DNA of 64,000 nucleotides, from positions 124,001 through 188,000 of the forward strand of contig NZ_JAKSYE010000086.1 in NCBI RefSeq assembly GCF_022829685.1, read 5' to 3'. This document shows positions 1 to 64,000 of the stretch, piece by piece. A program made the translations under genes and the position numbers. Each line of letters begins with the position of its first letter. Positions within the stretch are counted from its first letter, which is position 1. Source of the stretch: Methylobacterium sp. E-045 (lineage in GTDB: Bacteria; Pseudomonadota; Alphaproteobacteria; Rhizobiales; Beijerinckiaceae). A model generated the notes under the pieces. That model saw nothing but the letters and a program-made list of their open reading frames with translations, did no database searches and was not told the DNA's origin.

Positions 1-123
1 AAGGCGGACGACGATGCCTACGAGGTCGTCGCCGGCCTGGAGCCCGGCGACGAGGTCGCGGTGGCCAACTCCTTCGTCCTGAAGGCCGAGCTCGGCAAGG
101 CCGAAGCCGACCACGACCACTGA
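1..123 (+). CDS. C-terminal end of an RND efflux periplasmic adaptor (CzcB/CusB type), partial
   Basis: The window opens inside a reading frame that ends at a TGA 11 nt before the CzcA-type pump gene. The visible 40 residues contain a GLEPGDEVAV turn followed by a short helix (SFVLKAEL), the usual C-terminal region of membrane-fusion proteins. The tail is rich in Asp and His (ADHDH), which could touch metal. Position directly upstream of an HME-RND pump makes it the adaptor joining the inner-membrane pump to an outer-membrane channel. Only the tail is visible, so subfamily and metal cannot be read. Confidence 0.8.
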   Translation, partial: KADDDAYEVVAGLEPGDEVAVANSFVLKAELGKAEADHDH

Positions 124-134
124 GGGCGGCCGCC

Positions 135-3100
135 ATGATCTCGAAGATCCTCGACTTCTCCGTCCGCCAGCGTTGGCTCGTGGTGCTCCTGTCGCTGCTC
201 GCGGCCGGGTTCGGCGTGTTCTCGCTGACGAAGCTTCCCATCGACGCGGTGCCGGACATCACCAACAACCAGGTGCAGATCAACACCACTGCGCCCTCGC
301 TCTCGCCGAACGACATCGAGCGCATCATCACGTATCAGGTCGAGACCGCGCTCGCAGGCATCAAGGGCCTGGAATACACCCGCTCGCTATCCCGGAACGG
401 GTTCTCCCAGGTCACCGCCGTCTTCTCCGAGGCGACGAACATCTACTTCGCCCGCCAGCAGGTCGCCGAGCGTCTTCAGGAGGCCGAGGCGGCGATGCCG
501 TCCGGGGTCGAGCCGCGCATGGGGCCGATCTCGACGGGCCTGGGCGAGATCTACATGTGGTCGGTGCACTACGCGAAACCTGCTGAGCGCAAGGTCTCGA
601 AGCCCGGCAAACCCGGTTGGCAGCCGGACGGCAGCTACCTCACACCCGAGGGCCAGAGGCTCTCGACGGAGCTCGAACGCACGGCCTACCTGCGCACGGT
701 CCAGGACTGGATCATCCGCCCACAGGTGAGGACCGTCCCGGGCGTGGCCGGCGTCGACGGCATCGGCGGCTTCGAGAAGCAGTACCACGTCCAGCCCGAT
801 CCGATGAGGCTGACGGCCCTCGACCTGTCCTTCGCCGACATCGGGCGGGCGCTGGAGGCTAATAACGCCAACCAGGGTGCGCGCTACCTGGAAGACAACG
901 GCGAGGGCTACGTCGTGCGCGCCGCCGGCCGCTTGGAGAGCATGGAGGACATTGGCTCCGTCGTCGTGACCACGCGCGGCGGCGTGCCGGTCCGCATCTC
1001 CGACGTCGCCGAGGTGCGGATCGGGCGCGATCTGCGCACCGGGTCAGGCAGCGAGGACGGGCAGGAGGTCGTCATCGGCACCGCCCTGATGCTCATCGGC
1101 GAGAACAGCCGCACCGTCGCCGCCGCGGTCGACGCGCGCATGACCGGCATCCGGCGCACGCTCCCGCCCGGCGTCGAGGTCCAGACGGTCCTCAACCGCA
1201 CGGTCCTGGTCGAGGCCACCATCCGGACGGTCGCCAAGAACCTGGCCGAGGGCGCGGCCCTCGTCGTGGTCATCCTGTTCCTGCTGCTCGGCAACATCCG
1301 CGCGGCCATCGTCACGGCCCTCGTCATCCCGGTGGCGATGCTGATGACCATGACGGGCATGGTCCAGGGCCGCATCAGCGCCAACCTGATGAGCCTTGGG
1401 GCCCTCGATTTCGGCCTCATCGTCGACGGGGCAGTCATCATCACCGAGAACGCCCTTCGCCATCTCGCCGAACGCCAAGGGGAACTCGGGCGAAAGCTCG
1501 ACCTGGAGGAGCGCCTCGCCACCGTGCGGGCCTCGGCCGAGGAGATGATCAAGCCCTCCCTCTACGGGCAGGCCATCATCATCCTCGTCTACGTGCCGCT
1601 CCTCACCTTCACCGGGGTCGAGGGCAAGATGTTCGAGCCGATGGCGCTCACCGTCATCATCGCCCTGGTCGCGGCCTTCGTCCTGTCGCTCACCTTCGTC
1701 CCGGCGATGATCTCCATCGTCATCACCGGCAAGGTCACCGAGACCGACAACCTCTTCGTCCGGGCGATCAAGGCCGCCTACCGCCCAGTCCTCGGGGCCG
1801 CCCTGCGCGTGCCCATGCTGTTCGTCGCGGTCGCCCTGGTGTTGCTTGTCGGGGCAGGCATCCTGTTCAGGGGTCTGGGGCAGGAGTTCATCCCGCAGCT
1901 CGACGAGAAGAGCATCGCGTTGAACGCCCAGCGCATCCCGTCGACGTCCCTGTCGCAATCGCAGGCGATGCAGCTGAAGGTCGAGCAGGCCATCGGCCGG
2001 TTCCCCCAGGTCGCCTACGTCTTCTCGAAGACCGGGACCGCCGAGGTCGCCTCGGACCCGATGCCGCCGAGCTCGTCGGACACCTTCGTCATCCTGAAGC
2101 CGCAAGCCGAATGGCCGGACCCGGACCTGTCCAAGGCCGAGTTGCAGGAGAGCATCGAGAAGGCCCTCGGGGCGCTCGCGGGCAACGTCTACGAGTTCTC
2201 CCAGCCCATCCAGCTTCGCTTCAACGAGCTGTTGGCCGGCACACGCGGCGACCTCGCCGTGAAGGTCTTCGGCGATGACCTAGGCGCGATGACCGCGGCC
2301 GCGAACCAGATCGCCGGCATCCTGCGCGGGGTCGAGGGCGCGGACGACGTGAAGGTCGAGCAGACGGCTGGGCTGCCGTTCCTGGAGATCGGGATCAACA
2401 AGGCCGAGGCGGCCCGCCTGGGCCTGAGCACGTCCGCGATCCAGGACGTCATCGGGGCGGCCATCGGGGGCCGCGAGGCGGGCGTCGTCTTCGAGGGCGA
2501 CCGGCGCTTCCCCATCGTCGTGCGCCTCAACGACAAGGTGCGCGAGGACCGCGAGGCCCTGGAGAACATCCCGGTGCCGTTACCTCCCGGACCGAACGGG
2601 CGCGCCGCGTCCGTGCTCCTGAAGCAGGTCGCGAGCTTCTCGGTGACGGAGGGCCCGAACCAGATCTCGCGCGAGAACGGCCGGCGCCGGGTCGTGGTCA
2701 CCGCCAACGTGCGGGGCCGCGACATCGGCTCGCTCGTGGCCGAGGCGCAGGACAAGGTAACCTCGGGGGTGTCGCTCCCGGCCGGCTACTACGTGACCTG
2801 GGGCGGACAGTTCGAGAACCTGGCTTCCGCCCGCCAGCGCCTGATGGTGGTCGTCCCGGTGTGCTTCTTCCTGATCTTCCTGCTGCTGTTCTCGGCCCTG
2901 AACTCGGCCCGGGACGCGCTCCTGGTGTTCAGCGCGGTTCCTTTGGCGCTGACCGGGGGCATCGCCGCCCTATGGCTGCGGGGCATGCCGTTCTCGGTGC
3001 CCGCGGCCGTCGGCTTCATCGCCCTGTCCGGGGTGGCGGTGCTCAACGGCTTGGTGATGCTGACCTATATCAAGCAGCTCATCGCCGAGGGACGGCCAAG

Positions 3101-3380
3101 GCGCGAGGCCATCATGGAGGGCGCCATGACCCGGCTCCGTCCAGTGGCGATGACCGCGCTGGTGGCATCCCTCGGGTTCGTACCGATGGCGCTGGCGACC
3201 GAGACCGGGGCAGAGATCCAGCGCCCCCTGGCGACGGTAGTCATCGGCGGCCTCATCTCGGCGACCCTTCTGACCCTCGTGGTCCTGCCGGCCCTCTATG
3301 CCAGGTTCGCCGGTGCGGTCGCCCCCGAGAGGAAGGATCGGCCCAAGCCGGTCCAACCGCATCTCCGCGCCGCCGAGTAG
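135..3380 (+). CDS. czcA: Heavy-metal RND efflux pump, CzcA type
   Basis: This 1081-residue protein has the length and layout of an inner-membrane heavy-metal RND transporter that exports divalent cations by proton antiport. It opens with a first transmembrane helix and the conserved LPIDAVPDITN segment. The TM4 signature DFGLIVDGAVIITEN (from about residue 425) matches the DFG-x3-DGA-x3-xEN pattern of the Co/Zn/Cd (HME1) branch; the second RND pump in this window carries the copper-type pattern instead. Two large periplasmic loops lie at about 35-340 and 570-860. It follows the adaptor fragment by 11 nt with a GAGGG ribosome site, so the two are one operon. The exact metal is inferred. Confidence 0.93.
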   Translation: MISKILDFSVRQRWLVVLLSLLAAGFGVFSLTKLPIDAVPDITNNQVQINTTAPSLSPNDIERIITYQVETALAGIKGLEYTRSLSRNGFSQVTAVFSEATNIYFARQQVAERLQEAEAAMPSGVEPRMGPISTGLGEIYMWSVHYAKPAERKVSKPGKPGWQPDGSYLTPEGQRLSTELERTAYLRTVQDWIIRPQVRTVPGVAGVDGIGGFEKQYHVQPDPMRLTALDLSFADIGRALEANNANQGARYLEDNGEGYVVRAAGRLESMEDIGSVVVTTRGGVPVRISDVAEVRIGRDLRTGSGSEDGQEVVIGTALMLIGENSRTVAAAVDARMTGIRRTLPPGVEVQTVLNRTVLVEATIRTVAKNLAEGAALVVVILFLLLGNIRAAIVTALVIPVAMLMTMTGMVQGRISANLMSLGALDFGLIVDGAVIITENALRHLAERQGELGRKLDLEERLATVRASAEEMIKPSLYGQAIIILVYVPLLTFTGVEGKMFEPMALTVIIALVAAFVLSLTFVPAMISIVITGKVTETDNLFVRAIKAAYRPVLGAALRVPMLFVAVALVLLVGAGILFRGLGQEFIPQLDEKSIALNAQRIPSTSLSQSQAMQLKVEQAIGRFPQVAYVFSKTGTAEVASDPMPPSSSDTFVILKPQAEWPDPDLSKAELQESIEKALGALAGNVYEFSQPIQLRFNELLAGTRGDLAVKVFGDDLGAMTAAANQIAGILRGVEGADDVKVEQTAGLPFLEIGINKAEAARLGLSTSAIQDVIGAAIGGREAGVVFEGDRRFPIVVRLNDKVREDREALENIPVPLPPGPNGRAASVLLKQVASFSVTEGPNQISRENGRRRVVVTANVRGRDIGSLVAEAQDKVTSGVSLPAGYYVTWGGQFENLASARQRLMVVVPVCFFLIFLLLFSALNSARDALLVFSAVPLALTGGIAALWLRGMPFSVPAAVGFIALSGVAVLNGLVMLTYIKQLIAEGRPRREAIMEGAMTRLRPVAMTALVASLGFVPMALATETGAEIQRPLATVVIGGLISATLLTLVVLPALYARFAGAVAPERKDRPKPVQPHLRAAE

Positions 3381-3390
3381 GAGGGTCGGC

Positions 3391-3675
3391 ATGAGCAAGA
3401 AGGTCGCCCGAACCATCGCCGACTGGGGCGGCGGCGGCCCACGTCGCCGACGCCGCGTCAGGCCCCACGTCCGTCGCGCGGCCGGCCGGGCGTTCGCCCT
3501 GGCCCTCATCGCCATCCCGGCCTGCGTCTACGTTCTGTACTGCCTCTGCAACATCGGCGGGAGGACGCACTTCCACCTGATGCCGACGGGGCCGATCCAT
3601 CCTCAGGACGGATCCCCGTGGGGAGACAAAGCCTCGATGATGCGGCAGTCGGCGACGGACCCGCAGCCGCACTGA
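3391..3675 (+). CDS. Small putative membrane protein downstream of czcA
   Basis: A 94-codon frame begins 10 nt after the pump gene with GAGGG before its ATG, consistent with translation in the same operon. It encodes an Arg-rich N-terminus (about residues 18-32), one hydrophobic helix (about 34-54) with two Cys, and a short His-containing tail. Its 3' end overlaps the convergent merR gene by 73 nt, which weakens the case because coding pressure there may come from merR. I do not recognise a family. A small accessory membrane protein for metal efflux is possible but unsupported. Confidence 0.4.
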   Translation: MSKKVARTIADWGGGGPRRRRRVRPHVRRAAGRAFALALIAIPACVYVLYCLCNIGGRTHFHLMPTGPIHPQDGSPWGDKASMMRQSATDPQPH

Positions 3676-4022
3676 CCGATGACGTCACGCAGCTCATGCG
3701 CCAACCGGGTCAGGTCGGCCAGCTTGCGCTCGACCTGCGCCAGGTGGGCGCGGGCGATGGTGTCGACCTCGGCGCAGGACCGGTCGCGGTCGTCGGCCAT
3801 GGCGAGAAGCTCCCGGATCTGGTCGACCGTGAAGCCGAGGTCCCGTCCCCGCCGGATGAAGCTCAGGCGGCGCAGGTGCTCCGGACCGTAGAGACGGTAG
3901 TTGCCCGCCGACCTTTCCGGCGCCGGCAGGAGCTTCATCTTCTCGTACCACCGGACCGTCTCGACGCGGGTGTTCGTCGCCGCGGCCAGGTCGCCGATGG
4001 TCATGGGGGGTGCCTGCGCCAT
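3603..4022 (-). CDS. MerR-family heavy-metal-responsive regulator (CadR/PbrR/ZntR-like)
   Basis: This 139-residue protein starts with a MerR winged-helix domain (TIGDLAAATNTRVETVRWYEK, about 8-28), followed by a long dimerisation helix. Its Cys set is Cys83 before the helix and Cys118, Cys120 and Cys126 in the C-terminal loop, the arrangement of CadR/PbrR/ZntR sensors of divalent soft metals rather than of CueR. It is divergent from the P-type ATPase, and a MerR-type operator with a long spacer lies in the 81-nt gap. It should twist that promoter into an active form when metal binds. The exact metal (Cd, Pb or Zn) cannot be read from sequence. Confidence 0.92.
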   Translation of the reverse strand: MAQAPPMTIGDLAAATNTRVETVRWYEKMKLLPAPERSAGNYRLYGPEHLRRLSFIRRGRDLGFTVDQIRELLAMADDRDRSCAEVDTIARAHLAQVERKLADLTRLAHELRDVIGQCGCGSVADCRIIEALSPHGDPS

Positions 4023-4026
4023 GGCC

Positions 4027-4057
4027 TTGACCCTGTAGTTGCTACAGGGTGCATGTA
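4027..4057 (+). promoter_or_regulatory. MerR-type operator/promoter for the metal ATPase
   Basis: A TTGACC -35 box at 4027-4032 is followed after 19 nt by a weak -10 (CATGTA, 4052-4057). The spacer holds a perfect 9-bp dyad, ACCCTGTAG / CTACAGGGT (4030-4038 and 4042-4050), separated by TTG. A 19-nt spacer carrying such a dyad is the hallmark of MerR-activated promoters. It sits between the divergent merR and ATPase genes. Confidence 0.9.
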
Positions 4058-4103
4058 GGGCCTCAGACCCTTCGGCGCGAGGCCCGGGTCGACGGAGCTT
4101 GCC

Positions 4104-6287
4104 ATGTCAGGGCCAGGAACATCGGGAGCGGTCCCCGCGGGCGCCGCGCTGCGCTACCGCGTGAAGGGCATGGATTGCCCGAGCTGCGCGACCAAGATCG
4201 AAACGGCGGTAACCCGCCTGCCCGGCGTCCGCGACGTGCGCGTGAACTACACGGCCCAGGTCCTCGACCTCGTGCTCGACGAGGGCTCGACGCCCAGGGC
4301 GGACCTGGAGAACCGGATCACGGGGCTCGGCTATGGCGTCGGGTCCCTGCCGACCGCGGCCGACCTCGCCCGCTCGCAGACGACGGGCATCGCGGCCCCG
4401 GCCATCGTCGAGGAGGAGGCGGAGACCCCCGCCTGGCGCAGCCGCAAGGGGCTTTTGGCGCTGGGCATCGCCGTCCTGTTCGCAAGCGGATTTCTCCTGC
4501 AGACGGTTCGGCCCGGGCTGGCCGGGGAATACGCCTACTGGCCCGGCGCGCTCCTGGGTCTCGCCTTCTACGGACGCCGCGCCATCGCCGCCGCCCGCAA
4601 CGGCTCGCCCTTCTCCATCGAGATGCTGATGTCGGTCGCCACCATCGGGGCGCTCGCCATCCATGCCGCCGAGGAAGCGGCGGTGGTGGTCCTCCTCTTC
4701 ACCGTTGGCGAGATGCTCGAAGGCTTTGCGGCCGGCCGGTCCCGGGCCGGCATCAAGGCCCTCGTGGGCCTGGTGCCGAAGACGGCGCGCCTGGTCGAGG
4801 GGGACGGCGCCGTGCGTGAGGTGGCGGCCGCCTCCCTGGTGATCGGCCAAACCGTGCTGGTGCGCCCGGGTGACCGCGTCCCTGCGGACGGCGAGGTCAC
4901 GGACGGCACGTCGAGCCTCGACGAGTCCCCGATCACGGGGGAATCGGTGCCCCGGCCAAAGGAGGTCGGGGACGCCGTCTATGCCGGCAGCGTCAATGCG
5001 GACGGGGCCCTGCAGGTCAGGGTCACCCGGATGCCGTCGGACAACACCGTCGCCCGCATCCTGCACATGGTGGAGGAGGCGCAGGCGTCGAAGTCGCCGA
5101 CCGCCCGGTTCATCGACCGCTTCAGCGCCGTCTACACCCCGGTCGCCTTCGCGGTCGCCGCGCTGGCGGCGCTTGGCCCGCCGCTGCTGCTCGGCGCCGA
5201 CTGGGGCACCTGGATCTATCGCGGACTGGCGTTGCTCCTCATCGCCTGCCCCTGCGCCCTCGTGCTCTCGACCCCGGCCGCCATCGCCTCGGGTCTTGCC
5301 GCCGGAGCGCGGCGGGGACTGCTGGTGAAGGGCGGCGCCGCCCTGGAGACCATCGGACGGGTGCGTACCGTCGCGTTCGACAAGACGGGGACGCTCACGG
5401 CAGGGCGTCCAAGGGTCACCGACGTCCTCCCATTTGCCCCGGACATGACGGATCGCACCCTGCTCGGGCTCGCGGCGACGGTGGAGGCCGGATCGAGCCA
5501 CCCCATCGCTCGTGCGATCCTCGAACGTACGGAGGCCGACGCCATCCCCCTGCGCCCCGTACGCGATGCCCGTGCGGTTCCCGGCAAGGCCGTCCAGGCC
5601 ACGGTCGCCGGTCGCACGGTCGCGGTGGCATCCCCGCGCCACGCCGCGACGCTGGCCAGCCTCTCGCCGGAAGCGGAAGCGACGGTGCAGGCCCTTGAGG
5701 AAGCCGGCAAGACCGCCGTCGTCGTGGTTCGGGACGGAGAGGCGCTCGGCGCCGTGGCGGTCCGGGACGAGCCCAGACAGGATGCGGCCGCCGGCGTCGC
5801 GGCCCTGCGCCGGCTCGGGGTCGAATGCGTGATGCTGACCGGCGACAACCGGCGCACCGGCGAGGCCATCGCCAAGGGCCTGGGACTATCGGTCCGGGCC
5901 GACCTGCTGCCGGCCGACAAGCTCGCCGAGATCGGCGCGTTGAAGGAGGTCGGCCCGGTCGCTATGGTCGGCGACGGCATCAACGACGCCCCCGCGCTCG
6001 CCTCCGCCAGCGTCGGCATTGCCATGGGCGGCGGCACAGACGCGGCACTGGAGACGGCTGACGCGGCCATCCTCAACGACCGGGTCTCGGACGTGGCCGC
6101 CCTCGTGGCGCTGTCCCGGGCGACGCTCGGCAACATCCACCAGAACGTGGCCATCTCGCTGGGGCTTAAGGCCGTGTTCCTGGTGACGACGCTCGCAGGC
6201 ATCACTGGGCTATGGCCGGCCATCCTGGCGGATACCGGGGCGACCGTCCTAGTGACGGCCAACGCCCTTCGCCTGCTCCGGGCTTGA
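4104..6287 (+). CDS. P1B-type heavy-metal-exporting ATPase (Zn/Cd/Pb type)
   Basis: The 727-residue protein has one N-terminal HMA domain with the metal-binding GMDCPSCA motif (Cys25, Cys28), the transmembrane CPC motif (about 382-384), the phosphorylated Asp in DKTGTLT (about 426), a SSHPIARAI segment and the GDGINDAP hinge (about 623-630). These define a P1B ATPase that pumps metal ions out of the cytoplasm at the expense of ATP. Pairing with a CadR/PbrR-like regulator points to Zn, Cd or Pb rather than Cu. The lspA-like gene follows after only 4 nt, an arrangement also known from lead-resistance loci. Confidence 0.93.
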   Translation: MSGPGTSGAVPAGAALRYRVKGMDCPSCATKIETAVTRLPGVRDVRVNYTAQVLDLVLDEGSTPRADLENRITGLGYGVGSLPTAADLARSQTTGIAAPAIVEEEAETPAWRSRKGLLALGIAVLFASGFLLQTVRPGLAGEYAYWPGALLGLAFYGRRAIAAARNGSPFSIEMLMSVATIGALAIHAAEEAAVVVLLFTVGEMLEGFAAGRSRAGIKALVGLVPKTARLVEGDGAVREVAAASLVIGQTVLVRPGDRVPADGEVTDGTSSLDESPITGESVPRPKEVGDAVYAGSVNADGALQVRVTRMPSDNTVARILHMVEEAQASKSPTARFIDRFSAVYTPVAFAVAALAALGPPLLLGADWGTWIYRGLALLLIACPCALVLSTPAAIASGLAAGARRGLLVKGGAALETIGRVRTVAFDKTGTLTAGRPRVTDVLPFAPDMTDRTLLGLAATVEAGSSHPIARAILERTEADAIPLRPVRDARAVPGKAVQATVAGRTVAVASPRHAATLASLSPEAEATVQALEEAGKTAVVVVRDGEALGAVAVRDEPRQDAAAGVAALRRLGVECVMLTGDNRRTGEAIAKGLGLSVRADLLPADKLAEIGALKEVGPVAMVGDGINDAPALASASVGIAMGGGTDAALETADAAILNDRVSDVAALVALSRATLGNIHQNVAISLGLKAVFLVTTLAGITGLWPAILADTGATVLVTANALRLLRA

Positions 6288-6291
6288 GCCG

Positions 6292-6819
6292 ATGCGTCTC
6301 ATACGGGAAAGGGCCGAGGTCGGCGCCCTCGTCGTAATCGCTGTGACCGCGGCGGGCACCGACCTGTGGACCAAGGCGCTGGCGGTCGACAGGCTTTCCG
6401 ACGGAACCGTGCACGCGGTACTGCCGATGCTCGACCTCAGGCTCGCGTTCAATCATGGCATCAGCTTCAGCCTGCTTCCGGCGCATGACGCGACGTCCCT
6501 GGTCGTCCTTCTTGCGCTTCAGGGAATGCTGACGGCCCTCGTTGCCGGGTTGGCATTCCGCGCGACCGGAGCGTCGGAAGGAGTTGGTTTCGCCATCATG
6601 ACCGGCGGTGCCCTGGGAAACCTCATCGACCGATGTGCGGACGGCCGCGTCACGGACTTCCTCGACCTGCACCCGGCGGAGGTGCATTGGTTCACCTTCA
6701 ACATGGCCGATATCTGGATCAGCCTCGGGGCCGCCTTGATAGCTTGGGAGGCAGTCGGCAAGCCGGGCCGGCCGAGACCACCAGCGCCGCTTGATCCGGC
6801 CGCCCTACGGGCCCCCTAA
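6292..6819 (+). CDS. lspA: Signal peptidase II (LspA) family protein, metal-operon copy
   Basis: This 175-residue membrane protein carries both catalytic Asp motifs of lipoprotein signal peptidase: GNLIDR (Asp113) and NMADI (Asp140), plus the FNHGISFS segment typical of the family. Four hydrophobic segments are visible. It follows the metal ATPase by 4 nt, so it is co-transcribed with it. In Cupriavidus lead resistance a comparable gene (pbrC) sits with the ATPase and an undecaprenyl phosphatase. A PAP2-family gene lies nearby here but on the other strand. Whether this is the housekeeping enzyme is unknown; context suggests an accessory copy. Confidence 0.88.
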   Translation: MRLIRERAEVGALVVIAVTAAGTDLWTKALAVDRLSDGTVHAVLPMLDLRLAFNHGISFSLLPAHDATSLVVLLALQGMLTALVAGLAFRATGASEGVGFAIMTGGALGNLIDRCADGRVTDFLDLHPAEVHWFTFNMADIWISLGAALIAWEAVGKPGRPRPPAPLDPAALRAP

Positions 6820-6966
6820 CGGCATCATTTCGGTCGTGCCCGTAATGGTCGGACGGCCTGGCCGCAGGCATCGACGATGCGGTCCTGCTAATCGAACGAA
6901 TACTGGGATGCGTCCGTTCCTTCAGTCAGGCGGAGGATGCGTTTAGGAAGAACGACGCATGGGGTC

Positions 6967-7713
6967 CTATGCCTCGATGCCGGCCTCGCCCGCGACATGG
7001 TCGGGCTTCTCGACCTTACCGCGTCGCTGGAGCTGGAGGGCCACGACCCAGCACAGGACCGCCCAGGCCGACCCCACGCACCAGCCCGCCAGCACGTCGG
7101 TCGCGTAGTGCACCCCGACATAGACCCGGCTCATCCCGACCACCACCGTGAGGAAGACGGCCAGCCCCATGAAGTATGCCTTGAGGCGAGCGCCCGCCGC
7201 CACGCGCGTCATGAGGGCACCGAGCGTCAGGTAGGTGACGGCGGAAAGCATGGCGTGGCTGCTGGGGAAGCTGGCGGTAAACACCTGGATGCCGCCGGGG
7301 ATCTCGGGTCGCGGACGGTTGAAGAGGAGCTTGAGGCCAAAGCTGATGACCGTCCCGCCCAGGATTGAGCCTACCACCAGGACCGCTGCCCCCTGCTTGC
7401 GGATCAGGAGCAGGTAGCCTGCCACAGCCGCGATGAGAAAGCAGAGAACCACCATGCTGCCCAGGGAGGTCACGTCCCGGGCCATCTCGTGCAGCCAATC
7501 CGGTCCAATCGGACCAGCCGCGCCGGGTGGACGGAAGAAGTGGGCGACGCGGGTGTCGAACCCCATCGTGCCGCCCTCCATGACCTTGTCGGCCAGGAGA
7601 CCAAACCCGAGGATGAGGGCGGCGACGCAAAACAGCGTCACGGGCAGACCAATCTCCCGTTTGCCGAGGCGCGCCATGATACCGGCACGGGCGGACGGAG
7701 AGGATTGGTTCAT
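6967..7713 (-). CDS. PAP2-family membrane phosphatase (copy 1)
   Basis: The 248-residue protein shows the three PAP2 phosphatase motifs in order: a KLLFNRPRP-type motif (about 130-138), SFPSSHAM (about 148-155) and SRVYVGVHYATD (about 196-207), with about six membrane segments. Such enzymes remove phosphate from lipids such as undecaprenyl pyrophosphate or phosphatidate. It is closely similar to the second PAP2 gene at 16648-17451, including the stretches GFGLLAD and LAGWCVG, so the two are paralogues. It is convergent with the lspA-like gene. In lead-resistance loci a PAP2 phosphatase partners the ATPase; whether that applies here is inference. Confidence 0.9.
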   Translation of the reverse strand: MNQSSPSARAGIMARLGKREIGLPVTLFCVAALILGFGLLADKVMEGGTMGFDTRVAHFFRPPGAAGPIGPDWLHEMARDVTSLGSMVVLCFLIAAVAGYLLLIRKQGAAVLVVGSILGGTVISFGLKLLFNRPRPEIPGGIQVFTASFPSSHAMLSAVTYLTLGALMTRVAAGARLKAYFMGLAVFLTVVVGMSRVYVGVHYATDVLAGWCVGSAWAVLCWVVALQLQRRGKVEKPDHVAGEAGIEA

Positions 7714-8285
7714 GCGCCCGAACTCCTGGATCGGTCCCTTGACGGTTGCTGGCTCGGGACACTCACCGCCTCATGCGGCAGAGCCGAAGAACCCGTTCGG
7801 ATCCTCGCCCGTTCCCCCGCGGTGAGCGGCGAGCCAAGGAGAACCCGCACCTTTGTTGCCCGCAATGGTCGCATCCACGCCGAGATCCCTGCGGAGGAGG
7901 ACCTGAAACGTCGGATATCGACCCCGAGGCCTAGTGGTCGAAACCTGACGCTTGATACCGTCCGCTTCCGACCCTTCTCGGACCCTCAGAGTGTCCGCTT
8001 CCGGGCAGCCTGATAGACCAGATGCTTATGACCGGGATGGGTGGAGAGCAGTCTGGCCGCTTTCGGCGGCGTGCTGTGCTAAGACAGACATAGGTGGCCC
8101 TGCCGACCGTGGAAGCACCGCGGTGCTACCGCGCGAACGGACTACGAGCCGAAGTCTGCCGGTCATCCAGGATGGCCAAGAGATGCGTAGGGCGAAGGAA
8201 ACAGCCTGATCTGACGCGTGGCGAGCACGACCGCCGCTGGCAATGGATCGAAAACAATCTCGACCGCACTCGGACCTCCCCGGGA
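7714..8285. other. 572-bp intergenic region containing a dispersed repeat
   Basis: No convincing gene lies between the PAP2 and kup genes; the frames here have no ribosome sites or recognisable domains. The middle carries a 30-bp repeat at 7930-7959 and, just after it, two similar GTCCGCTTCCG segments (about 7959-7969 and 7995-8005). These resemble short intergenic repeats that occur many times in Methylobacterium genomes. A related GTCCGCTTGCGG segment lies near the second repeat copy at about 33.1 kb. Confidence 0.6.
7930..7959 (+). repeat. Dispersed 30-bp repeat, copy 1
   Basis: The sequence beginning CCTAGTGGTCGAAACC matches the reverse complement of 33150-33179 with a single mismatch over 30 bp. 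In the second copy the same site is interrupted by an IS5-type element at the TA of CTAG. Here the site is intact. Confidence 0.85.
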
Positions 8286-10199
8286 TCAGATGTCGATCCG
8301 GGCGCCGATCTCGACGGCACGGTCGACCGGGATGCGGAAGTAGCGGGACGCGTCCGTGGCCGCACGGGCCATGGAGATGTAGAGCCTGTCCTGCCACACC
8401 GGCATGCCGGTCTCCGGCGAGGCCACCAGCACCCGCCGCGTCAGGAAGTACGACAGGTCGCCCTTGTCCAGGCCCGCGGCCGCAAGGGCGCGCGGAAGGT
8501 CGGGCAGTTCGGTGAACCCGAAGCGCACCGTCACGCAGGAGAAGGCGTCGGACAGCTTCCTCACGGCGACGCGCTCGGCGTCTGCCACGCGCGGCAGGTC
8601 CTCGGTGACCACGTGCAGGATATAATTGTTCGCGTGCATCACCCGGTTGTGCCTGACGTTGTGCATCAGGGCCCCTGGGGTATCGCCGGGCGTTCCCGTC
8701 AGGAACATGGCCGTTCCCGGCACCCGTTGGATCGAGCCGGTCTCCACCATCCGCGTGAACTCGGAGAGCGGCACGCGCCGACGGTGGATCTCCTCGGCGA
8801 TCAGGGCCGAGCCGCGCCGCCAGGTCCACATCGCCGTGACCAGGGCGGCGCCGATGGTCAACGGCACCCAGCCCCCGTGCAGGATCTTGAGCGCGTTGGC
8901 CGAGAGGAACACCAACTCGATGAGTAGGAACGGCGCGATGACCGCGGCCGCGACCGCAGGCGACCAGCGCCAGACCTTCCAGGCGACGACGAACAGCAGG
9001 CAGGCGGTGATGACCATGTCGCCGGTGACCGCGATGCCGTAGGCGGCCGCCAAGCCGCTCGACGACTTGAACAGCACCACCACGAACACGACCGCGACGA
9101 GCAACCACCAGTTCACCCGAGGGATGTATATCTGCCCCTTCTCGGTCTCGGAGGTGCGCAGGACCCGCATGCGCGGCAGCAGGCCGAGTTGCATCGCCTG
9201 CTGGGTGATCGAGAAGGTGCCGGTGATCACCGCCTGGCTGGCGATGACCGTCGCCACGGTGGCGAGTAGCACCATCGGCAGCAGAGCCCAGGACGGATAG
9301 AGCAGGAAGAACGGGTTCTCGGCCCGCTCGGGGTGGGCGAGCAGCATGGCGCCCTGGCCGAGATAGTTCAGGGCGAGCGCCGGCAGCACCAGCCCGAACC
9401 AGGCCGCGCGGATCGGCGTGCGACCGAAGTGTCCCATGTCGGCGTAAAGCGCCTCCGCGCCGGTCACAGCGAGGAACACGGCACCGAGCGCCAGCAGGCC
9501 GGCCGTGCCGTGGCTCAGGATGAACGAGACGCCGTGGGCGGGGTTAAGCGCACCCAGAATGCTCGGGTCGTCGACGAGGTGGCCCAGGCCGCCCAGCGCC
9601 ATGACGATGAACCAGAACGCCGTGAGGGGGCCGAAGAAGGTCGCCACCCGCGCCGTCCCGTGGCTCTGCAGGGCGAACAGCCCGATCAGGATGGCGAGGC
9701 TGATGGGCAGGACGTACGGGTCGGTGGCCGGGGTCACCAGCTTCAGCCCTTCGACCGCAGAGAGCACTGACATGGCCGGAGTGATGATGGCGTCGCCGAA
9801 GAACAGTGAGACGCCGACCATGCCCAGCACGATCACGAACCCGCCGGAATGGCCCAGCGCCCGCTGGGCGAGCGCCACGAGGGACGGCGTGCCGCCTTCG
9901 CCGTCGTTGTCGGCCCGCATCACCAGCAGCACGTACTTGAGCGTGACGATGAGGATGAGCGCCCAGAGGATCAGCGAGACGACGCCGAAGACCATCTCGC
10001 GGGTCGGCGCGTGCCCCCCTCCGGCGGTGGCGTGGAGGGACTCCTTCAGGGCGTAGAGCGGGCTGGTGCCGATGTCGCCGTAGACTACGCCGACCGAACC
10101 GAGCGTCAGCGCCCAGAACCCCGCCCTCGGGCCATGTCCCTCATCGGAGGGCAGCGGGGTCTCGGACTTCGCGAACTCGGTCCTGGCGATTGCGGGCAT
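8286..10199 (-). CDS. kup: Low-affinity potassium transporter Kup
   Basis: This 637-residue membrane protein has the KUP/HAK/KT signature near the N-terminus (SVGVVYGDIGTSPLYAL) followed by about 12 transmembrane helices and a C-terminal cytoplasmic domain, as in Kup proton/potassium symporters. Length matches the family (about 620-680). I place the start at the ATG of MPAIARTEF because GGAG precedes it at good spacing; a longer TTG start at 10250 is less likely. A truncated nhaA remnant lies just upstream, suggesting local deletion. Confidence 0.93.
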   Translation of the reverse strand: MPAIARTEFAKSETPLPSDEGHGPRAGFWALTLGSVGVVYGDIGTSPLYALKESLHATAGGGHAPTREMVFGVVSLILWALILIVTLKYVLLVMRADNDGEGGTPSLVALAQRALGHSGGFVIVLGMVGVSLFFGDAIITPAMSVLSAVEGLKLVTPATDPYVLPISLAILIGLFALQSHGTARVATFFGPLTAFWFIVMALGGLGHLVDDPSILGALNPAHGVSFILSHGTAGLLALGAVFLAVTGAEALYADMGHFGRTPIRAAWFGLVLPALALNYLGQGAMLLAHPERAENPFFLLYPSWALLPMVLLATVATVIASQAVITGTFSITQQAMQLGLLPRMRVLRTSETEKGQIYIPRVNWWLLVAVVFVVVLFKSSSGLAAAYGIAVTGDMVITACLLFVVAWKVWRWSPAVAAAVIAPFLLIELVFLSANALKILHGGWVPLTIGAALVTAMWTWRRGSALIAEEIHRRRVPLSEFTRMVETGSIQRVPGTAMFLTGTPGDTPGALMHNVRHNRVMHANNYILHVVTEDLPRVADAERVAVRKLSDAFSCVTVRFGFTELPDLPRALAAAGLDKGDLSYFLTRRVLVASPETGMPVWQDRLYISMARAATDASRYFRIPVDRAVEIGARIDI

Positions 10200-10270
10200 C
10201 CACTGGCTCCACGTCAGCGAACGCGGGAAGCTCGCAAGGCAAGCCTCCAACGGCCTGGGGCCGGGAACGT

Positions 10271-10477
10271 TCAGGTAACACGAAGACGAATGTCCCCGTT
10301 CAGGCAGGCCGTCGCGACGTATGTCTTGAGGACTGAGAAGTAGACGCCCGACCAGCCGGAGTTCGCGATGGCCAGCGCCAGGGCGGCGCTCGCCATCAGG
10401 ATCAGGCCGCCTGAGGCCTCGCCCCGGAGGACGTTACGCAGGGCCGAGGTCGGGCGAAGGCGCCGCGGCATGGGCAT
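10271..10477 (-). pseudogene. nhaA: 5' remnant of a Na+/H+ antiporter gene (nhaA)
   Basis: The first part of this frame reads like the start of NhaA: an ATG with a GGAG ribosome site, then LRGEASGGLILMASAALALAI and a W-SGVYFSVLKTYV segment matching TM1 and the following loop. After about 50 residues the match stops and the frame ends within 15 unrelated codons. A full NhaA has about 390 residues, so roughly 85% is missing. The break falls near 10320. The fragment is probably not functional. Confidence 0.75.
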
Positions 10478-10613
10478 AGATCTCCCGCGCTGGCGGCCCG
10501 ACCAACGCTGAAGCCTGCCGGTCCGAAGGTCGGACCGCGCACCCATGGCCGGCTATCGCATTCGTTGGCCTATCCGGCAATCCGAAGCCCGGAGCGTCCC
10601 GGGACGGTTCATG

Positions 10614-11015
10614 TCATGCAGCCCGGCCCGCCGCACCGACGCCGACTTGGCTGACGCTCCAGTGCTCCAGGTGCTTGTAGACGATGACCTTGTTCGCGAG
10701 TTGGGCACCGTGCCGGCTGCAGAAGCCTTCGAGCTGCTCGCGGGTGCCGATCAGTTCGACGCACATGGTCAGCTCGGGGTTGAGCGACTCGGCGCCGTCG
10801 TCCTGGATCGGCCCATGGTTGCTGTAGCCGTGGTGGGACTGGTGGGCGACGGCGTTCATGAGGCCCTCCGCCTTGGCCTGGGCGACGAGCTCCCGATAGA
10901 GCGGCTTCGAGCCAGAGAACCACCGGCCCTTGCCGGCGCCGCCGCGCTCGCCCGGCTTCATGTAGATACGGATCATGCCGGTGTCGGCGGCGACGACGCG
11001 ATGCGATGGGGTCAT
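10614..11015 (-). CDS. DUF190-family protein, fluoride-operon partner
   Basis: The 133-residue soluble protein has the DUF190 layout: an IRIYMKPGE strand, a [16 protein letters not shown] helix, a H-x-S-x-H-G-YSNHG loop, and a C-terminal strand. DUF190 proteins are PII-like in fold and are usually encoded beside CrcB fluoride channels. Its ATG overlaps the stop of the upstream CLC gene (ATGA, 11012-11015), so translation is coupled. The operon is preceded by a fluoride riboswitch, which supports a role in fluoride resistance, perhaps in regulating the exporter. The molecular function is not known to me. Confidence 0.85.
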
Positions 11016-12415
11016 GACGTCTCCTCGGTGATGGGGCGCTCGGCCAACGGTGCGACGGTCGGCACCCGGCCCGTACGGGCCTGGCGCAGGGTCATGCCGT
11101 CCGGGATGTTGGCCGCCGCCGACTTCGGGACCGCGATGCGCTGCGACAGGTAGATGCCGTTGTGACCCGAGCAGAGGTAAGCCAGGAAGCACGCGACGGC
11201 GAGATAGACCCCGTGCGTCGCGCCGAAGAGCTCGATGCCCATCAGCGTGCAGGCGAGCGGCGTGTTGGCTGCGCCGGCGAAGACCGCGACGAACCCCAGC
11301 GCCGCGAACAGGTCCACCGGCGCGCCGAGCAGCCCGGCCAGGGCGTTGCCGAGCGCCGCGCCGATGAAGAACAGCGGCGTGACCTCGCCGCCCTTGAACC
11401 CGGCGCTGAGGGTCACGACCGTGAACAGGATCTTCAGGGCCCAGCTCCAGGGATGGATGTCCGGCCCGAAGAAGGTGTTGATGGTCATCCCGCCGGCGTC
11501 GGCGGCCGAGACGCCGAGCCCGAGGTAGTCCCGCGTACCAAAAGCGTAGACGAGGCCGATGACCGCGAGGCCGCCGATCACCGGGCGGAGCGGCCCGTAC
11601 GGGACCAGGCGCTTCAGCCAACCACCGAGGAGGTGGTTGGCTTCCGCGAACAGCAACCCGACAAGGCCGAAAGCGACGCCGGCGAGCGCGACCTTGGCAA
11701 GGAGCAGCGGATCGACGGTCAGGGCCTTCGCGCCGCCGGCGAGGAAGTCCACGTGGTAGAAGCCGTGGTGGATGCCCCATGCCTGGCAGGTCCAGTCGCC
11801 GACCACCGCGGCGAGGAGGCAGGGCACCAGCGCGGCGTACTCGACGCGACCGACCGCGAGCACCTCCAGCGCGAACACCGCGCCGGCGATGGGCGTGCCG
11901 AAGACTGCGCCGAAGCCGGCGGCGATACCCGCCATCAGGAGGACCCGGACCCCGGCCGCATCGACCCCGAAGAGCTTGCCGAAGGCGCTGGCAAGGCTGC
12001 CTCCCATCTGGACGGCGGTACCCTCGCGCCCGGCCGACCCGCCGAACAGGTGCGTGACGATGGTGCCGAGGAAGATAAGCGGCGCCATCCGGAGCGGCAC
12101 GCCGCCGTCCGGCTCGTGGATCTCCTCGACGATGAGGTTGTTGCCGCCTTCAACGCTCTTGCCGAACAGGTGGTAGAGCAAGCCGACGGCACAGCCCCCG
12201 AGCGGAAGCAGGAACAGGAACCAGGGATGGTCGAAGCGCGCCTGGGTGGCCGCGTCGAGGCTCCACAGGAAGGCCGCGCAGAGGGTGCCGACCGCCGCGG
12301 CCATCGGCACGAGGATGGCCGACCATCGCGCCACCGAAACGGCATGGGCGTGCCGCGTGCGGACGAACGCCGCGAGGTTCAGGCTGTCGAAGAGATTTTG
12401 GAAGGTCGCGCGCAT
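11012..12415 (-). CDS. CLC-family fluoride/proton antiporter (CLC-F type)
   Basis: The 467-residue membrane protein is a CLC anion transporter: [11 protein letters not shown] (about 129-139), [13 protein letters not shown] (about 172-184) and a [15 protein letters not shown] segment are typical. The serine motif of chloride CLCs (GSGIP) is replaced by GNNLI (91-95), a change associated with the fluoride-exporting CLC-F branch. A fluoride riboswitch lies in its leader and a DUF190 gene follows in a coupled frame. Together these predict export of F- from the cytoplasm in exchange for protons. Specificity is inferred from motif plus riboswitch. Confidence 0.92.
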
Positions 12416-12444
12416 GAGTCCCCCTTGTTGCGGCGCCGCAAAAG

Positions 12445-12502
12445 GTAGGAGTCATTAGCCCAGGGGGCGGTTTGGCCGAAAGGCCCGGCAGATTCCATTG
12501 CC
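12445..12502 (-). promoter_or_regulatory. Fluoride riboswitch (crcB motif)
   Basis: On the minus strand, 29-87 nt before the CLC start, the leader reads GGCAATGG...CTGCC, then a GGCC-TTTC-GGCC hairpin, the conserved AAACCGCC, and GGGCTAATGACTCCTAC. This matches the fluoride riboswitch consensus, including the nearly invariant TAATGAC-CCTAC 3' segment. It differs by one base in the GATGG box (AATGG). Downstream a perfect 14-bp palindrome (12427-12440) lies just before a GGGGG ribosome site and is a plausible expression-platform hairpin. It should switch the clc-DUF190 operon on when fluoride binds. Confidence 0.93.
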
Positions 12503-12556
12503 GTGGACGGGAGATGCCTTCGCCTCGCCCGTTCGTCAAGATCCAACTCCCGCGCG

Positions 12557-12591
12557 CCCGGGCCCCATCCCGAGTGGGGATGGGGCCCGGG
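12557..12591. repeat. Perfect 15-bp hairpin with 5-nt loop
   Basis: The two arms, 12557-12571 and 12577-12591, are perfect inverted complements (CCCGGGCCCCATCCC and its mate) around the loop GAGTG. The stem is almost all G/C and has no T-run on either side, so it is not a standard terminator. It lies between the fluoride-operon leader and the divergent membrane-protein gene. It may act as a transcription block or a structured 5' end; its role is unknown. Confidence 0.6.
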
Positions 12592-12703
12592 TCGTTCGAA
12601 AGCATCACGAAAGACGGTGGCTGGTCCAGGGCCCGGGGCATGTCTATGCCCTCCGCGGCCGAGGCCGGCGCGTTCGACGCCGGCCCGGGGCGGAGCGCAT
12701 CCC

Positions 12704-13309
12704 ATGACCCTTTCCTGGCTCGGAGCCGTCATCACCTTCCAGGTGACCTTCACCGAACTCTTCATCGCCGCGACGGTGATGATGGCCGGGGCGTACCGGT
12801 TCGGATGGCGCAGCGTCCTGGCGGGCTCCATCCTCGGCGGGCTGGCGGTGTCGATCCTCGCGGTCGTCCTGCGCAAGGCGGCCTACCTCCTGGCCCTGAA
12901 CGTCCTGGATTGGATCTCGGCGGTCTTGCTGCTCGGGTTCGGCCTGTACCTGCTCTACGAGTTCATCGACGGGCTCTCGAAGCGCGATGCCGGCACGGCC
13001 CCCGGCTCGACGGACGCGAACTGGTCGCGGCCGATCAACGCCGCGGGCCTCGGCGTCGCCGCCTGGGCCCTGGTCGCCGAGGGGCTTGAGATCCTGGTGG
13101 TCTGGCTCGGCGTCTCGCTTCGGGAGGGCGCGGGAACGGCGACCCTCGGGGTCGGCATCGGGGTCGTGCTCGTGGCGACCTTGGCTTTCGCCCTCGGCGG
13201 CACCGGGATCTTCCGGAAGGTGCCGCCCTACGTCCTCGACGGGGTCGCGGCCCTCATGGTGACGGCCTACGGCGCCTATTTCCTCTCCCTTGCCGTGACC
13301 CGCGCGTGA
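12704..13309 (+). CDS. Ftr1/COG4280-like integral membrane protein
   Basis: The 201-residue protein has about six membrane helices and two acidic motifs inside helices: TFTELFIA near residue 14 and AEGLEILVVWLGV near 125. These resemble the E-x-x-E motifs of the iron permease Ftr1 and of the uncharacterised COG4280 membrane family. A longer homologue-like protein with the same pair of motifs is at 17669-18433, on the other side of xoxF. GGAG precedes the ATG. A metal-cation role is suggested by the acidic helices but not shown. Confidence 0.65.
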   Translation: MTLSWLGAVITFQVTFTELFIAATVMMAGAYRFGWRSVLAGSILGGLAVSILAVVLRKAAYLLALNVLDWISAVLLLGFGLYLLYEFIDGLSKRDAGTAPGSTDANWSRPINAAGLGVAAWALVAEGLEILVVWLGVSLREGAGTATLGVGIGVVLVATLAFALGGTGIFRKVPPYVLDGVAALMVTAYGAYFLSLAVTRA

Positions 13310-13605
13310 TCGGTCGACGAAGGGATTGACCCGGACGACGGATTAATCCACGTTGCCGGACGTGGGATGGGGATGAAGCTCCCCGATAACTGCCGGCCCC
13401 CTATGGGCCGGACGATAGCTTCTACCGAGCGCTTCGGCGCGGGTAGAGCTATGTGTTGACCCGCACCGTCACGCTCATGACCGCAACCGGATCGCCGCAA
13501 GGCGGCCCCTCATGAGCCGACCGATGACCCTGCCCGATCCAAGACCGTCCTGATGCCCGCCGTCGCCCACCAGGCGCGGTCCGGGCCTTTTCCCGTTCGC
13601 GCACG

Positions 13606-13635
13606 AAAAAAAAGGCGGAGCCATAAGGCTCCGCC
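13606..13635 (-). terminator. Rho-independent terminator, minus strand
   Basis: Read on the minus strand, GGCGGAGCC and GGCTCCGCC form a perfect 9-bp stem with a TTAT loop, followed by eight T residues. No minus-strand protein gene ends here, so it most likely terminates a short non-coding transcript. Confidence 0.85.
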
Positions 13636-13699
13636 GCGACCAGGACACATGCCTCCGAGCGGTCACAAGAATACATGTGCTTAGGTCTAGTCTGTCGCA
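13606..13699 (-). ncRNA. Candidate small RNA upstream of xoxF
   Basis: A sigma-70-like promoter on the minus strand (TTGACT at 13733-13728, 16 nt, TATCCT at 13711-13706) points at a perfect rho-independent terminator ending at 13606. The predicted transcript is about 94 nt, begins near 13699, has no recognisable coding sequence, and runs divergent from xoxF. No known RNA family is recognised. Promoter plus terminator at this spacing is the only support. Confidence 0.45.
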
Positions 13700-13705
13700 G
13701 GAATA

Positions 13706-13733
13706 AGGATAGCCACTCGATAGTCTGAGTCAA
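13706..13733 (-). promoter_or_regulatory. Sigma-70-like promoter for the candidate small RNA
   Basis: On the minus strand TTGACT (13733-13728) and TATCCT (13711-13706) are separated by 16 nt. The start point would be near 13699, leading into the terminator ending at 13606. Confidence 0.5.
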
Positions 13734-14113
13734 CGCAAAAAAGCGATGTCTCGGAATAATAAAGAGCGGCATCTTTATTTAAAAAACAGCACTATTTGCG
13801 CCCCTGATAAAGCCATGGCTTTTTCGGGCGACGTCGTATTGGTTAAATCAGCATCTGCATGATAATGACTGGATAATTCTGTCGCACTTAGAAAATGCTT
13901 ATTGCGCTGATCTTATAATTCGATACTTCTACCGGCGCTCCACTTGGGCTCCCGGACGATGATCTTGGGGCTCGAGGGGAATGCAGCCCCGGTCCGGGGC
14001 CCGGCGCGGAAGCGCGCAGGGCCGACACGTCGCCGCCGACGGACCGGGATGCGGTGAGGAGACCCCTGGCGGACACAACGTCCGGGTTCGAACGCTCAAA
14101 TGGAGGAACACCT

Positions 14114-15928
14114 ATGAGGAAGATCGCCCTTGCGGCGTCCGTCGCCTACGCCGCGACGCTCCTGCCGGCCGCCATGCCGGCCATCGCGAACGAAAACCTG
14201 ATGAAGCTGATGCAGGACCCCAACCAGTGGGCGTTCCCGGGCCTCGACTACACGAACCAGCGCTATTCGAAGCTCGACCAGATCAACAAGGACAACGTCA
14301 AGAACCTCCAGGTGGCCTGGACCTTCTCGACCGGCGTGCTGCGCGGCCATGAGGGCGCCCCGCTCGTCATCGGCAACATGATGTACGTCCACACCCCGTT
14401 CCCGAACATCGTCTACGCGCTCGACCTCGACCACGAGGCCAAGATCGTGTGGAAGTACGAGCCCAAGCAGGACCCGTCGGTGATCCCGGTGATGTGCTGC
14501 GACACGGTCAACCGCGGCCTGGCCTACGCCGACGGCGCCATCATCCTGCACCAGGCCGACACCACGGTCGTCTCGCTCGACGCCAAGTCCGGCAAGGTGA
14601 ACTGGTCGGTCCAGAACGGCGATCCGAAGAAGGGCGAGACCAACACCGCCACCGTGCTGCCGGTGAAGGACAAGGTCATCGTCGGCATCTCGGGCGGCGA
14701 GTTCGGCGTACGCTGTCACGTGACCGCCTACGACCTCAAGTCCGGCAAGCGGGTCTGGCGCGCCTACTCCGTCGGCCCGGACGACGAGATGCTCGTCGAC
14801 CCGGAGAAGACCACCTACCTCGGCAAGCCGGTGGGCAAGGATTCTTCGCTGAAGACCTGGGAAGGCGACCAGTGGAAGACCGGCGGCGGCTGCACCTGGG
14901 GCTGGTACTCGTACGACCCCAAGCTCGACCTGATGTACTACGGCTCGGGCAATCCCTCGACCTGGAACCCCAAGCAGCGTCCGGGCGACAACAAGTGGTC
15001 GATGACCATCTGGGCGCGTAACCCCGACACCGGGCAGGCCAAGTGGGTCTACCAGATGACCCCCCACGACGAGTGGGACTACGACGGCATCAACGAGATG
15101 ATCCTCACCGACCAGAAGGTCGACGGCAAGGAGCGCCCGCTCCTGACCCACTTCGACCGCAACGGCTTCGGCTACACCCTGGACCGCGCCACCGGCGAAC
15201 TCCTCGTCGCCGAGAAGTTCGATCCGGTCGTCAACTGGGCCTCCAAGGTCGACATGGACAAGGGCTCCAAGACCTACGGTCGCCCCCTCGTCCAGGCCAA
15301 GTTCTCCACCGAGCAGAACGGCGAGGACACCAACTCCAAGGGTATCTGCCCGGCCGCGTTGGGTTCGAAGGACCAGCAGCCCGCCGCCTACTCGCCGAAG
15401 ACCAACCTGTTCTACGTGCCCACCAACCACGTCTGCATGGACTACGAGCCGTTCCGGGTGACCTACACCCCGGGCCAGCCCTACGTCGGTGCGACCCTGT
15501 CGATGTACCCCGCGCCGAACAGCCATGGCGGCATGGGCAACTTCATCGCCTGGGACGGCGTGAAGGGTAAGATCGCGTGGTCCGATCCCGAGCAGTTCTC
15601 GGTCTGGTCGGGCGCCCTCGCCACCGCCGGCGACGTTGTCTTCTACGGCACGCTGGAAGGCTACCTGAAGGCCGTCGACTCCAAGACGGGTAAGGAACTG
15701 TACAAGTTCAAGACCCCGTCGGGCATCATCGGCAACGTGATGACCTACACCCACAAGGGCAAGCAGTACGTCGGCATCCTGTCGGGTGTCGGTGGCTGGG
15801 CCGGCATCGGCCTCGCGGCCGGCCTGACCGACCCGAACGCCGGCCTCGGCGCGGTGGGCGGCTACGCCGCCCTGTCGAGCTACACCAACCTCGGTGGCCA
15901 GCTCACCGTGTTCGCCCTGCCGAACTGA
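14114..15928 (+). CDS. xoxF: XoxF-type lanthanide-dependent methanol dehydrogenase
   Basis: The 604-residue PQQ enzyme oxidises methanol (and often formaldehyde) in the periplasm. A signal peptide (about 1-25) precedes [11 protein letters not shown]. Features include the vicinal disulfide CC (128-129), metal/PQQ ligands Glu196 and Asn280, the catalytic Asp322, and Asp324 in WDYDG. The last Asp is the extra lanthanide ligand that separates XoxF from calcium-dependent MxaF, which has Ala there. Eight-blade propeller repeats fill the length. GGAGG lies 7 nt before the ATG and a strong terminator follows, so it is monocistronic. xoxG (cytochrome cL) and xoxJ are not adjacent; they must be elsewhere or this is an accessory copy. 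Confidence 0.96.
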
Positions 15929-15956
15929 TCGGTCGCGAACACCAAGGAGCCTAGGG

Positions 15957-15986
15957 TGCCGGCGCGGGTCCTCCGCGCCGGCATTT
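15957..15986 (+). terminator. Terminator of xoxF
   Basis: A perfect 11-bp GC-rich stem (15957-15967 with 15973-15983, loop GTCCT) followed by TTT lies 29 nt after the xoxF stop. Confidence 0.85.
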
Positions 15987-16019
15987 CCCTGTCCGCACCA
16001 CCCTTCGCCCGGAGCCCGC

Positions 16020-16658
16020 GTGATCGCCTCCCCAGTACCCCCGCCGGGGCGATGTCTCGTCCTCGTCCGCCATGGCCAGAGCCAAGCCAACGCCGACGGC
16101 CTTTTCACGGGACTGCTCGACTCACCCCTCACCGAGCGGGGCCGACAGGAAGCCTGCTCGGCCGGGCTGCGGCTCAAGGACGAAGGATTTCGCTTCGCCT
16201 CAGCCTTCACGTCGACCCTCGCGCGGGCCATCGCGACCTCCCGGCTGGCGCTCGATGCCCTGGGGCAGGCCGATCTGGTGCCCCTCCGGGATGCCGCCCT
16301 GGACGAGCGCGACTACGGCGACCTCAGCGGCCTTGGCAAGCAGGGCGCCTACGAACGTTTCGGGGCGGAGCGGATCGAGGGCTGGCGGCGCTCCTACAAG
16401 GGTCAGCCGCCGAACGGCGAGAGCCTCCGGGACACCGTCGCCCGGGTCGTGCCCTTCCACCTAAGGCATATCCAGCCGGCGGCGATGCGCGGTCCAACGC
16501 TGGTCGTCGCCCACGGCAACTCGTTGCGGGCCTTGGTGATGGTGCTCGAAGGACTGGGCCCAAGGGAAATCGAATCCGTCGAGATCGCGACCGGATCGAT
16601 CCGGGTCTACGAGTTCGGTCCGGATACCACCATCGCATCCCGCCGCATCATCGACTGA
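16020..16658 (+). CDS. Histidine-phosphatase family, 2,3-bisphosphoglycerate-dependent phosphoglycerate mutase-like
   Basis: The 212-residue protein has the catalytic RHGQSQAN motif (phospho-His near residue 18), the GLLDSPLTERG segment, LDERDYGDLSG, PPNGESLRDTVARV and the second catalytic HGNSLRAL motif. These are the signatures of cofactor-dependent phosphoglycerate mutase, which interconverts 3- and 2-phosphoglycerate. I choose the GTG at 16020, which has GGAG just upstream; there is no ATG near the domain start. A degraded copy of the same gene lies at about 20316-20550. Its 3' end overlaps the convergent PAP2 gene by 11 nt. Confidence 0.88.
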   Translation: MIASPVPPPGRCLVLVRHGQSQANADGLFTGLLDSPLTERGRQEACSAGLRLKDEGFRFASAFTSTLARAIATSRLALDALGQADLVPLRDAALDERDYGDLSGLGKQGAYERFGAERIEGWRRSYKGQPPNGESLRDTVARVVPFHLRHIQPAAMRGPTLVVAHGNSLRALVMVLEGLGPREIESVEIATGSIRVYEFGPDTTIASRRIID

Positions 16659-17451
16659 GCTCCGGCTCCGTGCCCGTTCCGGATCGAGCCGGTGCGGCCT
16701 CGGCTACTTCCCGCTCGATCTCGCCGCGGGATTGAAGCCAGAGGGCGAGGATCCAGCAGGACACCGCCCAGGCCGCGCCCACGCACCATCCGGCGAGGAC
16801 ATCGCTCGGGTAGTGCACGCCGAGGTAGATCCGGCTCAGCCCAACCGCCACCGTCAGGAACACGCTCAGGCCCATGAAGTACGACTTCATACGGCGGTCG
16901 GCGCTCCCTCGGGTCAGGAGGACGCCGAGTGTCAGGAAGGTGACGGTTGCAAGCGTTGCGTGACCGCTCGGGAAGCCCGGCGTGAAGACCCGCACCGCGT
17001 TCGGGAAGTCCGGCCTGGGCCGGTCGATGCCGTACTTGAGCAAGGTGCTTGCGATTGCGCCGCCGAGGACCGCGGCCACCATCACCATCGCGAGGCCGCG
17101 CTTGCGGACCAGCATGAGGTAACCAACGGTCGCGGCCGAAAGGAAGCCGAGGAAGACGAAGCTTCCCAGCGCGGTGACGTCCCGTCCCGTCTCCTGCACC
17201 CAGGCCGGTCCTATGGGGATGGCGAGATCCTTGCCCGTTCGAAGCGCGGTGAGCACCGCCAGGTCGAACCGTGCTGTTCCGCCCTCGATCACCTCGTCGG
17301 CGAGAAGCCCGAAGCCGAGGAGCAGTGCCACGACGAGGAAGGCGCCCGCCGCCAGCCCGAAGTCGCGCTGCCCCATGCGTGCTAGGAGCGATGGGGTGAT
17401 CTCGGCGGCCTTGATCTCATCGGTCGCGACCGGCAGCGAGGGCCGGGTCAT
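16648..17451 (-). CDS. PAP2-family membrane phosphatase (copy 2)
   Basis: This 267-residue paralogue of the protein at 6967-7713 has the PAP2 motifs KYGIDRPRP (about 140), GFPSGHAT (about 160) and SRIYLGVHYPSD (about 208), with six membrane helices. It is the last gene of a three-gene minus-strand operon; its ATG overlaps the stop of the preceding small membrane gene (ATGA). Substrate is probably a lipid phosphate or pyrophosphate. The N-terminus is about 20 residues longer than copy 1. Confidence 0.9.
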   Translation of the reverse strand: MTRPSLPVATDEIKAAEITPSLLARMGQRDFGLAAGAFLVVALLLGFGLLADEVIEGGTARFDLAVLTALRTGKDLAIPIGPAWVQETGRDVTALGSFVFLGFLSAATVGYLMLVRKRGLAMVMVAAVLGGAIASTLLKYGIDRPRPDFPNAVRVFTPGFPSGHATLATVTFLTLGVLLTRGSADRRMKSYFMGLSVFLTVAVGLSRIYLGVHYPSDVLAGWCVGAAWAVSCWILALWLQSRGEIEREVAEAAPARSGTGTEPELSR

Positions 17452-17660
17452 CGCGGCGCCCCGGAACGCCTGAGGACGCTTTCCACCAGGATCAGGCCTA
17501 GCCCTCCGAACAGGAAGATCGCGGCCGATGTCGTGCCGGCCTGTCCGTAGGCGCGCACCAGCCAAGCCGCCCCGACCCAGGCGACGATGGAGGCGGCGAA
17601 GCCGACATCGTCCACGACCAATCCCAGGAGTTCGCGAAGGACGGTTCCGAGCCAGTGCAT
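17448..17660 (-). CDS. Small two-helix membrane protein
   Basis: The 70-residue frame begins with MHWLGTVLREL and has two hydrophobic segments (about 15-35 and 44-60) ending in a basic tail (LRRSGAPR). It lies 8 nt after the COG4280 gene and overlaps the PAP2 start by 4 nt, so it is the middle gene of a tight operon. No family is recognised. Conserved spacing and coupling support that it is translated. Confidence 0.65.
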   Translation of the reverse strand: MHWLGTVLRELLGLVVDDVGFAASIVAWVGAAWLVRAYGQAGTTSAAIFLFGGLGLILVESVLRRSGAPR

Positions 17661-17668
17661 GCGGATGC

Positions 17669-18433
17669 CTAGAGGTTGGGAAGGGGACGAAGGGCGGCGG
17701 CACGTCGACGGCACGTCGGCACGGCCAGAACCGAGAGGCCGAGGAAGCCCGCGGTCAGCGCCGCGACCGCCCAGTCGCCGCCGGGCCAGTCGAGGCCGAT
17801 GCCCTCGCCGACCCAGAACGCGCCGAAGGCCGACAGGAGGACGCCGACCGTGAACTTGAGCGTGTTCTCCGGCACCATCGACAGGGGGCGGTGAAGCGCG
17901 ACGCCGAGCGCCACCACGACGATCAGGGCGCCGAGCGCCCCGAGGCTGGCGGGGACCAGGAGTCCCGCCCCGCCCGCACCGACGGCGACGACGATGAAGA
18001 CGACTTCCAGGCCTTCGAGCATGGTGATCTTGAAGGCGGTGGTCACGGCCACCGCATCCCATCGAAGGCGGCCGCCGCCTCCGGTGCCCAGCGCGGCCGC
18101 CTGCTTGCCGTAAGCCTCGTCCTCGTCGTGCAGGGCGATGACCCCGGCGGAGCGGAGGATGGCCTTGCTCAGCCAACGCATGCCGAACAGCAGCAGCAGG
18201 CCGCCGACGACGAGTTGTACGTCCCGCAGGGGGATGCGGGTCAGCAGTGGGCCGAAGAGCAGCACGATGGCAAGGAGGACGGCGAGGGCGCCCGCGGCGC
18301 CCGCGAGGGCGTTCCGCCAACCCCGGGTCGCGCCGACGGCGAGCACGATGGTGAGGGCCTCGACGAACTCGACGATGGAGGCGAGAAACGCCGCAAGTGC
18401 CGTGGGCCATGCATGCACCCAGTCGATGGCCAT
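17669..18433 (-). CDS. COG4280-family membrane protein (Ftr1-like acidic motifs)
   Basis: The 254-residue protein starts MAIDWVHAW with GGAGG 5-6 nt upstream. It has about seven membrane helices and two acidic motifs, FVEALTIVLAVGATRGW (about 22-38) and MLEGLEVVFIVVAVG (about 135-149), which define COG4280 and recall the REGLE motif of Ftr1 iron permeases. It heads an operon with a small membrane protein and PAP2, divergent from an RpiR regulator, with a palindrome between them. Transport of a cation is suggested by the motif but unproven. A shorter relative lies at 12704-13309. Confidence 0.7.
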   Translation of the reverse strand: MAIDWVHAWPTALAAFLASIVEFVEALTIVLAVGATRGWRNALAGAAGALAVLLAIVLLFGPLLTRIPLRDVQLVVGGLLLLFGMRWLSKAILRSAGVIALHDEDEAYGKQAAALGTGGGGRLRWDAVAVTTAFKITMLEGLEVVFIVVAVGAGGAGLLVPASLGALGALIVVVALGVALHRPLSMVPENTLKFTVGVLLSAFGAFWVGEGIGLDWPGGDWAVAALTAGFLGLSVLAVPTCRRRAAALRPLPNL

Positions 18434-18520
18434 TCCGATCCTCCCTGCCACTCGACCGCTTGGCCGGACGCGGTTTCCGTCGGGAGGAAATGTCGCTCTT
18501 GCTACCGATGTCAACATCAT

Positions 18521-18536
18521 TGTAGAAAATGCTACA
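18521..18536. promoter_or_regulatory. Palindromic operator between COG4280 operon and rpiR gene
   Basis: TGTAG-AAAATG-CTACA is a 5+5 inverted repeat in the divergent intergenic region. RpiR/HexR regulators bind sites built on TGTAG/CTACA half-sites, so the adjacent RpiR protein is the natural candidate. Position (46 nt before rpiR, 88 nt before the divergent gene) fits control of both directions. Confidence 0.7.
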
Positions 18537-18581
18537 TCATGGTTCCAAACGGGGCACCACCGACTGGCGGAGTCGAAGCCG

Positions 18582-19430
18582 ATGGCGGACGAGTTCGGCG
18601 ACACGGTCCGGCGGCTGATGCCATCCCTGTCCCCCGCCGTTGCCCGGGTTGCGGGTTACCTGGATCAGAACCGGGCGACGGTTCTCGCAAGTTCGGCCCA
18701 GCAGATCGCCACGCATCTCGCGACATCGGACGCGACCGTGATCCGCGCCGTCCAGGCGCTGGGGTTCGATGGCCTGCCCGATCTCAAGCAGGCGCTCGCC
18801 GCCGGACTCGACGGCCGACGGACGCCGGCGACCGACATGCGTCGAACGCTGGCGGAAGTCGGCGCCACCACCGGCGATGCCATCGATGCCGTGCTGGAAG
18901 CGCACCGGGAGGGGATGGAAGCGCTCCGGACCGAGGACGGACGCGCGGGTATCCTCGCGGCGGTCACCGCCCTGCATCCAGCGACCCGGATCGGCGTCTT
19001 CGGGATCGGCCCCTCCGCGCATCTTGCCCGGTACGTGGCCTTCCAACTTACGCGCTCGGGACGGCAGAGCCTGCTTCTCGATGCGACGGGATGGTCGCTG
19101 GCCGACCAGTTGCTGGGCCTGCATGCCGACGACGCGGTCGTACTCCTGGCCTACGGCAAGCCCTACCGCGAGGTGCAGGCCGTGATGGGCGAGGCGCACC
19201 GTCTGGGCCTGCCCGTGGTCCTCGTGACCGACACGGAGACCAGCACCATCGCCCGCAAGGCCACGGTCGTGCTGTTGGCCCGTCGCGGCCGCGCGAACCA
19301 GGTCGCCCTTCACGCCACCACGCTCGTCGCCCTGGAGGCCGTCATCCTCGGCCTGGCCGCGGCCGACCGCGACACCGCCCTTCGGCAACTCGCCAACCTC
19401 GACCGGCTGAGGAAGCTGATCGGGTCCTGA
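18582..19430 (+). CDS. RpiR/MurR-family transcriptional regulator with SIS domain
   Basis: The 282-residue protein has an N-terminal RpiR helix-turn-helix (about 8-80, with QIATHLATSDATVIRAVQALGF) and a C-terminal SIS sugar-phosphate-binding domain (about 120-260, with IGVFGIGPSAHLARYVAFQL). Such proteins sense phosphosugars and repress or activate metabolic genes. It is divergent from the COG4280-PAP2 operon with a TGTAG/CTACA palindrome between. The next gene, a COG4705 membrane protein, follows after 49 nt. Effector unknown. Confidence 0.88.
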   Translation: MADEFGDTVRRLMPSLSPAVARVAGYLDQNRATVLASSAQQIATHLATSDATVIRAVQALGFDGLPDLKQALAAGLDGRRTPATDMRRTLAEVGATTGDAIDAVLEAHREGMEALRTEDGRAGILAAVTALHPATRIGVFGIGPSAHLARYVAFQLTRSGRQSLLLDATGWSLADQLLGLHADDAVVLLAYGKPYREVQAVMGEAHRLGLPVVLVTDTETSTIARKATVVLLARRGRANQVALHATTLVALEAVILGLAAADRDTALRQLANLDRLRKLIGS

Positions 19431-19479
19431 GCGGCAGCCGTGACGCCGCCGACCCATCGACCTGACGGAGGACCCATCC

Positions 19480-20247
19480 ATGGCCGACGACCGAACCGGT
19501 ATCGAAGTGAGCAAGGTCCCGGAGATCACGCTGGCCTTCTGGGGGATCAAGATCGTTGCCACGACCCTGGGCGAGGTCGGCGGCAACGCCGTCACCCTGA
19601 CGTTGGGTCTGGGCTACCTCGTCGGCACCCTGATCTTCGCGACCCTCCTGGCTGTCGCCGTGGCGGCCCAGATCAACGCCAAGCGGTTTCACCCGTCCCT
19701 GTACTGGGCCGTCATCACTGCGACGACCTTGGCGGGAACGACGATGGCCGATCTCTTCGACCGGTCGCTGGGCATCGGCTACCTTGGCGGGTCGCTATCC
19801 CTCCTCGCGCTCGTGCTGGGCTCGCTCGGCCTCTGGTACAGGTCGGAGGGGACGGTCGCGGTCGAGACCGTCGCGACCCCGAAGGTGGAATGTTTCTACT
19901 GGCTGACCATCATGTTCTCGCAGACGCTCGGCACCGCGTTGGGCGACTGGATGGCCGACGACACCCCACTCGGCTACAACGGAAGCGCCCTGCTGATCGC
20001 CGGCGCCCTGGCCGTCACGGCCGGTCTCTACTTCTTCACGAAAACCTCCCGCACGGCGCTGTTCTGGGCCGCCTTCATCCTGACGCGTCCGCTCGGTGCG
20101 ACGGTCGCGAACTCGCTCGACAAGCCCTCTGCCCAGGGTGGCCTGGGGATCAGCGACCTGACCATCTCGGTGGTGCTCGCGGCGTTGATGGTCGTATGCG
20201 TTCTGGTCGTTCCCCAGAGGGCCGGCCACCATCCGGCGTCGGCTTAG
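19480..20247 (+). CDS. COG4705-family integral membrane protein
   Basis: The 255-residue protein has about eight membrane helices built as an internal duplication: KVPEITLAFWGIKIVATTLGE (about 12-32) is echoed by VECFYWLTIMFSQTLGTALGDW (about 135-156). This pattern belongs to COG4705, a group of uncharacterised membrane-anchored proteins. GGAGG precedes the ATG. It may be co-transcribed with the rpiR gene. Function is not known. Confidence 0.75.
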   Translation: MADDRTGIEVSKVPEITLAFWGIKIVATTLGEVGGNAVTLTLGLGYLVGTLIFATLLAVAVAAQINAKRFHPSLYWAVITATTLAGTTMADLFDRSLGIGYLGGSLSLLALVLGSLGLWYRSEGTVAVETVATPKVECFYWLTIMFSQTLGTALGDWMADDTPLGYNGSALLIAGALAVTAGLYFFTKTSRTALFWAAFILTRPLGATVANSLDKPSAQGGLGISDLTISVVLAALMVVCVLVVPQRAGHHPASA

Positions 20248-20315
20248 CCTCGACGTTCCGAGGAAGGCCGAGGCGGGAATTTCGCGGGTCGTCGATTTCT
20301 GTGCCTCCACCCTTG

Positions 20316-20550
20316 AGGCAGATCGAGGACCGGCGTCGCTCCCATGTGGGCCTTCCCCCTGATCGCGAAAGCGTCGGGGATACGGTCGCGCGGATCGTCC
20401 CGTCCCACCTGACACTCGTCCAACGGAGCGCGATGCGGGGCGCGGCCGCGGTCCCCGGCCAGGGCAAAGCGTTGCGGGCGTCGGCGATGGTGCCGAAAGG
20501 CCTTTGGCCGAGAGAGGTCGAGGGTCATCGAGGTCGCACCTCCCGACAAA
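20316..20550 (+). pseudogene. Remnant of a phosphoglycerate mutase-like gene
   Basis: The reading QIEDRRRSHVGLPPDRES, DTVARIVPSHL, SAMRGAA and LRASAMVPKGLWPREVE aligns closely with residues RIEGWRRSYKGQPPNGES, DTVARVVPFHL, AAMRGPT and LRALVMVLEGLGPREIE of the intact gene at 16020-16658. The catalytic HGNSL has become QGKAL. A frameshift follows at about 20520, after which the match continues in the next frame (RVIEVAP). The first two thirds of the gene are missing and there is no start signal. Confidence 0.75.
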
Positions 20551-20663
20551 CGCCGCAAACCTGCCGACCCGACTTTCAGACCGCGCACCCGAGGGACCTG
20601 TCGCACCGGCGGATGAAGACGGCAGCCCGCATCCGTCCGCCCTTGCGAAGGATGACGCCACGG

Positions 20664-21242
20664 TCAGTGGCCGCCCACGGCGAAGGTCGCCCCCGGCTTG
20701 TCGTGGGTGCCGACGCGCTCGACCATCGTGGCCGTCGCCTCGTTCATGCCGACGACGTCGACCGCGATGCCGTGATGACGGAACTTCAGCACGACCCGGT
20801 CGAGGGCGTTGATGGCCGAGATGTCCCAGAAGTGCGCCGCCTGCAGGTCAGTCACGACCGCCCGCAGGGCCTCCTCGCGAAAACCGAAGGCGGCGTGGAA
20901 GGCTTCGGCCGTCGCGAAGAAGATCTGCCCGGTGACCTGGTAGGTCCGCACGTCGCCCTTACCGTGGGACGACCGGACGGCGAAGAACCTCGTAACCTTG
21001 TGGGCGAAGAACAGACCGCTGAGGACCACGCCGAAAAGGACGCCCTTGGCGAGGTCGTGGGTGGCGACCACCACCGCCACGGTGCCGAGCATCACGAAGC
21101 TCGACGCCTTCGGGTGGGTCACCAGGGTCCCGTGCGACTTCCACTGGAAGGTGTTGATGGCCACCATGATCATCACCGCAACGAGGGCGGCCATCGGGAT
21201 CCGGGCCACGTAGGGACCAAGCACGACGATCAGGAACAGCAG
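20664..21242 (-). pseudogene. 3' half of a SulP-family anion transporter gene
   Basis: The frame encodes the last membrane helices of a SulP transporter (VARIPMAALVAVMIMVA, WKSHGTL, VVVATHDLAKGVLFGVVLSG) and a C-terminal STAS domain (about the last 85 residues). A normal SulP protein has about 480-560 residues; only about 190 remain. The homology reads back to LLFLIV at 21242 and then meets a stop at 21243-21245, marking the deletion point. A GTG at 21224 could start translation but would give a truncated protein. Confidence 0.8.
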
Positions 21243-21448
21243 TCAGGATCTATGAGCTTGCTGCGGACACGACGATCACGGCCCGCTGGATCGACGGGTG
21301 AATCCGCCTGTCGGCCCCTCACAATGCGTCTCCGCAAACTCTGAAGGGGTCCGCATTTCATCTATTTCAGTGATGAAAAGCATCTAATCATTCCGTTGGA
21401 GTGAATGAACGGGACCTGGGATCCTCCGGCATCACATCGGAGCCATCC

Positions 21449-22546
21449 ATGTCCGCGCCCAGACTTTTCTCCCACTCTCGTCCGACGCGTGCCTTGGCCG
21501 GCACGAGAGCCATCCTTCCGGGACTGGGCCTCTGCGTGGCGGTCACCGCCGCAGCGATCGGCTTCGAAGCCGCCGAGGCGCACCTGTTCGGTCGTGCCTG
21601 GCTCGAAGCCCTGGTGCTCGCGATCCTGCTCGGCAGCGCGATCCGCACCATTTGGACCCCGTCGCAGCGTTTCTTTCCCGGCATCGCCTTCGGGGCCAAG
21701 ACCGTGCTGGAGATCGCGGTCGTACTGCTCGGCGCGTCGCTCAGCCTCGCGACGATCCTCGCCGCCGGACCGGGCCTGCTCTTCGGCATCGCGGGCGTCG
21801 TCGTCGTGGCGATCCTGTCGAGTTACGGCATCGGCCGAGCGCTCGGGCTGCATCCGCGCATGGCGATCCTCGTGGCCTGCGGGAACTCGATCTGCGGCAA
21901 CTCGGCGATCGCGGCCACGGCCCCGGTGATCGGCGCCGACGGCGAGGACGTCGCCGCCTCCATCGCCTTCACCGCGGTGCTGGGCGTGCTGGTGGTGCTC
22001 GGCCTGCCGCTGCTGGTGCCGCTGCTCGGTCTGTCGCCGATGCAGTACGGCGTGCTCGCCGGCCTCACCGTCTACGCTGTTCCGCAGGTCCTCGCCGCCA
22101 CCGCGCCGGTCGCGGCGCTCAGCGTCCAGGTCGGAACCCTGGTGAAGCTCGTCCGGGTGCTGATGCTAGGCCCGGTCGTCCTGGTGCTCTCCCTCGGCGC
22201 GAGCCGGCTGCGCGAGGAGACCGACGAGGCTGCCCCCGGCGTCACCGCCGGCGACCGCCCGGCCCGCGGCGGCCTCGCGATCCACCGCCTGGTGCCGTGG
22301 TTCATCCTCGCCTTCCTGGCGCTCGCGGGCCTTCGCTCGGCCGGGCTGGTCCCGCAGGTTGCGCTCGCGCCGATGTCGGAGACCGCCAACGTGCTGACCG
22401 TGGTCTCGATGGCGGCGCTCGGCCTCGGGGTCGACGTGCGCAGCGTCGCCAAGGCCGGGGCGCGGGTGACCCTCGCGGTGGTCGCCTCGCTCCTTGCGCT
22501 AGGCGCCGTCAGCCTCGGCCTGATCCACGTGCTCGGCCTCGTCTGA
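21449..22546 (+). CDS. YeiH/UPF0324-family putative sulfate/sulfite exporter
   Basis: The 365-residue protein has about 10 membrane helices and the UPF0324 signatures GAKTVLEIAVVLLGASLS, CGNSICGNSAIAA (about 150-162) and KLVRVLMLGP. Members are annotated as putative sulfate exporters and are often next to sulfur-metabolism genes. I place the start at ATG 21449 (GGAG 11 nt upstream); a GTG at 21401 gives 16 more residues. It lies at the head of a sulfite-oxidation region, so export of sulfite or sulfate is a reasonable inference. Confidence 0.85.
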   Translation: MSAPRLFSHSRPTRALAGTRAILPGLGLCVAVTAAAIGFEAAEAHLFGRAWLEALVLAILLGSAIRTIWTPSQRFFPGIAFGAKTVLEIAVVLLGASLSLATILAAGPGLLFGIAGVVVVAILSSYGIGRALGLHPRMAILVACGNSICGNSAIAATAPVIGADGEDVAASIAFTAVLGVLVVLGLPLLVPLLGLSPMQYGVLAGLTVYAVPQVLAATAPVAALSVQVGTLVKLVRVLMLGPVVLVLSLGASRLREETDEAAPGVTAGDRPARGGLAIHRLVPWFILAFLALAGLRSAGLVPQVALAPMSETANVLTVVSMAALGLGVDVRSVAKAGARVTLAVVASLLALGAVSLGLIHVLGLV

Positions 22547-22554
22547 TCCGCGCT

Positions 22555-23787
22555 ATGGCATCGATCCGAATTCTTGATGAAAGAACTGCCGTGACACGTT
22601 CGTCCCAATCTTCGTCCGAGGCGGTCGCGCAGGCGACGGGATGGTTGATGGGGCCGGGTCGCGAAGCGGCGGACGCGGCAGCCCTTCTCGACGGGTTCAG
22701 CGCGTGCCTCTCGGGGCTCGGCCTGCCACTGGCCCGCGCCACCACCCACGCGCCGACCCTGCATCCGTCGTTCCGGTGGGTGATGCGCGTCTGGCATCCC
22801 GGAGCGTCGAGCCTAGCCCTGCGTCGCCGCCACGGCATCGAGGGTACGCCGACTTTTCACGGCAACACCGTCGAGCACGTGGTCGAGACCCGTACCCCAT
22901 TCCGATGCCGTCTCGACGGGGATGGGCCGCTGCCGTTTCCCGTGCTGGGCGAGCTTCGCGACGAGGGTCTGACCGACTACCTCATCGTGCCGCTGCGCGC
23001 CGCGCGTGGACGCATGGGCGCCGCCTCCTGGGCCACGGCGAGACCGGGCGGCTTCACGCCGATCGAGATCGACACGTTGCTGGCGCTGGTCGGGTCTTTC
23101 TCGCTGCTGTTCGAGATCAAGGCGCTCGACGACATGCTCGGCGCGGTGCTGAGCGCCTATGTCGGGCGCGACCCGGCGCGGCAGATTCTGGCCGGCACGG
23201 TGCGGCGTGGCGACGTGCGCCTGATGCGGGCCGCGATGATGCTGACTGACTTGCGCGGGTTCGGTGAACTGTCCGACCGGCAGAGCCCAGACTGTGTCGT
23301 GGCCGCCCTCAACCGGATGTTCGATGCCATCGTGCCGGCCATCGAGGCGGAAGGCGGCGAGGTGCTGAAGTATATCGGCGACGGGCTACTGGCCGTGTTC
23401 GATGCCGATCGCAACGAGGCCGCGGCGCGCCGTGCCGCGTTGCATGCCGCCGAGGCCGCACTCGCTGCGCTTGCGACCCTGCGCGACGGTGACACAGCTG
23501 CCTTCGAGGTCGGCGTCGCACTTCATGTCGGGGAGATCGCCTACAGCAATATCGGCGGCGGCGACCGGGTCGATTTCACGGCGATCGGCCGCGATCTCAA
23601 CGTGCTCGCTCGCGTCGAGCGCCTGTGCAAGACCTACGACACGCCGCTGATCGCCACCGACACCTTCATCGACGGGTTGGCACATGCCCTCGAACCTCTC
23701 GGCACCGTCGCCCTTCGCGGTTTTTCAGAGCGTCACGCCCTGTTCGGGCATCGCAGGACCGCGCCCGTCGGCGCGCCGGCGGCGTGA
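22555..23787 (+). CDS. Class III adenylate/guanylate cyclase with N-terminal sensor region
   Basis: The 410-residue protein has a GAF-like N-terminal region (about 30-195) and a class III cyclase domain (about 215-395). Visible catalytic elements are the first metal Asp in MLTDLRGFGELS (about 232), the second in YIGDGLLAVF, and the FTAIGRDLNVLARVE segment. It follows the YeiH gene by 8 nt, so the two are likely co-transcribed. The product would be cAMP or cGMP; base specificity cannot be fixed by eye. The same architecture is common in Rhizobiales. Confidence 0.88.
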   Translation: MASIRILDERTAVTRSSQSSSEAVAQATGWLMGPGREAADAAALLDGFSACLSGLGLPLARATTHAPTLHPSFRWVMRVWHPGASSLALRRRHGIEGTPTFHGNTVEHVVETRTPFRCRLDGDGPLPFPVLGELRDEGLTDYLIVPLRAARGRMGAASWATARPGGFTPIEIDTLLALVGSFSLLFEIKALDDMLGAVLSAYVGRDPARQILAGTVRRGDVRLMRAAMMLTDLRGFGELSDRQSPDCVVAALNRMFDAIVPAIEAEGGEVLKYIGDGLLAVFDADRNEAAARRAALHAAEAALAALATLRDGDTAAFEVGVALHVGEIAYSNIGGGDRVDFTAIGRDLNVLARVERLCKTYDTPLIATDTFIDGLAHALEPLGTVALRGFSERHALFGHRRTAPVGAPAA

Positions 23788-23881
23788 CGCCGAGACGGCG
23801 TCCTTGATCGTCCCATCGTAGATCGAAACTTCTCAAATCATCGCGTTTGGAGATCATTCACATCGCGAAAGACCGTTGGAA

Positions 23882-23908
23882 GGAATAAATCGTATCCCGT
23901 AGCATCTC
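23882..23908 (+). promoter_or_regulatory. ECF-type promoter of sorAB
   Basis: GGAATA (23882-23887), 15 nt, CATCTC (23903-23908). The same element with the same spacing occurs at three other promoters in this island. The start point would be near 23914, leaving a leader of about 70 nt, which supports the ATG at 23982 over an upstream ATG at 23910. Confidence 0.8.
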
Positions 23909-23981
23909 CATGGTCGCGAGGAATCGCGACGGGTCCGATGCCCTCGAACGCATCGACGCCGACATTCTTAGGGGAGAGACC

Positions 23982-25205
23982 ATGCACGGACTGGACAGAC
24001 CGACGAACCGCCGCCTCGTCCTGGGTGGCCTAGGGCTCGGCAGCCTCGGCGCCGCCATGCCGGCCTGGGCGGCGGGCTCGGTGAAGCTTCCGCTGCCGGG
24101 CGGCCCGGATGAGCGGGCGTTGACCACGGCCTTTCCGGACAAGGGCGAGATGATCCTGCAGCGCACTCATCCGCCGCTGCTGGAGACGCCGTTCTCGGTA
24201 TTCGACGAGGGCGTGTTCACACCCAACGACCGCTTCTACGTCCGTTGGCACTGGGCCTCGATCCCGACCGAAGTCGACGCCGGCACCTTCCGTCTTAAGG
24301 TCCACGGCCACGTCGATAAGGAACTCTCGCTCTCCCTCGACGCCATCGCCGGCCTGCCCCGCTTCGAGATCGCCGCGGTGAACCAGTGCTCGGGCAATTC
24401 ACGCGGGCTGTTCGAGCCGCGTGTGCCCGGCGCGCAATGGGCCAACGGCTCGATGGGCAACGCCCGCTGGACCGGGGTGCGCCTCAAGGACGTGCTCGAA
24501 CGCGCTGGCGTGAAGTCTGGTGCCTTGCAGGTGCGCTTCAGCGGCCTCGACGAGCCCGTGGTCGACGACGCGCCGGACTTCAAGAAGTCCCTCGATCTCG
24601 ACCACGCCAACAATGGTGAGGTGATGATCGCCTACGCGATGAACGGCGAGCAACTTCCGCTGCTCAACGGTTTCCCGCTCCGCCTCGTGGTGCCGGGCTG
24701 GTACTCGACCTATTGGGTCAAGATGCTGTCCGACATCGAGGTGCTGGACAAGCCCGACGACCAATATTGGATGAAGACCGCCTACCGCATCCCGGACGTG
24801 CCGGGCGCCAACATTAAGCCCGGCCAGACCGGCTTCAAGACGGTCCCGATCAACAGGATGGTGCCGCGCTCCTTCGTCACCAACCTGACCGATGGCGCCA
24901 AGGTGGCGGCCGGAACGCCGGTGGCCCTTCGCGGCATCGCCTTCGGCGGCGATTGCGGGGTGAAGACGGTCGACTTCTCCGGAGATGGCGGAGCGACGTG
25001 GTTCCCGGCGCAGCTCGGCGCGGACGAGGGCCCCTACAGCTTCCGCCGCTTCGAGGGCAGCCTACCGGCGCTGGCCTCCGGCACCCACACGATCAGGGTC
25101 CGCTGCACCAACACCAACGGCGTCGCGCAGCCCATGGACCGGGTCTGGAACGGCGCCGGCTTCATGCAGAACGGCATCGAGGCCGTGTCCTTCCAGGCCG
25201 CTTGA
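23982..25205 (+). CDS. sorA: Sulfite dehydrogenase molybdenum subunit (SorA-like)
   Basis: The 407-residue protein has a twin-arginine signal (NRRLVLGGLGLG, about 9-20) and a sulfite-oxidase fold: a Moco-binding domain with the ligand Cys136 in NQCSGNSRG and a C-terminal dimerisation domain (about 300-405) ending near GAGFMQNG. It oxidises sulfite to sulfate in the periplasm and passes electrons to the cytochrome c encoded 11 nt downstream. A strong GGGGAGA ribosome site precedes the ATG. An ECF-type promoter lies upstream. Assignment to the SorA branch rests on pairing with a monoheme cytochrome. Confidence 0.92.
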   Translation: MHGLDRPTNRRLVLGGLGLGSLGAAMPAWAAGSVKLPLPGGPDERALTTAFPDKGEMILQRTHPPLLETPFSVFDEGVFTPNDRFYVRWHWASIPTEVDAGTFRLKVHGHVDKELSLSLDAIAGLPRFEIAAVNQCSGNSRGLFEPRVPGAQWANGSMGNARWTGVRLKDVLERAGVKSGALQVRFSGLDEPVVDDAPDFKKSLDLDHANNGEVMIAYAMNGEQLPLLNGFPLRLVVPGWYSTYWVKMLSDIEVLDKPDDQYWMKTAYRIPDVPGANIKPGQTGFKTVPINRMVPRSFVTNLTDGAKVAAGTPVALRGIAFGGDCGVKTVDFSGDGGATWFPAQLGADEGPYSFRRFEGSLPALASGTHTIRVRCTNTNGVAQPMDRVWNGAGFMQNGIEAVSFQAA

Positions 25206-25216
25206 GGAGAACAGCC

Positions 25217-25555
25217 ATGAACCCAATCCGCCCTGCGGCCCTCATCGCCGCGCTCATACTGTCTCCCCTGGTGGCGCTCGCCGCCCCGGCTCCCGAGCCG
25301 ATGCGCTTCACCTCGCAATCGATCGAATTCCCGACTTCCGACCGAATGTTCCCCGACGGACCGGGGGCCGAGGCGGTCAATAACAACTGCCTCGCCTGCC
25401 ACTCGGCCGGGATGGTGCTGACCCAGCCCAAGCTCACGAAGGCGCAGTGGACCGAGACCGTGAACAAGATGGTCCACGTCTACAAGGCGCCCGTCGATCA
25501 GGCCGACGTGCAGACCATCGTCGACTACCTCACGGCGTTGAAGCCGACGCCCTGA
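25217..25555 (+). CDS. sorB: Sulfite dehydrogenase cytochrome c subunit (SorB-like)
   Basis: The 112-residue protein has a signal peptide (about 1-22), one heme-binding CLACH motif (Cys58, Cys61, His62) and a C-terminal helix ending VDYLTALKP. Size and position behind sorA match SorB, the c-type cytochrome that accepts electrons from the Mo centre and hands them to the respiratory chain. GGAG precedes the ATG. A GC-rich hairpin follows the gene. Confidence 0.9.
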   Translation: MNPIRPAALIAALILSPLVALAAPAPEPMRFTSQSIEFPTSDRMFPDGPGAEAVNNNCLACHSAGMVLTQPKLTKAQWTETVNKMVHVYKAPVDQADVQTIVDYLTALKPTP

Positions 25556-25565
25556 ACCCCCGAAT

Positions 25566-25599
25566 CCCGAGGCCGCCGCGCTATTTCGCCGGCCTCGGG
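25566..25599 (+). terminator. Hairpin after sorB, likely terminator
   Basis: CCCGAGGCCG (25566-25575) and CGGCCTCGGG (25590-25599) form a perfect 10-bp stem with a 14-nt loop, just downstream of sorB. There is no T-run; the last G's overlap the next promoter's -35 element. Confidence 0.5.
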
Positions 25600-25625
25600 G
25601 AATAAACCGCGCCTTCTGGCGTCTC
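25599..25625 (+). promoter_or_regulatory. ECF-type promoter of the YVTN beta-propeller gene
   Basis: GGAATA (25599-25604), 15 nt, CGTCTC (25620-25625). It matches the elements upstream of sorA, the COG4315 gene and the DUF305 gene, with identical spacing. The leader to the ATG at 25740 is about 110 nt. Confidence 0.75.
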
Positions 25626-25739
25626 CTCAGGGCGATGCACGGCCGGCCCGGCCTTGCACCACGGATTTCCGATTTCGAACCAGCCCTCACGGCAGGCCCC
25701 GGCCGCCGAACGAGCGCGCATGCCCGAGAGACCCGCTTC

Positions 25740-26723
25740 ATGACCCATATCCGCACCAGCCTCCGCACCCTCCTCACCGGAGCCGCCTTGCTCCTAGCCC
25801 AGGCCCAGCCCGGGTTCGCCGCCGGCTTCGACGGCGCGATCAAGAACAACGCCCTGGCGCTGAACGCCGCCGGGACCGTCGCCGCTGTTTCGAACAGCGA
25901 GGAGAGCGCCGTCGTCGTCTACGACGTCGCCAAGGGCACGGTGCTGCGCCGCCTCGACGGCTTCGTCACGCCGCGCAACATCGTGTTCGCGCCGGACGGC
26001 GCCCGCTTCTACGTCTCCGACAGCGGCACCGGCCGGATCACGGTCTACGAGACCGCCACCGGCAAGGAGGCCGGCGTTCTCGCCGCGGGCCCCGGCTCGT
26101 TCGGTACGGTGCTCTCGGCCGACGGAGGCAAGCTCTACGTCAACAACGAGGCCGCGAGCACGCTGACCGTGTTCGACACCAGGACCATGCTCGCCGAGGC
26201 CGTGATCCCCGGCTTCGCGCAGCCGCGCCAGGGCGTGAAGCTGTCGCCGGACGGCAAGACCGTGTTCGTGACGAACTTCCTCGGCGACAAGATCACGTTG
26301 GTCGATACCGCTACCAACAAGATCACCGGCGAGATCGCCGGGTTCGACAAGCTGCGCGCCATCTCGATCACCAAGGACGGTAAGACGCTGTTTGCCGCCA
26401 ACAGCGGCCGCAATACCATCGGCGTGGTCGATGTCGCCGCCCGTAAGGTCACCTCCGAGGTGGCAGTGGGCAAGGACCCCTACGGCGCCGCGCTGACCCC
26501 GGACGGGCGCTTCGTCTATTCGGGCAATCTCAAGGACAACTCCTTGTCGGTGATCGACACCGGCACTCTCAAGGTCGTCGCAACGGTGACCGGCCTGAAC
26601 GAGCCGCGCCAGGCGATCGCGTTCTCGACCGACAACGCCCGCGCCTACGTCCTCAACCGCGACCTCAGCGTCGCCGTGGTGGACCGGGCGAAGAACGCGG
26701 TCATCTCGACGATGAAGCCCTGA
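25740..26723 (+). CDS. Periplasmic YVTN/YncE-like beta-propeller protein
   Basis: The 327-residue protein has a signal peptide (about 1-28, ending GFAA) and a series of about seven repeats of the type SPDGKTVFVTNFLGDKITLVDTA, the YVTN beta-propeller pattern. No heme or metal motif is seen. Its own ECF-type promoter and position between sorAB and a second sulfite-oxidase gene place it in the sulfite regulon. It may act as a scaffold or binding protein. A larger propeller gene at 31523 shares the same type of promoter. Confidence 0.85.
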   Translation: MTHIRTSLRTLLTGAALLLAQAQPGFAAGFDGAIKNNALALNAAGTVAAVSNSEESAVVVYDVAKGTVLRRLDGFVTPRNIVFAPDGARFYVSDSGTGRITVYETATGKEAGVLAAGPGSFGTVLSADGGKLYVNNEAASTLTVFDTRTMLAEAVIPGFAQPRQGVKLSPDGKTVFVTNFLGDKITLVDTATNKITGEIAGFDKLRAISITKDGKTLFAANSGRNTIGVVDVAARKVTSEVAVGKDPYGAALTPDGRFVYSGNLKDNSLSVIDTGTLKVVATVTGLNEPRQAIAFSTDNARAYVLNRDLSVAVVDRAKNAVISTMKP

Positions 26724-26730
26724 GGCGACG

Positions 26731-26764
26731 CGCGCCGGGGGCCTTATCGGTTCCCGGCGCGTTC
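26731..26764 (+). terminator. Terminator-like hairpin
   Basis: CGCGCCGGG (26731-26739) pairs with CCCGGCGCG (26753-26761) over a 13-nt loop, followed by TT. It lies between the propeller gene and the second sulfite-oxidase gene, 8 nt after the stop. Confidence 0.5.
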
Positions 26765-26802
26765 TCGTCGTCGACACGTCACGAACGCAGGACAAAGACC
26801 CC

Positions 26803-27888
26803 ATGCTCGGCCTGTTCCAGCGCAAGGACCGCCTCATCGTCCACGGCAAGGCGCCCTACAACGCCGAGCCGCCGCTCGATCGCCTGCGCGCGACCTTCAT
26901 TACCGAGCAGGCCGACTTCTACGTCCGCAGCCACGGCGACATCCCGGACATCGACGCCGACAGCTACCGCCTGACCGTCGACGGGATGGTCGCGACGCCG
27001 CTCGACCTGTCCGTCGCCGACCTCAAGGCGCGGTTCGCACCCATCACCGTCACGGCAGTAATGCAATGCGCCGGCAACCGCCGGGCCGACATGCTGGCGG
27101 TGGCCCCGGTCGCCGGCGACCCGTGGGCGGCCGGCGCCATCGGCAACGCGGAATGGACCGGCGTGCGCCTCGCCGACGTGCTGCGCGCGGCCGGCCTCGA
27201 CGCGGGGGGCGCACGTCACGTCGCCTTCGAGAGCCACGACCGGATCGCCCATACGGACACGCGCTTCGGCGCCTCGATCCCGCTCGCCAAGGCGCTCGCC
27301 CCCGAGACGCTGCTCGCCTTCGCGATGAACAGCGAGCCTCTCGCCCCCGAGCACGGCCATCCGTTGCGCGTGGTGGTGCCGGGCTTTGCCGGTATCCGCA
27401 GCCCGAAGTGGCTCGCCCGCATCACGGTGCAGGATCACCCCTCCGACAACCCGATGCAGGCCGACGACTACAAGCTGTTTCCGCCCGACGTGACCGCCGA
27501 GACCGCGGACCCCGCCCACGGCATCACCATCGAGGCGATGCCGCTCAACAGCGCGATCTGCGAGCCCGCCCGCGGCGCAGCGTTGAAGGCCGGCCGGCAC
27601 GCGATCCGCGGCTACGCCATCGCCAGCGACCGAGCGGTCGCCCGCGTCGACGTCTCGACGGATGGCGGTCGCAGCTGGGCGCAGGCCCGGATCGACCGCG
27701 ATGCGGACGCGCCCTACGCCTGGACGTTCTGGGAGATCGACTGCGAGCTGACGACCGGCGAGCACGAACTCGCGGTGCGGGCCTGGGACTCCGCCGGCCA
27801 GACCCAGCCTGCGGCGCCGGACGACACCTGGAACTACAAGGGCTACCTCAGCGCCGCCTGGCACCGGGTGCGGGTCACGGTGGCCTGA
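26803..27888 (+). CDS. Sulfite oxidase-family molybdopterin protein without signal peptide
   Basis: The 361-residue protein has the full sulfite-oxidase fold: an N-terminal Moco domain with the ligand Cys in VMQCAGNRR (about residue 88), the H-x-P-LRVVVPGFAG segment (about 185), and a C-terminal Mo-Co dimerisation domain (about 235-355). It lacks a signal peptide and a heme domain, so it is predicted to be cytoplasmic. It is more like eukaryotic or plant-type sulfite oxidases than SorA. Its presence beside SorAB suggests a second, cytoplasmic sulfite-detoxifying route, possibly with oxygen or another acceptor. Promoter not identified; read-through from the upstream gene is possible. Confidence 0.88.
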   Translation: MLGLFQRKDRLIVHGKAPYNAEPPLDRLRATFITEQADFYVRSHGDIPDIDADSYRLTVDGMVATPLDLSVADLKARFAPITVTAVMQCAGNRRADMLAVAPVAGDPWAAGAIGNAEWTGVRLADVLRAAGLDAGGARHVAFESHDRIAHTDTRFGASIPLAKALAPETLLAFAMNSEPLAPEHGHPLRVVVPGFAGIRSPKWLARITVQDHPSDNPMQADDYKLFPPDVTAETADPAHGITIEAMPLNSAICEPARGAALKAGRHAIRGYAIASDRAVARVDVSTDGGRSWAQARIDRDADAPYAWTFWEIDCELTTGEHELAVRAWDSAGQTQPAAPDDTWNYKGYLSAAWHRVRVTVA

Positions 27889-27891
27889 CCG

Positions 27892-28263
27892 TCACGCCCA
27901 GAGCAGGGCAGTGGCCGCGAGGCCCGAGATCGCGATGAGTAGGGCCGCAACCCCGACGGTGAGGATGCGCGGCATCATCGGGATCTCGGCATGGGCGAGT
28001 CGCGCTCGGATCGCCCGGTCCCGCCATGCGGCGCCGGCGAACGAAGCAAGCGCGCAGGCGATCAGCGTGAGCGACAGCACCTTCAGTGGCCAGACCGCCA
28101 GCACCTCTCGCAGGAAGCGCTGCGCGGCCAGGCCGACGCCGAGGAAGGCGAGCCCGGTGCGAAGCCACGCCACGAAGGTGCGCTCGGCTGCCAGCACCGT
28201 GCGGTCCTCGGCGAGCCTGACCCGCGGGTCGTCGGGGGGAACGGGCTTCGCAGGTTCCCTCAT
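27892..28263 (-). CDS. DUF202-family membrane protein
   Basis: The 123-residue protein carries the DUF202 signature LAEDRTVLAAERTFVAWLRTGLAFLGVGLA (starting near residue 18; quoted in part of the family as ERT-x-LAW-R-T) and three membrane helices. It is the last gene of the COG4315-sigma-anti-sigma-LysR operon; its ATG overlaps the LysR stop by 4 nt. It is convergent with the sulfite-oxidase gene, 3 nt apart. DUF202 proteins have no settled function. Confidence 0.85.
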   Translation of the reverse strand: MREPAKPVPPDDPRVRLAEDRTVLAAERTFVAWLRTGLAFLGVGLAAQRFLREVLAVWPLKVLSLTLIACALASFAGAAWRDRAIRARLAHAEIPMMPRILTVGVAALLIAISGLAATALLWA

Positions 28264-29150
28264 CCGGCAGCCGCCTCCTGGATCAGGTCGAGCAGCGCGT
28301 CGGCTGCCCGACTGCGATAGCGCTCCTTGTGGCGCAGCACCCGGAAGGGCCGGCTCGGCAGGGCGAACGCCGCCCGCACCAGCGTTCCGGCCCGTAGCGC
28401 GGCGGCGACCACGGTCTCGGACAGGACGGCGGCCCCGCCCCCGGCCTCGACGGCGGCGCGCACCGCCTCGTTCGAGGGCAGTTCGAGCGTGACCCGGAGT
28501 TGGGCCGTGGAGAGGCCAGCCTCCATGAGCGCTGCCTCGAAGGCCGAGCGGGTTCCGGATCCCGCCTCGCGCAGCACCCAATCGGCCCCGGCGAGGTCCT
28601 CGGGTGCGAGCGCGGTCGCCCCCGCGAAGGGATGTGTTGGGGCAACCACGAGGACGAGTTGGTCCCGCGCGATGGTGGTGCTCGCAAGCGTCGGGTCGTC
28701 CAACGCTCCCTCGACGAAGCCGAGTTCGGCCTGCCCGGCGCGCACCGCGTCGGCGGCATCGGTGGTGTTGCCGACCGCCAGCCGGATGGCGATCTCAGGG
28801 TAGGTGCGGCGGAAGGCGACGAGGTGGCGCGGCAGCCAGTCGCTGGCGATGGTCTGGCTGGCGTAGAGCGCCAGCGTCCCGCGTCGCAGGCAGCTGAGGT
28901 CGGCGAGCACCAGTTCGGCGGCTTCCGCCCGGGCGAGCACCGCGCGAGCCTCGATGAGGAATACGCGCCCCGCCTCGGTGAGTTCGATCCCGCGGCCGAC
29001 CCGGTGAAACAGCTTCGTCGCGTGCCGCCCCTCGATGTTGGCGATCGCCGTGCTGACCGCCGACTGGACGATGTTCAGCGCCTCGGCGGCTCGCGTCACG
29101 TGCTGCCGCTCGGCCACCGCCACGAAGATGCGAAGCTGGTCGAGGGTCAC
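28260..29150 (-). CDS. LysR-family transcriptional regulator
   Basis: The 296-residue protein has an N-terminal LysR winged helix (MTLDQLRIFVAVAERQ, HTH about 18-40 with AAEALNIVQSAVSTAI) and a periplasmic-binding-like effector domain (about 90-290). The GTG start overlaps the anti-sigma stop (GTGA), so it is translationally coupled to the sigma/anti-sigma pair. Its effector is likely a sulfur compound given the context, as with CysB-type regulators, but this is inference. LysR in an ECF sigma operon is unusual. Confidence 0.9.
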   Translation of the reverse strand: MTLDQLRIFVAVAERQHVTRAAEALNIVQSAVSTAIANIEGRHATKLFHRVGRGIELTEAGRVFLIEARAVLARAEAAELVLADLSCLRRGTLALYASQTIASDWLPRHLVAFRRTYPEIAIRLAVGNTTDAADAVRAGQAELGFVEGALDDPTLASTTIARDQLVLVVAPTHPFAGATALAPEDLAGADWVLREAGSGTRSAFEAALMEAGLSTAQLRVTLELPSNEAVRAAVEAGGGAAVLSETVVAAALRAGTLVRAAFALPSRPFRVLRHKERYRSRAADALLDLIQEAAAG

Positions 29151-29956
29151 GGCTGCCGACGATCCGGCGCGAGGCCGCGGACGTGCGCATCGACCGCCTG
29201 CGCGACGGTGAGCAGCCGGGCCTCGTCGGTACGGCCGGTGACGACGTAGGACATGCCACCATCGACCCAGGAGAAGGCAGCGATGTCGCCCTCTCGGGCG
29301 AAGCGGAAGAGCGTTCGCCCATCGCCGTCTCCGACGCGGCTGTAAAGCGTCAGGCGGGTTCCGCGGTCGTCGTCGTACATTAGCATCGCTGCGGATTCAG
29401 CGCCGGCCGGCAGCAGCCGCCCGCCCATCAGGCGAAACCCTTGGGCCGCGAGATCGGGGGCCGCGACCGCGTGACCGAGGCGCTTCGAGAGCCACGTCAC
29501 GAGGTGGGGCTTCTCGTCGGCGCGCACCTCCACCGGATGCACCACCTCGACCACGAAGGTGCGAAAGGCCGCGACCGCGTCCTGCGTCGCCGGTGACTCC
29601 GTCACCATCGCCGTTGCGGGTCCGCCGCGCAGGGCATGGCCGACCCAGCCGCCGGCACCGCCGAGCGCAAGGCAGAGCACGGCTGCAGCCGCCATGGGGA
29701 ACCAGCCCCTGCCGACGAACCGACGTCGCGGGCGAATGTTGGCCACCCGGAGCCGCGCCGGGATCGCCTCCTCGGCGATCGGCGCGAGGCGGGCACGCAG
29801 GCGCTCGCGCAGAGCGCGATCCGCCGAGACCTCGGCCGCACGCGCGGGGTTTCCTTTGAGCCATGCCTCGACCAGCGCCTGCCGCTCCGGTTCGAGGCGG
29901 CCATCGATCAGGCCGTGCAGGTCGTCCTCGCCGACCGGGCGTGGATCCCCGCTCAT
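29147..29956 (-). CDS. Membrane-anchored anti-sigma factor
   Basis: The 269-residue protein has an N-terminal cytoplasmic helix bundle (about 8-65, DDLHGLIDGRLEPERQ), one membrane helix (about 87-110, FPMAAAAVLCLALGGAGG) and a periplasmic domain (about 115-265). This is the layout of ECF anti-sigma factors. Its ATG overlaps the sigma gene's stop by 4 nt, the usual arrangement for a sigma/anti-sigma pair. The periplasmic domain presumably senses the inducing signal. No zinc-binding H-x3-C-x2-C motif is visible, so it is not a ZAS-type factor. Confidence 0.88.
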   Translation of the reverse strand: MSGDPRPVGEDDLHGLIDGRLEPERQALVEAWLKGNPARAAEVSADRALRERLRARLAPIAEEAIPARLRVANIRPRRRFVGRGWFPMAAAAVLCLALGGAGGWVGHALRGGPATAMVTESPATQDAVAAFRTFVVEVVHPVEVRADEKPHLVTWLSKRLGHAVAAPDLAAQGFRLMGGRLLPAGAESAAMLMYDDDRGTRLTLYSRVGDGDGRTLFRFAREGDIAAFSWVDGGMSYVVTGRTDEARLLTVAQAVDAHVRGLAPDRRQP

Positions 29957-30462
29957 TTCACCCTCCTCAAGAGGCCGGTTCGGCCTGTTTCCAGAAAACT
30001 TCGCATCCGCGTCCGCGCCCGGCTCAACCGCGACATCACGGTGCCGAGCGGTACGCCAAGCACCTGGGCCGCCTCGGCATAGGACAGATCCTCCACCGAG
30101 ACGAGGAGCAGCACCGAGCGCTGTTCCTCGGGCAGGGCGTCGAGGCCGGCGAGCACGTCGCGGGCCCCCATCGCGGCCTCCGGGTCGATACCTGGGTCGG
30201 GCACCTGCTCCAGCGCTTCCGCGCCGCAATCGACGCCGCGCCGGCCCTGGCGCCGGACGGCGCCGAGGAACAGGTTGCGCTCGATCGTGAACAGCCACGC
30301 TCGGAGGTCGCCGTCGCGGCGGCGCCCGGACCAAGCGGACAAGGCCCGCTCCAGGGTGTCCTGGACGAGGTCGTCCGCCGCCTCGCGGTCTCGCAACAGC
30401 GCGACGGCGTAGCGCCGCAGGGCCGGGATTTGCGGTTCGATCAGGGCGGCGATCTCGTCCAA
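29953..30462 (-). CDS. ECF-family RNA polymerase sigma factor
   Basis: The 169-residue protein has sigma region 2 (about 10-75, with DREAADDLVQDTLERAL) and region 4 (about 110-160, with EEQRSVLLLVSVEDLSYAEAAQVLGVPLGTVMSR), the compact two-domain build of ECF sigma factors. Translation appears to start at a TTG preceded by GGGAAG. It is followed by its anti-sigma gene in an overlapping frame. Four near-identical ECF-type promoter elements in this island are the probable targets, one of which drives this operon itself, so it is likely autoregulated. ECF factors RpoE1 and RpoE4 of Sinorhizobium meliloti are reported to respond to sulfite, which supports the context. Confidence 0.93.
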   Translation of the reverse strand: MDEIAALIEPQIPALRRYAVALLRDREAADDLVQDTLERALSAWSGRRRDGDLRAWLFTIERNLFLGAVRRQGRRGVDCGAEALEQVPDPGIDPEAAMGARDVLAGLDALPEEQRSVLLLVSVEDLSYAEAAQVLGVPLGTVMSRLSRARTRMRSFLETGRTGLLRRVK

Positions 30463-30505
30463 CGATGCTTCCCGGTCAGAGGGGGCCGATCAAGGCATTC
30501 ACCGA

Positions 30506-30889
30506 TCAAGGCTTGGCGATGTGCCACGCGCCATTGAGGAAGCCGTCGCCGGTGATGTCGCCGGGCTTGGTGTCCTTGGCAAAGGTGTAGAGCGGCTTGC
30601 CCTTGTAGGCCCACTGCATCGTGCCGTCGTCCCGCGTCACCATCGTCCAGTCGCCGCTGGCGGCCGAGCCGGAGGCGGCCATCAGGGCCGGCCAGTTGGT
30701 GGCGCAGGGGCCGTTGCACATCGACTTGCCGCCCATGTCCTTGTCGAAGGTGTAGAGGGTCATGCTCTTGGCATCGACGAGCGCCGGCCCCTTGGCGGTC
30801 TCGGCCGTCATGGCAGGCGCGGCGGCCTGGGCGGCCAAGGCGGAGAAGGCGACAGCCGCGAAGGCGCCGCGGATCAGCAGAGTGCGCAT
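30506..30889 (-). CDS. COG4315-type secreted repeat protein
   Basis: The 127-residue protein has a signal peptide (about 1-23) and two copies of the Y-x-F/W-x-x-D pattern, LYTFDKD (about 45-51) and LYTFAKD (about 101-107), with a CNGPC motif between. This is the COG4315 family of secreted or lipid-anchored proteins of unknown role. It is the first gene of the operon containing the ECF sigma factor, 43 nt upstream of it, and has the shared ECF-type promoter. Similar small proteins are known to be controlled by ECF factors in other Proteobacteria. Confidence 0.88.
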   Translation of the reverse strand: MRTLLIRGAFAAVAFSALAAQAAAPAMTAETAKGPALVDAKSMTLYTFDKDMGGKSMCNGPCATNWPALMAASGSAASGDWTMVTRDDGTMQWAYKGKPLYTFAKDTKPGDITGDGFLNGAWHIAKP

Positions 30890-30928
30890 GGGTGAGGTCT
30901 CCCGCGGTCGAGCATGACCGCATCGGGA

Positions 30929-30955
30929 GGGATGCCGAAGAGGCGCCTCTATTCC
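30929..30955 (-). promoter_or_regulatory. ECF-type promoter of the COG4315-sigma operon
   Basis: On the minus strand GGAATA (30955-30950), 15 nt, CATCCC (30934-30929). It matches three other elements in this region. It would start transcription near 30922 and drive the COG4315, sigma, anti-sigma, LysR and DUF202 genes. Confidence 0.8.
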
Positions 30956-31012
30956 ACGCGTCTTCTCGACGACAGATCACGAAGGCGTGAACGGGCTCTC
31001 AGCCACATCCGC

Positions 31013-31039
31013 GGAATAAAGCCGCGCCCCAGGCATCCT
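31013..31039 (+). promoter_or_regulatory. ECF-type promoter of the DUF305-propeller operon
   Basis: GGAATA (31013-31018), 15 nt, CATCCT (31034-31039), upstream of the DUF305 gene by about 30 nt. It is divergent from the element at 30929-30955. Confidence 0.8.
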
Positions 31040-31070
31040 TCCCATCGACACCGGATCAAAAGGAAGCCGC

Positions 31071-31526
31071 ATGCGCGGAGCACTGGGATTTGCCGTGACG
31101 GCGGCGCTGATGGCGAGCGGCCTCGTCGGCGGCCGGATGATGATGCGCCCGACCTTGGCCGCCACCGAGCCAGCGGCAGCTCCGTCTGCGTCCTTCGACG
31201 CGATGATGGCGCAGTCGATGGCGCAGATGCATGCCGACATGATGGTCCCGCCCTCGGGCGACCCCGACCGCGACTTCGCCGCGATGATGATCCCGCACCA
31301 CGAAGGCGCGATCGCGATGGCGAAGGCGGAGCTGCTCCACGGCGAGGATCCGGTCCTGCGCCGCCTCGCGCAGGGGATCGTCGTCGAGCAGGGCCAGGAG
31401 ATCGATGTGATGCGCCGCGCGCTCGCCGATCGCCTCGCGATGCCGGGTCGGGCCGCCGGCGCCCCTCCCGTTCACCACCATGGCGCGGCACCTGCCGCCG
31501 AGATGCCTTCGGAGCACCGCCGATGA
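31071..31526 (+). CDS. DUF305-family secreted protein
   Basis: The 151-residue protein has a signal/anchor helix (about 1-30) and the DUF305 motif: a DRDFAAMMIPHHEGAI stretch (about 65-80) with HH, and a Met-rich N-terminal half (FDAMMAQSMAQMHADMM). DUF305 proteins are often near copper or redox genes and may bind metal; this is not proven. The C-terminal tail is rich in His. It is translationally coupled (ATGA) to the following propeller gene and has an ECF-type promoter. Confidence 0.88.
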   Translation: MRGALGFAVTAALMASGLVGGRMMMRPTLAATEPAAAPSASFDAMMAQSMAQMHADMMVPPSGDPDRDFAAMMIPHHEGAIAMAKAELLHGEDPVLRRLAQGIVVEQGQEIDVMRRALADRLAMPGRAAGAPPVHHHGAAPAAEMPSEHRR

Positions 31527-32959
31527 AGACCGCCCTGACCGTTCTCGCCCTTGTGCTGCTCTCCGGCTCGGCCTTCGCCGGGCAGGCTCCAGGCCCCGCC
31601 TCGGCGCCCGACGTGCCCATCAGCAGCAAAGACCGGTTCTACACCTCCGATCAGTTCTCCAATACGGTCTCTGTGGTCGATCCCGCCGCCAACACCCTGC
31701 TCGGGGTGATCCGGCTCGGCGACCCGACGCCGACAAACCTGAGCCCGCTCTATCGCGGGCAGCTTCTGGTTCACGGCATGGGCTTCTCGCCGGACCACAG
31801 GACCCTGCTCGCGGTCTCGATCGGTTCGAACTCCGTGAGCTTCATCGACACGGCGACCAACGCGGTCCGCCACACCGCCTATGTCGGCCGCTCGCCGCAC
31901 GAAGCCTTCTTCACGCCGGACGGCCGAGAGGTCTGGGTGAGCGTGCGCGGCGAGGACTATATCGCCGTGCTCGATGCCGCGACCGCCATGGAGACCCGCC
32001 GGATCACCGTACCGAACGGGCCGGGCATGACGATCTTCTCGCCGGACGGCACCTACGGTTACGTCTGCTCCAGCTTCAGCCCCGAGACCGTCGTCATCGA
32101 CACCAAGACCCACGCCATCGTCGGCCGCGTGAAGCAGGAGAGTCCGTTCTGCCCCGACATCGCCGCCACGCCGGACGGCAAGCAGGTGTGGTTCACCCTC
32201 AAGGATGTCGGCCGGACCCAGGTGTTTTCGGCGCGTCCGCCATTCGCGCCGCTGAAGACGATCGAGACCGGGCCGATCACCAACCACGTCAACATCGTCT
32301 CGACCAAGGCCGGCCAGTTCGCCTACGTGACGATTGGCGGCCTGAACCAGGTCAAGGTGTTCCGCACCGACGATTTCTCCCAGCTCGCAACGATCCCGAC
32401 CGGCGCCCTGCCGCACGGGCTCTGGCCCTCGGGCGACGGCAGCCGCGTCTATGTCGGTCTGGAGAACGCCGACAAGGCCGCGGTGATCGACACCGCGTCG
32501 AACACGGTGATCGCCGAGGTGCCGATCGGGCAGGGTCCGCAGGGCGTCGCCTACGTCCCGAACGCCGTACCGGAGGGCGACGGAATGCAAAACCTGCAGC
32601 CGCTGGGGGCCGCAGGCCAGACCAGTGCGCTGACGCTCGCGGGCAGCGACGGCAAGCCGGCGACGCAGGTCACCCTGTTCGACCAGGGCGTGCTGCAGAC
32701 GCTGCAGGCCGCGATCACGGGACTGGCGCCGAAGATGCCGTTCGTGCTGGCGCTGTCCGCAGATCCGAAGGGCGCGACCGGCCTGGAGCCACTCGCCGCC
32801 TTCACCACCAACCCGGCCGGCGCGGCCATCGTCAACGCGATCGGCCCGATCCGGCAAGTCACCCGCAAGGACGCCGGCCCGAGCCGCCGTTACCTCGTGG
32901 TCGCGGCGGGCAAGCCCGGCAAACTCGGCGGCGTCGTGCAGGTGCAGATCACGGATTAA
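31523..32959 (+). CDS. Periplasmic YncE/YVTN beta-propeller protein (large)
   Basis: The 478-residue protein has a signal peptide (about 1-19), about seven propeller repeats in the first 350 residues (for example SPDHRTLLAVSIGSNSVSFIDTA) and an extra C-terminal domain (about 355-478) that does not look like a repeat. It is the second gene of the ECF-controlled DUF305 operon. It resembles the propeller at 25740-26723 in type but is longer. Function unknown; the promoter links it to the sulfite regulon. Confidence 0.88.
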   Translation: MKTALTVLALVLLSGSAFAGQAPGPASAPDVPISSKDRFYTSDQFSNTVSVVDPAANTLLGVIRLGDPTPTNLSPLYRGQLLVHGMGFSPDHRTLLAVSIGSNSVSFIDTATNAVRHTAYVGRSPHEAFFTPDGREVWVSVRGEDYIAVLDAATAMETRRITVPNGPGMTIFSPDGTYGYVCSSFSPETVVIDTKTHAIVGRVKQESPFCPDIAATPDGKQVWFTLKDVGRTQVFSARPPFAPLKTIETGPITNHVNIVSTKAGQFAYVTIGGLNQVKVFRTDDFSQLATIPTGALPHGLWPSGDGSRVYVGLENADKAAVIDTASNTVIAEVPIGQGPQGVAYVPNAVPEGDGMQNLQPLGAAGQTSALTLAGSDGKPATQVTLFDQGVLQTLQAAITGLAPKMPFVLALSADPKGATGLEPLAAFTTNPAGAAIVNAIGPIRQVTRKDAGPSRRYLVVAAGKPGKLGGVVQVQITD

Positions 32960-33149
32960 TCGAGCGGTGTCGCCAGTCCGGAAGGCGAACATCTCAAACA
33001 ATGCCTCCGTGACGCGAGCCCAGCCTCGATGTCTGCTTTCGAGAACAGCGTCAGCCCGCTTCTATGGCGTAGTTGGGTCGGATGCGGAATGTCCGCTTGC
33101 GGGCGGCCGGTTACCTTCCGCATTCCACCCCAAGCTGACCTCGCGAATG

Positions 33150-33177
33150 GGTACCAAGCGTCAGGTTTCGACCACTA
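33150..33177 (-). repeat. Dispersed repeat, copy 2, interrupted by the IS element
   Basis: On the minus strand it matches 7930-7959 with one mismatch. The IS5-type element begins at 33178, directly after the TA of the repeat's CTAG, and the repeat's TAGG resumes at 34021. Confidence 0.85.
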
Positions 33178-33184
33178 GGGCGTG

Positions 33185-33641
33185 TCATCGCTTGAGCCAA
33201 TCGAGGGCGGCGGCGAGGTAGAGGACGCCCATGAAGCTGACGGCGGTCTTCTCGTAGCGGGTGGCGATGGCGCGCCACTCTTTGAGCCTGGCCCAGAGGC
33301 GCTCGACCTGGTTACGGTTGTTGTAGATCCAATCCGGGCAGGCCACGGGCGCTTCGTGGCGCTGAGGCGGGATCGCAGGCCGAGCGCCCATGTCCCAGAT
33401 GTGTTCGCGAAAGACGTGGCTGGTATAGCCGCGGTCTCCCACGACCCATTTGGGCACCCCCGGCAGTTGATCGAGCAGGGGAACAGCGTGAGGGAGTTCA
33501 TGGGCCTGACCGGGCGCCAGCCGGAAGGCGATGGCGCGGCCCTGCCCGTCGGCGATCACGCAAGCCTTGGTACTATCGCCGCCACGCGAGCGGCCAAGAG
33601 CTTCACGAGCGTCTCGCTCGGCCGCAGATCCCCCCTTTTGG
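33185..33641 (-). CDS. IS5/IS427 transposase, second frame (OrfB)
   Basis: This is the C-terminal half of a DDE transposase. It includes the region with GDSTKACVIADG, GDRGYTSHVFREH (the second catalytic Asp region) and the C-terminal RNQVERLWARLKEWRAIATRYEK with the catalytic Glu. It has no good start of its own and is probably expressed by a -1 shift in the run CCAAAAGGGGGG (complement of 33630-33641). The frame is open upstream to about 33823 but the homology starts near the slip site. Confidence 0.85.
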
Positions 33642-33954
33642 CGGCTCCCGCCGCCTTTTGGTGCGCCCGCACGTTCGTGCCGTCGAGGAACACCATGCCG
33701 AGTTGGACGCCGCGTTCCTGCACAAGGTGAAGAAGCCGCTCCCAGACGCCGGCACGCGACCAGCGGATGAAGATCTGGGCGGCCCGCCACCAGGGTCCCA
33801 ATTCCTCGGGAATGGCCCGCCATTTGGCCCCGTTCTGATGCCGCCAGAGAATGGCCGAGAGCGTGCGCTGCAGATCCTGCGGAGGCGTTTTGGCCTTGGG
33901 CCGGCAGGCTTCAACCAGAGGCTCCAGATCAGCCCATTGCGCGTCGCTCAGCAT
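33556..33954 (-). CDS. IS5/IS427 transposase, first frame (OrfA)
   Basis: The 132-residue frame starts MLSDAQWADLEPLVEAC and has the typical N-terminal part of IS5-group transposases (LSAILWRHQNGAKWRAIPEELGPW), with the first catalytic Asp region VFLDGTNVRAHQKAAG near its end. It overlaps OrfB by 86 nt in the -1 frame. Intact, so the element may still be active. Confidence 0.88.
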   Translation of the reverse strand: MLSDAQWADLEPLVEACRPKAKTPPQDLQRTLSAILWRHQNGAKWRAIPEELGPWWRAAQIFIRWSRAGVWERLLHLVQERGVQLGMVFLDGTNVRAHQKAAGAAKRGDLRPSETLVKLLAARVAAIVPRLA

Positions 33955-34135
33955 CGTCCCTCCTCCATCAGAGAGACGAAAACGCAAGCCCAGCCAATCT
34001 GTTCAGGCGACGACAGGCCCTAGGGGCCCGCATCCACGGGACCTACGGAAACGTCGCCAGGCAACCGGGCTTCAAGGACGCAAAAGAAACCTATGTTATG
34101 CGGCAACCTACCGGCCAGGCCGGCCTTTGGTATCC

Positions 34136-34546
34136 ATGCCCCTGCCTGACACCGCCGATGCCCCCCATGTCCTCGTGGTCGACGACGACGCCCTCATCTT
34201 GATGGATGTGTCCGACATCCTGGAGGATGCCGGTTTCGTGGTTCTTGAGGCGATGAACGTCGCCCAGGCGATGCGGGTGCTAGACGAGCACCACGGCAAG
34301 GTGCAGCTGCTGTTCACGGACGTGCAGATGCCCGGCCCGGACAACGGCTTCGACCTGGCGCGGCGGACGGCCGTGACGTGGCCCCACATCGCCATCGTGG
34401 TCGCCTCCGGCAATGTGCGACCTGAACCCGGGGACCTGCCCTATGGGGCGACGTTCATCGGGAAGCCGTTCAGCCCCTCCTTGGTCCGGCACCACGTGCG
34501 CGAGACGATGCCGCCGGAGAAGCACCCCGGGCCCCTTCGGAGGTAA
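34136..34546 (+). CDS. Single-domain response regulator (CheY-like)
   Basis: The 136-residue protein is a lone receiver domain with the acidic pocket VVDDD (about 14-18), the phosphorylated Asp62 in LFTDVQMPG, and a conserved Lys in FIGKPFS. There is no output domain. It would act by phosphotransfer or by binding a partner kinase. A 23-codon fragment of another receiver domain lies on the opposite strand at 34632-34700. Confidence 0.88.
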   Translation: MPLPDTADAPHVLVVDDDALILMDVSDILEDAGFVVLEAMNVAQAMRVLDEHHGKVQLLFTDVQMPGPDNGFDLARRTAVTWPHIAIVVASGNVRPEPGDLPYGATFIGKPFSPSLVRHHVRETMPPEKHPGPLRR

Positions 34547-34631
34547 GCCCGGGATCGGTTGGCCGGAGCCCCATGCCTCCTCCCGGCTCTCCTCGATCAT
34601 CGACCGGATGCGAGCGACCCTCGATGTCGGG

Positions 34632-34700
34632 TTAGGCGAGGTCTTCGAGAATGTCGGAGACCAACCTGCCTACCTTCGGCTCGTCTTCGACCACCAGCAT
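34632..34700 (-). pseudogene. Receiver-domain fragment
   Basis: Read on the minus strand, the 22 residues after ATG at 34700 give MLVVEDEPKVGRLVSDILED followed by LA and a TAA stop. This is the first strand and helix of a response-regulator receiver domain, then an immediate end. It is in the gap between the RR gene and the cusA 3' end, and is probably a leftover of a deleted regulator. Confidence 0.6.
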
Positions 34701-34716
34701 GGTCTCGTCCTCGTTG

Positions 34717-37700
34717 TCATTCCGCGGCCAAGGGCATCGTGTGCCCCTCGACGGATTCCGGCCGCATGTCGGATCTCGGCAGTCCCCATCCCTTCACCAG
34801 CCCGTACACTGCCGGGATCACGACGAGGGTCAGGACGGTCGACGACACCATGCCGCCGATCATCGGCACCGCGATGCGCTGCATGACCTCGGAGCCCGAG
34901 CCGGTGCTCCACAGGATGGGTAACAGCCCGGCCATGATGGCGACCACGGTCATCATCTTGGGCCGCACCCGCTCGACCGCGCCGACCATGATCGCCCGCC
35001 TCAGGTCATTTCGCGATAGGGGCCGGCCCTCCCGCTCGCACTCCGTCCGGACCTCGGCCAGCGCATGGTCGAGGTAGACCAGCATGATCACCCCGGTCTC
35101 GGCGGCGACCCCGGCGAGCGCGATGAAGCCCACGGCCACGGCGACCGACAGGTTGAAGCCGAGCCACCACATCAGCCAGACGCCGCCGACCAGGGCGAAG
35201 GGCAGCGACAGCATCACGATGAGGGTCTCGGTCAGGCGCCGGAAGTTCAGGTAGAGCAGCAGGAACACGGTCAGGAGGGTCAGGGGCACCACGATCTTGA
35301 GCCGGGCCGTCGCGCGGTCGAGGTACTCGACCTGCCCGCTCCACTGGAGGGTGGTCCCCGGCGGCAGGCTCACCTCGCCGGCCACCGCCGCTCGCGCCTC
35401 GGCCACGTAGCCGCCAAGGTCGCGTCCGGTGACATCGACGTAGATGAAGACCGCGAGTTGCCCGTTCTCGGTCCGGATCTGGGTCGGGCCCCGGGTCAGC
35501 GCGACCTTGGCGACCTCACCCAAGGGGACCGTGCCTCCGCCCGCGATGGGTACCTGCACCTCGGTCGCGATGGATTGTGGGCTCGACCGGAAGGCGCGCG
35601 GGTAGCGAACGTTCACGGTGTAGCGCTCGCGGCCCTCGACGGTGTTGGTCACGCTCTCACCGCCGAGCGCCATGGCGATCACGTCCTGAACCTCGCCGAC
35701 CGTTAGGCCGTAGCGGCCCAGAACCTCACGGTCCGGCGTGATGTCGAGGAAGTACCCGCCCTGGACGCGCTCGGCATAGGCGCTCGACGTGCCCGGCACC
35801 GCCTTCACCACCGCCTCGACCCGGCGGGCGACCTTCTCCATCTCGGCGAGGTCGGTTCCGAGCACCTTGATGCCGACGGGGGTTCGGATGCCGGTGGCGA
35901 GCATGTCGATGCGGGCGCGGATTGGCTGGGTCCAGGCGTTCGAGACGCCCGGGAACTGGAGCGCGGCATCCATCTCGGCCTTGAGGCTCGCCAACGTCAC
36001 GCCCGGGCGCCACTCCGCCTTCGGCTTCAGGTTGACGATGGTCTCGAACATCTCGGAGGGCGCCGGGTCCGTGGCCGTGTTGGCCCGGCCCGCCTTGCCG
36101 TACACAGACAGGACTTCCGGGAAGCTCTTCAGGATGGTGTCCTGTCTCCCTAAAAGCTCTCCGGCCTTGGTCACCGAGATGCCCGGCAGGGTGGTCGGCA
36201 TGTACATCAGGGTGCCCTCGTCGAGGTCGGGCATGAACTCGGACCCGAGCTGCAGGGCCGGCCAGACCGAGGCGCCTAGAACGCCCAGCGCGATCAGGAT
36301 GGTCAGCACCCGCGCCCGCAGGACGCCGGCGATGATGGGACGGTAGAGCCAGATCAGGAGCCGGTTCACCGGGTTGCGGTGTTCGGGCACGATGCGGCCG
36401 CGCACGAACAGGACCATCAGGGCCGGAACCAGCGTCACCGACAGCACCGCCGCCGCCGCCATCGCGAACGTCTTAGTAAAGGCCAGCGGCCCGAACAGAC
36501 GCCCTTCCTGGCTCTCCAGGGTGAAGATGGGCAGGAAGCTGACCGTGATGATGAGGAGCGAGAAGAACAGCGAGGGACCGACCTCGGAGGCGGCCTCTAT
36601 CAGGACCTGGACCCGGGGCTTGCCGGGGTCCGCCCGCTCCAGGTGCTTGTGGGCGTTCTCGATCATGACGATGGCGGCGTCGATCATGGCGCCGACCGCG
36701 ATGGCGATGCCGCCCAGGCTCATGATGTTGGCGCCCAAGCGCAGCGCCTTCATGCCCGCGAACGCCATCAGGATGCCGACCGGCAGCATCAGGATGGCCA
36801 CCAGCGCGCTGCGCACGTGGAGCAGGAAGACGACGCAGACGAGAGCGACGATGGCGCTCTCCTCGATCAGGGTGCCCTTGAGGGTCTCGATGGCCGCCTC
36901 GATCAGGTGCGAGCGGTCGTAGACGGGCAGGATCTCGGTGCCCTTCGGCAGGCTGGCGGCGACTTCGGCGAGGCGCGCCTTGGCGCTCGCGATGACGTCG
37001 AGGGCGTTCGCCCTGAAGCGCTGGAGGATGATGCCGCCGGCGACCTCGCCGTCCCCGTTCATCTCGGTGATGCCGCGGCGCTCGTCGGGACCGAGCTCGA
37101 CCCGGGCGACGTCCTTCACCCGCAGGGGTGTGCCCGCCTCCGTCCTCAGGACGATGCTCCCGATGTCGGCGACGCTCTTGAGGTACCCGCGGCCACGGAC
37201 GACGAACTCGAACTCGGACAACTCGACGGTGCGGCCGCCGACGTCGGCGTTGCTCGACCTGATGGCCTCCCGGAGCTTGGACATGGTGATGCCCTGCGCC
37301 CGCAGTCGGTTCGGATCGACGACGACGTTGTACTGCTTCACGAAGCCGCCGACGCCGGCGACCTCGGCCACGCCCTCGGCGCGGGACGCCCCGAAGCGGA
37401 CGACCCAGTCCTGGAGCGAGCGGAGTTCGGCCAGCGACCGCTCCTTGGCGACCACGACGTACTGATAGACCCAGCCCACCCCTGTCGCGTCCGGTCCCAG
37501 CGTCGGGGTCACCCCTGCCGGTAGGCGCTTGGCCACCGTGTTGAGGTATTCGAGCACCCGGCTGCGGGCCCAGTACGGGTCGGTGCCGTCCTCGAAGATG
37601 ACGTAGACGAACGAGACCCCGAAGAACGAGAACCCCCTCACCACCTTCGACCGCGGCACCGTCAGCATGGCCGTGGTCAGCGGGTAGGTGACCTGATCCT

Positions 37701-37884
37701 CGATGACCTGGGGCGCCTGCCCGGGGTACTCGGTGTAGACGATGGTCTGGACGTCCGAGAGGTCCGGGATCGCGTCGAGCGGCAGGGTCCTCAGGGCGTA
37801 GAGCCCGGCTCCCACCGCGAACACGGTCCCGATCAGGACTAACACCAGATTCTTTGCCGACCAGGCGATGAGGCGGGAGATCAT
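34717..37884 (-). CDS. cusA: Copper/silver RND efflux pump CusA
   Basis: The 1055-residue inner-membrane RND transporter reads as CusA: IPDLSDVQTIVYTEYPGQAPQ near residue 40 and the TM4 pattern AVGAMIDAAIVMIEN (about 395-410), which matches the A-x-G-x3-DAA-x3-xEN signature of the Cu/Ag (HME4) branch. It exports Cu(I)/Ag(I) from the periplasm or cytoplasm through CusB and an outer-membrane channel. Its ATG overlaps the cusB stop by 4 nt. No cusC gene is next to it in this window. Confidence 0.94.
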   Translation of the reverse strand: MISRLIAWSAKNLVLVLIGTVFAVGAGLYALRTLPLDAIPDLSDVQTIVYTEYPGQAPQVIEDQVTYPLTTAMLTVPRSKVVRGFSFFGVSFVYVIFEDGTDPYWARSRVLEYLNTVAKRLPAGVTPTLGPDATGVGWVYQYVVVAKERSLAELRSLQDWVVRFGASRAEGVAEVAGVGGFVKQYNVVVDPNRLRAQGITMSKLREAIRSSNADVGGRTVELSEFEFVVRGRGYLKSVADIGSIVLRTEAGTPLRVKDVARVELGPDERRGITEMNGDGEVAGGIILQRFRANALDVIASAKARLAEVAASLPKGTEILPVYDRSHLIEAAIETLKGTLIEESAIVALVCVVFLLHVRSALVAILMLPVGILMAFAGMKALRLGANIMSLGGIAIAVGAMIDAAIVMIENAHKHLERADPGKPRVQVLIEAASEVGPSLFFSLLIITVSFLPIFTLESQEGRLFGPLAFTKTFAMAAAAVLSVTLVPALMVLFVRGRIVPEHRNPVNRLLIWLYRPIIAGVLRARVLTILIALGVLGASVWPALQLGSEFMPDLDEGTLMYMPTTLPGISVTKAGELLGRQDTILKSFPEVLSVYGKAGRANTATDPAPSEMFETIVNLKPKAEWRPGVTLASLKAEMDAALQFPGVSNAWTQPIRARIDMLATGIRTPVGIKVLGTDLAEMEKVARRVEAVVKAVPGTSSAYAERVQGGYFLDITPDREVLGRYGLTVGEVQDVIAMALGGESVTNTVEGRERYTVNVRYPRAFRSSPQSIATEVQVPIAGGGTVPLGEVAKVALTRGPTQIRTENGQLAVFIYVDVTGRDLGGYVAEARAAVAGEVSLPPGTTLQWSGQVEYLDRATARLKIVVPLTLLTVFLLLYLNFRRLTETLIVMLSLPFALVGGVWLMWWLGFNLSVAVAVGFIALAGVAAETGVIMLVYLDHALAEVRTECEREGRPLSRNDLRRAIMVGAVERVRPKMMTVVAIMAGLLPILWSTGSGSEVMQRIAVPMIGGMVSSTVLTLVVIPAVYGLVKGWGLPRSDMRPESVEGHTMPLAAE

Positions 37885-39386
37885 GGCGCCTTCCCCTCGG
37901 CGGCGGCCTGCGGGCCCGGGTCGGGTTTGGGCTCCGAAAGCCCCTGCAGCGCCGCCTTCAGGTTGCTCTCGGCGTCGATCAGGAAGTTGGCCGAGGTCAC
38001 CACGCGGTCGCCCGCGGCGATGCCGTCGCGGACCTCGACGTAGCCGTCGCCGCGGACGCCGAGCCTGACCGGTCGCGGTTCGAAGCGACCCTCGCCCTTG
38101 TCCAGCAGGACGACCTGTTTCGTGCCGGTGTCGATGACCGCGTCGTCGGGCACCGCGACCACCGGCCTGTCGCTGCCGGTGGCGATCGTCACGTCGGCAA
38201 ACATCCCCGGGCGCAGGTCGCCGTTCGGGTTGGGCATTTCGATGCGCAGACGGGCTGTCCGGGTCCCCATGGCGAGGTGCGGGTAGATCCGGGTCACCGC
38301 GCCGGTGAAGACGCGGTCCGGGAACGTCCTGGCGCGCACGGTCGCCATCTGGCCTTCTGCCACGGCCGCCAAGTCGCGTTCGGTCACGTCGGCGAGGACC
38401 CAGACCTTGGAATGGTCGACGAGCTTGAACAGCGTGTCGCCGGACTTGGCGCGCATGCCGTCGGAGACGTTGCGCTCGACCACGACGCCGTCGCGGGGCG
38501 CCGACCAGGTGATGGTCGAGGGCACTTTTCGGGATCGCTCGATCTCGTCGATGACCTCGGGCGGGATGCCGAGGTTCTCCAGGCGCCGGCGGGCGCCCTC
38601 GTAGCCGATGCCGGTGAGGTACTGCGCAGCCGCCGCGTTCATCTCCGGCGAGAACAGGCGCAGGAGCGGCTGGCCCTTGTGCACGTGGTCGCCGGTGGTG
38701 ACGGCCTCGACCTTCTCGATGAATGCGTCGGTGCGCATCGCGATGACCGAGATCCGGCGCTCGTCCTCCTCGATGGCGCCGGGCGCGCGCACCGGCATCG
38801 ACAGGACGCGTCGGTCGACGACCGCCGTCCGGACCCCGGTGCGCTGTAGCTTGCCGGGCGAGATTTTCACGGTGCCGTCCTCGGTGTCCTCCCCCTCGTA
38901 GACGGGGAGGTAGTCCATCCCCATCGAGTCCTTCTTCGGGGTCGGCGAGGTGTCCGGCAGGCCCATCGGGTTGCGGTAGAAGCGCACCTTGCGGGCCCCC
39001 GCAGGCGTGGTGGCCTGACCCATGGCCATGTCGCCGTGCCCGGCGTCGGGCATCGCCTCCGCCTCGTCGGGTTCGTCGAAGCGCACCTCCTCGCTGGCGC
39101 GGACGGCGCGATAGTCGCGACCGTCCGCCGTGCGCCTCGGCTCGGAGGCGTAGTCCGGCTTCCCGTCCGGGTCCTGGTAGAAGACGACCGGTCCCGTCGC
39201 CTTCGCCGCGACCGATGCCTGTATCGGGGATGCCGGCCGGGGCGTGCTCGGCAGCCAGTGGGTGAACCCGGTCCGCGCCTGCTGGACGAGCGCCGGTACG
39301 GGGCTGCCCTCATGCCCCGCGCCATACCCCAGGGCCCCCGCCGCGAGCGCGGCGAGGGTCCCGGCCAGCCATGCCATCCGGCTCAC
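37881..39386 (-). CDS. cusB: Copper/silver efflux periplasmic adaptor CusB
   Basis: The 501-residue membrane-fusion protein has an N-terminal helix, a heavy-metal-binding segment (about 130-165, KVRFYRNPMGLPDTS and KKDSMGMDYLPVY) shared by CusB-type adaptors, a Met/His patch (GHGDMAMGQ) before it, then barrel-sandwich and beta-barrel domains (about 190-430). It couples CusA to an outer-membrane channel and passes metal to the pump. It overlaps the upstream FixH-like gene and the downstream cusA by 4 nt each. Confidence 0.93.
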   Translation of the reverse strand: MSRMAWLAGTLAALAAGALGYGAGHEGSPVPALVQQARTGFTHWLPSTPRPASPIQASVAAKATGPVVFYQDPDGKPDYASEPRRTADGRDYRAVRASEEVRFDEPDEAEAMPDAGHGDMAMGQATTPAGARKVRFYRNPMGLPDTSPTPKKDSMGMDYLPVYEGEDTEDGTVKISPGKLQRTGVRTAVVDRRVLSMPVRAPGAIEEDERRISVIAMRTDAFIEKVEAVTTGDHVHKGQPLLRLFSPEMNAAAAQYLTGIGYEGARRRLENLGIPPEVIDEIERSRKVPSTITWSAPRDGVVVERNVSDGMRAKSGDTLFKLVDHSKVWVLADVTERDLAAVAEGQMATVRARTFPDRVFTGAVTRIYPHLAMGTRTARLRIEMPNPNGDLRPGMFADVTIATGSDRPVVAVPDDAVIDTGTKQVVLLDKGEGRFEPRPVRLGVRGDGYVEVRDGIAAGDRVVTSANFLIDAESNLKAALQGLSEPKPDPGPQAAAEGKAP

Positions 39387-39778
39387 TTGGTGGCCTTGAA
39401 CACCAGCTTGTTCTCGACGGTGCCGGTCTCGCCCTGAACCTTGGCTCCGAGCGAGAGGCGCCAGCCGCCGGCCATCGTCAGCTTCGCCTTGAACCGGTAG
39501 AGGCCCGGCTCCGGCGACGGTAGCTGCTCGATCCTGGAGGTCATCTCCTCCATGCTGTCGGGCGCCATGTCGATGCGCTTGGCGAAGATGACGGCGTTCG
39601 GCACGGGCTTGGACGTGCGCTTGTCGACGAGGCGGACGTCGAGGATGGCCTCGCCCTGCTTGGCCTCGTCCTTCACCAGTTGGAACTCGTAGTCCTTGGT
39701 GTCGGCCCGGGCCGCGGTGGTCAGGGCGAGACCGAGCAGCGCAGCCGTCAGGGCGCGTGAAAACGATGTCTTGGACAC
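39383..39778 (-). CDS. FixH/YtkA-like secreted protein in the copper operon
   Basis: The 131-residue protein has a signal peptide (about 1-26, ending ARA) and an immunoglobulin-like fold with MAPDSMEEMTSRIEQLP, PGLYRFKAKLTMAGGWRLSL, the pattern of FixH/YtkA-type domains that often accompany copper genes. Translation probably starts at GTG 39778, with GGAG about 10 nt before. It is the first gene of the FixH-cusB-cusA overlap chain. It may bind copper in the periplasm through its Met residues; this is inference. Confidence 0.82.
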   Translation of the reverse strand: MSKTSFSRALTAALLGLALTTAARADTKDYEFQLVKDEAKQGEAILDVRLVDKRTSKPVPNAVIFAKRIDMAPDSMEEMTSRIEQLPSPEPGLYRFKAKLTMAGGWRLSLGAKVQGETGTVENKLVFKATK

Positions 39779-39860
39779 GGTGGATGATCTCCTGAAAACG
39801 ATGTGACCCGGGCCTTCAGGCGCGCGGGATCGGCCGGCGCAGGCGCCGGCGGCATCGGGT

Positions 39861-40274
39861 TCAGGCTCGGGGAGGCTCGGTGGGCGGCCCTTGCGACAGG
39901 CTGTCGAAGGAGGCGGTGACGGCCCGGGCGGGCCCCTCGATGACGGCAACGCGGCCCGGAAGTCCGACGGCGACCGGCAGGCCGGTGGCGACCTTCGCCA
40001 GGCAGAGCGCCATCAGCGGGCAGCCCTTCGAGCAATCGGGCAAGTCCGGCCGCTCCTTGGGGCAACACGGCATCTCGTCCATGGCCATCCCGGCCATGTC
40101 GTCCATGGCCTCGTCGGGCATCGCCATGACGTGACCCTGAACGGCCATCGGCGCGCGCATGCCCGCGGCGGCCGCGGATGCGGTCACCGGCGCAAGGGCG
40201 AGGCTGAGAACCGCCAGGAGCGGAAGCAGCCTGCGAAGGGCGAGCCAGAAGGTCACCGTCGGACGATGCCACAT
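39861..40274 (-). CDS. Secreted Met/Cys-rich small protein (DUF2946-like)
   Basis: The 137-residue protein has a signal peptide (about 1-35) and a central region rich in Met, Cys and acidic residues: MDDMAGMAMDEMPCCPKERPD, then CSKGCPLMALC. This looks like a metal-binding patch for Cu(I). Similar short proteins (DUF2946-like) occur in copper loci. It lies 82 nt upstream of the FixH-cusBA chain and so may be its first gene. The ribosome site is weak. Confidence 0.65.
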   Translation of the reverse strand: MWHRPTVTFWLALRRLLPLLAVLSLALAPVTASAAAAGMRAPMAVQGHVMAMPDEAMDDMAGMAMDEMPCCPKERPDLPDCSKGCPLMALCLAKVATGLPVAVGLPGRVAVIEGPARAVTASFDSLSQGPPTEPPRA

Positions 40275-40300
40275 CGTAGACCGGCGAGGAAGGGACGGGA

Positions 40301-41464
40301 CTACCGGACGCGCCAAAGGGATACGGCGAGCGCGACGTTTGCGAGGGCGAGTACGGAAAGGAGGACATAGGTCGCGTCGGCGCCCGCCTGCGTCAGCACG
40401 ACGGCCCCGAGGGAGGGCGCGAGCGCCTGCGCCACCAGCCCCGGACGGGCGAGCCGGCCGACGAGCGGGGCGTAGCGCTCGGGACCGAACAGCGCGAGAG
40501 GCACCGTGCCGCGGGCAATCGAGTAGATCCCGTTGCCGGCCCCGTAGAGGACGAGCGCCAGTCCGACCACGGGCAAGCCCGCTGCCAGCATCGCGATCCC
40601 GGTCGCCACGAGAACCATCGCCGCCGTGAGGGTCCAGAGCGGGTGGTGCCGGCCCTTGCCGGCCATCTCGACGATGCGTGCCCCCACCTGGGCCGGTCCG
40701 ATCAGGGCGCCGTAGGCCACGGCCGAGGTAAGAGCCACGCCACGGGCCTGAAGCAAGGTGATGAGGTGAACCGAGACCAGGGCCATCACGGTCCCGCCAA
40801 GGGTCAGCACCCCGGCCATGAGGAGGAAGGCGCGACGCTCCCGACCATCGAGACGAATGACTGGGCTCGGGCCTGCGGGTCGCGTGATCGGATGTGCGGG
40901 GGGCCGGGGGATCGCGAGCAGGACGAGCGGCAGCGTGACCGAAAGGTGCAGCCCGGCATAGGCGAGGCAGGTCCCACGCCAGCCAACCTGTTCGATCAGG
41001 AAGGCCGAGAGCGGCCAGCACACCGTGCTGGCGAAGCCGCCCCAGAGGGTCAGCGTGGTGATGGCAGGCCTTGCCTCGGCGCCGTAGAGGCGTCCGAGCG
41101 TGGCGAAGGCGGGATCGTACAGTCCGGTGCCCATGCCCAGGCCGATCAGGAGCCACCCCGCGAGGTAAGTCAGCAGGTTCGGAGCGAGGCCGAGGATGGC
41201 AAGGCCGACGGCGAGGGCGACGGCCGCGAAGGCCAGTACCGGCCGGCCGCCATGCTCGCCGATGTAGGTGCCGACCCGCGGCGAGGCCAAGCCCGCGACG
41301 AGGAGACCGAGGGACAGGCCGCCGATGACCCATCCCAGAGGCCATCCCGTATCCTTCGACATCGGCGCGGCCAGAACCGACAGCAAATAGAACGAGGAGC
41401 CCCACGTCAGGATCTGGACCACGCCCAGGGCCGAGATCACGGGCCATCGGCGCGCCGGGGCCAT
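40301..41464 (-). CDS. MFS transporter in the ars operon
   Basis: The 387-residue protein has about 12 membrane helices and MFS patterns such as GLGMGTGLYDPAFATLGRLYG. It starts 7 nt after the arsB stop, so it is the last gene of arsR-arsC-arsB-MFS. It may export an arsenic species or a related oxyanion or organoarsenical. It is not accompanied by a GAPDH gene, so the ArsJ pathway is not indicated. Substrate unknown. Confidence 0.82.
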   Translation of the reverse strand: MAPARRWPVISALGVVQILTWGSSFYLLSVLAAPMSKDTGWPLGWVIGGLSLGLLVAGLASPRVGTYIGEHGGRPVLAFAAVALAVGLAILGLAPNLLTYLAGWLLIGLGMGTGLYDPAFATLGRLYGAEARPAITTLTLWGGFASTVCWPLSAFLIEQVGWRGTCLAYAGLHLSVTLPLVLLAIPRPPAHPITRPAGPSPVIRLDGRERRAFLLMAGVLTLGGTVMALVSVHLITLLQARGVALTSAVAYGALIGPAQVGARIVEMAGKGRHHPLWTLTAAMVLVATGIAMLAAGLPVVGLALVLYGAGNGIYSIARGTVPLALFGPERYAPLVGRLARPGLVAQALAPSLGAVVLTQAGADATYVLLSVLALANVALAVSLWRVR

Positions 41465-41471
41465 CGGATCG

Positions 41472-42767
41472 CTACCGGGCGCCGAGCACGGGTAGCCAGA
41501 GGGCCAGCGCCGCCAGGGTGACGAGCAGCACGGGCTGGGTGATGACCAGACCCACCCGCATGTACTGACCCCAGGTGATGTGCTGGCCCTTGGTGTCGAG
41601 GACGTGCAGCCAGAGCAGGGTCGCCAGACTCCCGATGGGCGTGAACTTCGGGCCGAGGTCGCAGCCGATGACGTTGGCGTAGACCATGAGCTCGCGCATC
41701 AGCGGCGAGAGATCCGGAGCCTGCTGGATGGAGAGCGCACCCACGAGCACGCTCGGCATGTTGTTCATGACCGAGGACAGGATGGCGGCGGCGAACCCGG
41801 TGCCGATGGTGGCGACGAACGGACCATGGCCCGAGAGCCAGACGAGCCCCTGCGCCAGATAGTCGGTCAGGCCGGCGTTCTTCAGGCCGTAGACCACGAG
41901 GTACATGCCGAGGCTGAAGAGCACGATCTGCCAGGGGGCCCCCGTCAGGACCTTGCGGATGGGAATGACGCGGCTGCGGTTGGCCAGCGCCAGCAAGACC
42001 AGTGCGCCGGCGCAAGTGACCACCGAGACCGGCACGCCGAACGGTGCCGTCACGAAGTAGGCGATCAGCAGCAGCCCGAGGAGCGGGAAGGCCGCCCGGA
42101 AGACCAGCGGGTCCTTGATCGCGTGGCGGGGCGCTTCGAGCTCGGCCACGGGGTACGTGGCCGGAAGGTCGCGCCGGTAGAACAGCCACAGCACCACCAG
42201 GGTCGCGGCCAGCGAGACGAGGTTCACCGGCACCATCACGGCCGCGTATCGGCTGAAGGAGATGTCGAAGAAGTTCGCCGAGACGATGTTGACGAGGTTC
42301 GAGATGACCAACGGCAGGCTGGTCGAGTCCGCGACGAACCCGCAGGCGACGATGAAGGCCAGCGCCGCCGCCGGCTTGAAGTTCAGCCGGAGCAGGATGG
42401 CGAGCACGATGGGGGTGAGCAGCAGTGCCGCGCCGTCGTTGGCGAACACCGCCGCGATCGCGGCCCCCAGCAGGATTACCAGCGGGAACAGCAGCCGTCC
42501 CCGACCCCCACCCCAGCGGGCGATGTGCAGCGCCGCCCAGTGGAAGAAGCCGGCCTCGTCGAGCAGGAGCGAGATGATGATCAGGGCGACGAAGGTGAAG
42601 GTGGCGTCCCAGACGATGTGCCAGACCACCGGGATGTCCCCGGGGTGGATGACCCCGGTGGCGAGCGCGACCGCGGCCCCGATCAGGGCGCTCCATCCGA
42701 TCCCGAACCCCTTCGGCTGCCAGATGACGAAGACGAGGGTGACCACGAAGATGGCGAGGGCGAGCAT
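41472..42767 (-). CDS. arsB: Arsenite efflux transporter ArsB
   Basis: The 431-residue protein has about 12 membrane helices and ArsB signatures: [18 protein letters not shown] (about 108-125), [13 protein letters not shown] (about 310-322) and [22 protein letters not shown]. It exports arsenite (and antimonite) from the cytoplasm using the proton gradient. It lies 36 nt after arsC in the arsRCB operon. Length matches the family (about 429). Confidence 0.95.
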
Positions 42768-42803
42768 CGGGACCGTTTCTTGTTCTTGGTCTTTCAGGGC
42801 GGG

Positions 42804-43229
42804 TCAGGCGGTAGCGACGCGGCGCCCGTGCTCGTCGACGACGCGCTCGCCATCCTCCTTGACGAACTCGCCCTGTTGGGCGGGAAGGAGGTCGAGGACC
42901 GCCTCGGAGGGGCGGCACAGGGCAACACCCAGTGGGGTGACGACCAAGGGGCGGTTCAGCAGGATCGGATGCTCGCCGATGGCATCCAGAAGCTGATCGT
43001 CCGTCAGGCTCGGGTCCGAGAGGCCGAGCTCGCCGAAGGGCGTACCCTTCTCACGGAGCAGATCACGGACCTTCACGCCCGCCCGCTCGGCAAGCTGGCG
43101 CACCAGGGTCCGGTTTGGGGGCGTCTTCAGGTACTCGACCACGTGCGGCTCGATGCCGGCGTTGCGGATGAGGGCTAGGGTATTGCGGGACGTGCCGCAA
43201 TCCGGGTTGTGGTAGATCACGACGTCCAT
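42804..43229 (-). CDS. arsC: Arsenate reductase ArsC (glutaredoxin type)
   Basis: The 141-residue protein has the catalytic motif NPDCGTSRNT with Cys11 and the substrate-binding Args of the glutaredoxin-linked family (including RPLVVTPLG near 92). It reduces arsenate to arsenite for ArsB to export. ATG overlaps the arsR stop by 1 nt. The C-terminus is close to the usual length. Confidence 0.95.
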   Translation of the reverse strand: MDVVIYHNPDCGTSRNTLALIRNAGIEPHVVEYLKTPPNRTLVRQLAERAGVKVRDLLREKGTPFGELGLSDPSLTDDQLLDAIGEHPILLNRPLVVTPLGVALCRPSEAVLDLLPAQQGEFVKEDGERVVDEHGRRVATA

Positions 43230-43576
43230 CAGGCGGTCTCCGTGCAACAGGCGGCGAGGGCAGCGACAGCCGGGGCGCAGACCTCGGGGCGTCCCTGGCA
43301 GCAGTCGCGCATCAGGAACTGGATGAGCTCGGACAGGTCCGGGTAGGCGGCGCTGTAGATGATCGAGCGCCCCTCCCGCCGGGAGGTGACCAGCCCCGAA
43401 TGGCTGAGCTCCTTGAGGTGGAACGACAGGTTGGTGCCGGACACGCCGACCGCCTCGGCCAGCATGCCGGCCGCCATGCCCTCCGGCCCGGCGGTGACGA
43501 GCTGGCGCACGATGCGCAGGCGATGCTCCTGGCCGAGGGCCGCGAAGGCCGCCACGGCTTGCCGTTCGTCCATCAT
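43229..43576 (-). CDS. arsR: Arsenic-responsive repressor ArsR
   Basis: The 115-residue protein has an ArsR winged helix (about 10-85, MLAEAVGVSGTNLSFHLKELSHSGLV) and Cys residues near the C-terminus (RDCC at about 90-93, VC about 100, ACC at about 110), a layout seen in ArsR proteins that bind As(III) at the C-terminal end. It would release the operator on binding arsenite. Divergent from arsH with a dyad operator between. Confidence 0.94.
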   Translation of the reverse strand: MMDERQAVAAFAALGQEHRLRIVRQLVTAGPEGMAAGMLAEAVGVSGTNLSFHLKELSHSGLVTSRREGRSIIYSAAYPDLSELIQFLMRDCCQGRPEVCAPAVAALAACCTETA

Positions 43577-43588
43577 GATGTCAATATC

Positions 43589-43602
43589 TCAACCATCGTT
43601 GA
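43589..43602. promoter_or_regulatory. ArsR operator between arsR and arsH
   Basis: TCAAC-CATC-GTTGA is a perfect 5+5 dyad in the 47-nt gap between the divergent arsR and arsH starts. Similar inverted repeats are bound by ArsR-family repressors. Confidence 0.75.
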
Positions 43603-43623
43603 AACGTAGAGGAACGAAACGTC

Positions 43624-44376
43624 TTGGACAAGCCCCTGCAGCCCTTCGCCGATGGAATGCCGAACCTGAGCGAGGGGCATTTCGTGGTCCCGACGACCGA
43701 CGCCCTGCACGTGAAGACACCGTTCACCCACGCCCCGCGCTTCCTGATCCTGTACGGATCGCTCCGTGAGCGCTCGTTCAGCCGCCTCCTCGCCTACGAG
43801 GCCGCGCGCCTGTTGGAGGCGATGGGCGGCGAGGTGCGGATCTACGACGCGCACGGCCTGCCGCTGCCCGACGACGCCACGGCCGATCACCCGAAGGTCC
43901 AGGAACTCCGAAACCTCTCGATCTGGTCGGAGGGCCACGTCTGGGTCAGCCCCGAGCGACACGGCGCCATGACCGGGGTCATCAAGAGCCAGATCGACTG
44001 GCTGCCGCTCTCGGAGGGTTCGGTGCGCCCGACGCAGGGGCGGACGCTCGCCGTGATGCAGGTCTCCGGCGGCTCGCAGTCGTTCAACGCGGTCAACAGC
44101 CTCCGCGTGCTCGGTCGCTGGATGCGGATGATCACCATCCCGAACCAGTCCTCGGTCCCGATGGCGTACAAGGAGTTCGACGACGCCGGCCGGATGAAGC
44201 CGGGTCCGCTCTACGACCGGGTGGTCGATGTCTGCGAGGAGCTGATGAAGTTCACGCTCCTCACGCGCGAGCGATCCGACTACCTCGTCGACCGGTATTC
44301 GGAACGCAAGGAGCGCGAGCCCGAAAGGCTCAAGGCCGTCGCCGTCGACATCGGGTTCGTGAAGCGACCCTCCTGA
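43624..44376 (+). CDS. arsH: Organoarsenical oxidase / NADPH-dependent FMN reductase ArsH
   Basis: The 250-residue flavoprotein has the ArsH patterns [25 protein letters not shown] (about 40-65) and [21 protein letters not shown] (about 115-135) for FMN binding. ArsH uses NADPH and FMN to oxidise trivalent organoarsenicals and confers resistance to them. The start is TTG with GAGGA upstream. It is divergent from arsRCB and shares the operator. Confidence 0.94.
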
Positions 44377-44400
44377 TCTGCACGTCCACGCCGACCTCTT

Positions 44401-44897
44401 CTACGCCATCGCCTCGCCCGGTAGGATAGCGATCCCTATTTCAAGGGCTCCACGACCGTAAGCACAAGAGTCTGAGCGCTGGGGCACGTCGGCCGCCACG
44501 ATGGCGACCACGGGGGCCGTCTCGTCGGGGCGCCGACGATCGCGACGTGGACGGATCCTTCGCCAACGTCGACGGCGGTCAGCTTCACTAGGCTCAGCTG
44601 GAGCTTCCGCATGCCGCCTCGGTCAGCGAGGGGGACCGGACGGAGTGGAGCGTCCCCGAGACGTAGACGAGGTCGCGGACGTCCGTGCCCGGCGCGTCGG
44701 CCTCGGCGATGGAGGCGATCGGCTCCGCAGTCAGGAGCAGAAATTTCGCTAGGCATCACGTCCTCCTTGGCCTTGCGCCGAACGAACCCCGCCCAGGTCC
44801 GGACGGTCCCGTGCGTCGCTGTCTCCAGCACCGCCACTTCGGAGAGGGTCGACGCGGTCAGGCGGCGAGCGAGGATGGCCAGGAGTGGGATGGTCAC
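44401..44897 (-). pseudogene. Frameshift-broken phage-type small genes
   Basis: The minus strand carries coding-like segments in three frames: TIPLLAILARRLTASTLSEVAVLETATHGT... from a GTG at 44897, then FLLLTAEPIASIAEADAPGTDVRDLVYVSGTL, then LQLSLVKLTAVDVGEGSVHVAIV, then DETAPVVAIVAADVPQRSDS. Each joins the next only if a base is added or removed (near 44750, 44620 and 44530). The segments read like two small adjacent phage genes. The GTG overlaps the stop of the upstream DUF4376-like pseudogene (GTGA). I take it as decayed DNA; sequencing error is the alternative. Confidence 0.6.
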
Positions 44898-45376
44898 GAC
44901 GCCGCCTTCAAGACGATCGCGTCGACGTCGGCGAAGGCGCCGTCGACCTCCGCGGTGGTGATGGCGCCGGCGCCGATGCCGGCGGCGACCTGGTTGTAGA
45001 CCGCCAGACAGACGCCAATGTGCCTCCGGATCTGCAGGCTCAGCACCTTCAAGCGGTCGTTCGTGAGGGGCCGATCTACCCCGTCGGCGAACGTCCACGG
45101 GTCGCTGTCCTTCCGGGCGTCGAGCAGCGTCGCGGTGACCTCGCTTAGCGTGCGCGTCAGGGCCCGCTCGTTGACGGCGACCGCCCAGCCGTCCCACGTC
45201 GTGCCGCCCGCCTCGGCCGCTAGGTGCGCCTCGTATGCGTAGGCCAGGACAGCGGCCGCGTCGGGCGGAGCCGGAGCGTTCGGATCGAGCCAGTAGCCAT
45301 CGGCCTGTTGGGCCTACCTGAGCCACAGCCAGGCGCCGACCGCGTCGCAGATGACGTCGAGGGAGAGACTAACCAT
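44894..45376 (-). pseudogene. Phage-type DUF4376-like gene with in-frame TAG
   Basis: From ATG 45376 the frame reads MVSLSLDVICDAVGAWLWLR, stops at TAG (45316-45314), then continues AQQADGYWLDPNAPAPPD... to a TGA at 44894. The second part has a helical region with VNERALTRTLSEVTATLLDARKD and DRPLTNDRLKVLSLQIRRHIG, resembling phage tail-associated DUF4376 proteins. No start codon exists soon after the TAG, so translation would need read-through. One base change (TAG from TAC or TAT) would restore it. Confidence 0.6.
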
Positions 45377-45847
45377 GTGAGATAGCGTGGACCGGGGGCG
45401 TTAAGGGGGTGAACGTCACGTGGGGCCCTGAAACATAACACCCCCCGACCCCGGGGGCCGGAGGGTGCGCTCAGGATGTGGTGCATCGCGAGGACGACGG
45501 ATACGTCGACAGCCTAGAATATACCCCACCGAACAGCATCGGACAAGCAAAAAGAGGGCGAATAACGACGGTCTAGCAAGGGGTAAGCGGCGGTTCTAGA
45601 CTTGGAACAACGGCGGTCCAGTAGGGGGTAGAGCCATTCCTACGACCCCCCCTGAGCGTCGACGGCCAGCCACATCCAGGGAGGGCGGCGCAGAACGTCA
45701 CGGTAGTGAGCTACACCAGGGAACGGGGCGGGCGGCAGCGACGGGGAAGGTAGCAGGGGGACGACGGCGGGATGACGACCCGCGGGGAACCAGGAGGCCC
45801 GGGCCCAAGGGGACAACGGGGGCCCAGGGGCCCATATGTGGAACCAA
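45377..45847. other. 471-bp non-coding stretch with degenerate tandem repeats
   Basis: No gene is supported. The plus strand is purine-rich with many G runs, unlike its flanks. Three loosely similar units spaced 22-23 nt apart start at GGTCTAG (45570), GGTTCTAG (45592) and GGTCCAG (45615), each followed by a GGGGTA- or GGAAC-like segment. They could be degenerate iterons or protein-binding sites, or chance. GC-rich inverted segments occur near 45440-45460 and 45800-45830. Confidence 0.4.
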
Positions 45848-47086
45848 TCACCCGATTATCGTTGAGGGAGAACGGGTTACAGCGCCGAGAACGCCCGTCA
45901 GGATTTCGTCCATCTTGGCCTCCATCCACGGGCCCTTGGAGGCCGGTACGATGAAGCTATCGTGGACGGGCAGGCAGGGGATGGACGCCTTCTCGCAGGC
46001 CTTGAGGACATCCACCGCCATGGCGCTGTCTACGGCCATGCAGCGGATCCCACGGTCTGCAGCGATGTCTGCGGCGATGGGGGTGTTCCGCGCCACGACG
46101 GCCTTGAGCAGGCCGCGGGTGTAGTCCCAGCCGTGCTCCCAGTCGTCCTTGTCCATAATGGCCGCCGCTGCCGCGTTCATGGTCTTCGCGTTCAAGGCGA
46201 CGTTGAGGGCGAGCTTGCCCTCGTCACGGGGGAATGTTCCCGTGACGTAGGGATCGTGGCGCAAGACGTGACCACGGGCTGCGTAGAGGATCCGCGGATG
46301 GAGGGTGGCGAAGTCCGGCTCGAAGGCCGCCTCGCCGTTGATGAGGAGCTCCCGGCGGCGTCCCTTGGGGAGGTTCTGCCACCATCCGTAGAGCCGGCCG
46401 TGGCGGTCCCAACGGCCACGGCCGAACACGCGGTAAACCTCGGGGCTCGGGGTCGGGACGACGCTGGCCCACGTCCCCTTCTCCTTGCGGTCGTTGCGGG
46501 CCCGGACAACGCGCGTGGCGTGCTCCCACCCGTCGCCCGTCGGCATCGTGACCGAGACGTTGCCGAGGTAGGCATTGATGCGGTCGAGCTCGGCCTCCAG
46601 GCGTCGCGTCTGACGTGTCGGGTCGTAGCCGATGACGTCGCCGGCCTCGTCCTTGAGGATGAGGCGGCAGCGGCGCGTCTCGTACTCGAAGGGCGCGTCG
46701 CGGAAGGCGTGGACGAGGTCGGGGGTCGCACGCAGGCGGCTCTGCATCCCGGTGGAGAGGTGGTCGCCAGGGCGGGCCCGGACCTCCTCGATCAGCCCGA
46801 GCTCGACGAGTTCAGCCACGGCGGCGAGCACGCGGTCGTAGGTGTAGGGCAGGCCCATGTACCGCGATTGACCGGCGTAGAACGCCTTGCGGCGCGAGTA
46901 GCTGACCCAGCGATCCTCGCCGGGCGCCATGTCGGCCGCGATGCACGCGGCCGCGAGGACGCTGCGCCTGGCGACGTCCTGCCTGCGATCGGGGATGTCG
47001 GGGATGCCGGCGGCCGAGAGGATGTTCTCCGGGATGCGCCAGTGGAAATCGAGGGCGCGGTCGCGCGCCTGTGCCGTGTTGAGCAT
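45848..47086 (-). CDS. Protein with polymerase-palm-like motifs (family A / single-subunit type)
   Basis: The 412-residue protein has no family I can name, but its C-terminal half shows three spaced motifs. EPDFATLHPRILYA (about 273-286) resembles motif A of family A polymerases (D-Y-S-x-x-E/H-x-R). RDEGKLALNVALNA (about 303-316) resembles motif B (R-x3-K-x3-N). LPVHDSFIVPA (about 378-388) resembles motif C (HDE/HDS). The N-terminal half (about 1-200) looks like a winged-helix-rich region, and YGWWQNLPKGRRRELLING lies just before motif A. A palindromic operator lies 12 nt upstream of the start. It is in the prophage-like region. I infer a small nucleic-acid polymerase or a relative; this is untested. 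Confidence 0.55.
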   Translation of the reverse strand: MLNTAQARDRALDFHWRIPENILSAAGIPDIPDRRQDVARRSVLAAACIAADMAPGEDRWVSYSRRKAFYAGQSRYMGLPYTYDRVLAAVAELVELGLIEEVRARPGDHLSTGMQSRLRATPDLVHAFRDAPFEYETRRCRLILKDEAGDVIGYDPTRQTRRLEAELDRINAYLGNVSVTMPTGDGWEHATRVVRARNDRKEKGTWASVVPTPSPEVYRVFGRGRWDRHGRLYGWWQNLPKGRRRELLINGEAAFEPDFATLHPRILYAARGHVLRHDPYVTGTFPRDEGKLALNVALNAKTMNAAAAAIMDKDDWEHGWDYTRGLLKAVVARNTPIAADIAADRGIRCMAVDSAMAVDVLKACEKASIPCLPVHDSFIVPASKGPWMEAKMDEILTGVLGAVTRSPSTIIG

Positions 47087-47097
47087 GTCGTATCCAT

Positions 47098-47127
47098 CGA
47101 CACGTCAGGCACCACACCGCCGTGTCG
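47098..47127. promoter_or_regulatory. Inverted-repeat operator candidate upstream of polymerase-like gene
   Basis: CGACACG (47098-47104) and CGTGTCG (47121-47127) are perfect 7-bp inverted repeats separated by 16 nt, 12 nt upstream of the start codon. A phage repressor, for example the XRE protein at 47889, could bind. Confidence 0.45.
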
Positions 47128-47542
47128 GGACCGATGATCCGCTCGAAATTAGCCTTAGTCTATGGGTCTGTGCTTTGGAGATCCACTGATATACTTCGCG
47201 AGACCAGTAGTTCTACCGCCCCGACGGGGTGCATGATCTCACGGGGGTAAAGCATCGATTTCAGCCTCGCCCACGGCCTAACTTCGAGGCACCGGAGGAT
47301 TCAGCCAACGAGCCCCGTGGACGGCTCCACGGGGCTCTAATGCGGTCGAAAATTTATTTGTGCTCGCATGCGGCCGTCGCCTGATGCCGTGAGGACATAT
47401 CGAATCCGCGAACAGCTTGGTGAGCTGGTGGCTCGAACTCCTAACCCGATCGGGGTCTACCCGATGACCTCGCGGCGGCCCTGGAGCGGGCCCTGTCGGC
47501 CGTGAAGCACATCGACGCCGGTAGGATCGGAGCCGAGGCGTG
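47128..47542. other. Non-coding stretch with a decayed 3' gene end
   Basis: No complete gene is seen. The last part (about 47459-47543) reads PDRGLPDDLAAALERALSAV and then KHIDAGRIGAEA and a TGA that overlaps the ATG of the next broken gene. This looks like the end of a small phage gene whose 5' part is lost behind an in-frame TAA. A rightward promoter is not evident. Confidence 0.4.
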
Positions 47543-47941
47543 ATGCCCAGTGACCAGGCGTTCCTACTCACCTTCGCAGGCCTGCTGCGAGTCGGCATCC
47601 TCGCCGACCCTGTCCCGACCTACCGGGCATGCCGATCGGCTTGCGCCGCCCTTGGGGACGCATCCGTGCCCGTTGACTACACCTGACCGATTCGCGCGGT
47701 CCGCTTAGTCCACGAGGAGGATTGGGAGAGTCGGCTGAGGCCCACCCCAACCGCGGCCGCCGTGCGGGCCACGCTGGCGAGCGAGGGCGTGGAGAGCGTC
47801 CTGGCACGGTGGGGCGGGCGCTACCGAGGCAAACTCATCGCGGCAGCGAACCGCGCCGCGCGCAGGTCACCGCCCGCCAGACATTCCCTTACGTGTCCGG
47901 GATCGGGGGCACGTCCGGAGGCGTCGCCTGCGTGTAGGTGA
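47543..47941 (+). pseudogene. Broken phage-type gene with in-frame TGA
   Basis: From ATG 47543 the frame reads MPSDQAFLLTFAGLLRVGIL to a TGA at 47687-47689, then goes on in the same frame with IRAVRLVHEEDWESRLR and TAAAVRATLASEGVESVLARWGGRYR. Both parts read like one coding sequence, and TGG to TGA would explain the break. The tail overlaps the convergent XRE gene and is probably not original coding. Family unknown. Confidence 0.5.
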
Positions 47942-48152
47942 CGGTCTGCACCGTGTAGTCGGGCGTGCCTGAGAAGCTGATGCCCAAGCCGGCGTAAAAC
48001 CCCATCACGGAGTGGAGCGCGCTCAGGGACGACTTCCTCATCTCGACGGCGACCATGGTCCTCTGGGACAGGCCGACGCGTCGGGAAATTTCGTCCTGCG
48101 TCAGGCCGACGAGGGTCCGCGCGGCGCGCAGCTGCATTGGGGAGGGATACAC
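47889..48152 (-). CDS. XRE-family helix-turn-helix protein
   Basis: The 87-residue protein has a Cro/CI-type HTH: QLRAARTLVGLTQDEISRRVGLSQRTMVAVE (about 7-37) is the full motif. The C-terminus has no recognisable domain. It is divergent from the gene at 48357 and is a plausible phage-type repressor of the antirepressor operon. Confidence 0.8.
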   Translation of the reverse strand: MYPSPMQLRAARTLVGLTQDEISRRVGLSQRTMVAVEMRKSSLSALHSVMGFYAGLGISFSGTPDYTVQTVTYTQATPPDVPPIPDT

Positions 48153-48356
48153 GACGAGGCACTCCGAGCCGGATTCGATGGAAGGCCATTATCACCAAAG
48201 CGCCCGAAACGTGCAATGACGGCACATCGACTCGCGTTCTCAGAAGAAGGTGATATCCTCCGATTCGTGCCGACATCGCCGGATCCACTGGCGAAAAAAA
48301 TGGCCCCGGAAGCGCGCGAACGCCGCCGAGGCCTGGTCAGCCACAGGAGCATCCCC

Positions 48357-48989
48357 GTGACCGAACCGTGCACCCACCTTACCACCACGACCGCCCCGAA
48401 CGGTAGCCTCGCCGCGTCCCTCGCCCAGGGAATTTCGCAGTACGCCGAGCGCTTCGAGGAGGCCTCGGTCCTTGAGATCGCGGCGGCCATGAGCGTCGAG
48501 GATCCCCACGCGGCGCGGTCGTTCCTCCTGGAGCGCACTGCCGAGCCGGCGTTCCCGATGCTGCGCAGGAGCGTCCTCGGTACGATCGAGCTCCGGATCG
48601 AGGCCGCCAAAGCCGCTGCGCGTGACCGCCTCCTCCTGGTGACCGGCGACGACGCGCCGGGCGGGAAGAACGACAAGGCGCGCGAGGCGATCTTCCGCCG
48701 GGACCCGGGCGCATTTCTGCCGGGCGCCGAGGTCAGCAAAGTCCGCCCGTTCGCCCGGGCCTTCTGGCACGTCCTGATCGACGGGAAGGACGTGCCCTGC
48801 GTCTACGTCTGCCGGGCCGCCGTCGTGAGCGACCTGCACGACATGGTCGAATGCCTGGCCGGGAACAGACAGTACGAGCGGGGCATCGTCATCGGTGCGC
48901 CCGAGACCGCACGGGACATCGCCGGCCTACTGCCCCCGAACATCGCCTTCGTGGCCGTACCCCTCGCCACCGACGGGAGGCGCGCGTGA
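48357..48989 (+). CDS. Uncharacterised prophage protein upstream of the antirepressor
   Basis: The 210-residue frame starts at GTG with AGGAG 7 nt upstream. It has a helical N-terminal half (SLAASLAQGISQYAERFEEASVLEIAAAMS) and a C-terminal part with RPFARAFWHVLIDGKDVPCVYVC. I do not recognise a family. Its stop overlaps the GTG of the BRO gene (GTGA), so the two are translated together. A longer frame with an ATG at 48216 is possible but lacks a ribosome site. Confidence 0.65.
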   Translation: MTEPCTHLTTTTAPNGSLAASLAQGISQYAERFEEASVLEIAAAMSVEDPHAARSFLLERTAEPAFPMLRRSVLGTIELRIEAAKAAARDRLLLVTGDDAPGGKNDKAREAIFRRDPGAFLPGAEVSKVRPFARAFWHVLIDGKDVPCVYVCRAAVVSDLHDMVECLAGNRQYERGIVIGAPETARDIAGLLPPNIAFVAVPLATDGRRA

Positions 48990-49852
48990 ACGCCATCGTC
49001 CGCATCCCGGCCGCGCCGGCGATCTCGATCTTCCGCTTCGACAACCACGACATCCGCGTCGTGGAGATCGACGGGCAGCCCTGGTTCGTCGGCGCCGACG
49101 TCTGCAAGGCCGCCCGCCTCTCGAACCCGTCCGTCTCGCTCAAGGCGCTCGACGAGGACGAGAGGGCTAAGATCTTCTTAGGGCATCCCCAGGGCGAGGT
49201 CCTGGTCATCACCGAGGGCGGTCTCTACACCCTGCTGATGCGCAGCCAGCGTGCCCTCGTGAAGGGCGCGACGGCATGGCGGTTCCGTCGGTGGGCGATG
49301 AACGAGGTCCTCCCCGAGATCCGGCGGACCGGTTCCTACGCCGTGGCACCCGCCCCGACGCCGGTCGCGATCCCCGAGGACCTCGACGAGAACAGGGTGC
49401 TGAGGAGGATGCTCCTGGCCCGGATGGATCGGGAGGACGCCCTCGTCGAGCGCCTCGTCATCACAGACCAGGAGCTCATCGACACCTCTCGCCAGCTCAC
49501 CGCCTCGCAGCGGCAGGTACAGCGGGCCCTGCCGGCGGTGGAGTGCGTCGAGCGGTTCACCGAGAGCGAGGATCTCTACAGCCTCCAGGCCGGTGGCAAG
49601 GCCCTCGGGCAAAAGCCGAACAAGTTCATCGCTTGGCTGAAGGAGCGCGGCGACCTGTTGGATCTGAACAGGTCGAACCTCCCCCGGCAGGACCTCATCG
49701 ACCGTGCCCCGTTCCGCGTCCGGATCGAGGAGTACGGCGGCAAGCCCCGTGCGACGCCAAAGATGACGTCGAAGGGCATCCTCCACTACGGACGCGAGCT
49801 CTGCGTCTCCGTCGACTGGCGGGCCGCACGGGAGCCCGACCTGTTCGACTGA
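48986..49852 (+). CDS. Phage antirepressor with BRO-N and KilA-C-like domains
   Basis: The 288-residue protein has an N-terminal BRO domain (about 12-115: FDNHDIRVVEIDGQPWFVGADVC, then SLKALDEDERAKIF, TEGGLYTLLMRSQ, and WRFRRWAMNEVLPEIRRTGSY) and a C-terminal ANT/KilA-C-like domain (about 165-285: LPAVECVERFTESEDLYSLQ, LGQKPNKFIAWLKERGDL). These are phage antirepressors that switch off a repressor. It is the last gene of a two-gene operon with a strong terminator behind. Confidence 0.9.
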   Translation: MNAIVRIPAAPAISIFRFDNHDIRVVEIDGQPWFVGADVCKAARLSNPSVSLKALDEDERAKIFLGHPQGEVLVITEGGLYTLLMRSQRALVKGATAWRFRRWAMNEVLPEIRRTGSYAVAPAPTPVAIPEDLDENRVLRRMLLARMDREDALVERLVITDQELIDTSRQLTASQRQVQRALPAVECVERFTESEDLYSLQAGGKALGQKPNKFIAWLKERGDLLDLNRSNLPRQDLIDRAPFRVRIEEYGGKPRATPKMTSKGILHYGRELCVSVDWRAAREPDLFD

Positions 49853-49879
49853 CACCCCTCAGACTCTGAGTGGTGACGA

Positions 49880-49906
49880 GGGGCCCGGGTGACCGGGCCC
49901 CTTTTT
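49880..49906 (+). terminator. Rho-independent terminator after the antirepressor gene
   Basis: GGGGCCCGG (49880-49888) and CCGGGCCCC (49893-49901) form a perfect 9-bp stem with loop GTGA, followed by TTTTT. Confidence 0.9.
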
Positions 49907-50051
49907 CGTGACTGAAATCTGGTGCAGCGAAATGGGAGCGAAGGCCGGTTCGGTATCATTGGCAACCCGGCCCGGGCACGCCTGCGCACGGTTTCGGCAC
50001 GCTCTCAGCATATTTTCGCGCGTTTCAGTCCGCGCGATCGGCGTTACACCG

Positions 50052-50074
50052 CGAGCGAAATCCGGCCTCGCTCG
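50052..50074 (-). terminator. Hairpin downstream of the minus-strand prophage operon
   Basis: CGAGCGA (50052-50058) and TCGCTCG (50068-50074) form a 7-bp stem with a 9-nt loop about 43 nt past the last minus-strand gene. No T-run, so weak as a terminator. Confidence 0.3.
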
Positions 50075-50116
50075 TGGAGCGCGCTGCAGCACCCCCCGAT
50101 CCAGGCGCTCGGTGGC

Positions 50117-50437
50117 CTACGGGCACGGCCCCCCGGACGGCCGCCGCCGGTACCGGACGCCGTCGTGCAGCAGCACGCCGCTGGGCAGGAGGCTGAGCTC
50201 CGCCTCGTAGGGGACCGGCCGGCCCCCGTTGCCGTAGCACCGGGAGGCCGTCACCCGGCCGCCTGAGATCCTCGCCCCGTGGCACTCCATCAGATCGATG
50301 CCGACCTCGCCGGGGGCGGGCCCGACGACGATGGCGGGGACGTCGGCCCCCTCGGGGCAGTAGAGGCCCGGGGCGGGCTGGTAGGGGTCCGCCCCGGCCG
50401 GGCCAGCGAGCAGGGCGAGGATGGCGAGCGCACGCAT
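50117..50437 (-). CDS. Small secreted protein, prophage region
   Basis: The 106-residue protein has a short signal peptide (about 1-16, ending AGA) and a mature domain beginning DPYQPAPGLYCPEG with two further Cys (ECHG, RCYG). No family is recognised. It starts 1 nt after the metallophosphoesterase stop and is the last gene of the minus-strand operon. Four-Cys content suggests a disulfide-stabilised fold. Confidence 0.6.
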   Translation of the reverse strand: MRALAILALLAGPAGADPYQPAPGLYCPEGADVPAIVVGPAPGEVGIDLMECHGARISGGRVTASRCYGNGGRPVPYEAELSLLPSGVLLHDGVRYRRRPSGGPCP

Positions 50438-50438
50438 G

Positions 50439-51230
50439 TCAGATCTCCAGGACTAGGGACGGGTCGAAGGCGGGGTTCTCGCCCCGGCGGCCGCGCGGGT
50501 TCGCGAGGATGCGGGTCCCACCGATCCGGTAGTCGGCGGACCGGTGGATGTGCCCGTGGATCCAGAGATCCGGGGCGTGCTCCCCTTCGAGGACGCGGCT
50601 GCAGTCCGAGGCGTACGCGGCATCGATCGCCTGCAACGGACCCTGCCTGCCCAGCGACGCGGGATGCGGCGCATGGTGCGTGACGACGACGGTCGGGCCC
50701 GCGTGCGGCTCGGCTAGGGCGCGCTCGATCCGGCCGAGCTGGGCAACGTGCGCGGCCGCGGCCATCGGTGGCCGGAAAGCGTTCGTCTCGCCCGACGGGA
50801 GCCGCGTCCGGATCTGCCGATGATCCCGCATTCCGCCGACGCGGTCCCCGCACGTTGACTGCGCCAACACGCGGAACGGTTCGCCGAGGAGCTCATAGTC
50901 CGTCCAGAGCGTGGCCCCGACGAACCGCACGCCCTCGATGTCGAGGGTCTCCCCGACGGCGAGGATGTGAATGCCGGCGGCGGCCGCGGCCTCGCGCCCG
51001 CGTTCGAGTTCGCTCTGCCACCTCGACGCGTAGAAGTCGTGGTTCCCGGGGACGTAGATGACGCGCCGCACGAAGGGCACGACGCACGCCGCGAGCCAGG
51101 GGATGGACCTCCGCGTCAGGCCGTCGGCGACGTCGCCGGCGATGATCGCCACGTCGCACGGCGGGACGGCCGGGCCCTCCCAGCAGTCGGCGTCGTCGTG
51201 CACGTCACTGAAAATCCAGGCTCTCAGCAT
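50439..51230 (-). CDS. Calcineurin-like metallophosphoesterase
   Basis: The 263-residue protein has the metal-binding motifs in order: SDVHDD (about 8-13), GDVADG (about 33-38), PGNHDFY (about 61-67), VTHHAP (about 182-187) and HGHIHRS (about 222-228). These mark a two-metal phosphoesterase that could act on nucleotides, phosphoproteins or nucleic acid ends. It overlaps the gene upstream by 26 nt. Prophages often encode such enzymes; the substrate is unknown. Confidence 0.9.
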   Translation of the reverse strand: MLRAWIFSDVHDDADCWEGPAVPPCDVAIIAGDVADGLTRRSIPWLAACVVPFVRRVIYVPGNHDFYASRWQSELERGREAAAAAGIHILAVGETLDIEGVRFVGATLWTDYELLGEPFRVLAQSTCGDRVGGMRDHRQIRTRLPSGETNAFRPPMAAAAHVAQLGRIERALAEPHAGPTVVVTHHAPHPASLGRQGPLQAIDAAYASDCSRVLEGEHAPDLWIHGHIHRSADYRIGGTRILANPRGRRGENPAFDPSLVLEI

Positions 51231-51570
51231 CCCACCCTCCCACGCACCACGCCGACCCGTCGGCCTCGAACCACACCTGCGCCGCCCGGGTGACCAGGAG
51301 GCCGTTCGTCCTAAATCCGGGACACCAGAGCCCGTACCGAAGCCGCTGCGCCGAGGGCGGCCGGTCCCCCTCGGCCACCGTGCCGGTCGCCCACGCGTGG
51401 ACGTCCCGGGCCCCCGTCCGGAGGCACCGCAGCCTGCCCGCCTCCGACGCCCGGAGGACGACGTCGGCAAGCACGATCGCCGGCACGTGGCCGACGACCC
51501 GGCCGCCGACGCGCACGGACCAGAGCCGGCGCGTCAGGTTGCGGTAGACGTCACTTCTTCCCGGCGGCAT
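51205..51570 (-). CDS. Phage-type hypothetical protein, 121 residues
   Basis: The frame reads SDVYRNLTRRLWSVRVGGRVVGH..., then LRTGARDVHAWATGTV and LRYGLWCPGFRTNG. It has mixed beta/alpha content, no signal peptide and no catalytic motif I can identify. It overlaps the gene before it by 20 nt and the gene after by 26 nt, so it is coupled within the operon. Related proteins of similar length seem familiar from phage genomes, but I cannot name a family. Confidence 0.65.
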   Translation of the reverse strand: MPPGRSDVYRNLTRRLWSVRVGGRVVGHVPAIVLADVVLRASEAGRLRCLRTGARDVHAWATGTVAEGDRPPSAQRLRYGLWCPGFRTNGLLVTRAAQVWFEADGSAWCVGGWDAESLDFQ

Positions 51571-52150
51571 GGGCGTCGCAGCAGGCCTTCGACCAGCCTC
51601 CGTGCCGGATCCGACCAGGCGCTCCGCACGTCTCGCAGATGAAGGCCGACAGGTGCTCTACGCAGTCAACTATAGTGTTGACTTCATTGCGCATCGCCTT
51701 CCTAGTCTTGCCTTCGATGGAGTAATACCATCGCGCTTGCGCAAACTTTTCCTTGGTCTGCGTCGTGCGGAATCCCGTCGCGCCGGCCTCGGAGATCAGG
51801 CTCGCGCCCGCTTCCCATAGCCACCGCCACCCGCCACCCGAGTACGGCCCGCCGTCCTCGAACGTCCTCGGGTGGCGCGCCCGCAGGGTGGCGTCCCAGT
51901 CGTCCGGGACGACGGCGCGGCCGGTCTGCCAGCGCAGGGCGAGGGTGCGCGCCAGGACGCGGAGGACGTCCTGCGCGGGGGGCGGCGCCACTGTCCTGCC
52001 GTTGTCCTGCCGGGGGAGCACGCTGCCGCCCGTCCACGTCACGAGGGGACCGTGCGGGGACGGGCTGACGCCGGTGGGTACAACGTCGACGTGCCCGGGA
52101 TGCCGGCACACGGCGTCGTCGGCTATGACGCGGAATTCGTCGATGAGCAT
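51551..52150 (-). CDS. Phage-type hypothetical protein with C-terminal zinc-finger-like motif
   Basis: The 199-residue protein ends with CETCGAPGRIRHGGWSKACCDAH (read in two parts: CETCGAP and KACCDAH), four Cys plus His that could bind zinc. The N-terminal half has no recognised domain; a middle segment is W/G-rich (SGGGWRWLWEAGASL). It overlaps the gene after it by 20 nt. Possibly a DNA- or RNA-binding phage protein. Confidence 0.65.
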   Translation of the reverse strand: MLIDEFRVIADDAVCRHPGHVDVVPTGVSPSPHGPLVTWTGGSVLPRQDNGRTVAPPPAQDVLRVLARTLALRWQTGRAVVPDDWDATLRARHPRTFEDGGPYSGGGWRWLWEAGASLISEAGATGFRTTQTKEKFAQARWYYSIEGKTRKAMRNEVNTIVDCVEHLSAFICETCGAPGRIRHGGWSKACCDAHAAGKK

Positions 52151-52202
52151 GGGGGTCTCCTGTCAGGATGCGGGGTGGGCAGAGGGGGGCCGCGCGCGGA
52201 TT

Positions 52203-52448
52203 TCACGCCCTGTCTCCGCGCGTGCCCGGCAGGGCGTCGACGAGGCGGACGACGCCCTGGACGAGGCGGTCGACGTCGCAGGGCCCGAGGCGGCCGAGGG
52301 CCTGCGCCCGCCGCGCCAGGTGGAGTACAGACAGGCCTGAGAACTCGGCCTCCAAGCGGAGGTCGCTCGTCTCCCGGCGGGCGCGCAGGGAGAGGATCGC
52401 CTCGTCGAGGGAGGCGGCCGGGGCGGCATTCGGGCGTGCGTCGGACAT
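52203..52448 (-). CDS. Small helical prophage protein, 81 residues
   Basis: The frame is mostly helical (SLDEAILSLRARRETSDLRLEAEF, then HLARRAQALGRLG). It lies 26 nt after the AAA ATPase gene and has GGAGA before the ATG. No family is recognised. Confidence 0.55.
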   Translation of the reverse strand: MSDARPNAAPAASLDEAILSLRARRETSDLRLEAEFSGLSVLHLARRAQALGRLGPCDVDRLVQGVVRLVDALPGTRGDRA

Positions 52449-52474
52449 GGAGGGTCTCCTTCAGTGATGAGGTG

Positions 52475-54154
52475 TCAGTGGCGACGGGCGAGGGTCTCGC
52501 GGCCGTCGAGAAGCGTCGTCACGGCGCGGCGGAGCGGGCGCAGGCTGCCCCCCTTCCACACGCGCGCCAGCAGATGCAGCTCGTCGCCGTCGAGGTCGGG
52601 GAGCCAGCCGGCGTCGAGGCCACGCTCGTCGCGGAGCTCGGCGACGAGGTTGGCCGCCGCGACGGGCAGGTCCTCGGCCTTGGGAAGGCCGACGTGCACG
52701 ACGCGGAAGCGGTCCAGGAGGGGGCCGGGGACGGCTCCCGTCCCGTTGGCCGTCGCCAGGAACTGGGTGCCGCTCAGATCGGCGTTCGTTTCCAGATAGA
52801 CCTCGTGGAAGGCGCGGCTCCCTACCGGCTCCAGCAGGGCGATCAGGGAGTCCGTGAGGCGCCCGTTCTCCGACCTCGTACCCGCCTTCTCGATCTCGTC
52901 GATGATGATTACGGGGTTGGCGACGCGGAGCCGCTGGATCGTCTGCAACGGGACGCTTGCGCGCCCCGTGCTCCACTGGCGCGAGGTTCCTCCGAACGCG
53001 GCGTCGGCGACGCCGGCGGCGTTGTAGAGGACGCACGGGATCCCGGCCGCCTCGCAGAACACCTGCAGGTAGCTCGTCTTCCCACTGCCCGGCGGCGACA
53101 CCGCGAGAGTGTTCCGCAGCCGGGCTACACCCCCGTTGGCGAGGTCCCGCAGCAGCAGCGCGGTGAGGTCCGTGAACCACGGGAACCGCGCGTCGAGCAG
53201 CTTGCCGACGGCCACGACATCGACGCCATGGACGAGCGGCAGGGCCTCCCCGGCGAGCGTGTTGAACTCCGCGCGCGGCGTGGACCCCCGCGACGTCCGC
53301 GATGAGCCCGTGGTCTCGGAACCGGGTAGGTGGTCCAAGGCCCCCTTGGCTAGGACGACGAGCGTCGGGGTGGCGCGCGCCGCCCGGTCCCTCCAGCCTC
53401 CGTCGCCGAGGGGCCAGTCCAGCTGCGCCAGCGCGGCGAGGCCGTCCGCCTGCGCGTCGACCCAGTCCTTGGCGGTGCCGCCGGCGCCACCGCGGGCGAG
53501 GTCCTCCTCGATGCCGATCTGCCGGTGCGCCGCCGCGATGATCGCGAGCGTCTCGGCGAATCGGGCCACGTGGTTGTCGTACGGCGCCAGGCTGCTGGCC
53601 AGGTCCTCGGAAACGTACCCCGCCTCGTCCAGCTCCTCCGTGGCATCGCCGCAGTATCGAAGGGCGTTCCGCAGGGCGAGCCAAGCGGCGGCGTGATGCC
53701 CGTTGGAGGCCGACGCCAGCGCCAGGCGCAAGCAGATCGAGCTGCAGCACGCCGCCGCCTTGGCGGACCCCAGCGCCGCCTGTGCGAAAAGCAGGTCATC
53801 CGCCAGCAGCGCCGCGGCGTTCCGGCCCGCGTCCGACGTGGTCTCCGCGTTGGCGTGCCCGCGCAGCGCCGCCTCCACCTTCTGCAGGGAGGCGATGCTG
53901 ACGTCCCGCCGGGTCTGCCCGAGCTGCCGGACTAGCGCGGCCGGGAGCCGGGGCTCCTCGCCGAGGAACCGGGCGAGAGCCAGGCCGGCGTCGACGCGGG
54001 CGTCGTACCGCACGTGCTCGCCGCCGAACGCCTTCGCACGCGGCCCGATGGGAGCCTCGGGCTGGCGGGGCCCCGTCAGGGCGGTGGAGTCGAGGAGCGT
54101 GGCACGGGCGGCCTGGACGGCAGCGGCGCGCGCCCGAGAGGCGTCGTCGGTCAT
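52475..54154 (-). CDS. AAA+ ATPase with large N-terminal helical domain
   Basis: The 559-residue protein has an N-terminal helical region of about 330 residues with no known domain, then an AAA+ module: Walker A SPPGSGKTS (about 350-358), Walker B VIIIDEIEK (about 413-421), a sensor-1-like FLATANGTG (about 462), and a C-terminal lid. The module resembles Lon/McrB-type AAA proteins but there is no protease domain. It heads the minus-strand operon, with a promoter just upstream. It may unfold or remodel a phage or host target; a role in anti-phage defence is also possible. Confidence 0.8.
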   Translation of the reverse strand: MTDDASRARAAAVQAARATLLDSTALTGPRQPEAPIGPRAKAFGGEHVRYDARVDAGLALARFLGEEPRLPAALVRQLGQTRRDVSIASLQKVEAALRGHANAETTSDAGRNAAALLADDLLFAQAALGSAKAAACCSSICLRLALASASNGHHAAAWLALRNALRYCGDATEELDEAGYVSEDLASSLAPYDNHVARFAETLAIIAAAHRQIGIEEDLARGGAGGTAKDWVDAQADGLAALAQLDWPLGDGGWRDRAARATPTLVVLAKGALDHLPGSETTGSSRTSRGSTPRAEFNTLAGEALPLVHGVDVVAVGKLLDARFPWFTDLTALLLRDLANGGVARLRNTLAVSPPGSGKTSYLQVFCEAAGIPCVLYNAAGVADAAFGGTSRQWSTGRASVPLQTIQRLRVANPVIIIDEIEKAGTRSENGRLTDSLIALLEPVGSRAFHEVYLETNADLSGTQFLATANGTGAVPGPLLDRFRVVHVGLPKAEDLPVAAANLVAELRDERGLDAGWLPDLDGDELHLLARVWKGGSLRPLRRAVTTLLDGRETLARRH

Positions 54155-54271
54155 GGGGATCTCGCTGGAACGGGAGTGCACGCGGGGCGCGCCGAGCAGG
54201 GCTCAGGCGGTCAGGCAGGGCATCCGTTTCGAGCGAGGGCAGATCATCGACGTCATCTCCGGTGTGACGCC

Positions 54272-54300
54272 GTTATGCGCCAAGCCGGCTCAGGGTGCAA
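54272..54300 (-). promoter_or_regulatory. Promoter of the AAA ATPase operon
   Basis: On the minus strand TTGCAC (54300-54295), 17 nt, CATAAC (54277-54272), about 118 nt before the ATG. The -35 overlaps a TGCA-N7-TGCA symmetric element (54297-54310 region), a possible site for the XRE repressor encoded next to it. Confidence 0.55.
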
Positions 54301-54340
54301 GTTATGTGCAGCCGTTGCGGACCGAGTCGCGTTCCTAGGG

Positions 54341-54634
54341 TTAACCAAGCCCTAGCGCCGCCTTCAGCGCCGGGCTGCTATCGGCCTCCTCGTCCTGCGC
54401 GATGAGGTCGTCGAGGCTGGGCCGGCCCTGGTTGTACGTCGACAGCCGCAGGTCCAGCCCAAGCACATGGAGGCATCGCATCACGCGGTGCATCGATGGC
54501 TCCATGCTGTCACCGCGCTCGAAGCGGGACACCCACTCGACGCTGACGCCGGCCTTGGCCGCAAGGGCCCGCTGCGAGAGCCGGCGGTGGCGCCGCGCAA
54601 GGGCGAGGGACTCGCCAAGGTCGAAGATGCTCAT
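54341..54634 (-). CDS. XRE-family repressor-like protein
   Basis: The 97-residue protein has a Cro/CI HTH: ESLALARRHRRLSQRALAAKAGVSVEWVSRFERG (about 8-41). The C-terminal half has a short helix-rich tail ending LKAALGLG. A longer start at 54658 with AGGGGG upstream adds 8 residues. It is divergent from the plus-strand small-gene operon and upstream of the AAA operon, a position typical of a phage repressor. Confidence 0.82.
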   Translation of the reverse strand: MSIFDLGESLALARRHRRLSQRALAAKAGVSVEWVSRFERGDSMEPSMHRVMRCLHVLGLDLRLSTYNQGRPSLDDLIAQDEEADSSPALKAALGLG

Positions 54635-54770
54635 GCCCTGAGCGTACCTGATCGGCATGCAAGGAACCCCCTGCGACTCAGCCGGCTGCGCGAATTTTCG
54701 GACGCCGTCCAGTGGAAATCTTCGATCCGTGGCAGACTCCCATTTGCACGGATTCGATGGGGGAAATGGG

Positions 54771-54992
54771 ATGGCGCAGGTCAAGGAGCTGGGTGGCGAG
54801 GCGCCCAAGCGCCACGTCGCGATTGAGGACGACATCGCCGCGGTGCGGGCCGCCCTGCGCGAGGCCGAGGCCTGCACGGACCCCGACGACATCGACGGGA
54901 TGACGCTCGTCCGGGCGCTCCGGGACAGCCTCGACGGCCTGCTCGCCGAGCAGCGCCGGGCGGCCGAGGCCAAGGCACGGAGGCCGGCATGA
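54771..54992 (+). CDS. Small prophage protein, 73 residues
   Basis: The frame starts MAQVKELGGEAPKRH with GGGGGAAATGGG upstream. It is mainly helical (DIAAVRAALREAEAC, ALRDSLDGLLAEQRRAAEAKA). Its TGA overlaps the next ATG (ATGA). It is the first gene of a chain of coupled small genes. Function unknown. Confidence 0.6.
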   Translation: MAQVKELGGEAPKRHVAIEDDIAAVRAALREAEACTDPDDIDGMTLVRALRDSLDGLLAEQRRAAEAKARRPA

Positions 54993-55180
54993 CCAAGTCT
55001 GAGCGCGGCATCCGCCGACAGCTCCGGCGTTCAGGCCTGCCGGCACACGCCATCCCGCGGGCAGCCAGGCGCTTGGCGGCTCAAGCCGACTGCGACGCCT
55101 CGGCCGGTACGCTGGAGGCGCTGATCTCCCGCCGGACATGGCGGGAGGGAGATCCTGCGGCTGCGCATGCGGCCAGGTAG
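54989..55180 (+). CDS. Small basic prophage protein, 63 residues
   Basis: The frame reads MTKSERGIRRQLRRSGLPAH and is rich in Arg, with a HAIPRAARRLAAQAD helix. It overlaps the gene before it by 4 nt. A nucleic-acid-binding role is possible from the charge, not shown. Confidence 0.55.
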   Translation: MTKSERGIRRQLRRSGLPAHAIPRAARRLAAQADCDASAGTLEALISRRTWREGDPAAAHAAR

Positions 55181-55189
55181 GGGGCGGCC

Positions 55190-55288
55190 ATGGGGGCGGA
55201 ATTCGCCCTCGGGATGCTCGACGCCGGCCGTTGGATCAGCGCCGGGCTGGGCCGTCTCCAGGCTCACGTGAACGGACGGAAGTCCTGA
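55190..55288 (+). CDS. Very small prophage protein, 32 residues
   Basis: ATG 55190 has GGGGG upstream; the product starts MGAEFALGMLDAGRW and ends GRKS. It sits 9 nt after the previous gene and 3 nt before the next. Too short to identify, but the spacing and ribosome site fit the operon. Confidence 0.4.
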   Translation: MGAEFALGMLDAGRWISAGLGRLQAHVNGRKS

Positions 55289-55291
55289 GCC

Positions 55292-55651
55292 ATGCGCATC
55301 TACACCGAGACGCCCTTCCGCCTGGCGCCACCCCGGATGGCCGTGGTCCACCCTGAGATAGGGACCGCCTCCTCGCTGCTGGAGGCCCAGCGTGGGGCGT
55401 ACGATCGCGACGTCGCTCTCATGCGGCACGGCATGCCACGGGAGCTCCTCCCGAACTTCTGGCGCCAGGTCCTGGAGAACCTGGCGACGAAGGAGGCCCG
55501 CACCGAGGCGATGCGCCCCTCGATCGGCAAGCCCCTGTCCCGACGCGCCCGGCGTCGCAACCGGGGACGCGTCCGGGTCGCGAAGAACGCCCTGATGCGG
55601 AGGTTCACCCCGTCGATGGAGTGGTCCTGGAATAAGAGGGACGCGGCATGA
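55292..55651 (+). CDS. Phage-type hypothetical protein, 119 residues
   Basis: The frame reads MRIYTETPFRLAPPRMAVV, then LEAQRGAYDRDVALMRHGM, LLPNFWRQVLENLATKEA and an Arg-rich segment (LSRRARRRNRGRVRV). It ends ATGA overlapping the next gene. No family is recognised. Confidence 0.6.
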   Translation: MRIYTETPFRLAPPRMAVVHPEIGTASSLLEAQRGAYDRDVALMRHGMPRELLPNFWRQVLENLATKEARTEAMRPSIGKPLSRRARRRNRGRVRVAKNALMRRFTPSMEWSWNKRDAA

Positions 55652-55824
55652 CCGAGACAACGACCACCGAGGCAAAGATCGCCGCCGCTCGGGACGCCGT
55701 CGACAAGGCGGCCGCCCTGCTGCTCAACCAGGCTGAGGGCCTCGCCATGCTGGCGATGATGGCCCGTCACGCCGAGCGCCCGATGCCCCAGGCGATCGTC
55801 CTCAGGATTGTGGGAACGCGATGA
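55648..55824 (+). CDS. Small prophage protein, 58 residues
   Basis: The frame starts MTETTTTEAKIAAARDAVDKAA and is helical with a Met-rich segment (LAMLAMMARHAERPMPQ). It overlaps its neighbours by 4 nt on both sides (ATGA). Unidentified. Confidence 0.55.
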   Translation: MTETTTTEAKIAAARDAVDKAAALLLNQAEGLAMLAMMARHAERPMPQAIVLRIVGTR

Positions 55825-56126
55825 TCCGGAACTGGCCGGCCGAGCAGGCCTTCTGGTGGAGCGCCGTCGCCGCCGCCACGTTCGCCGGCCACCACGAGGC
55901 ATTCCGACAGGCTCGCGACGATATGTGGCCGACCCGGCGGGAGGTCGTCCTGCGCGAGGCGGTCGAGGAACTGGTGGGACCGAACGGAGGACCCCCGCCC
56001 CCACTCTCGGCGATACCGGAGAAGGTTGGCGGTGTCCGCTTCGCGAGGCGCGTGCACGCGCAGGCCTGGCGGTCGCACCTCGCGGCCAACGCATCGCGGC
56101 TGACGCTGGTGAAGGTCACCCCGTGA
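55821..56126 (+). CDS. Small prophage protein, 101 residues
   Basis: The frame reads MIRNWPAEQAFWWSAVAAATF, FRQARDDMWPTRREVVLREAVEEL and HAQAWRSHLAANASRLTLVKV. Overlaps the next gene by 4 nt (GTGA). No family is recognised. Confidence 0.55.
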   Translation: MIRNWPAEQAFWWSAVAAATFAGHHEAFRQARDDMWPTRREVVLREAVEELVGPNGGPPPPLSAIPEKVGGVRFARRVHAQAWRSHLAANASRLTLVKVTP

Positions 56127-56317
56127 GGCAGTCCACGATCGACGAGCTCGCCCGGGGGGCAACCCGGACGGTCGAGTGCATCATCGCCGCGGATCCCGGG
56201 GACGGCCCGGCCGAGCGGGAGTCCCGGATCCGGGACGCGCTCGCCCGGTGGATCGGGCACACCGTGGAGCGGGAGGCCCGCAACGACCGGCGCCGCGTGG
56301 GACGCAGGCAGGCCTAA
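56123..56317 (+). CDS. Small prophage protein, 64 residues
   Basis: A GTG start overlapping the previous stop gives a frame reading VRQSTIDELARGATRTVEC, then an acidic/basic helix RESRIRDALARWIGHTVERE and an Arg-rich end. It is the last of the coupled run of small genes. Unidentified. Confidence 0.55.
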   Translation: MRQSTIDELARGATRTVECIIAADPGDGPAERESRIRDALARWIGHTVEREARNDRRRVGRRQA

Positions 56318-56378
56318 GGACGGGAACCCTGGACGGGGCGTCGCCAGCCCGCGAGAGTGCCTCAACCTCGGGGGGCAG

Positions 56379-57170
56379 ATGGCGAGACAGGACAAGCGCG
56401 CGCGGCTGAAATCGATCGTTACGGACGGGACGATGGCGATCCCGGAGGTCGAGGGAGAGTGGCACCACGACCCCTATCGAACCCTCTGGGTCGAGGTCTC
56501 GAACCTCAAGATGGGACAGGCCGTCTCCACGGACTACGGGACCATCAGCCGAACACCTCAGATCTCCGGGATGGCCACGATCCGGAGGGACACCGTCCGG
56601 CTCGCGGGATGGGGCGACACCTGCCGGGTCTTGCCCGTGACGATCCGGCCCGCCATCCCCCAGGAGGACGGCAACGGCTACACCCCGTTCACCAGCGTGC
56701 TCGGCTTCATCGCCGGTGACTGGGAGTTCAAGAGCGAGGATGCCTGGTTCCTGGAGTGCTGGATCCCCGAGATGGACATGGCCGCGATGCTCGCGGCCTA
56801 CCGCGCTGGCGAGATGCCGTCGTTCCACCTCGGCGTGAAGCTCGATCTCTGGATCATGAAGGGCGATGAGCACACGCCGCCCGGCTACGGGGTCACCTGG
56901 TATCTGGCTCCCCACGCGGACCACGCGAGCGAGAGCCCAGAGGTGGCCCGCGGCACGGTCCGCCATCTCAGCTGGAGCGATGCGCCGCAGCCGAAGGTCG
57001 ACGAGGATGATGGGGTGCCGGAACAGGGGCCGCCGCCTCAGGCTCCCGCGGATCCCGCCCCCAACCTGGATGCCGCCAACCTCACCGCAGCGATCGACCG
57101 CCTGCGCTCCACCGTTCTGCAGGTCGGCCTCGGCATCGGGGTCGCACTGGTGGTCAGCTGGTTCGTCTGA
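56379..57170 (+). CDS. Hypothetical prophage protein with C-terminal membrane anchor, 263 residues
   Basis: The soluble part (about 1-205) is a mixed alpha/beta domain with no motif I recognise. It includes EWHHDPYRTLWVEVSNLKMG, FIAGDWEFKSEDAWFLECW and GMATIRRDTVRLAGW. A Pro/Asp linker (about 207-230) and one hydrophobic helix (about 243-262, TVLQVGLGIGVALVVSWFV) follow. Its ATG has GGGGGG upstream. It could be a membrane-anchored prophage or defence protein. Function unknown. Confidence 0.65.
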   Translation: MARQDKRARLKSIVTDGTMAIPEVEGEWHHDPYRTLWVEVSNLKMGQAVSTDYGTISRTPQISGMATIRRDTVRLAGWGDTCRVLPVTIRPAIPQEDGNGYTPFTSVLGFIAGDWEFKSEDAWFLECWIPEMDMAAMLAAYRAGEMPSFHLGVKLDLWIMKGDEHTPPGYGVTWYLAPHADHASESPEVARGTVRHLSWSDAPQPKVDEDDGVPEQGPPPQAPADPAPNLDAANLTAAIDRLRSTVLQVGLGIGVALVVSWFV

Positions 57171-57217
57171 CTGAGGGCCGAAACGTCGCGTCCAGGGATC
57201 GACTCCCGCACCAATTT

Positions 57218-57232
57218 GTTCTTCATTCGTTC
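57218..57232 (+). promoter_or_regulatory. LexA (SOS) box
   Basis: GTTC-N7-GTTC (57218-57221 and 57229-57232) matches the alphaproteobacterial LexA consensus exactly. A CATATG at 57235-57240 just after it could be the -10. The box overlaps an ATTCG / CGAAT dyad (57225-57229 and 57240-57244). It lies 27-41 nt before the next gene, so SOS control of that gene is expected. Confidence 0.75.
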
Positions 57233-57258
57233 TCATATGCGAATCAATGGAGGTCCTC

Positions 57259-57468
57259 GTGGACGAGATGGAGCGGGCCTACATGGAGGCCGCCGACGGC
57301 GACGCGAGGGACGCCCTGAGGCGGGCGCCTGGTGACGCCCTGATCGAGATGGCCGAGCTCTCGGGGCAGGTCTCCCGCGGCTTCGTGCGGGCCCAGCGGC
57401 CGGCGGACCTGGCGAGGAAGCTGGGTCCGGAGCGCCGGGCCCGGGAGGCCGCCCGCTCCGCCGGCTGA
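57259..57468 (+). CDS. Small LexA-controlled prophage protein, 69 residues
   Basis: I start at GTG 57259 because GGAGG lies 5 nt upstream; an ATG at 57247 would place the ribosome site inside the gene. The product reads VDEMERAYMEAADGDARDAL, then IEMAELSGQVSRGFVRAQRPAD and an Arg-rich end. It is helical with an acidic front and basic tail. The LexA box just upstream suggests induction by DNA damage. No family is recognised. Confidence 0.55.
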   Translation: MDEMERAYMEAADGDARDALRRAPGDALIEMAELSGQVSRGFVRAQRPADLARKLGPERRAREAARSAG

Positions 57469-57502
57469 CGGGCGGTTAACGGCTCGCCCGCATCATGCGG
57501 AC

Positions 57503-57964
57503 ATGCCCGACGCCAAACCCGAACCCATCATCGAGACCTTCACCCGGGTCGACGCTCCCCCCGGCGAGATCGTGTTCACGCCCCTGCCGGTTGGCGAGCT
57601 CGCCGGGCACGCGCTGTTCCTGGCGTCCCAGCTGTCGAACGTGAACCGGAAGCGCGTGGCCAAGGAGGCCTGCGCGGCCTGGGTCGCAACGTCGGATTGG
57701 TTCAGGCGGCAGACGCCGGACGCCCTCGTGGTGTGGTTCAAGCCCGGCCCCCCCGGGTACGACGGCGTGTACCTGACGCCCGAGAAGGGGGCCAAGAAGC
57801 TCAAGCCCGCCCCAGCCGTCATCCTGCTGCGCGACGGGGCCTACCGTCTCCTCGACAAGCGGGAGATCGCGGCCGCGGTCGGGCCGCTGCTGGAAGCCCA
57901 ACCCGAGATCCTCGCGCCGCCGGATCCGGAGGACCTTGAGGATCTCGGCAGGCTCGCCCCCTGA
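57503..57964 (+). CDS. Hypothetical prophage protein, 153 residues
   Basis: The frame reads MPDAKPEPIIETFTRVDAPPG, FLASQLSNVNRKRVAKEACAAWVA, WFKPGPPGYDGVYLTPEKG and an acidic end (DPEDLEDLGRLAP). No family or active-site motif is seen. It follows the LexA-controlled gene by 34 nt, so it may share its promoter. Confidence 0.6.
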   Translation: MPDAKPEPIIETFTRVDAPPGEIVFTPLPVGELAGHALFLASQLSNVNRKRVAKEACAAWVATSDWFRRQTPDALVVWFKPGPPGYDGVYLTPEKGAKKLKPAPAVILLRDGAYRLLDKREIAAAVGPLLEAQPEILAPPDPEDLEDLGRLAP

Positions 57965-58231
57965 CGCAGGATTTAGCCGCCCGCGGGAATCCGGGTGGCC
58001 GGCGCCGAAATCCCTCGATCGGCTGAAAACCGTCCATGTGCGACAGCGCACACGAGGTCGGAAATTCCTGGCTTGGGACTGTCCATGGCGCGTGAGAGCG
58101 TCGGCCTGCGACCGAATGGCCGGCCCCGTTTCAATCGGGACCGCCGATCGCCTTCCACCCTGCCGGGCCCATCCCGAGCGGAGTTTTAGCCCGTTTCGGG
58201 ACCAATTACGGGACCACACCCCCAGGAACGC
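57965..58231. other. Non-coding spacer between prophage genes and tRNA-Gly
   Basis: No gene is supported. Frames here are short, and the minus-strand frame that crosses the tRNA is an artefact of the tRNA sequence. GGGACC-AATTAC-GGGACC near 58200 is a direct repeat. This would be where an integrase gene or attachment site is expected in a tRNA-linked prophage; none is visible. Confidence 0.4.
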
Positions 58232-58254
58232 AAAAGGCCACCCGAAGGTGGCCT
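58232..58254 (-). terminator. Terminator of tRNA-Gly
   Basis: On the minus strand AGGCCACC and GGTGGCCT form a perfect 8-bp stem with loop TTCG, followed by TTTT (last T inside the stem end). It lies 43 nt past the tRNA 3' end. Confidence 0.8.
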
Positions 58255-58297
58255 CTGCTAACGCGCTGTAATCGCGTCCAAATCTGTCCGAGTGAAT

Positions 58298-58372
58298 TGG
58301 AGCGGGCGAAGGGATTCGAACCCTCGACCCCAACCTTGGCAAGGTTGTGCTCTACCCCTGAGCTACACCCGC
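58298..58372 (-). tRNA. tRNA-Gly (anticodon GCC)
   Basis: The minus strand folds as a tRNA: acceptor stem GCGGGTG with CGCCCGC, D-arm with AGCTCAGGGGTAGAGC, anticodon loop CTTGCCAAG (GCC at 58340-58338), T-arm GAGGGTTCGAATCCCTT, discriminator T and encoded CCA (58300-58298). All arms pair. The 3' end faces the prophage-like region, the common side for integrase attachment. Confidence 0.97.
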
Positions 58373-58501
58373 TCACTATGCCGAGCCGCTGGAGGAGAAG
58401 ATCCGCCGGCGGCCCCGGACGGCGTCTCTAAACAACATTCCGACGGGCGTGGCAAGGGCTGTTTTGCGGTTCTTTTGCCGGCGGGCAACTTTCCCGCGTC
58501 C

Positions 58502-58981
58502 TCACCACGTTGCCGCCGGAGGGCGCCCATGGATGATTTCATCGAGGCGCTGTCGGGTGGCTCGCGTCGTGGCTTCAGGCAGAGCGTCGAGAGCAAAAAA
58601 CTCGCGCTGCGCGATTTCCCGGTCGGGCGCCTTCGATCCGCGGAGGGCGAAGGCGGGAGCAACGTAGACGGCGATGTGGTCGCGGCCCGCGGCAGCGGTG
58701 CTGCGGTAAAAGCCGTGCAGGCGTAGCGTATCCGCTGCCTCCACCACGATCTCGGCCTCCTCACGGAATTCGCGAACCATGGCCTCGACGGCGTTCTCGC
58801 CAATTTCGACGCCCCCGCCGGGCAGGTGCCATCCCCCCACATAGGTGTGGCGTACCAAGCAGACGCGTCCCCGCGGGTCGAGGGCGATGCCACGCACGCC
58901 AAGGGTCATTCCACGGGTGACGAGGGCGCCAAGCTGGAACAGCCGCTGGACGAGCGGCCGGTCGAGGAGGTTTCCCATCAT
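58502..58981 (-). CDS. Nudix hydrolase
   Basis: The 159-residue protein has a Nudix box in GGGVEIGENAVEAMVREF followed by REEAEIVVE (about 55-80; G-x5-E-x7-REUxEE pattern), preceded by a GWHLPGG strand. It would hydrolyse a nucleoside diphosphate linked to another moiety. The first ATG overlaps the FAH gene's stop by 4 nt (ATGA), so the two are one operon. Substrate is unknown. Confidence 0.9.
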   Translation of the reverse strand: MMGNLLDRPLVQRLFQLGALVTRGMTLGVRGIALDPRGRVCLVRHTYVGGWHLPGGGVEIGENAVEAMVREFREEAEIVVEAADTLRLHGFYRSTAAAGRDHIAVYVAPAFALRGSKAPDREIAQREFFALDALPEATTRATRQRLDEIIHGRPPAATW

Positions 58982-59676
58982 ACGACGTTGAGGCGAATGG
59001 CACCGAAGCCCTCGATGGCCGCCTCCATCACCTGTCCGCGCTCGACTGCGCCGACGCCCGAAGGGGTGCCGGTGAAGATGAGATCGCCGGGATGGAGCTC
59101 GAAATAGGTGGACAGGAGCGCGATCTGGTCGGCGACGGACCAGATCATTTCCGACAGGTCGCCGGTTTGGCGAGGAATGTCGTCTACGGAGAGGGCAATG
59201 GCACCGCGCATCGGATGTGCGCGACCTTCGACTTGGTGGAGTGGTCCGATGGGAGCCGAGGCGTCCGCCGATTTGGCAAGATCCCACGGGCGGGCAAGGC
59301 GCTTGGCTTCGTCCTGAACGTCGCGCCGGGTCATGTCGAGACCAACGGCATAGCCGTAGACGTAATCGAGCGCCTCGGCCGCGGGGATGTCCCGCCCGCC
59401 GCGTCTGAGAGCCGCGACGAGTTCCACCTCGAAATGGTAATTGGCGGTGCGCGGCGGATAAGGATGGTCCACCGGCTCCACCCCCGGGACGATCTGAAGC
59501 GCGTCCGCCGGTTTCATGAAGAAGAACGGCGGCTCGCGGTCGGGATCCTTCCCCATTTCGCGGGCATGAGCGGCGTAGTTGCGTCCGACGCAATAGACGC
59601 GGCGCACGGGGAAAAAGTCCTCACTGCCCACGATGGGCAGGGTGATGCGGGGAGGGTTCGGGATCACGGACAGCAT
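58978..59676 (-). CDS. Fumarylacetoacetate hydrolase-family protein
   Basis: The 232-residue protein has FAH-family features: a VGRNYAAHAREMG start (about 29-41), PFFFMKPADAL (about 49-59), FEVELVAALRRG (about 81-92) with metal-binding Glu/Asp, YAVGLDMTRRDVQ, and GDLIFTGTPSGVGAVERGQ (about 194-212). Bacterial members are acylpyruvate hydrolases or oxaloacetate decarboxylases. It is followed by the Nudix gene. Substrate is not fixed by sequence. Confidence 0.9.
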   Translation of the reverse strand: MLSVIPNPPRITLPIVGSEDFFPVRRVYCVGRNYAAHAREMGKDPDREPPFFFMKPADALQIVPGVEPVDHPYPPRTANYHFEVELVAALRRGGRDIPAAEALDYVYGYAVGLDMTRRDVQDEAKRLARPWDLAKSADASAPIGPLHQVEGRAHPMRGAIALSVDDIPRQTGDLSEMIWSVADQIALLSTYFELHPGDLIFTGTPSGVGAVERGQVMEAAIEGFGAIRLNVV

Positions 59677-59845
59677 CGGTTGTGCGCCCCCTGTCGGTTT
59701 GCTCGGATCGGTTGCGGGGCGGATTCGCGCCCTGCAAAGATGGTTCACGATCCTTATCATAGGAGGAGAGCCCGCCGCCGCCATCGTGACGGTCCGGCCT
59801 CGCCTGCTTCGCGTTACCTTTTCGATCTCCTGCCTCGAGCTTCCC

Positions 59846-61291
59846 GTGACCGCATCCGCCGATCTCCTCCCTCGTCTCGTCGGGCGCTTGGGAGAAAAGC
59901 ATGTCCTGACGGCGCCCGCGGACATCGCGCCTTACCTCGTGGAATGGCGCGGCCTCTTCCACGGTAGCGCGCTCGCCGTCGTCCGCCCGGCCGATACGGG
60001 CGAGGTCGCCTTCGTGGTTACAGCCTGTGCCGAGGCCGGAATCGCCATCGTCGCCCAGGGCGGCAATACCGGATTAGTCGGGGGCGGAGTACCTCACGGC
60101 GGGATCGTCCTGTCCCTGAACCGCCTTTCGCGTATCCGCTCTATCGATCCTCTGAGCGCCAGCATCACCGTCGAGGCCGGCGCCCGGCTCGCCGAGGTTC
60201 AGGCAGCGGCCGACGAGCAAGGGATGCTGTTTCCCCTGTCGCTGCCCTCTGAAGGATCATGCACGGTCGGCGGTAATCTCGCCACCAATGCCGGCGGAAC
60301 CGGCGTTCTCGCCTATGGCAACATGCGTGATCTCGTCCTTGGCCTCGAAGTGGTGTTGGCCAACGGCCGGGTCTGGAACGGGCTGAGCGCACTGCGCAAG
60401 GACAATGCGGGCTACGACCTGAAGCACCTGTTCGTTGGATCAGAAGGAACACTGGGAGTTATCACGGCTGCGGTGCTGAAACTCTATCCCAGGCCTTCGT
60501 CACGGGCAGTCGGCTTTGCCGGCCTGTCATCCCCGCAGAACGCTCTGGCCTTGTTCGATGGGCTGAAACGGGCGTCTGGACAGGACCTGACGGCATTCGA
60601 GTACATTCCGCGCTTCGGCCTCGACATCGTATTGAAACACAGGCCTGCATGTCAGCGCCCCCTCCCCGGCGATCACGTGGCCTACGTGCTCGTCGAGATG
60701 TCCACGACGCGCACCGGGGCAGAGGCCCTGGACGGTCTCGAGGCGGCGCTTGCCGCTGCCATCGAGGATGGCCTCGTAGAGGATGCTGTCATCGGATCGA
60801 GCGAAATGCAGAACGCGAGCTTGTGGGCGCTTCGCGAAAACCTGTCCGACGTTCAGTCGCTCGAAGGCGGCTCGATCAAGCACGACGTCTCGGTGCCGCT
60901 CTCGTGCCTCGCCGATTTCCTAGATACGGCGATCGCGGCATGCGAAGCCGAGATGCCGGGCCTGCGTGTCTGCGCGTTCGGGCATTTCGGCGACGGCAAC
61001 ATCCACTTCAACCTCAGCCAGCCACCCGCTATGGAAAAGGCCGCCTTTCTGAAGCAATGGGAGCGCTTCAACAGGATCGTTCACGACATCGTGCATCGCA
61101 TGGGCGGGTCCATTGCCGCCGAGCACGGCATCGGCCTGATCAAGCGAGATGAACTCGGCCGTTACGGCGATCCGGTCGCTCTGGACCTGATGCGTCGGCT
61201 CAAGCTCGCACTCGATCCAAAGGATCTCCTGAACCCCGGGAAGGTCGTCGCGTTGTCGGCAGACCCTCCGCAGACGCTTCCGCCCAATTGA
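59846..61291 (+). CDS. FAD-linked oxidase, D-2-hydroxyacid dehydrogenase type
   Basis: The 481-residue protein has an FAD-binding PCMH domain (about 35-215: VVRPADTGEVAFVV, AQGGNTGLVGGGVPHGG, LSLPSEGSCTVGGNLATNAGG) and the C-terminal FAD-oxidase domain ending AAEHGIGLIKRDELGRY and LALDPKDLLNPGKV. This fits the D-lactate / D-2-hydroxyglutarate dehydrogenase group. I use GTG 59846, which gives the usual length; an upstream start at 59633 would add 71 residues that do not look coding. It is divergent from the FAH gene. Confidence 0.88.
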   Translation: MTASADLLPRLVGRLGEKHVLTAPADIAPYLVEWRGLFHGSALAVVRPADTGEVAFVVTACAEAGIAIVAQGGNTGLVGGGVPHGGIVLSLNRLSRIRSIDPLSASITVEAGARLAEVQAAADEQGMLFPLSLPSEGSCTVGGNLATNAGGTGVLAYGNMRDLVLGLEVVLANGRVWNGLSALRKDNAGYDLKHLFVGSEGTLGVITAAVLKLYPRPSSRAVGFAGLSSPQNALALFDGLKRASGQDLTAFEYIPRFGLDIVLKHRPACQRPLPGDHVAYVLVEMSTTRTGAEALDGLEAALAAAIEDGLVEDAVIGSSEMQNASLWALRENLSDVQSLEGGSIKHDVSVPLSCLADFLDTAIAACEAEMPGLRVCAFGHFGDGNIHFNLSQPPAMEKAAFLKQWERFNRIVHDIVHRMGGSIAAEHGIGLIKRDELGRYGDPVALDLMRRLKLALDPKDLLNPGKVVALSADPPQTLPPN

Positions 61292-61607
61292 GGGTGGTAG
61301 GGGATGTGACTTCGCCTTAGGGGCGCTCCGCTCACTCTCCGCGTTGTTCACGCGCCCCATTGTGCGACGCACAAAAAGGGACCACAATCCGCTTCGCGAC
61401 GCGCCATAAATCGGCTTCGAATCCCGGTCTAAAGCGTGATTGCAATGAGATTGCTTCATGGGTGCGCTGCAGCGTCTTATGGTGGCGTTAACGGTCCTGA
61501 CCTCTTCATGAGAGGCGGATTGCGCTCTCGATGACGGACTGCACAGCTAAATGACGACCATGCGCCGGCTGTGCCCATGGATTTCAGGGACCGAAGGAGA
61601 CCAGACG
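61292..61607. other. 316-bp intergenic region
   Basis: No gene is supported. A near-perfect palindrome TTGTGCG-A-CGCACAA lies at 61360-61374 and could be an operator. Ribosome site AAGGAGACC at about 61594 serves the next gene. Confidence 0.5.
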
Positions 61608-61901
61608 ATGCCGACCTCGCAGGCGAGAGTTCCTACCGCCGAGGCAAGCCGCTACCTGAAGCAGCTCTGCCGCCATTGGAGCCATAAATTCCCCGTGGAA
61701 GCCACGGAAGCGGCCGGTACGGTGCCGTTCGGCGAGGATCGGGTCTGCACGTTCCAGGCAGAGGCCGATGCTTTGCTGATGCGCGTCGCGACTCCCGATC
61801 CGGCCGGTCTGACCCGCCTCGAAAACGTGGTGGCCGACCATCTGATGCGTTTCGCCTTCCGCGAAAATCTCGGTGAAATCACTTGGTCGCGTGCGGCCTG
61901 A
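61608..61901 (+). CDS. DUF2218-family protein
   Basis: The 97-residue protein reads RVPTAEASRYLKQLCRHWSHKF, AAGTVPFGEDRVC, DPAGLTRLENVVADHLMRFAFRE and IEWSR-like end (ITWSR), the DUF2218 pattern. AAGGAGA precedes the ATG. Such proteins are often found near siderophore or metal-uptake genes in other bacteria; no such neighbour is here. Function unknown. Confidence 0.88.
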   Translation: MPTSQARVPTAEASRYLKQLCRHWSHKFPVEATEAAGTVPFGEDRVCTFQAEADALLMRVATPDPAGLTRLENVVADHLMRFAFRENLGEITWSRAA

Positions 61902-62004
61902 CCGCTTCGCTGCGAGCCTCGCGCTTGAATCGCCGTCACGAATGCCGATCTTGCTGAGCGCCGTCCCCGCAGCTTATGCGGGGTGGAGTTAAGGAGACAG
62001 GGTG

Positions 62005-63270
62005 ATGACGACGAGCACTCGGGCTGACACGACCGGCCTCTCCTTCGACGAGCGGATCGGCCGCCTCGCCGAGGTGGCGGTCCGCATTGGGCTCGGGCTC
62101 AAGCATGGCCAGGAATTGGTGATGACGGCGCCGCTCGAAGCCGCGCCCCTCGCCCGCGCAATCACCGCTGAGGCCTACAAGGCCGGCGCGTCCCTGGTGA
62201 CCACCTTCTATTCCGACGATGCAGCGACCCTGGCGCGCTTCGCCTACGCGCCCGAGGACGCGTTCGATACTGCGGCCGGCTGGCTCTACAGCGGCATGGC
62301 GGAGGCGTTCCGCAACGGAGCCGCTAGGCTCGCGATCGCCGGTGACGATCCATCGTTGCTGGCCGGGCAGAATGCACAGAAGGTCGCCCGCGCCAATCGC
62401 TCGCGCTCGAAGGCCTATGTGCCGGCCCTCGAACTCATCGCGAACTTTGCCACCAACTGGACGATCGTCTCGGCGGCGACTCGCCCTTGGGCGCGGACCG
62501 TGTTCTCGGATTGCCCCGAAGACGAAGCCCTGGCCCGCCTATGGGACGCGATCTTCACAGCGTCGCGTGTCGATGGATCCGATCCGGTGGGCCAGTGGAC
62601 GGCGCATAACGATGCTCTCCACGCCCGCACCAAAATCCTCAACGAGCATCGCTTCGCGGCTCTGCGGTTTCAGGGGCCGGATACCGACCTCACCGTCGGC
62701 CTCGCCGACGATCATGAATGGTGCGGTGGTGCCTCCGTCTCGCGCAGCGGCATCTTGTGCAACGCCAACATTCCCACCGAGGAGGTGTTCACCACGCCAC
62801 ACAAGTCGAGGGTGGACGGCTACGTGGCCAGCACCAAGCCCCTGTCCTACCAGGGTACGCTGATCGATGGCATCCGTGTCCGGTTCGAGGAAGGGCGAAT
62901 CGTCGAGGCGACGGCCCGCACGGGCGGCGACGTTCTCGCGCGCGTGCTCGACACAGATGAGGGCTCACGCCGCCTCGGCGAGGTTGCCCTCGTGCCGGCC
63001 TCCTCCGCCATCTCGGCTTCCGGGCTCCTGTTCTACAACACCCTCTACGACGAGAATGCTGCGAGCCACATTGCCCTGGGACAGGCCTATAGCAAATGCT
63101 TCCGCAATGGAGGTGAAGGCTTCAGCGAGGATGACCTTGCGGCACGTGGCGCAAACCGCAGCCTGATCCATATCGACTGGATGATCGGCTCAGCCGAGAT
63201 CGATGTCGATGGCCTCACCGCCGAGGGCCGCGCTGTGCCGGTGATGCGGGCCGGAGAATGGGTCGGTTGA
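62005..63270 (+). CDS. M29-family aminopeptidase (AmpS/AmpT type)
   Basis: The 421-residue protein has M29 features: LGLKHGQELVMTAPLEAAPLAR (about 30-51), NANIPTEEVFTTPHKSRVDGYVAS (about 251-274; Glu and His of the metal site) and LLFYNTLYDENAASHIALGQAY (about 342-363). These are thermophilic-type aminopeptidases with two metal ions, removing N-terminal residues from peptides in the cytoplasm. GTG and ATG starts are adjacent; I use the ATG. AAGGAGA is upstream. Confidence 0.92.
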   Translation: MTTSTRADTTGLSFDERIGRLAEVAVRIGLGLKHGQELVMTAPLEAAPLARAITAEAYKAGASLVTTFYSDDAATLARFAYAPEDAFDTAAGWLYSGMAEAFRNGAARLAIAGDDPSLLAGQNAQKVARANRSRSKAYVPALELIANFATNWTIVSAATRPWARTVFSDCPEDEALARLWDAIFTASRVDGSDPVGQWTAHNDALHARTKILNEHRFAALRFQGPDTDLTVGLADDHEWCGGASVSRSGILCNANIPTEEVFTTPHKSRVDGYVASTKPLSYQGTLIDGIRVRFEEGRIVEATARTGGDVLARVLDTDEGSRRLGEVALVPASSAISASGLLFYNTLYDENAASHIALGQAYSKCFRNGGEGFSEDDLAARGANRSLIHIDWMIGSAEIDVDGLTAEGRAVPVMRAGEWVG

Positions 63271-63301
63271 GGCAGCGAAGGACGTCAGCGGCCGTGCGTG
63301 C

Positions 63302-64000
63302 TTAGAAGCCCGGCCCCTTCGTTGCGCCAAGAATTCGGGCGGGATGGGCCAGCGTCCCGCTTTGCAGAACGACGACATAGCCGTCGGCATTGCCCGAACG
63401 AGCGAGGTTGCGCGGGAGATCGAAATGCGCGGCCTGGCCCATCCAGGCTCCGACCCTGTGCATCCCGCGCACCACGTTGACGTAATCCACCACCTGCCCC
63501 TTGTTCTCGCCATGCGCGACCGCTGTCCTGTGTCTGCGCAGGATGGGTAGCAGCCAGACCTCGCCGGTGCCGCGTCCGGGGCCGATATCGATGGCGATAC
63601 GGTCCCCCTGGTCCGTTGCCTTCACCGATACGGTGAGGCCGCTCGCCTGCCGTGCCGTGCGAAGGCTGTGGTCGAGGAATGCCCGGTCCGACCTGACCGG
63701 GGAGGGCTCGCCGTTGACGATGGCCTGGGGTGTGAACAGCTGGCGCTCGCCATGGCTAAGAGCATACGCGCGCTGTCGCTCGGTAAAGGCTGGGGTCGCG
63801 AACTCGTCCTTCCACCCGAGATAGTCCCAGTAGGTCACCGGCAGGGTCAGGGCGATGACGTCAGGCTGCTGAGCGTAGTCCCCCATCATCCGCGAGGCCT
63901 GCTGGCAGGCGCTGCAGCCTTGGCTGGTGAAGAGTTCGATCACCGCGCGGGGCGGCTCGGCGCGTGCCGGGGCCGCCATGTGCGAGAGGCAAGGTGTTAG
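63302..64000 (-). CDS. DUF1223-family secreted protein with thioredoxin-like CxxC motif, partial
   Basis: The frame runs off the window at 64000, so the start lies beyond it. Visible residues begin LTPCLSHMAAPARAEPP, the end of a probable signal peptide, then AVIELFTSQGCSACQQASRMM with a CSAC motif, PVTYWDYLGWKDEFATPAFTERQRAYA and TPQAIVNGE. This is the DUF1223 thioredoxin-like family, periplasmic. It is convergent with the M29 gene. The active-site Cys pair suggests redox or thiol chemistry, not established. Confidence 0.9.
   Translation of the reverse strand, partial: LTPCLSHMAAPARAEPPRAVIELFTSQGCSACQQASRMMGDYAQQPDVIALTLPVTYWDYLGWKDEFATPAFTERQRAYALSHGERQLFTPQAIVNGEPSPVRSDRAFLDHSLRTARQASGLTVSVKATDQGDRIAIDIGPGRGTGEVWLLPILRRHRTAVAHGENKGQVVDYVNVVRGMHRVGAWMGQAAHFDLPRNLARSGNADGYVVVLQSGTLAHPARILGATKGPGF

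Follow-up and report, generated by a model that had tools for sequence, protein, structure and literature searches.

The 412-residue protein P0001 is, in both fold and family, very probably a TV-Pol family polymerase of known kind, as judged from its sequence and its predicted structure. Its gene, in the 64,000-nucleotide stretch of DNA analysed here (the window), lies on a 78-kb island at a tRNA-Gly gene. We propose, with a probability of roughly 55%, that P0001 acts as a primase-polymerase of a mobile element, that it primes and synthesises DNA, and that it helps to replicate the island.

Identification of the open reading frame and its active-site motifs

A first-pass annotation, made from the sequence alone, had pointed to a 412-residue reading frame in which palm-like motifs occur in order. 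Translation recovered this frame exactly and placed it on the minus strand (Table 1), with a third-position GC of 0.89. The same annotation held the family to be unknown, which is true of Pfam but not of PHROGs, where phrog_4756 (function unknown) matches residues 218-401 (E 1.8e-29). Searches of Pfam, NCBIfam and PADLOC with P0001 returned no matches, and in Pfam neither PF00476 (DNA polymerase I) nor PF00940 (T7-like RNA polymerase) was reached at E <= 10; PDB sequences searched with P0001, or with the profile of our family alignment A2, gave no relevant match. As PF00940 is also matched by just 2 of 59 family members, weakly (best E 0.16), we rejected the identification of P0001 as a genuine Pol I or a genuine T7 RNA polymerase. 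Profile A2 aligned by hhalign with Pol I is a weak match with motif A in register (probability 9.6%, P 0.0034), and motif C was aligned with that of one T7-like RNA polymerase (probability 7.3%). The phrog_4756 profile also picks up one true DNA Pol I (L025, E 2e-4), which is 50% identical to the PF00476 protein of P0001's own genome.

All residue counts given here are from A2, an alignment of 59 sequences with P0001 included. From A2 on, the set excludes L030, a near-duplicate of L015, along with copies that were repeated or short; from A3 it also excludes L007, which stops at a TGA in frame, the short L069 and three further rows. The motifs of P0001 read D258-F-A-T-L-H-P-R-I-L (A), R287-x3-K291-x3-N295 (B) and V374-H-D-S-F (C), and their conservation argues against a chance arrangement: D258 is invariant (59/59), D376 is found in 56 of 57 non-gap rows (one Asn; two further rows have gaps), and R287 and K291 are each kept in 56/59. 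The Arg and Lys of the R-x3-K-x3-N pattern first suggested for motif B hold. Its Asn is corrected here: the commoner one is N299, eight residues past the Lys (K+8; 33/59), and not N295 (20/59). Conservation extends to H375 of motif C (53/59), to the fingers residues D278 and Y280, and to G230 (58/59) and R231 (56/59) in a beta hairpin before the palm. By alignment, G230, R231, D258, D278, Y280, R287, K291 and D376 are residues of the family A polymerase core. Outside this set, N171, R219, F221 and R244 are likewise near-invariant.

A few rows depart from this pattern. Three (L021, L023 and L024, from small genomes of one family) keep both Asp, have Cys in place of K291 and are without the His of motif C, and their sequences suggest a possibly different or lost activity; a fourth, L040, has Asn instead of D376. 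These variants argue against a single function shared by all members. They also count in favour of an inactive palm, with the protein serving only in DNA binding or as a structural component. For P0001 we consider this extremely improbable, as D258, R287, K291, H375 and D376 are kept in it and in nearly all other rows.

Table 1. Coordinates of the polymerase gene, its motifs and surrounding features in the window.
Feature	Position in window	Strand	Basis or remark
Predicted TV-Pol / divPolA2-type polymerase ORF (P0001, 412 aa)	45848..47086	-	translation; phrog_4756 E 1.8e-29; conservation; model
Motif C VHDSF, residues 374-378, putative catalytic D376	45953..45967	-	alignment
Fingers motif B, residues 287-299, R287-x3-K291 and N299	46190..46228	-	alignment
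D278 and Y280 of fingers	46247..46255	-	kept in 54/59 and 55/59
Motif A, residues 256-267, putative catalytic D258, H263 at D+5	46286..46321	-	alignment
Beta hairpin before palm, residues 218-233, G230 and R231	46388..46435	-	alignment, model
N-terminal domain, residues 20-127, predicted winged helix	46706..47029	-	model; fold matches, best Z 6.6
Bro-N and KilAC (ANT) antirepressor-like gene	48989..49852	+	matched near 6/19 other genus loci
Calcineurin-like metallophosphoesterase	50439..51398	-	matched near 3/19 other genus loci
Phage L5 gp82-like protein (PF25735)	51205..51570	-	matched near 5/19 other genus loci
AAA ATPase, weakly clamp-loader-like	52475..54181	-	matched near 6/19 other genus loci
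52-bp direct repeat (att), right copy	58293..58344 (C96:182293-182344)		left copy G000:C96:104120-104171, outside window
tRNA-Gly (gcc), integration site	58298..58372	-	3' end lies in the 52-bp repeat

Predicted fold

The AlphaFold model of P0001, computed with 54 rows, has a pLDDT of 90.8 and a pTM of 0.88. This model, together with the conservation of the two Asp, supports a palm of the kind seen in Pol I and T7 RNA polymerase. The first-pass annotation had made the same proposal and would have dropped it for a predicted structure without a palm fold or for Asp residues not conserved among homologues; the model has the fold and both residues are conserved. Structural matches found with VIA-align to Pol I and to T7 and mitochondrial RNA polymerases fall within residues 137-412, and the Z scores for apPol (5dkt; Z 10.8, 4.2 A, 229 aligned), T7 RNA polymerase (1h38; Z 10.2, 4.3 A, 244 aligned) and yeast mitochondrial RNA polymerase (8ap1; Z 10.0, 3.9 A, 253 aligned) are all tied. 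Foldseek against the PDB placed a Bacillus DNA polymerase I fragment first (E 2.2e-4) and a Taq polymerase I fragment next (E 9.7e-4). Against viral models it matched phage proteins over nearly the whole length of P0001 (best E 9.3e-21); the 'DNA polymerase' of Rheinheimera phage Barba31A matches at E 1.4e-17. In the model, strands 218-221 and 229-233 form the hairpin that carries R231.

Residues 1-140 likely form a winged helix, as predicted by modelling. Modelled alone, they have a pLDDT of 88.4, and the matches listed for them are mostly winged-helix proteins, as judged by title, with a modest best Z of 6.6. ORC chains (Z 6.3) and 4pt7, titled 'Structure of initiator' (Z 5.2), are matched as well; all matches listed for residues 1-140 lie below Z 8, where, by the tool's own note, the score may reflect merely a common arrangement. 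Foldseek with these residues returned no match at E <= 0.001, and the N-terminal-domain profile A4 had transcription factor DP-2 (E 0.038) as its sole match among PDB sequences and did not match Pol I. The initial observation that there is no exonuclease domain is supported by these mostly winged-helix matches and by the empty Pfam, NCBIfam and PADLOC searches.

Choice between DNA and RNA synthesis

Two positions of the active site may bear on the sugar of the incoming nucleotide. The residue at K+8 of motif B is Tyr766 in Pol I and Tyr639 in T7 RNA polymerase, and five residues past the motif A Asp (D+5) T7 RNA polymerase has Gly. In A2, D+5 is His in 29 rows, Phe in 15, Asn in 4, Gly in 3, Tyr in 3, Met in 2, and Gln, Leu or Ser in 1 each, with His, Phe or Tyr in 47/59; in P0001 it is H263. 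Asn stands at K+8 in 28/29 rows with His at D+5 versus 5/30 other rows. After clustering at 60% identity, which is the only correction for kinship and leaves kinship partly in place, 26 of 27 His clusters have Asn at K+8. Corrected mutual information ranks the pair near the top, and D353 scores higher with position 263. In Pol I, the D+5 residue Glu710 excludes ribonucleotides (PMC9324360, in excerpt). We propose, from this co-variation, that H263 and N299 may be a contacting, sugar-selecting pair that favours dNTPs.

It is conceivable that P0001 is instead an RNA polymerase of the single-subunit type, which would transcribe or use NTPs for priming in the manner of T7 RNA polymerase. The tied fold scores would fit this, as would the weak PF00940 matches of two family members, and the excerpted text of PMC11348598 raises the same idea for divPolA2, a group of phage proteins discussed below. 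We judge it unlikely, since the Gly at D+5 is found in just 3/59 members and P0001 has His, since P0001 itself has no PF00940 match, and since 412 residues are too few to accommodate an RNA polymerase N-terminal domain.

Relatives in bacteria, plasmids and phages

Relatives of P0001 are scattered among bacterial genomes. Counting its own genome each time, searches with P0001 found a member in 19/41 genomes of the genus and 14/199 of the family, the phrog_4756 profile matched in 24/289 genomes of the class (a count that takes in the true Pol I L025 and L026, which matches weakly and contains a stop), and profile A1 matched in 25/398 genomes of the phylum. A second, distant TV-Pol is present in the same genome as P0001 (L002, G000:C10:102560-103876; 30% identity) and falls in another clade of the tree; a serine resolvase lies ~5 kb upstream of it.

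Beyond the chromosomes, tblastn at E <= 0.01 matched 14 phage records (Vibrio, Aeromonas, Shewanella and Pseudaeromonas phages, one phage being present twice) and 3 plasmid records. The Paracoccus plasmid L034 has, ~4 kb away from the complete gene, an ORF that matches the N-terminal part only; in another Paracoccus plasmid, the match to L009 is confined to query residues 4-219. Scanning of viral_contigs with P0001 and L008 gave no relative, and L035 against viral_contigs and L010 against genome_contigs recovered the query's own sequence alone. In a tree of 60 rows, phage rows stand at several positions among bacterial ones, and the deep forks and the long phage rows are without resolution.

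The phage members connect P0001 to proteins that received the name divPolA2 in 2024, from Caudoviricetes phages (PMC11348598, in excerpt). The divPolA2 example AUR84708 was found in a one-sequence search by a profile from which the two phage rows had been left out (E 2.1e-40, positions 31-428 of 456), and its record also matches profile A1 (E 1.4e-39). By sequence, P0001 is homologous to phage divPolA2 proteins along nearly its whole length. Phage KASIA has a P0001-family gene, and its annotation also lists a Pol I, a primase, a helicase and an RNA polymerase, so the family enzyme is probably not the replicase there.

The tRNA-Gly island and its genes

The suspicion that the gene belongs to a mobile element is supported by the structure of the locus. 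The 3' end of the tRNA-Gly falls within a 52-bp direct repeat, and the two copies (Table 1) delimit a unit of ~78.2 kb, so that the part of the window left of the right copy lies inside the unit. An integrase is encoded ~3 kb inside the left repeat (phrog_1, E 2.7e-30; PF00589, E 2.6e-6, just over the cut-off). In two related genomes, G869 and G843, the regions homologous to the left and right flanks have 50 and 52 bp in common, which is the empty site. G871 carries the right part of the island (97.9% identity over 19 kb, ~1.3 kb of flank included) and its left end (99.9% over 18 kb), whereas its chromosome past the tRNA is only 69-72% identical; P0001 is itself ~100% identical in G871 and G861, two other species. 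Together these identities indicate that the island has moved between species. Another genome, G283, has a different stretch of ~11.7 kb (L144 5312-17121) between two copies of the tRNA-Gly repeat, and the site thus takes up more than one element. We also considered the island as a conjugative element and found this unsupported, as the relaxase PF03432 and the coupling protein PF02534, the two families searched, match contig C122 of this genome only.

Directly left of the polymerase region and inside the island is an arsenic resistance cluster (window 41472-44376) that encodes ArsB, ArsC, an ArsR-like HTH protein and an FMN reductase that resembles ArsH. A CusB/HlyD-type membrane fusion protein (window 37881-39386) raises the possibility of metal efflux genes on the island as well.

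The mixture of phage-like and arsenic resistance genes on the island would also suit a polymerase that makes nucleic acid as a defence against phages, comparable to defence-associated reverse transcriptases. Polymerases of other families do act in defence. Against this stand the absence of any PADLOC hit and the relatives in 14 phage records, and we regard a defence role as very unlikely.

On the other side of the polymerase are several genes with recognizable domains (Table 1). The AAA ATPase matches PF00004, phrog_15585 (unknown) and, at a weak level, a clamp loader; no helicase was found among the chosen neighbours scanned with Pfam and PHROGs. Between the polymerase and the Bro-N gene is a 325-aa ORF (window 48012-48989) with no Pfam or PHROGs match, and, besides near-identical copies, a match to it was seen at 1 of 19 genus loci (L148).

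Across 27 loci, a serine resolvase cluster is present in 11, a tyrosine integrase cluster in 10 and a second integrase cluster in 4; seven cluster representatives compared with Pfam comprised 3 resolvases, 3 phage integrases and 1 with DUF6538 only. The window enters this set as its 36-64 kb slice and falls in none of the resolvase or integrase clusters. The setting bears on a further possibility, that P0001 is an accessory DNA polymerase, used to repair DNA, fill gaps or assist recombination, which phages and islands carry as cargo and not as a replication primase. Such a role would agree with the separate replication enzymes annotated in KASIA, with the presence of a family member in fewer than half of the genus genomes (19/41), and with repair as one role suggested for divPolA2 in the excerpted PMC11348598. 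The resolvases and integrases near the loci argue against it, as they are what PMC2579912 describes for the TV-Pols of mobile elements, and we consider the accessory role rather unlikely.

Proposed function

In our preferred reading, the primase-polymerase, a predicted winged helix at the N-terminus is followed by a minimal polymerase domain of the Pol I / T7 RNA polymerase class, which consists of palm, fingers, hairpin and a reduced thumb and has no nucleases. D258 and D376 would hold two metal ions and, with R287 and K291 of the fingers, nucleotides would be added on a DNA template; template-directed synthesis is likely, as predicted from the anatomy of the active site. The winged helix may place the enzyme on the DNA of the element, either at an origin or on a single-stranded template. 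On excision of the 78-kb island, or of an element nested within it, the enzyme would start short DNA strands there and extend them. We infer in this way catalysis, use of dNTPs, priming and a role in island replication. Against this reading count the lack of a helicase among the chosen neighbours scanned, the dependence of CcPol (see below) on a partner for priming, the replication enzymes annotated in KASIA, the modest winged-helix match and the weak profile comparison with Pol I.

The TV-Pols were predicted to be primase-polymerases in 2008 (PMC2579912). The CcPol polymerase, filed at that time under TV-Pol, primes DNA synthesis in vitro as CcPol-MP, and only with its partner MP (PMC7581432, in excerpt); to the knowledge of Bebel et al. 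in 2020, no TV-Pol besides CcPol had been characterised biochemically (excerpt of PMC7581432). P0001 is small, keeps every catalytic position, is ~100% identical in three species and belongs to an island with defined ends, and these properties make the 2008 prediction directly testable.

It is tempting to go further and imagine a one-polypeptide initiator, in which the winged helix recognises the island origin and the polymerase domain starts DNA without a primer or a single-strand-binding partner. We offer this as a tentative and rather doubtful extension. If it were true, a single 412-aa protein would do the jobs of CcPol, MP and an initiator together, and the same type of enzyme would be common to bacterial islands and to large phages that already have a replisome. 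Independently of it, the analysis joins two separately named families, TV-Pol and divPolA2, and proposes a candidate sugar-selecting pair in H263 and N299.

Comparison with known polymerases

P0001 shares with DNA polymerase I (PF00476) the fold, the order of motifs A, B and C and the two catalytic Asp; it differs in having no Pfam match and no nucleases, and in having His for the Pol I Glu at D+5 and Ser for the Pol I Glu after the motif C Asp. With CcPol-MP and PolA-SSB it has in common a family A palm and residence on a mobile element, and CcPol too is without a complete nuclease domain; however, CcPol retains part of a 3'-5' exonuclease domain and depends for priming on a partner with an OB fold, whereas the N-terminus of P0001 is a predicted winged helix (PMC7581432 and PMC10061031, both in excerpt).

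The likeness to divPolA2 comprises the palm, an N-terminal domain without assignment and the lack of an exonuclease, and the difference is one of setting, as divPolA2 occurs in phages beside a regular polymerase and P0001 on a bacterial island (excerpt of PMC11348598). The excerpted text of that paper draws no link between divPolA2 and TV-Pol, the latter term appearing once, in its background, and the portion of the jumbo-phage paper PMC7824862 available makes no mention of TV-Pol.

The suggestion in the first-pass annotation that this might be a new polymerase is not supported, as the same core is found in the TV-Pol family described in 2008 (PMC2579912) and the same phage proteins are divPolA2 (PMC11348598, in excerpt). 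The Microcystis phage Ma-LMM01, named in 2008 as a TV-Pol carrier, gave no match as a whole record to profile A1. With filters off, its gp030, a gene not named in PMC2579912, is the top ORF for A2 over 150 of 162 kb (weak E 0.0044); it has D-x4-H, K-x7-N and QHD in order but lacks the Arg of RxxxK, and it adjoins two transposase genes. Two points set P0001 apart from the 2008 account: the N-terminal domain was predicted there to be all-helical, whereas the model of P0001 is a winged helix with strands, and the D5-like helicase linked to another TV-Pol subset is absent among the P0001 neighbours scanned (PMC2579912).

The 2008 description gave four core features (PMC2579912), three of which we find in the P0001 family: a palm with two conserved catalytic Asp (D258, D376), a beta hairpin before the palm with a conserved Arg (R231), and fingers with a conserved Asp (D278) and RxxxK (R287, K291). 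For the fourth, a thumb of two antiparallel coiled-coil helices, the model shows one long helix before the hairpin (158-174) and no clear second. A fused nuclease domain is lacking in both. A subset of TV-Pols also has an extra N-terminal domain that is found alone as well, and lies near resolvases, integrases and Bro-N/KilA-C genes (PMC2579912); P0001 likewise has such a domain, standing alone near the gene in relatives, and is accompanied here by a Bro-N/KilAC gene and the island integrase, with resolvases and integrases near its relatives.
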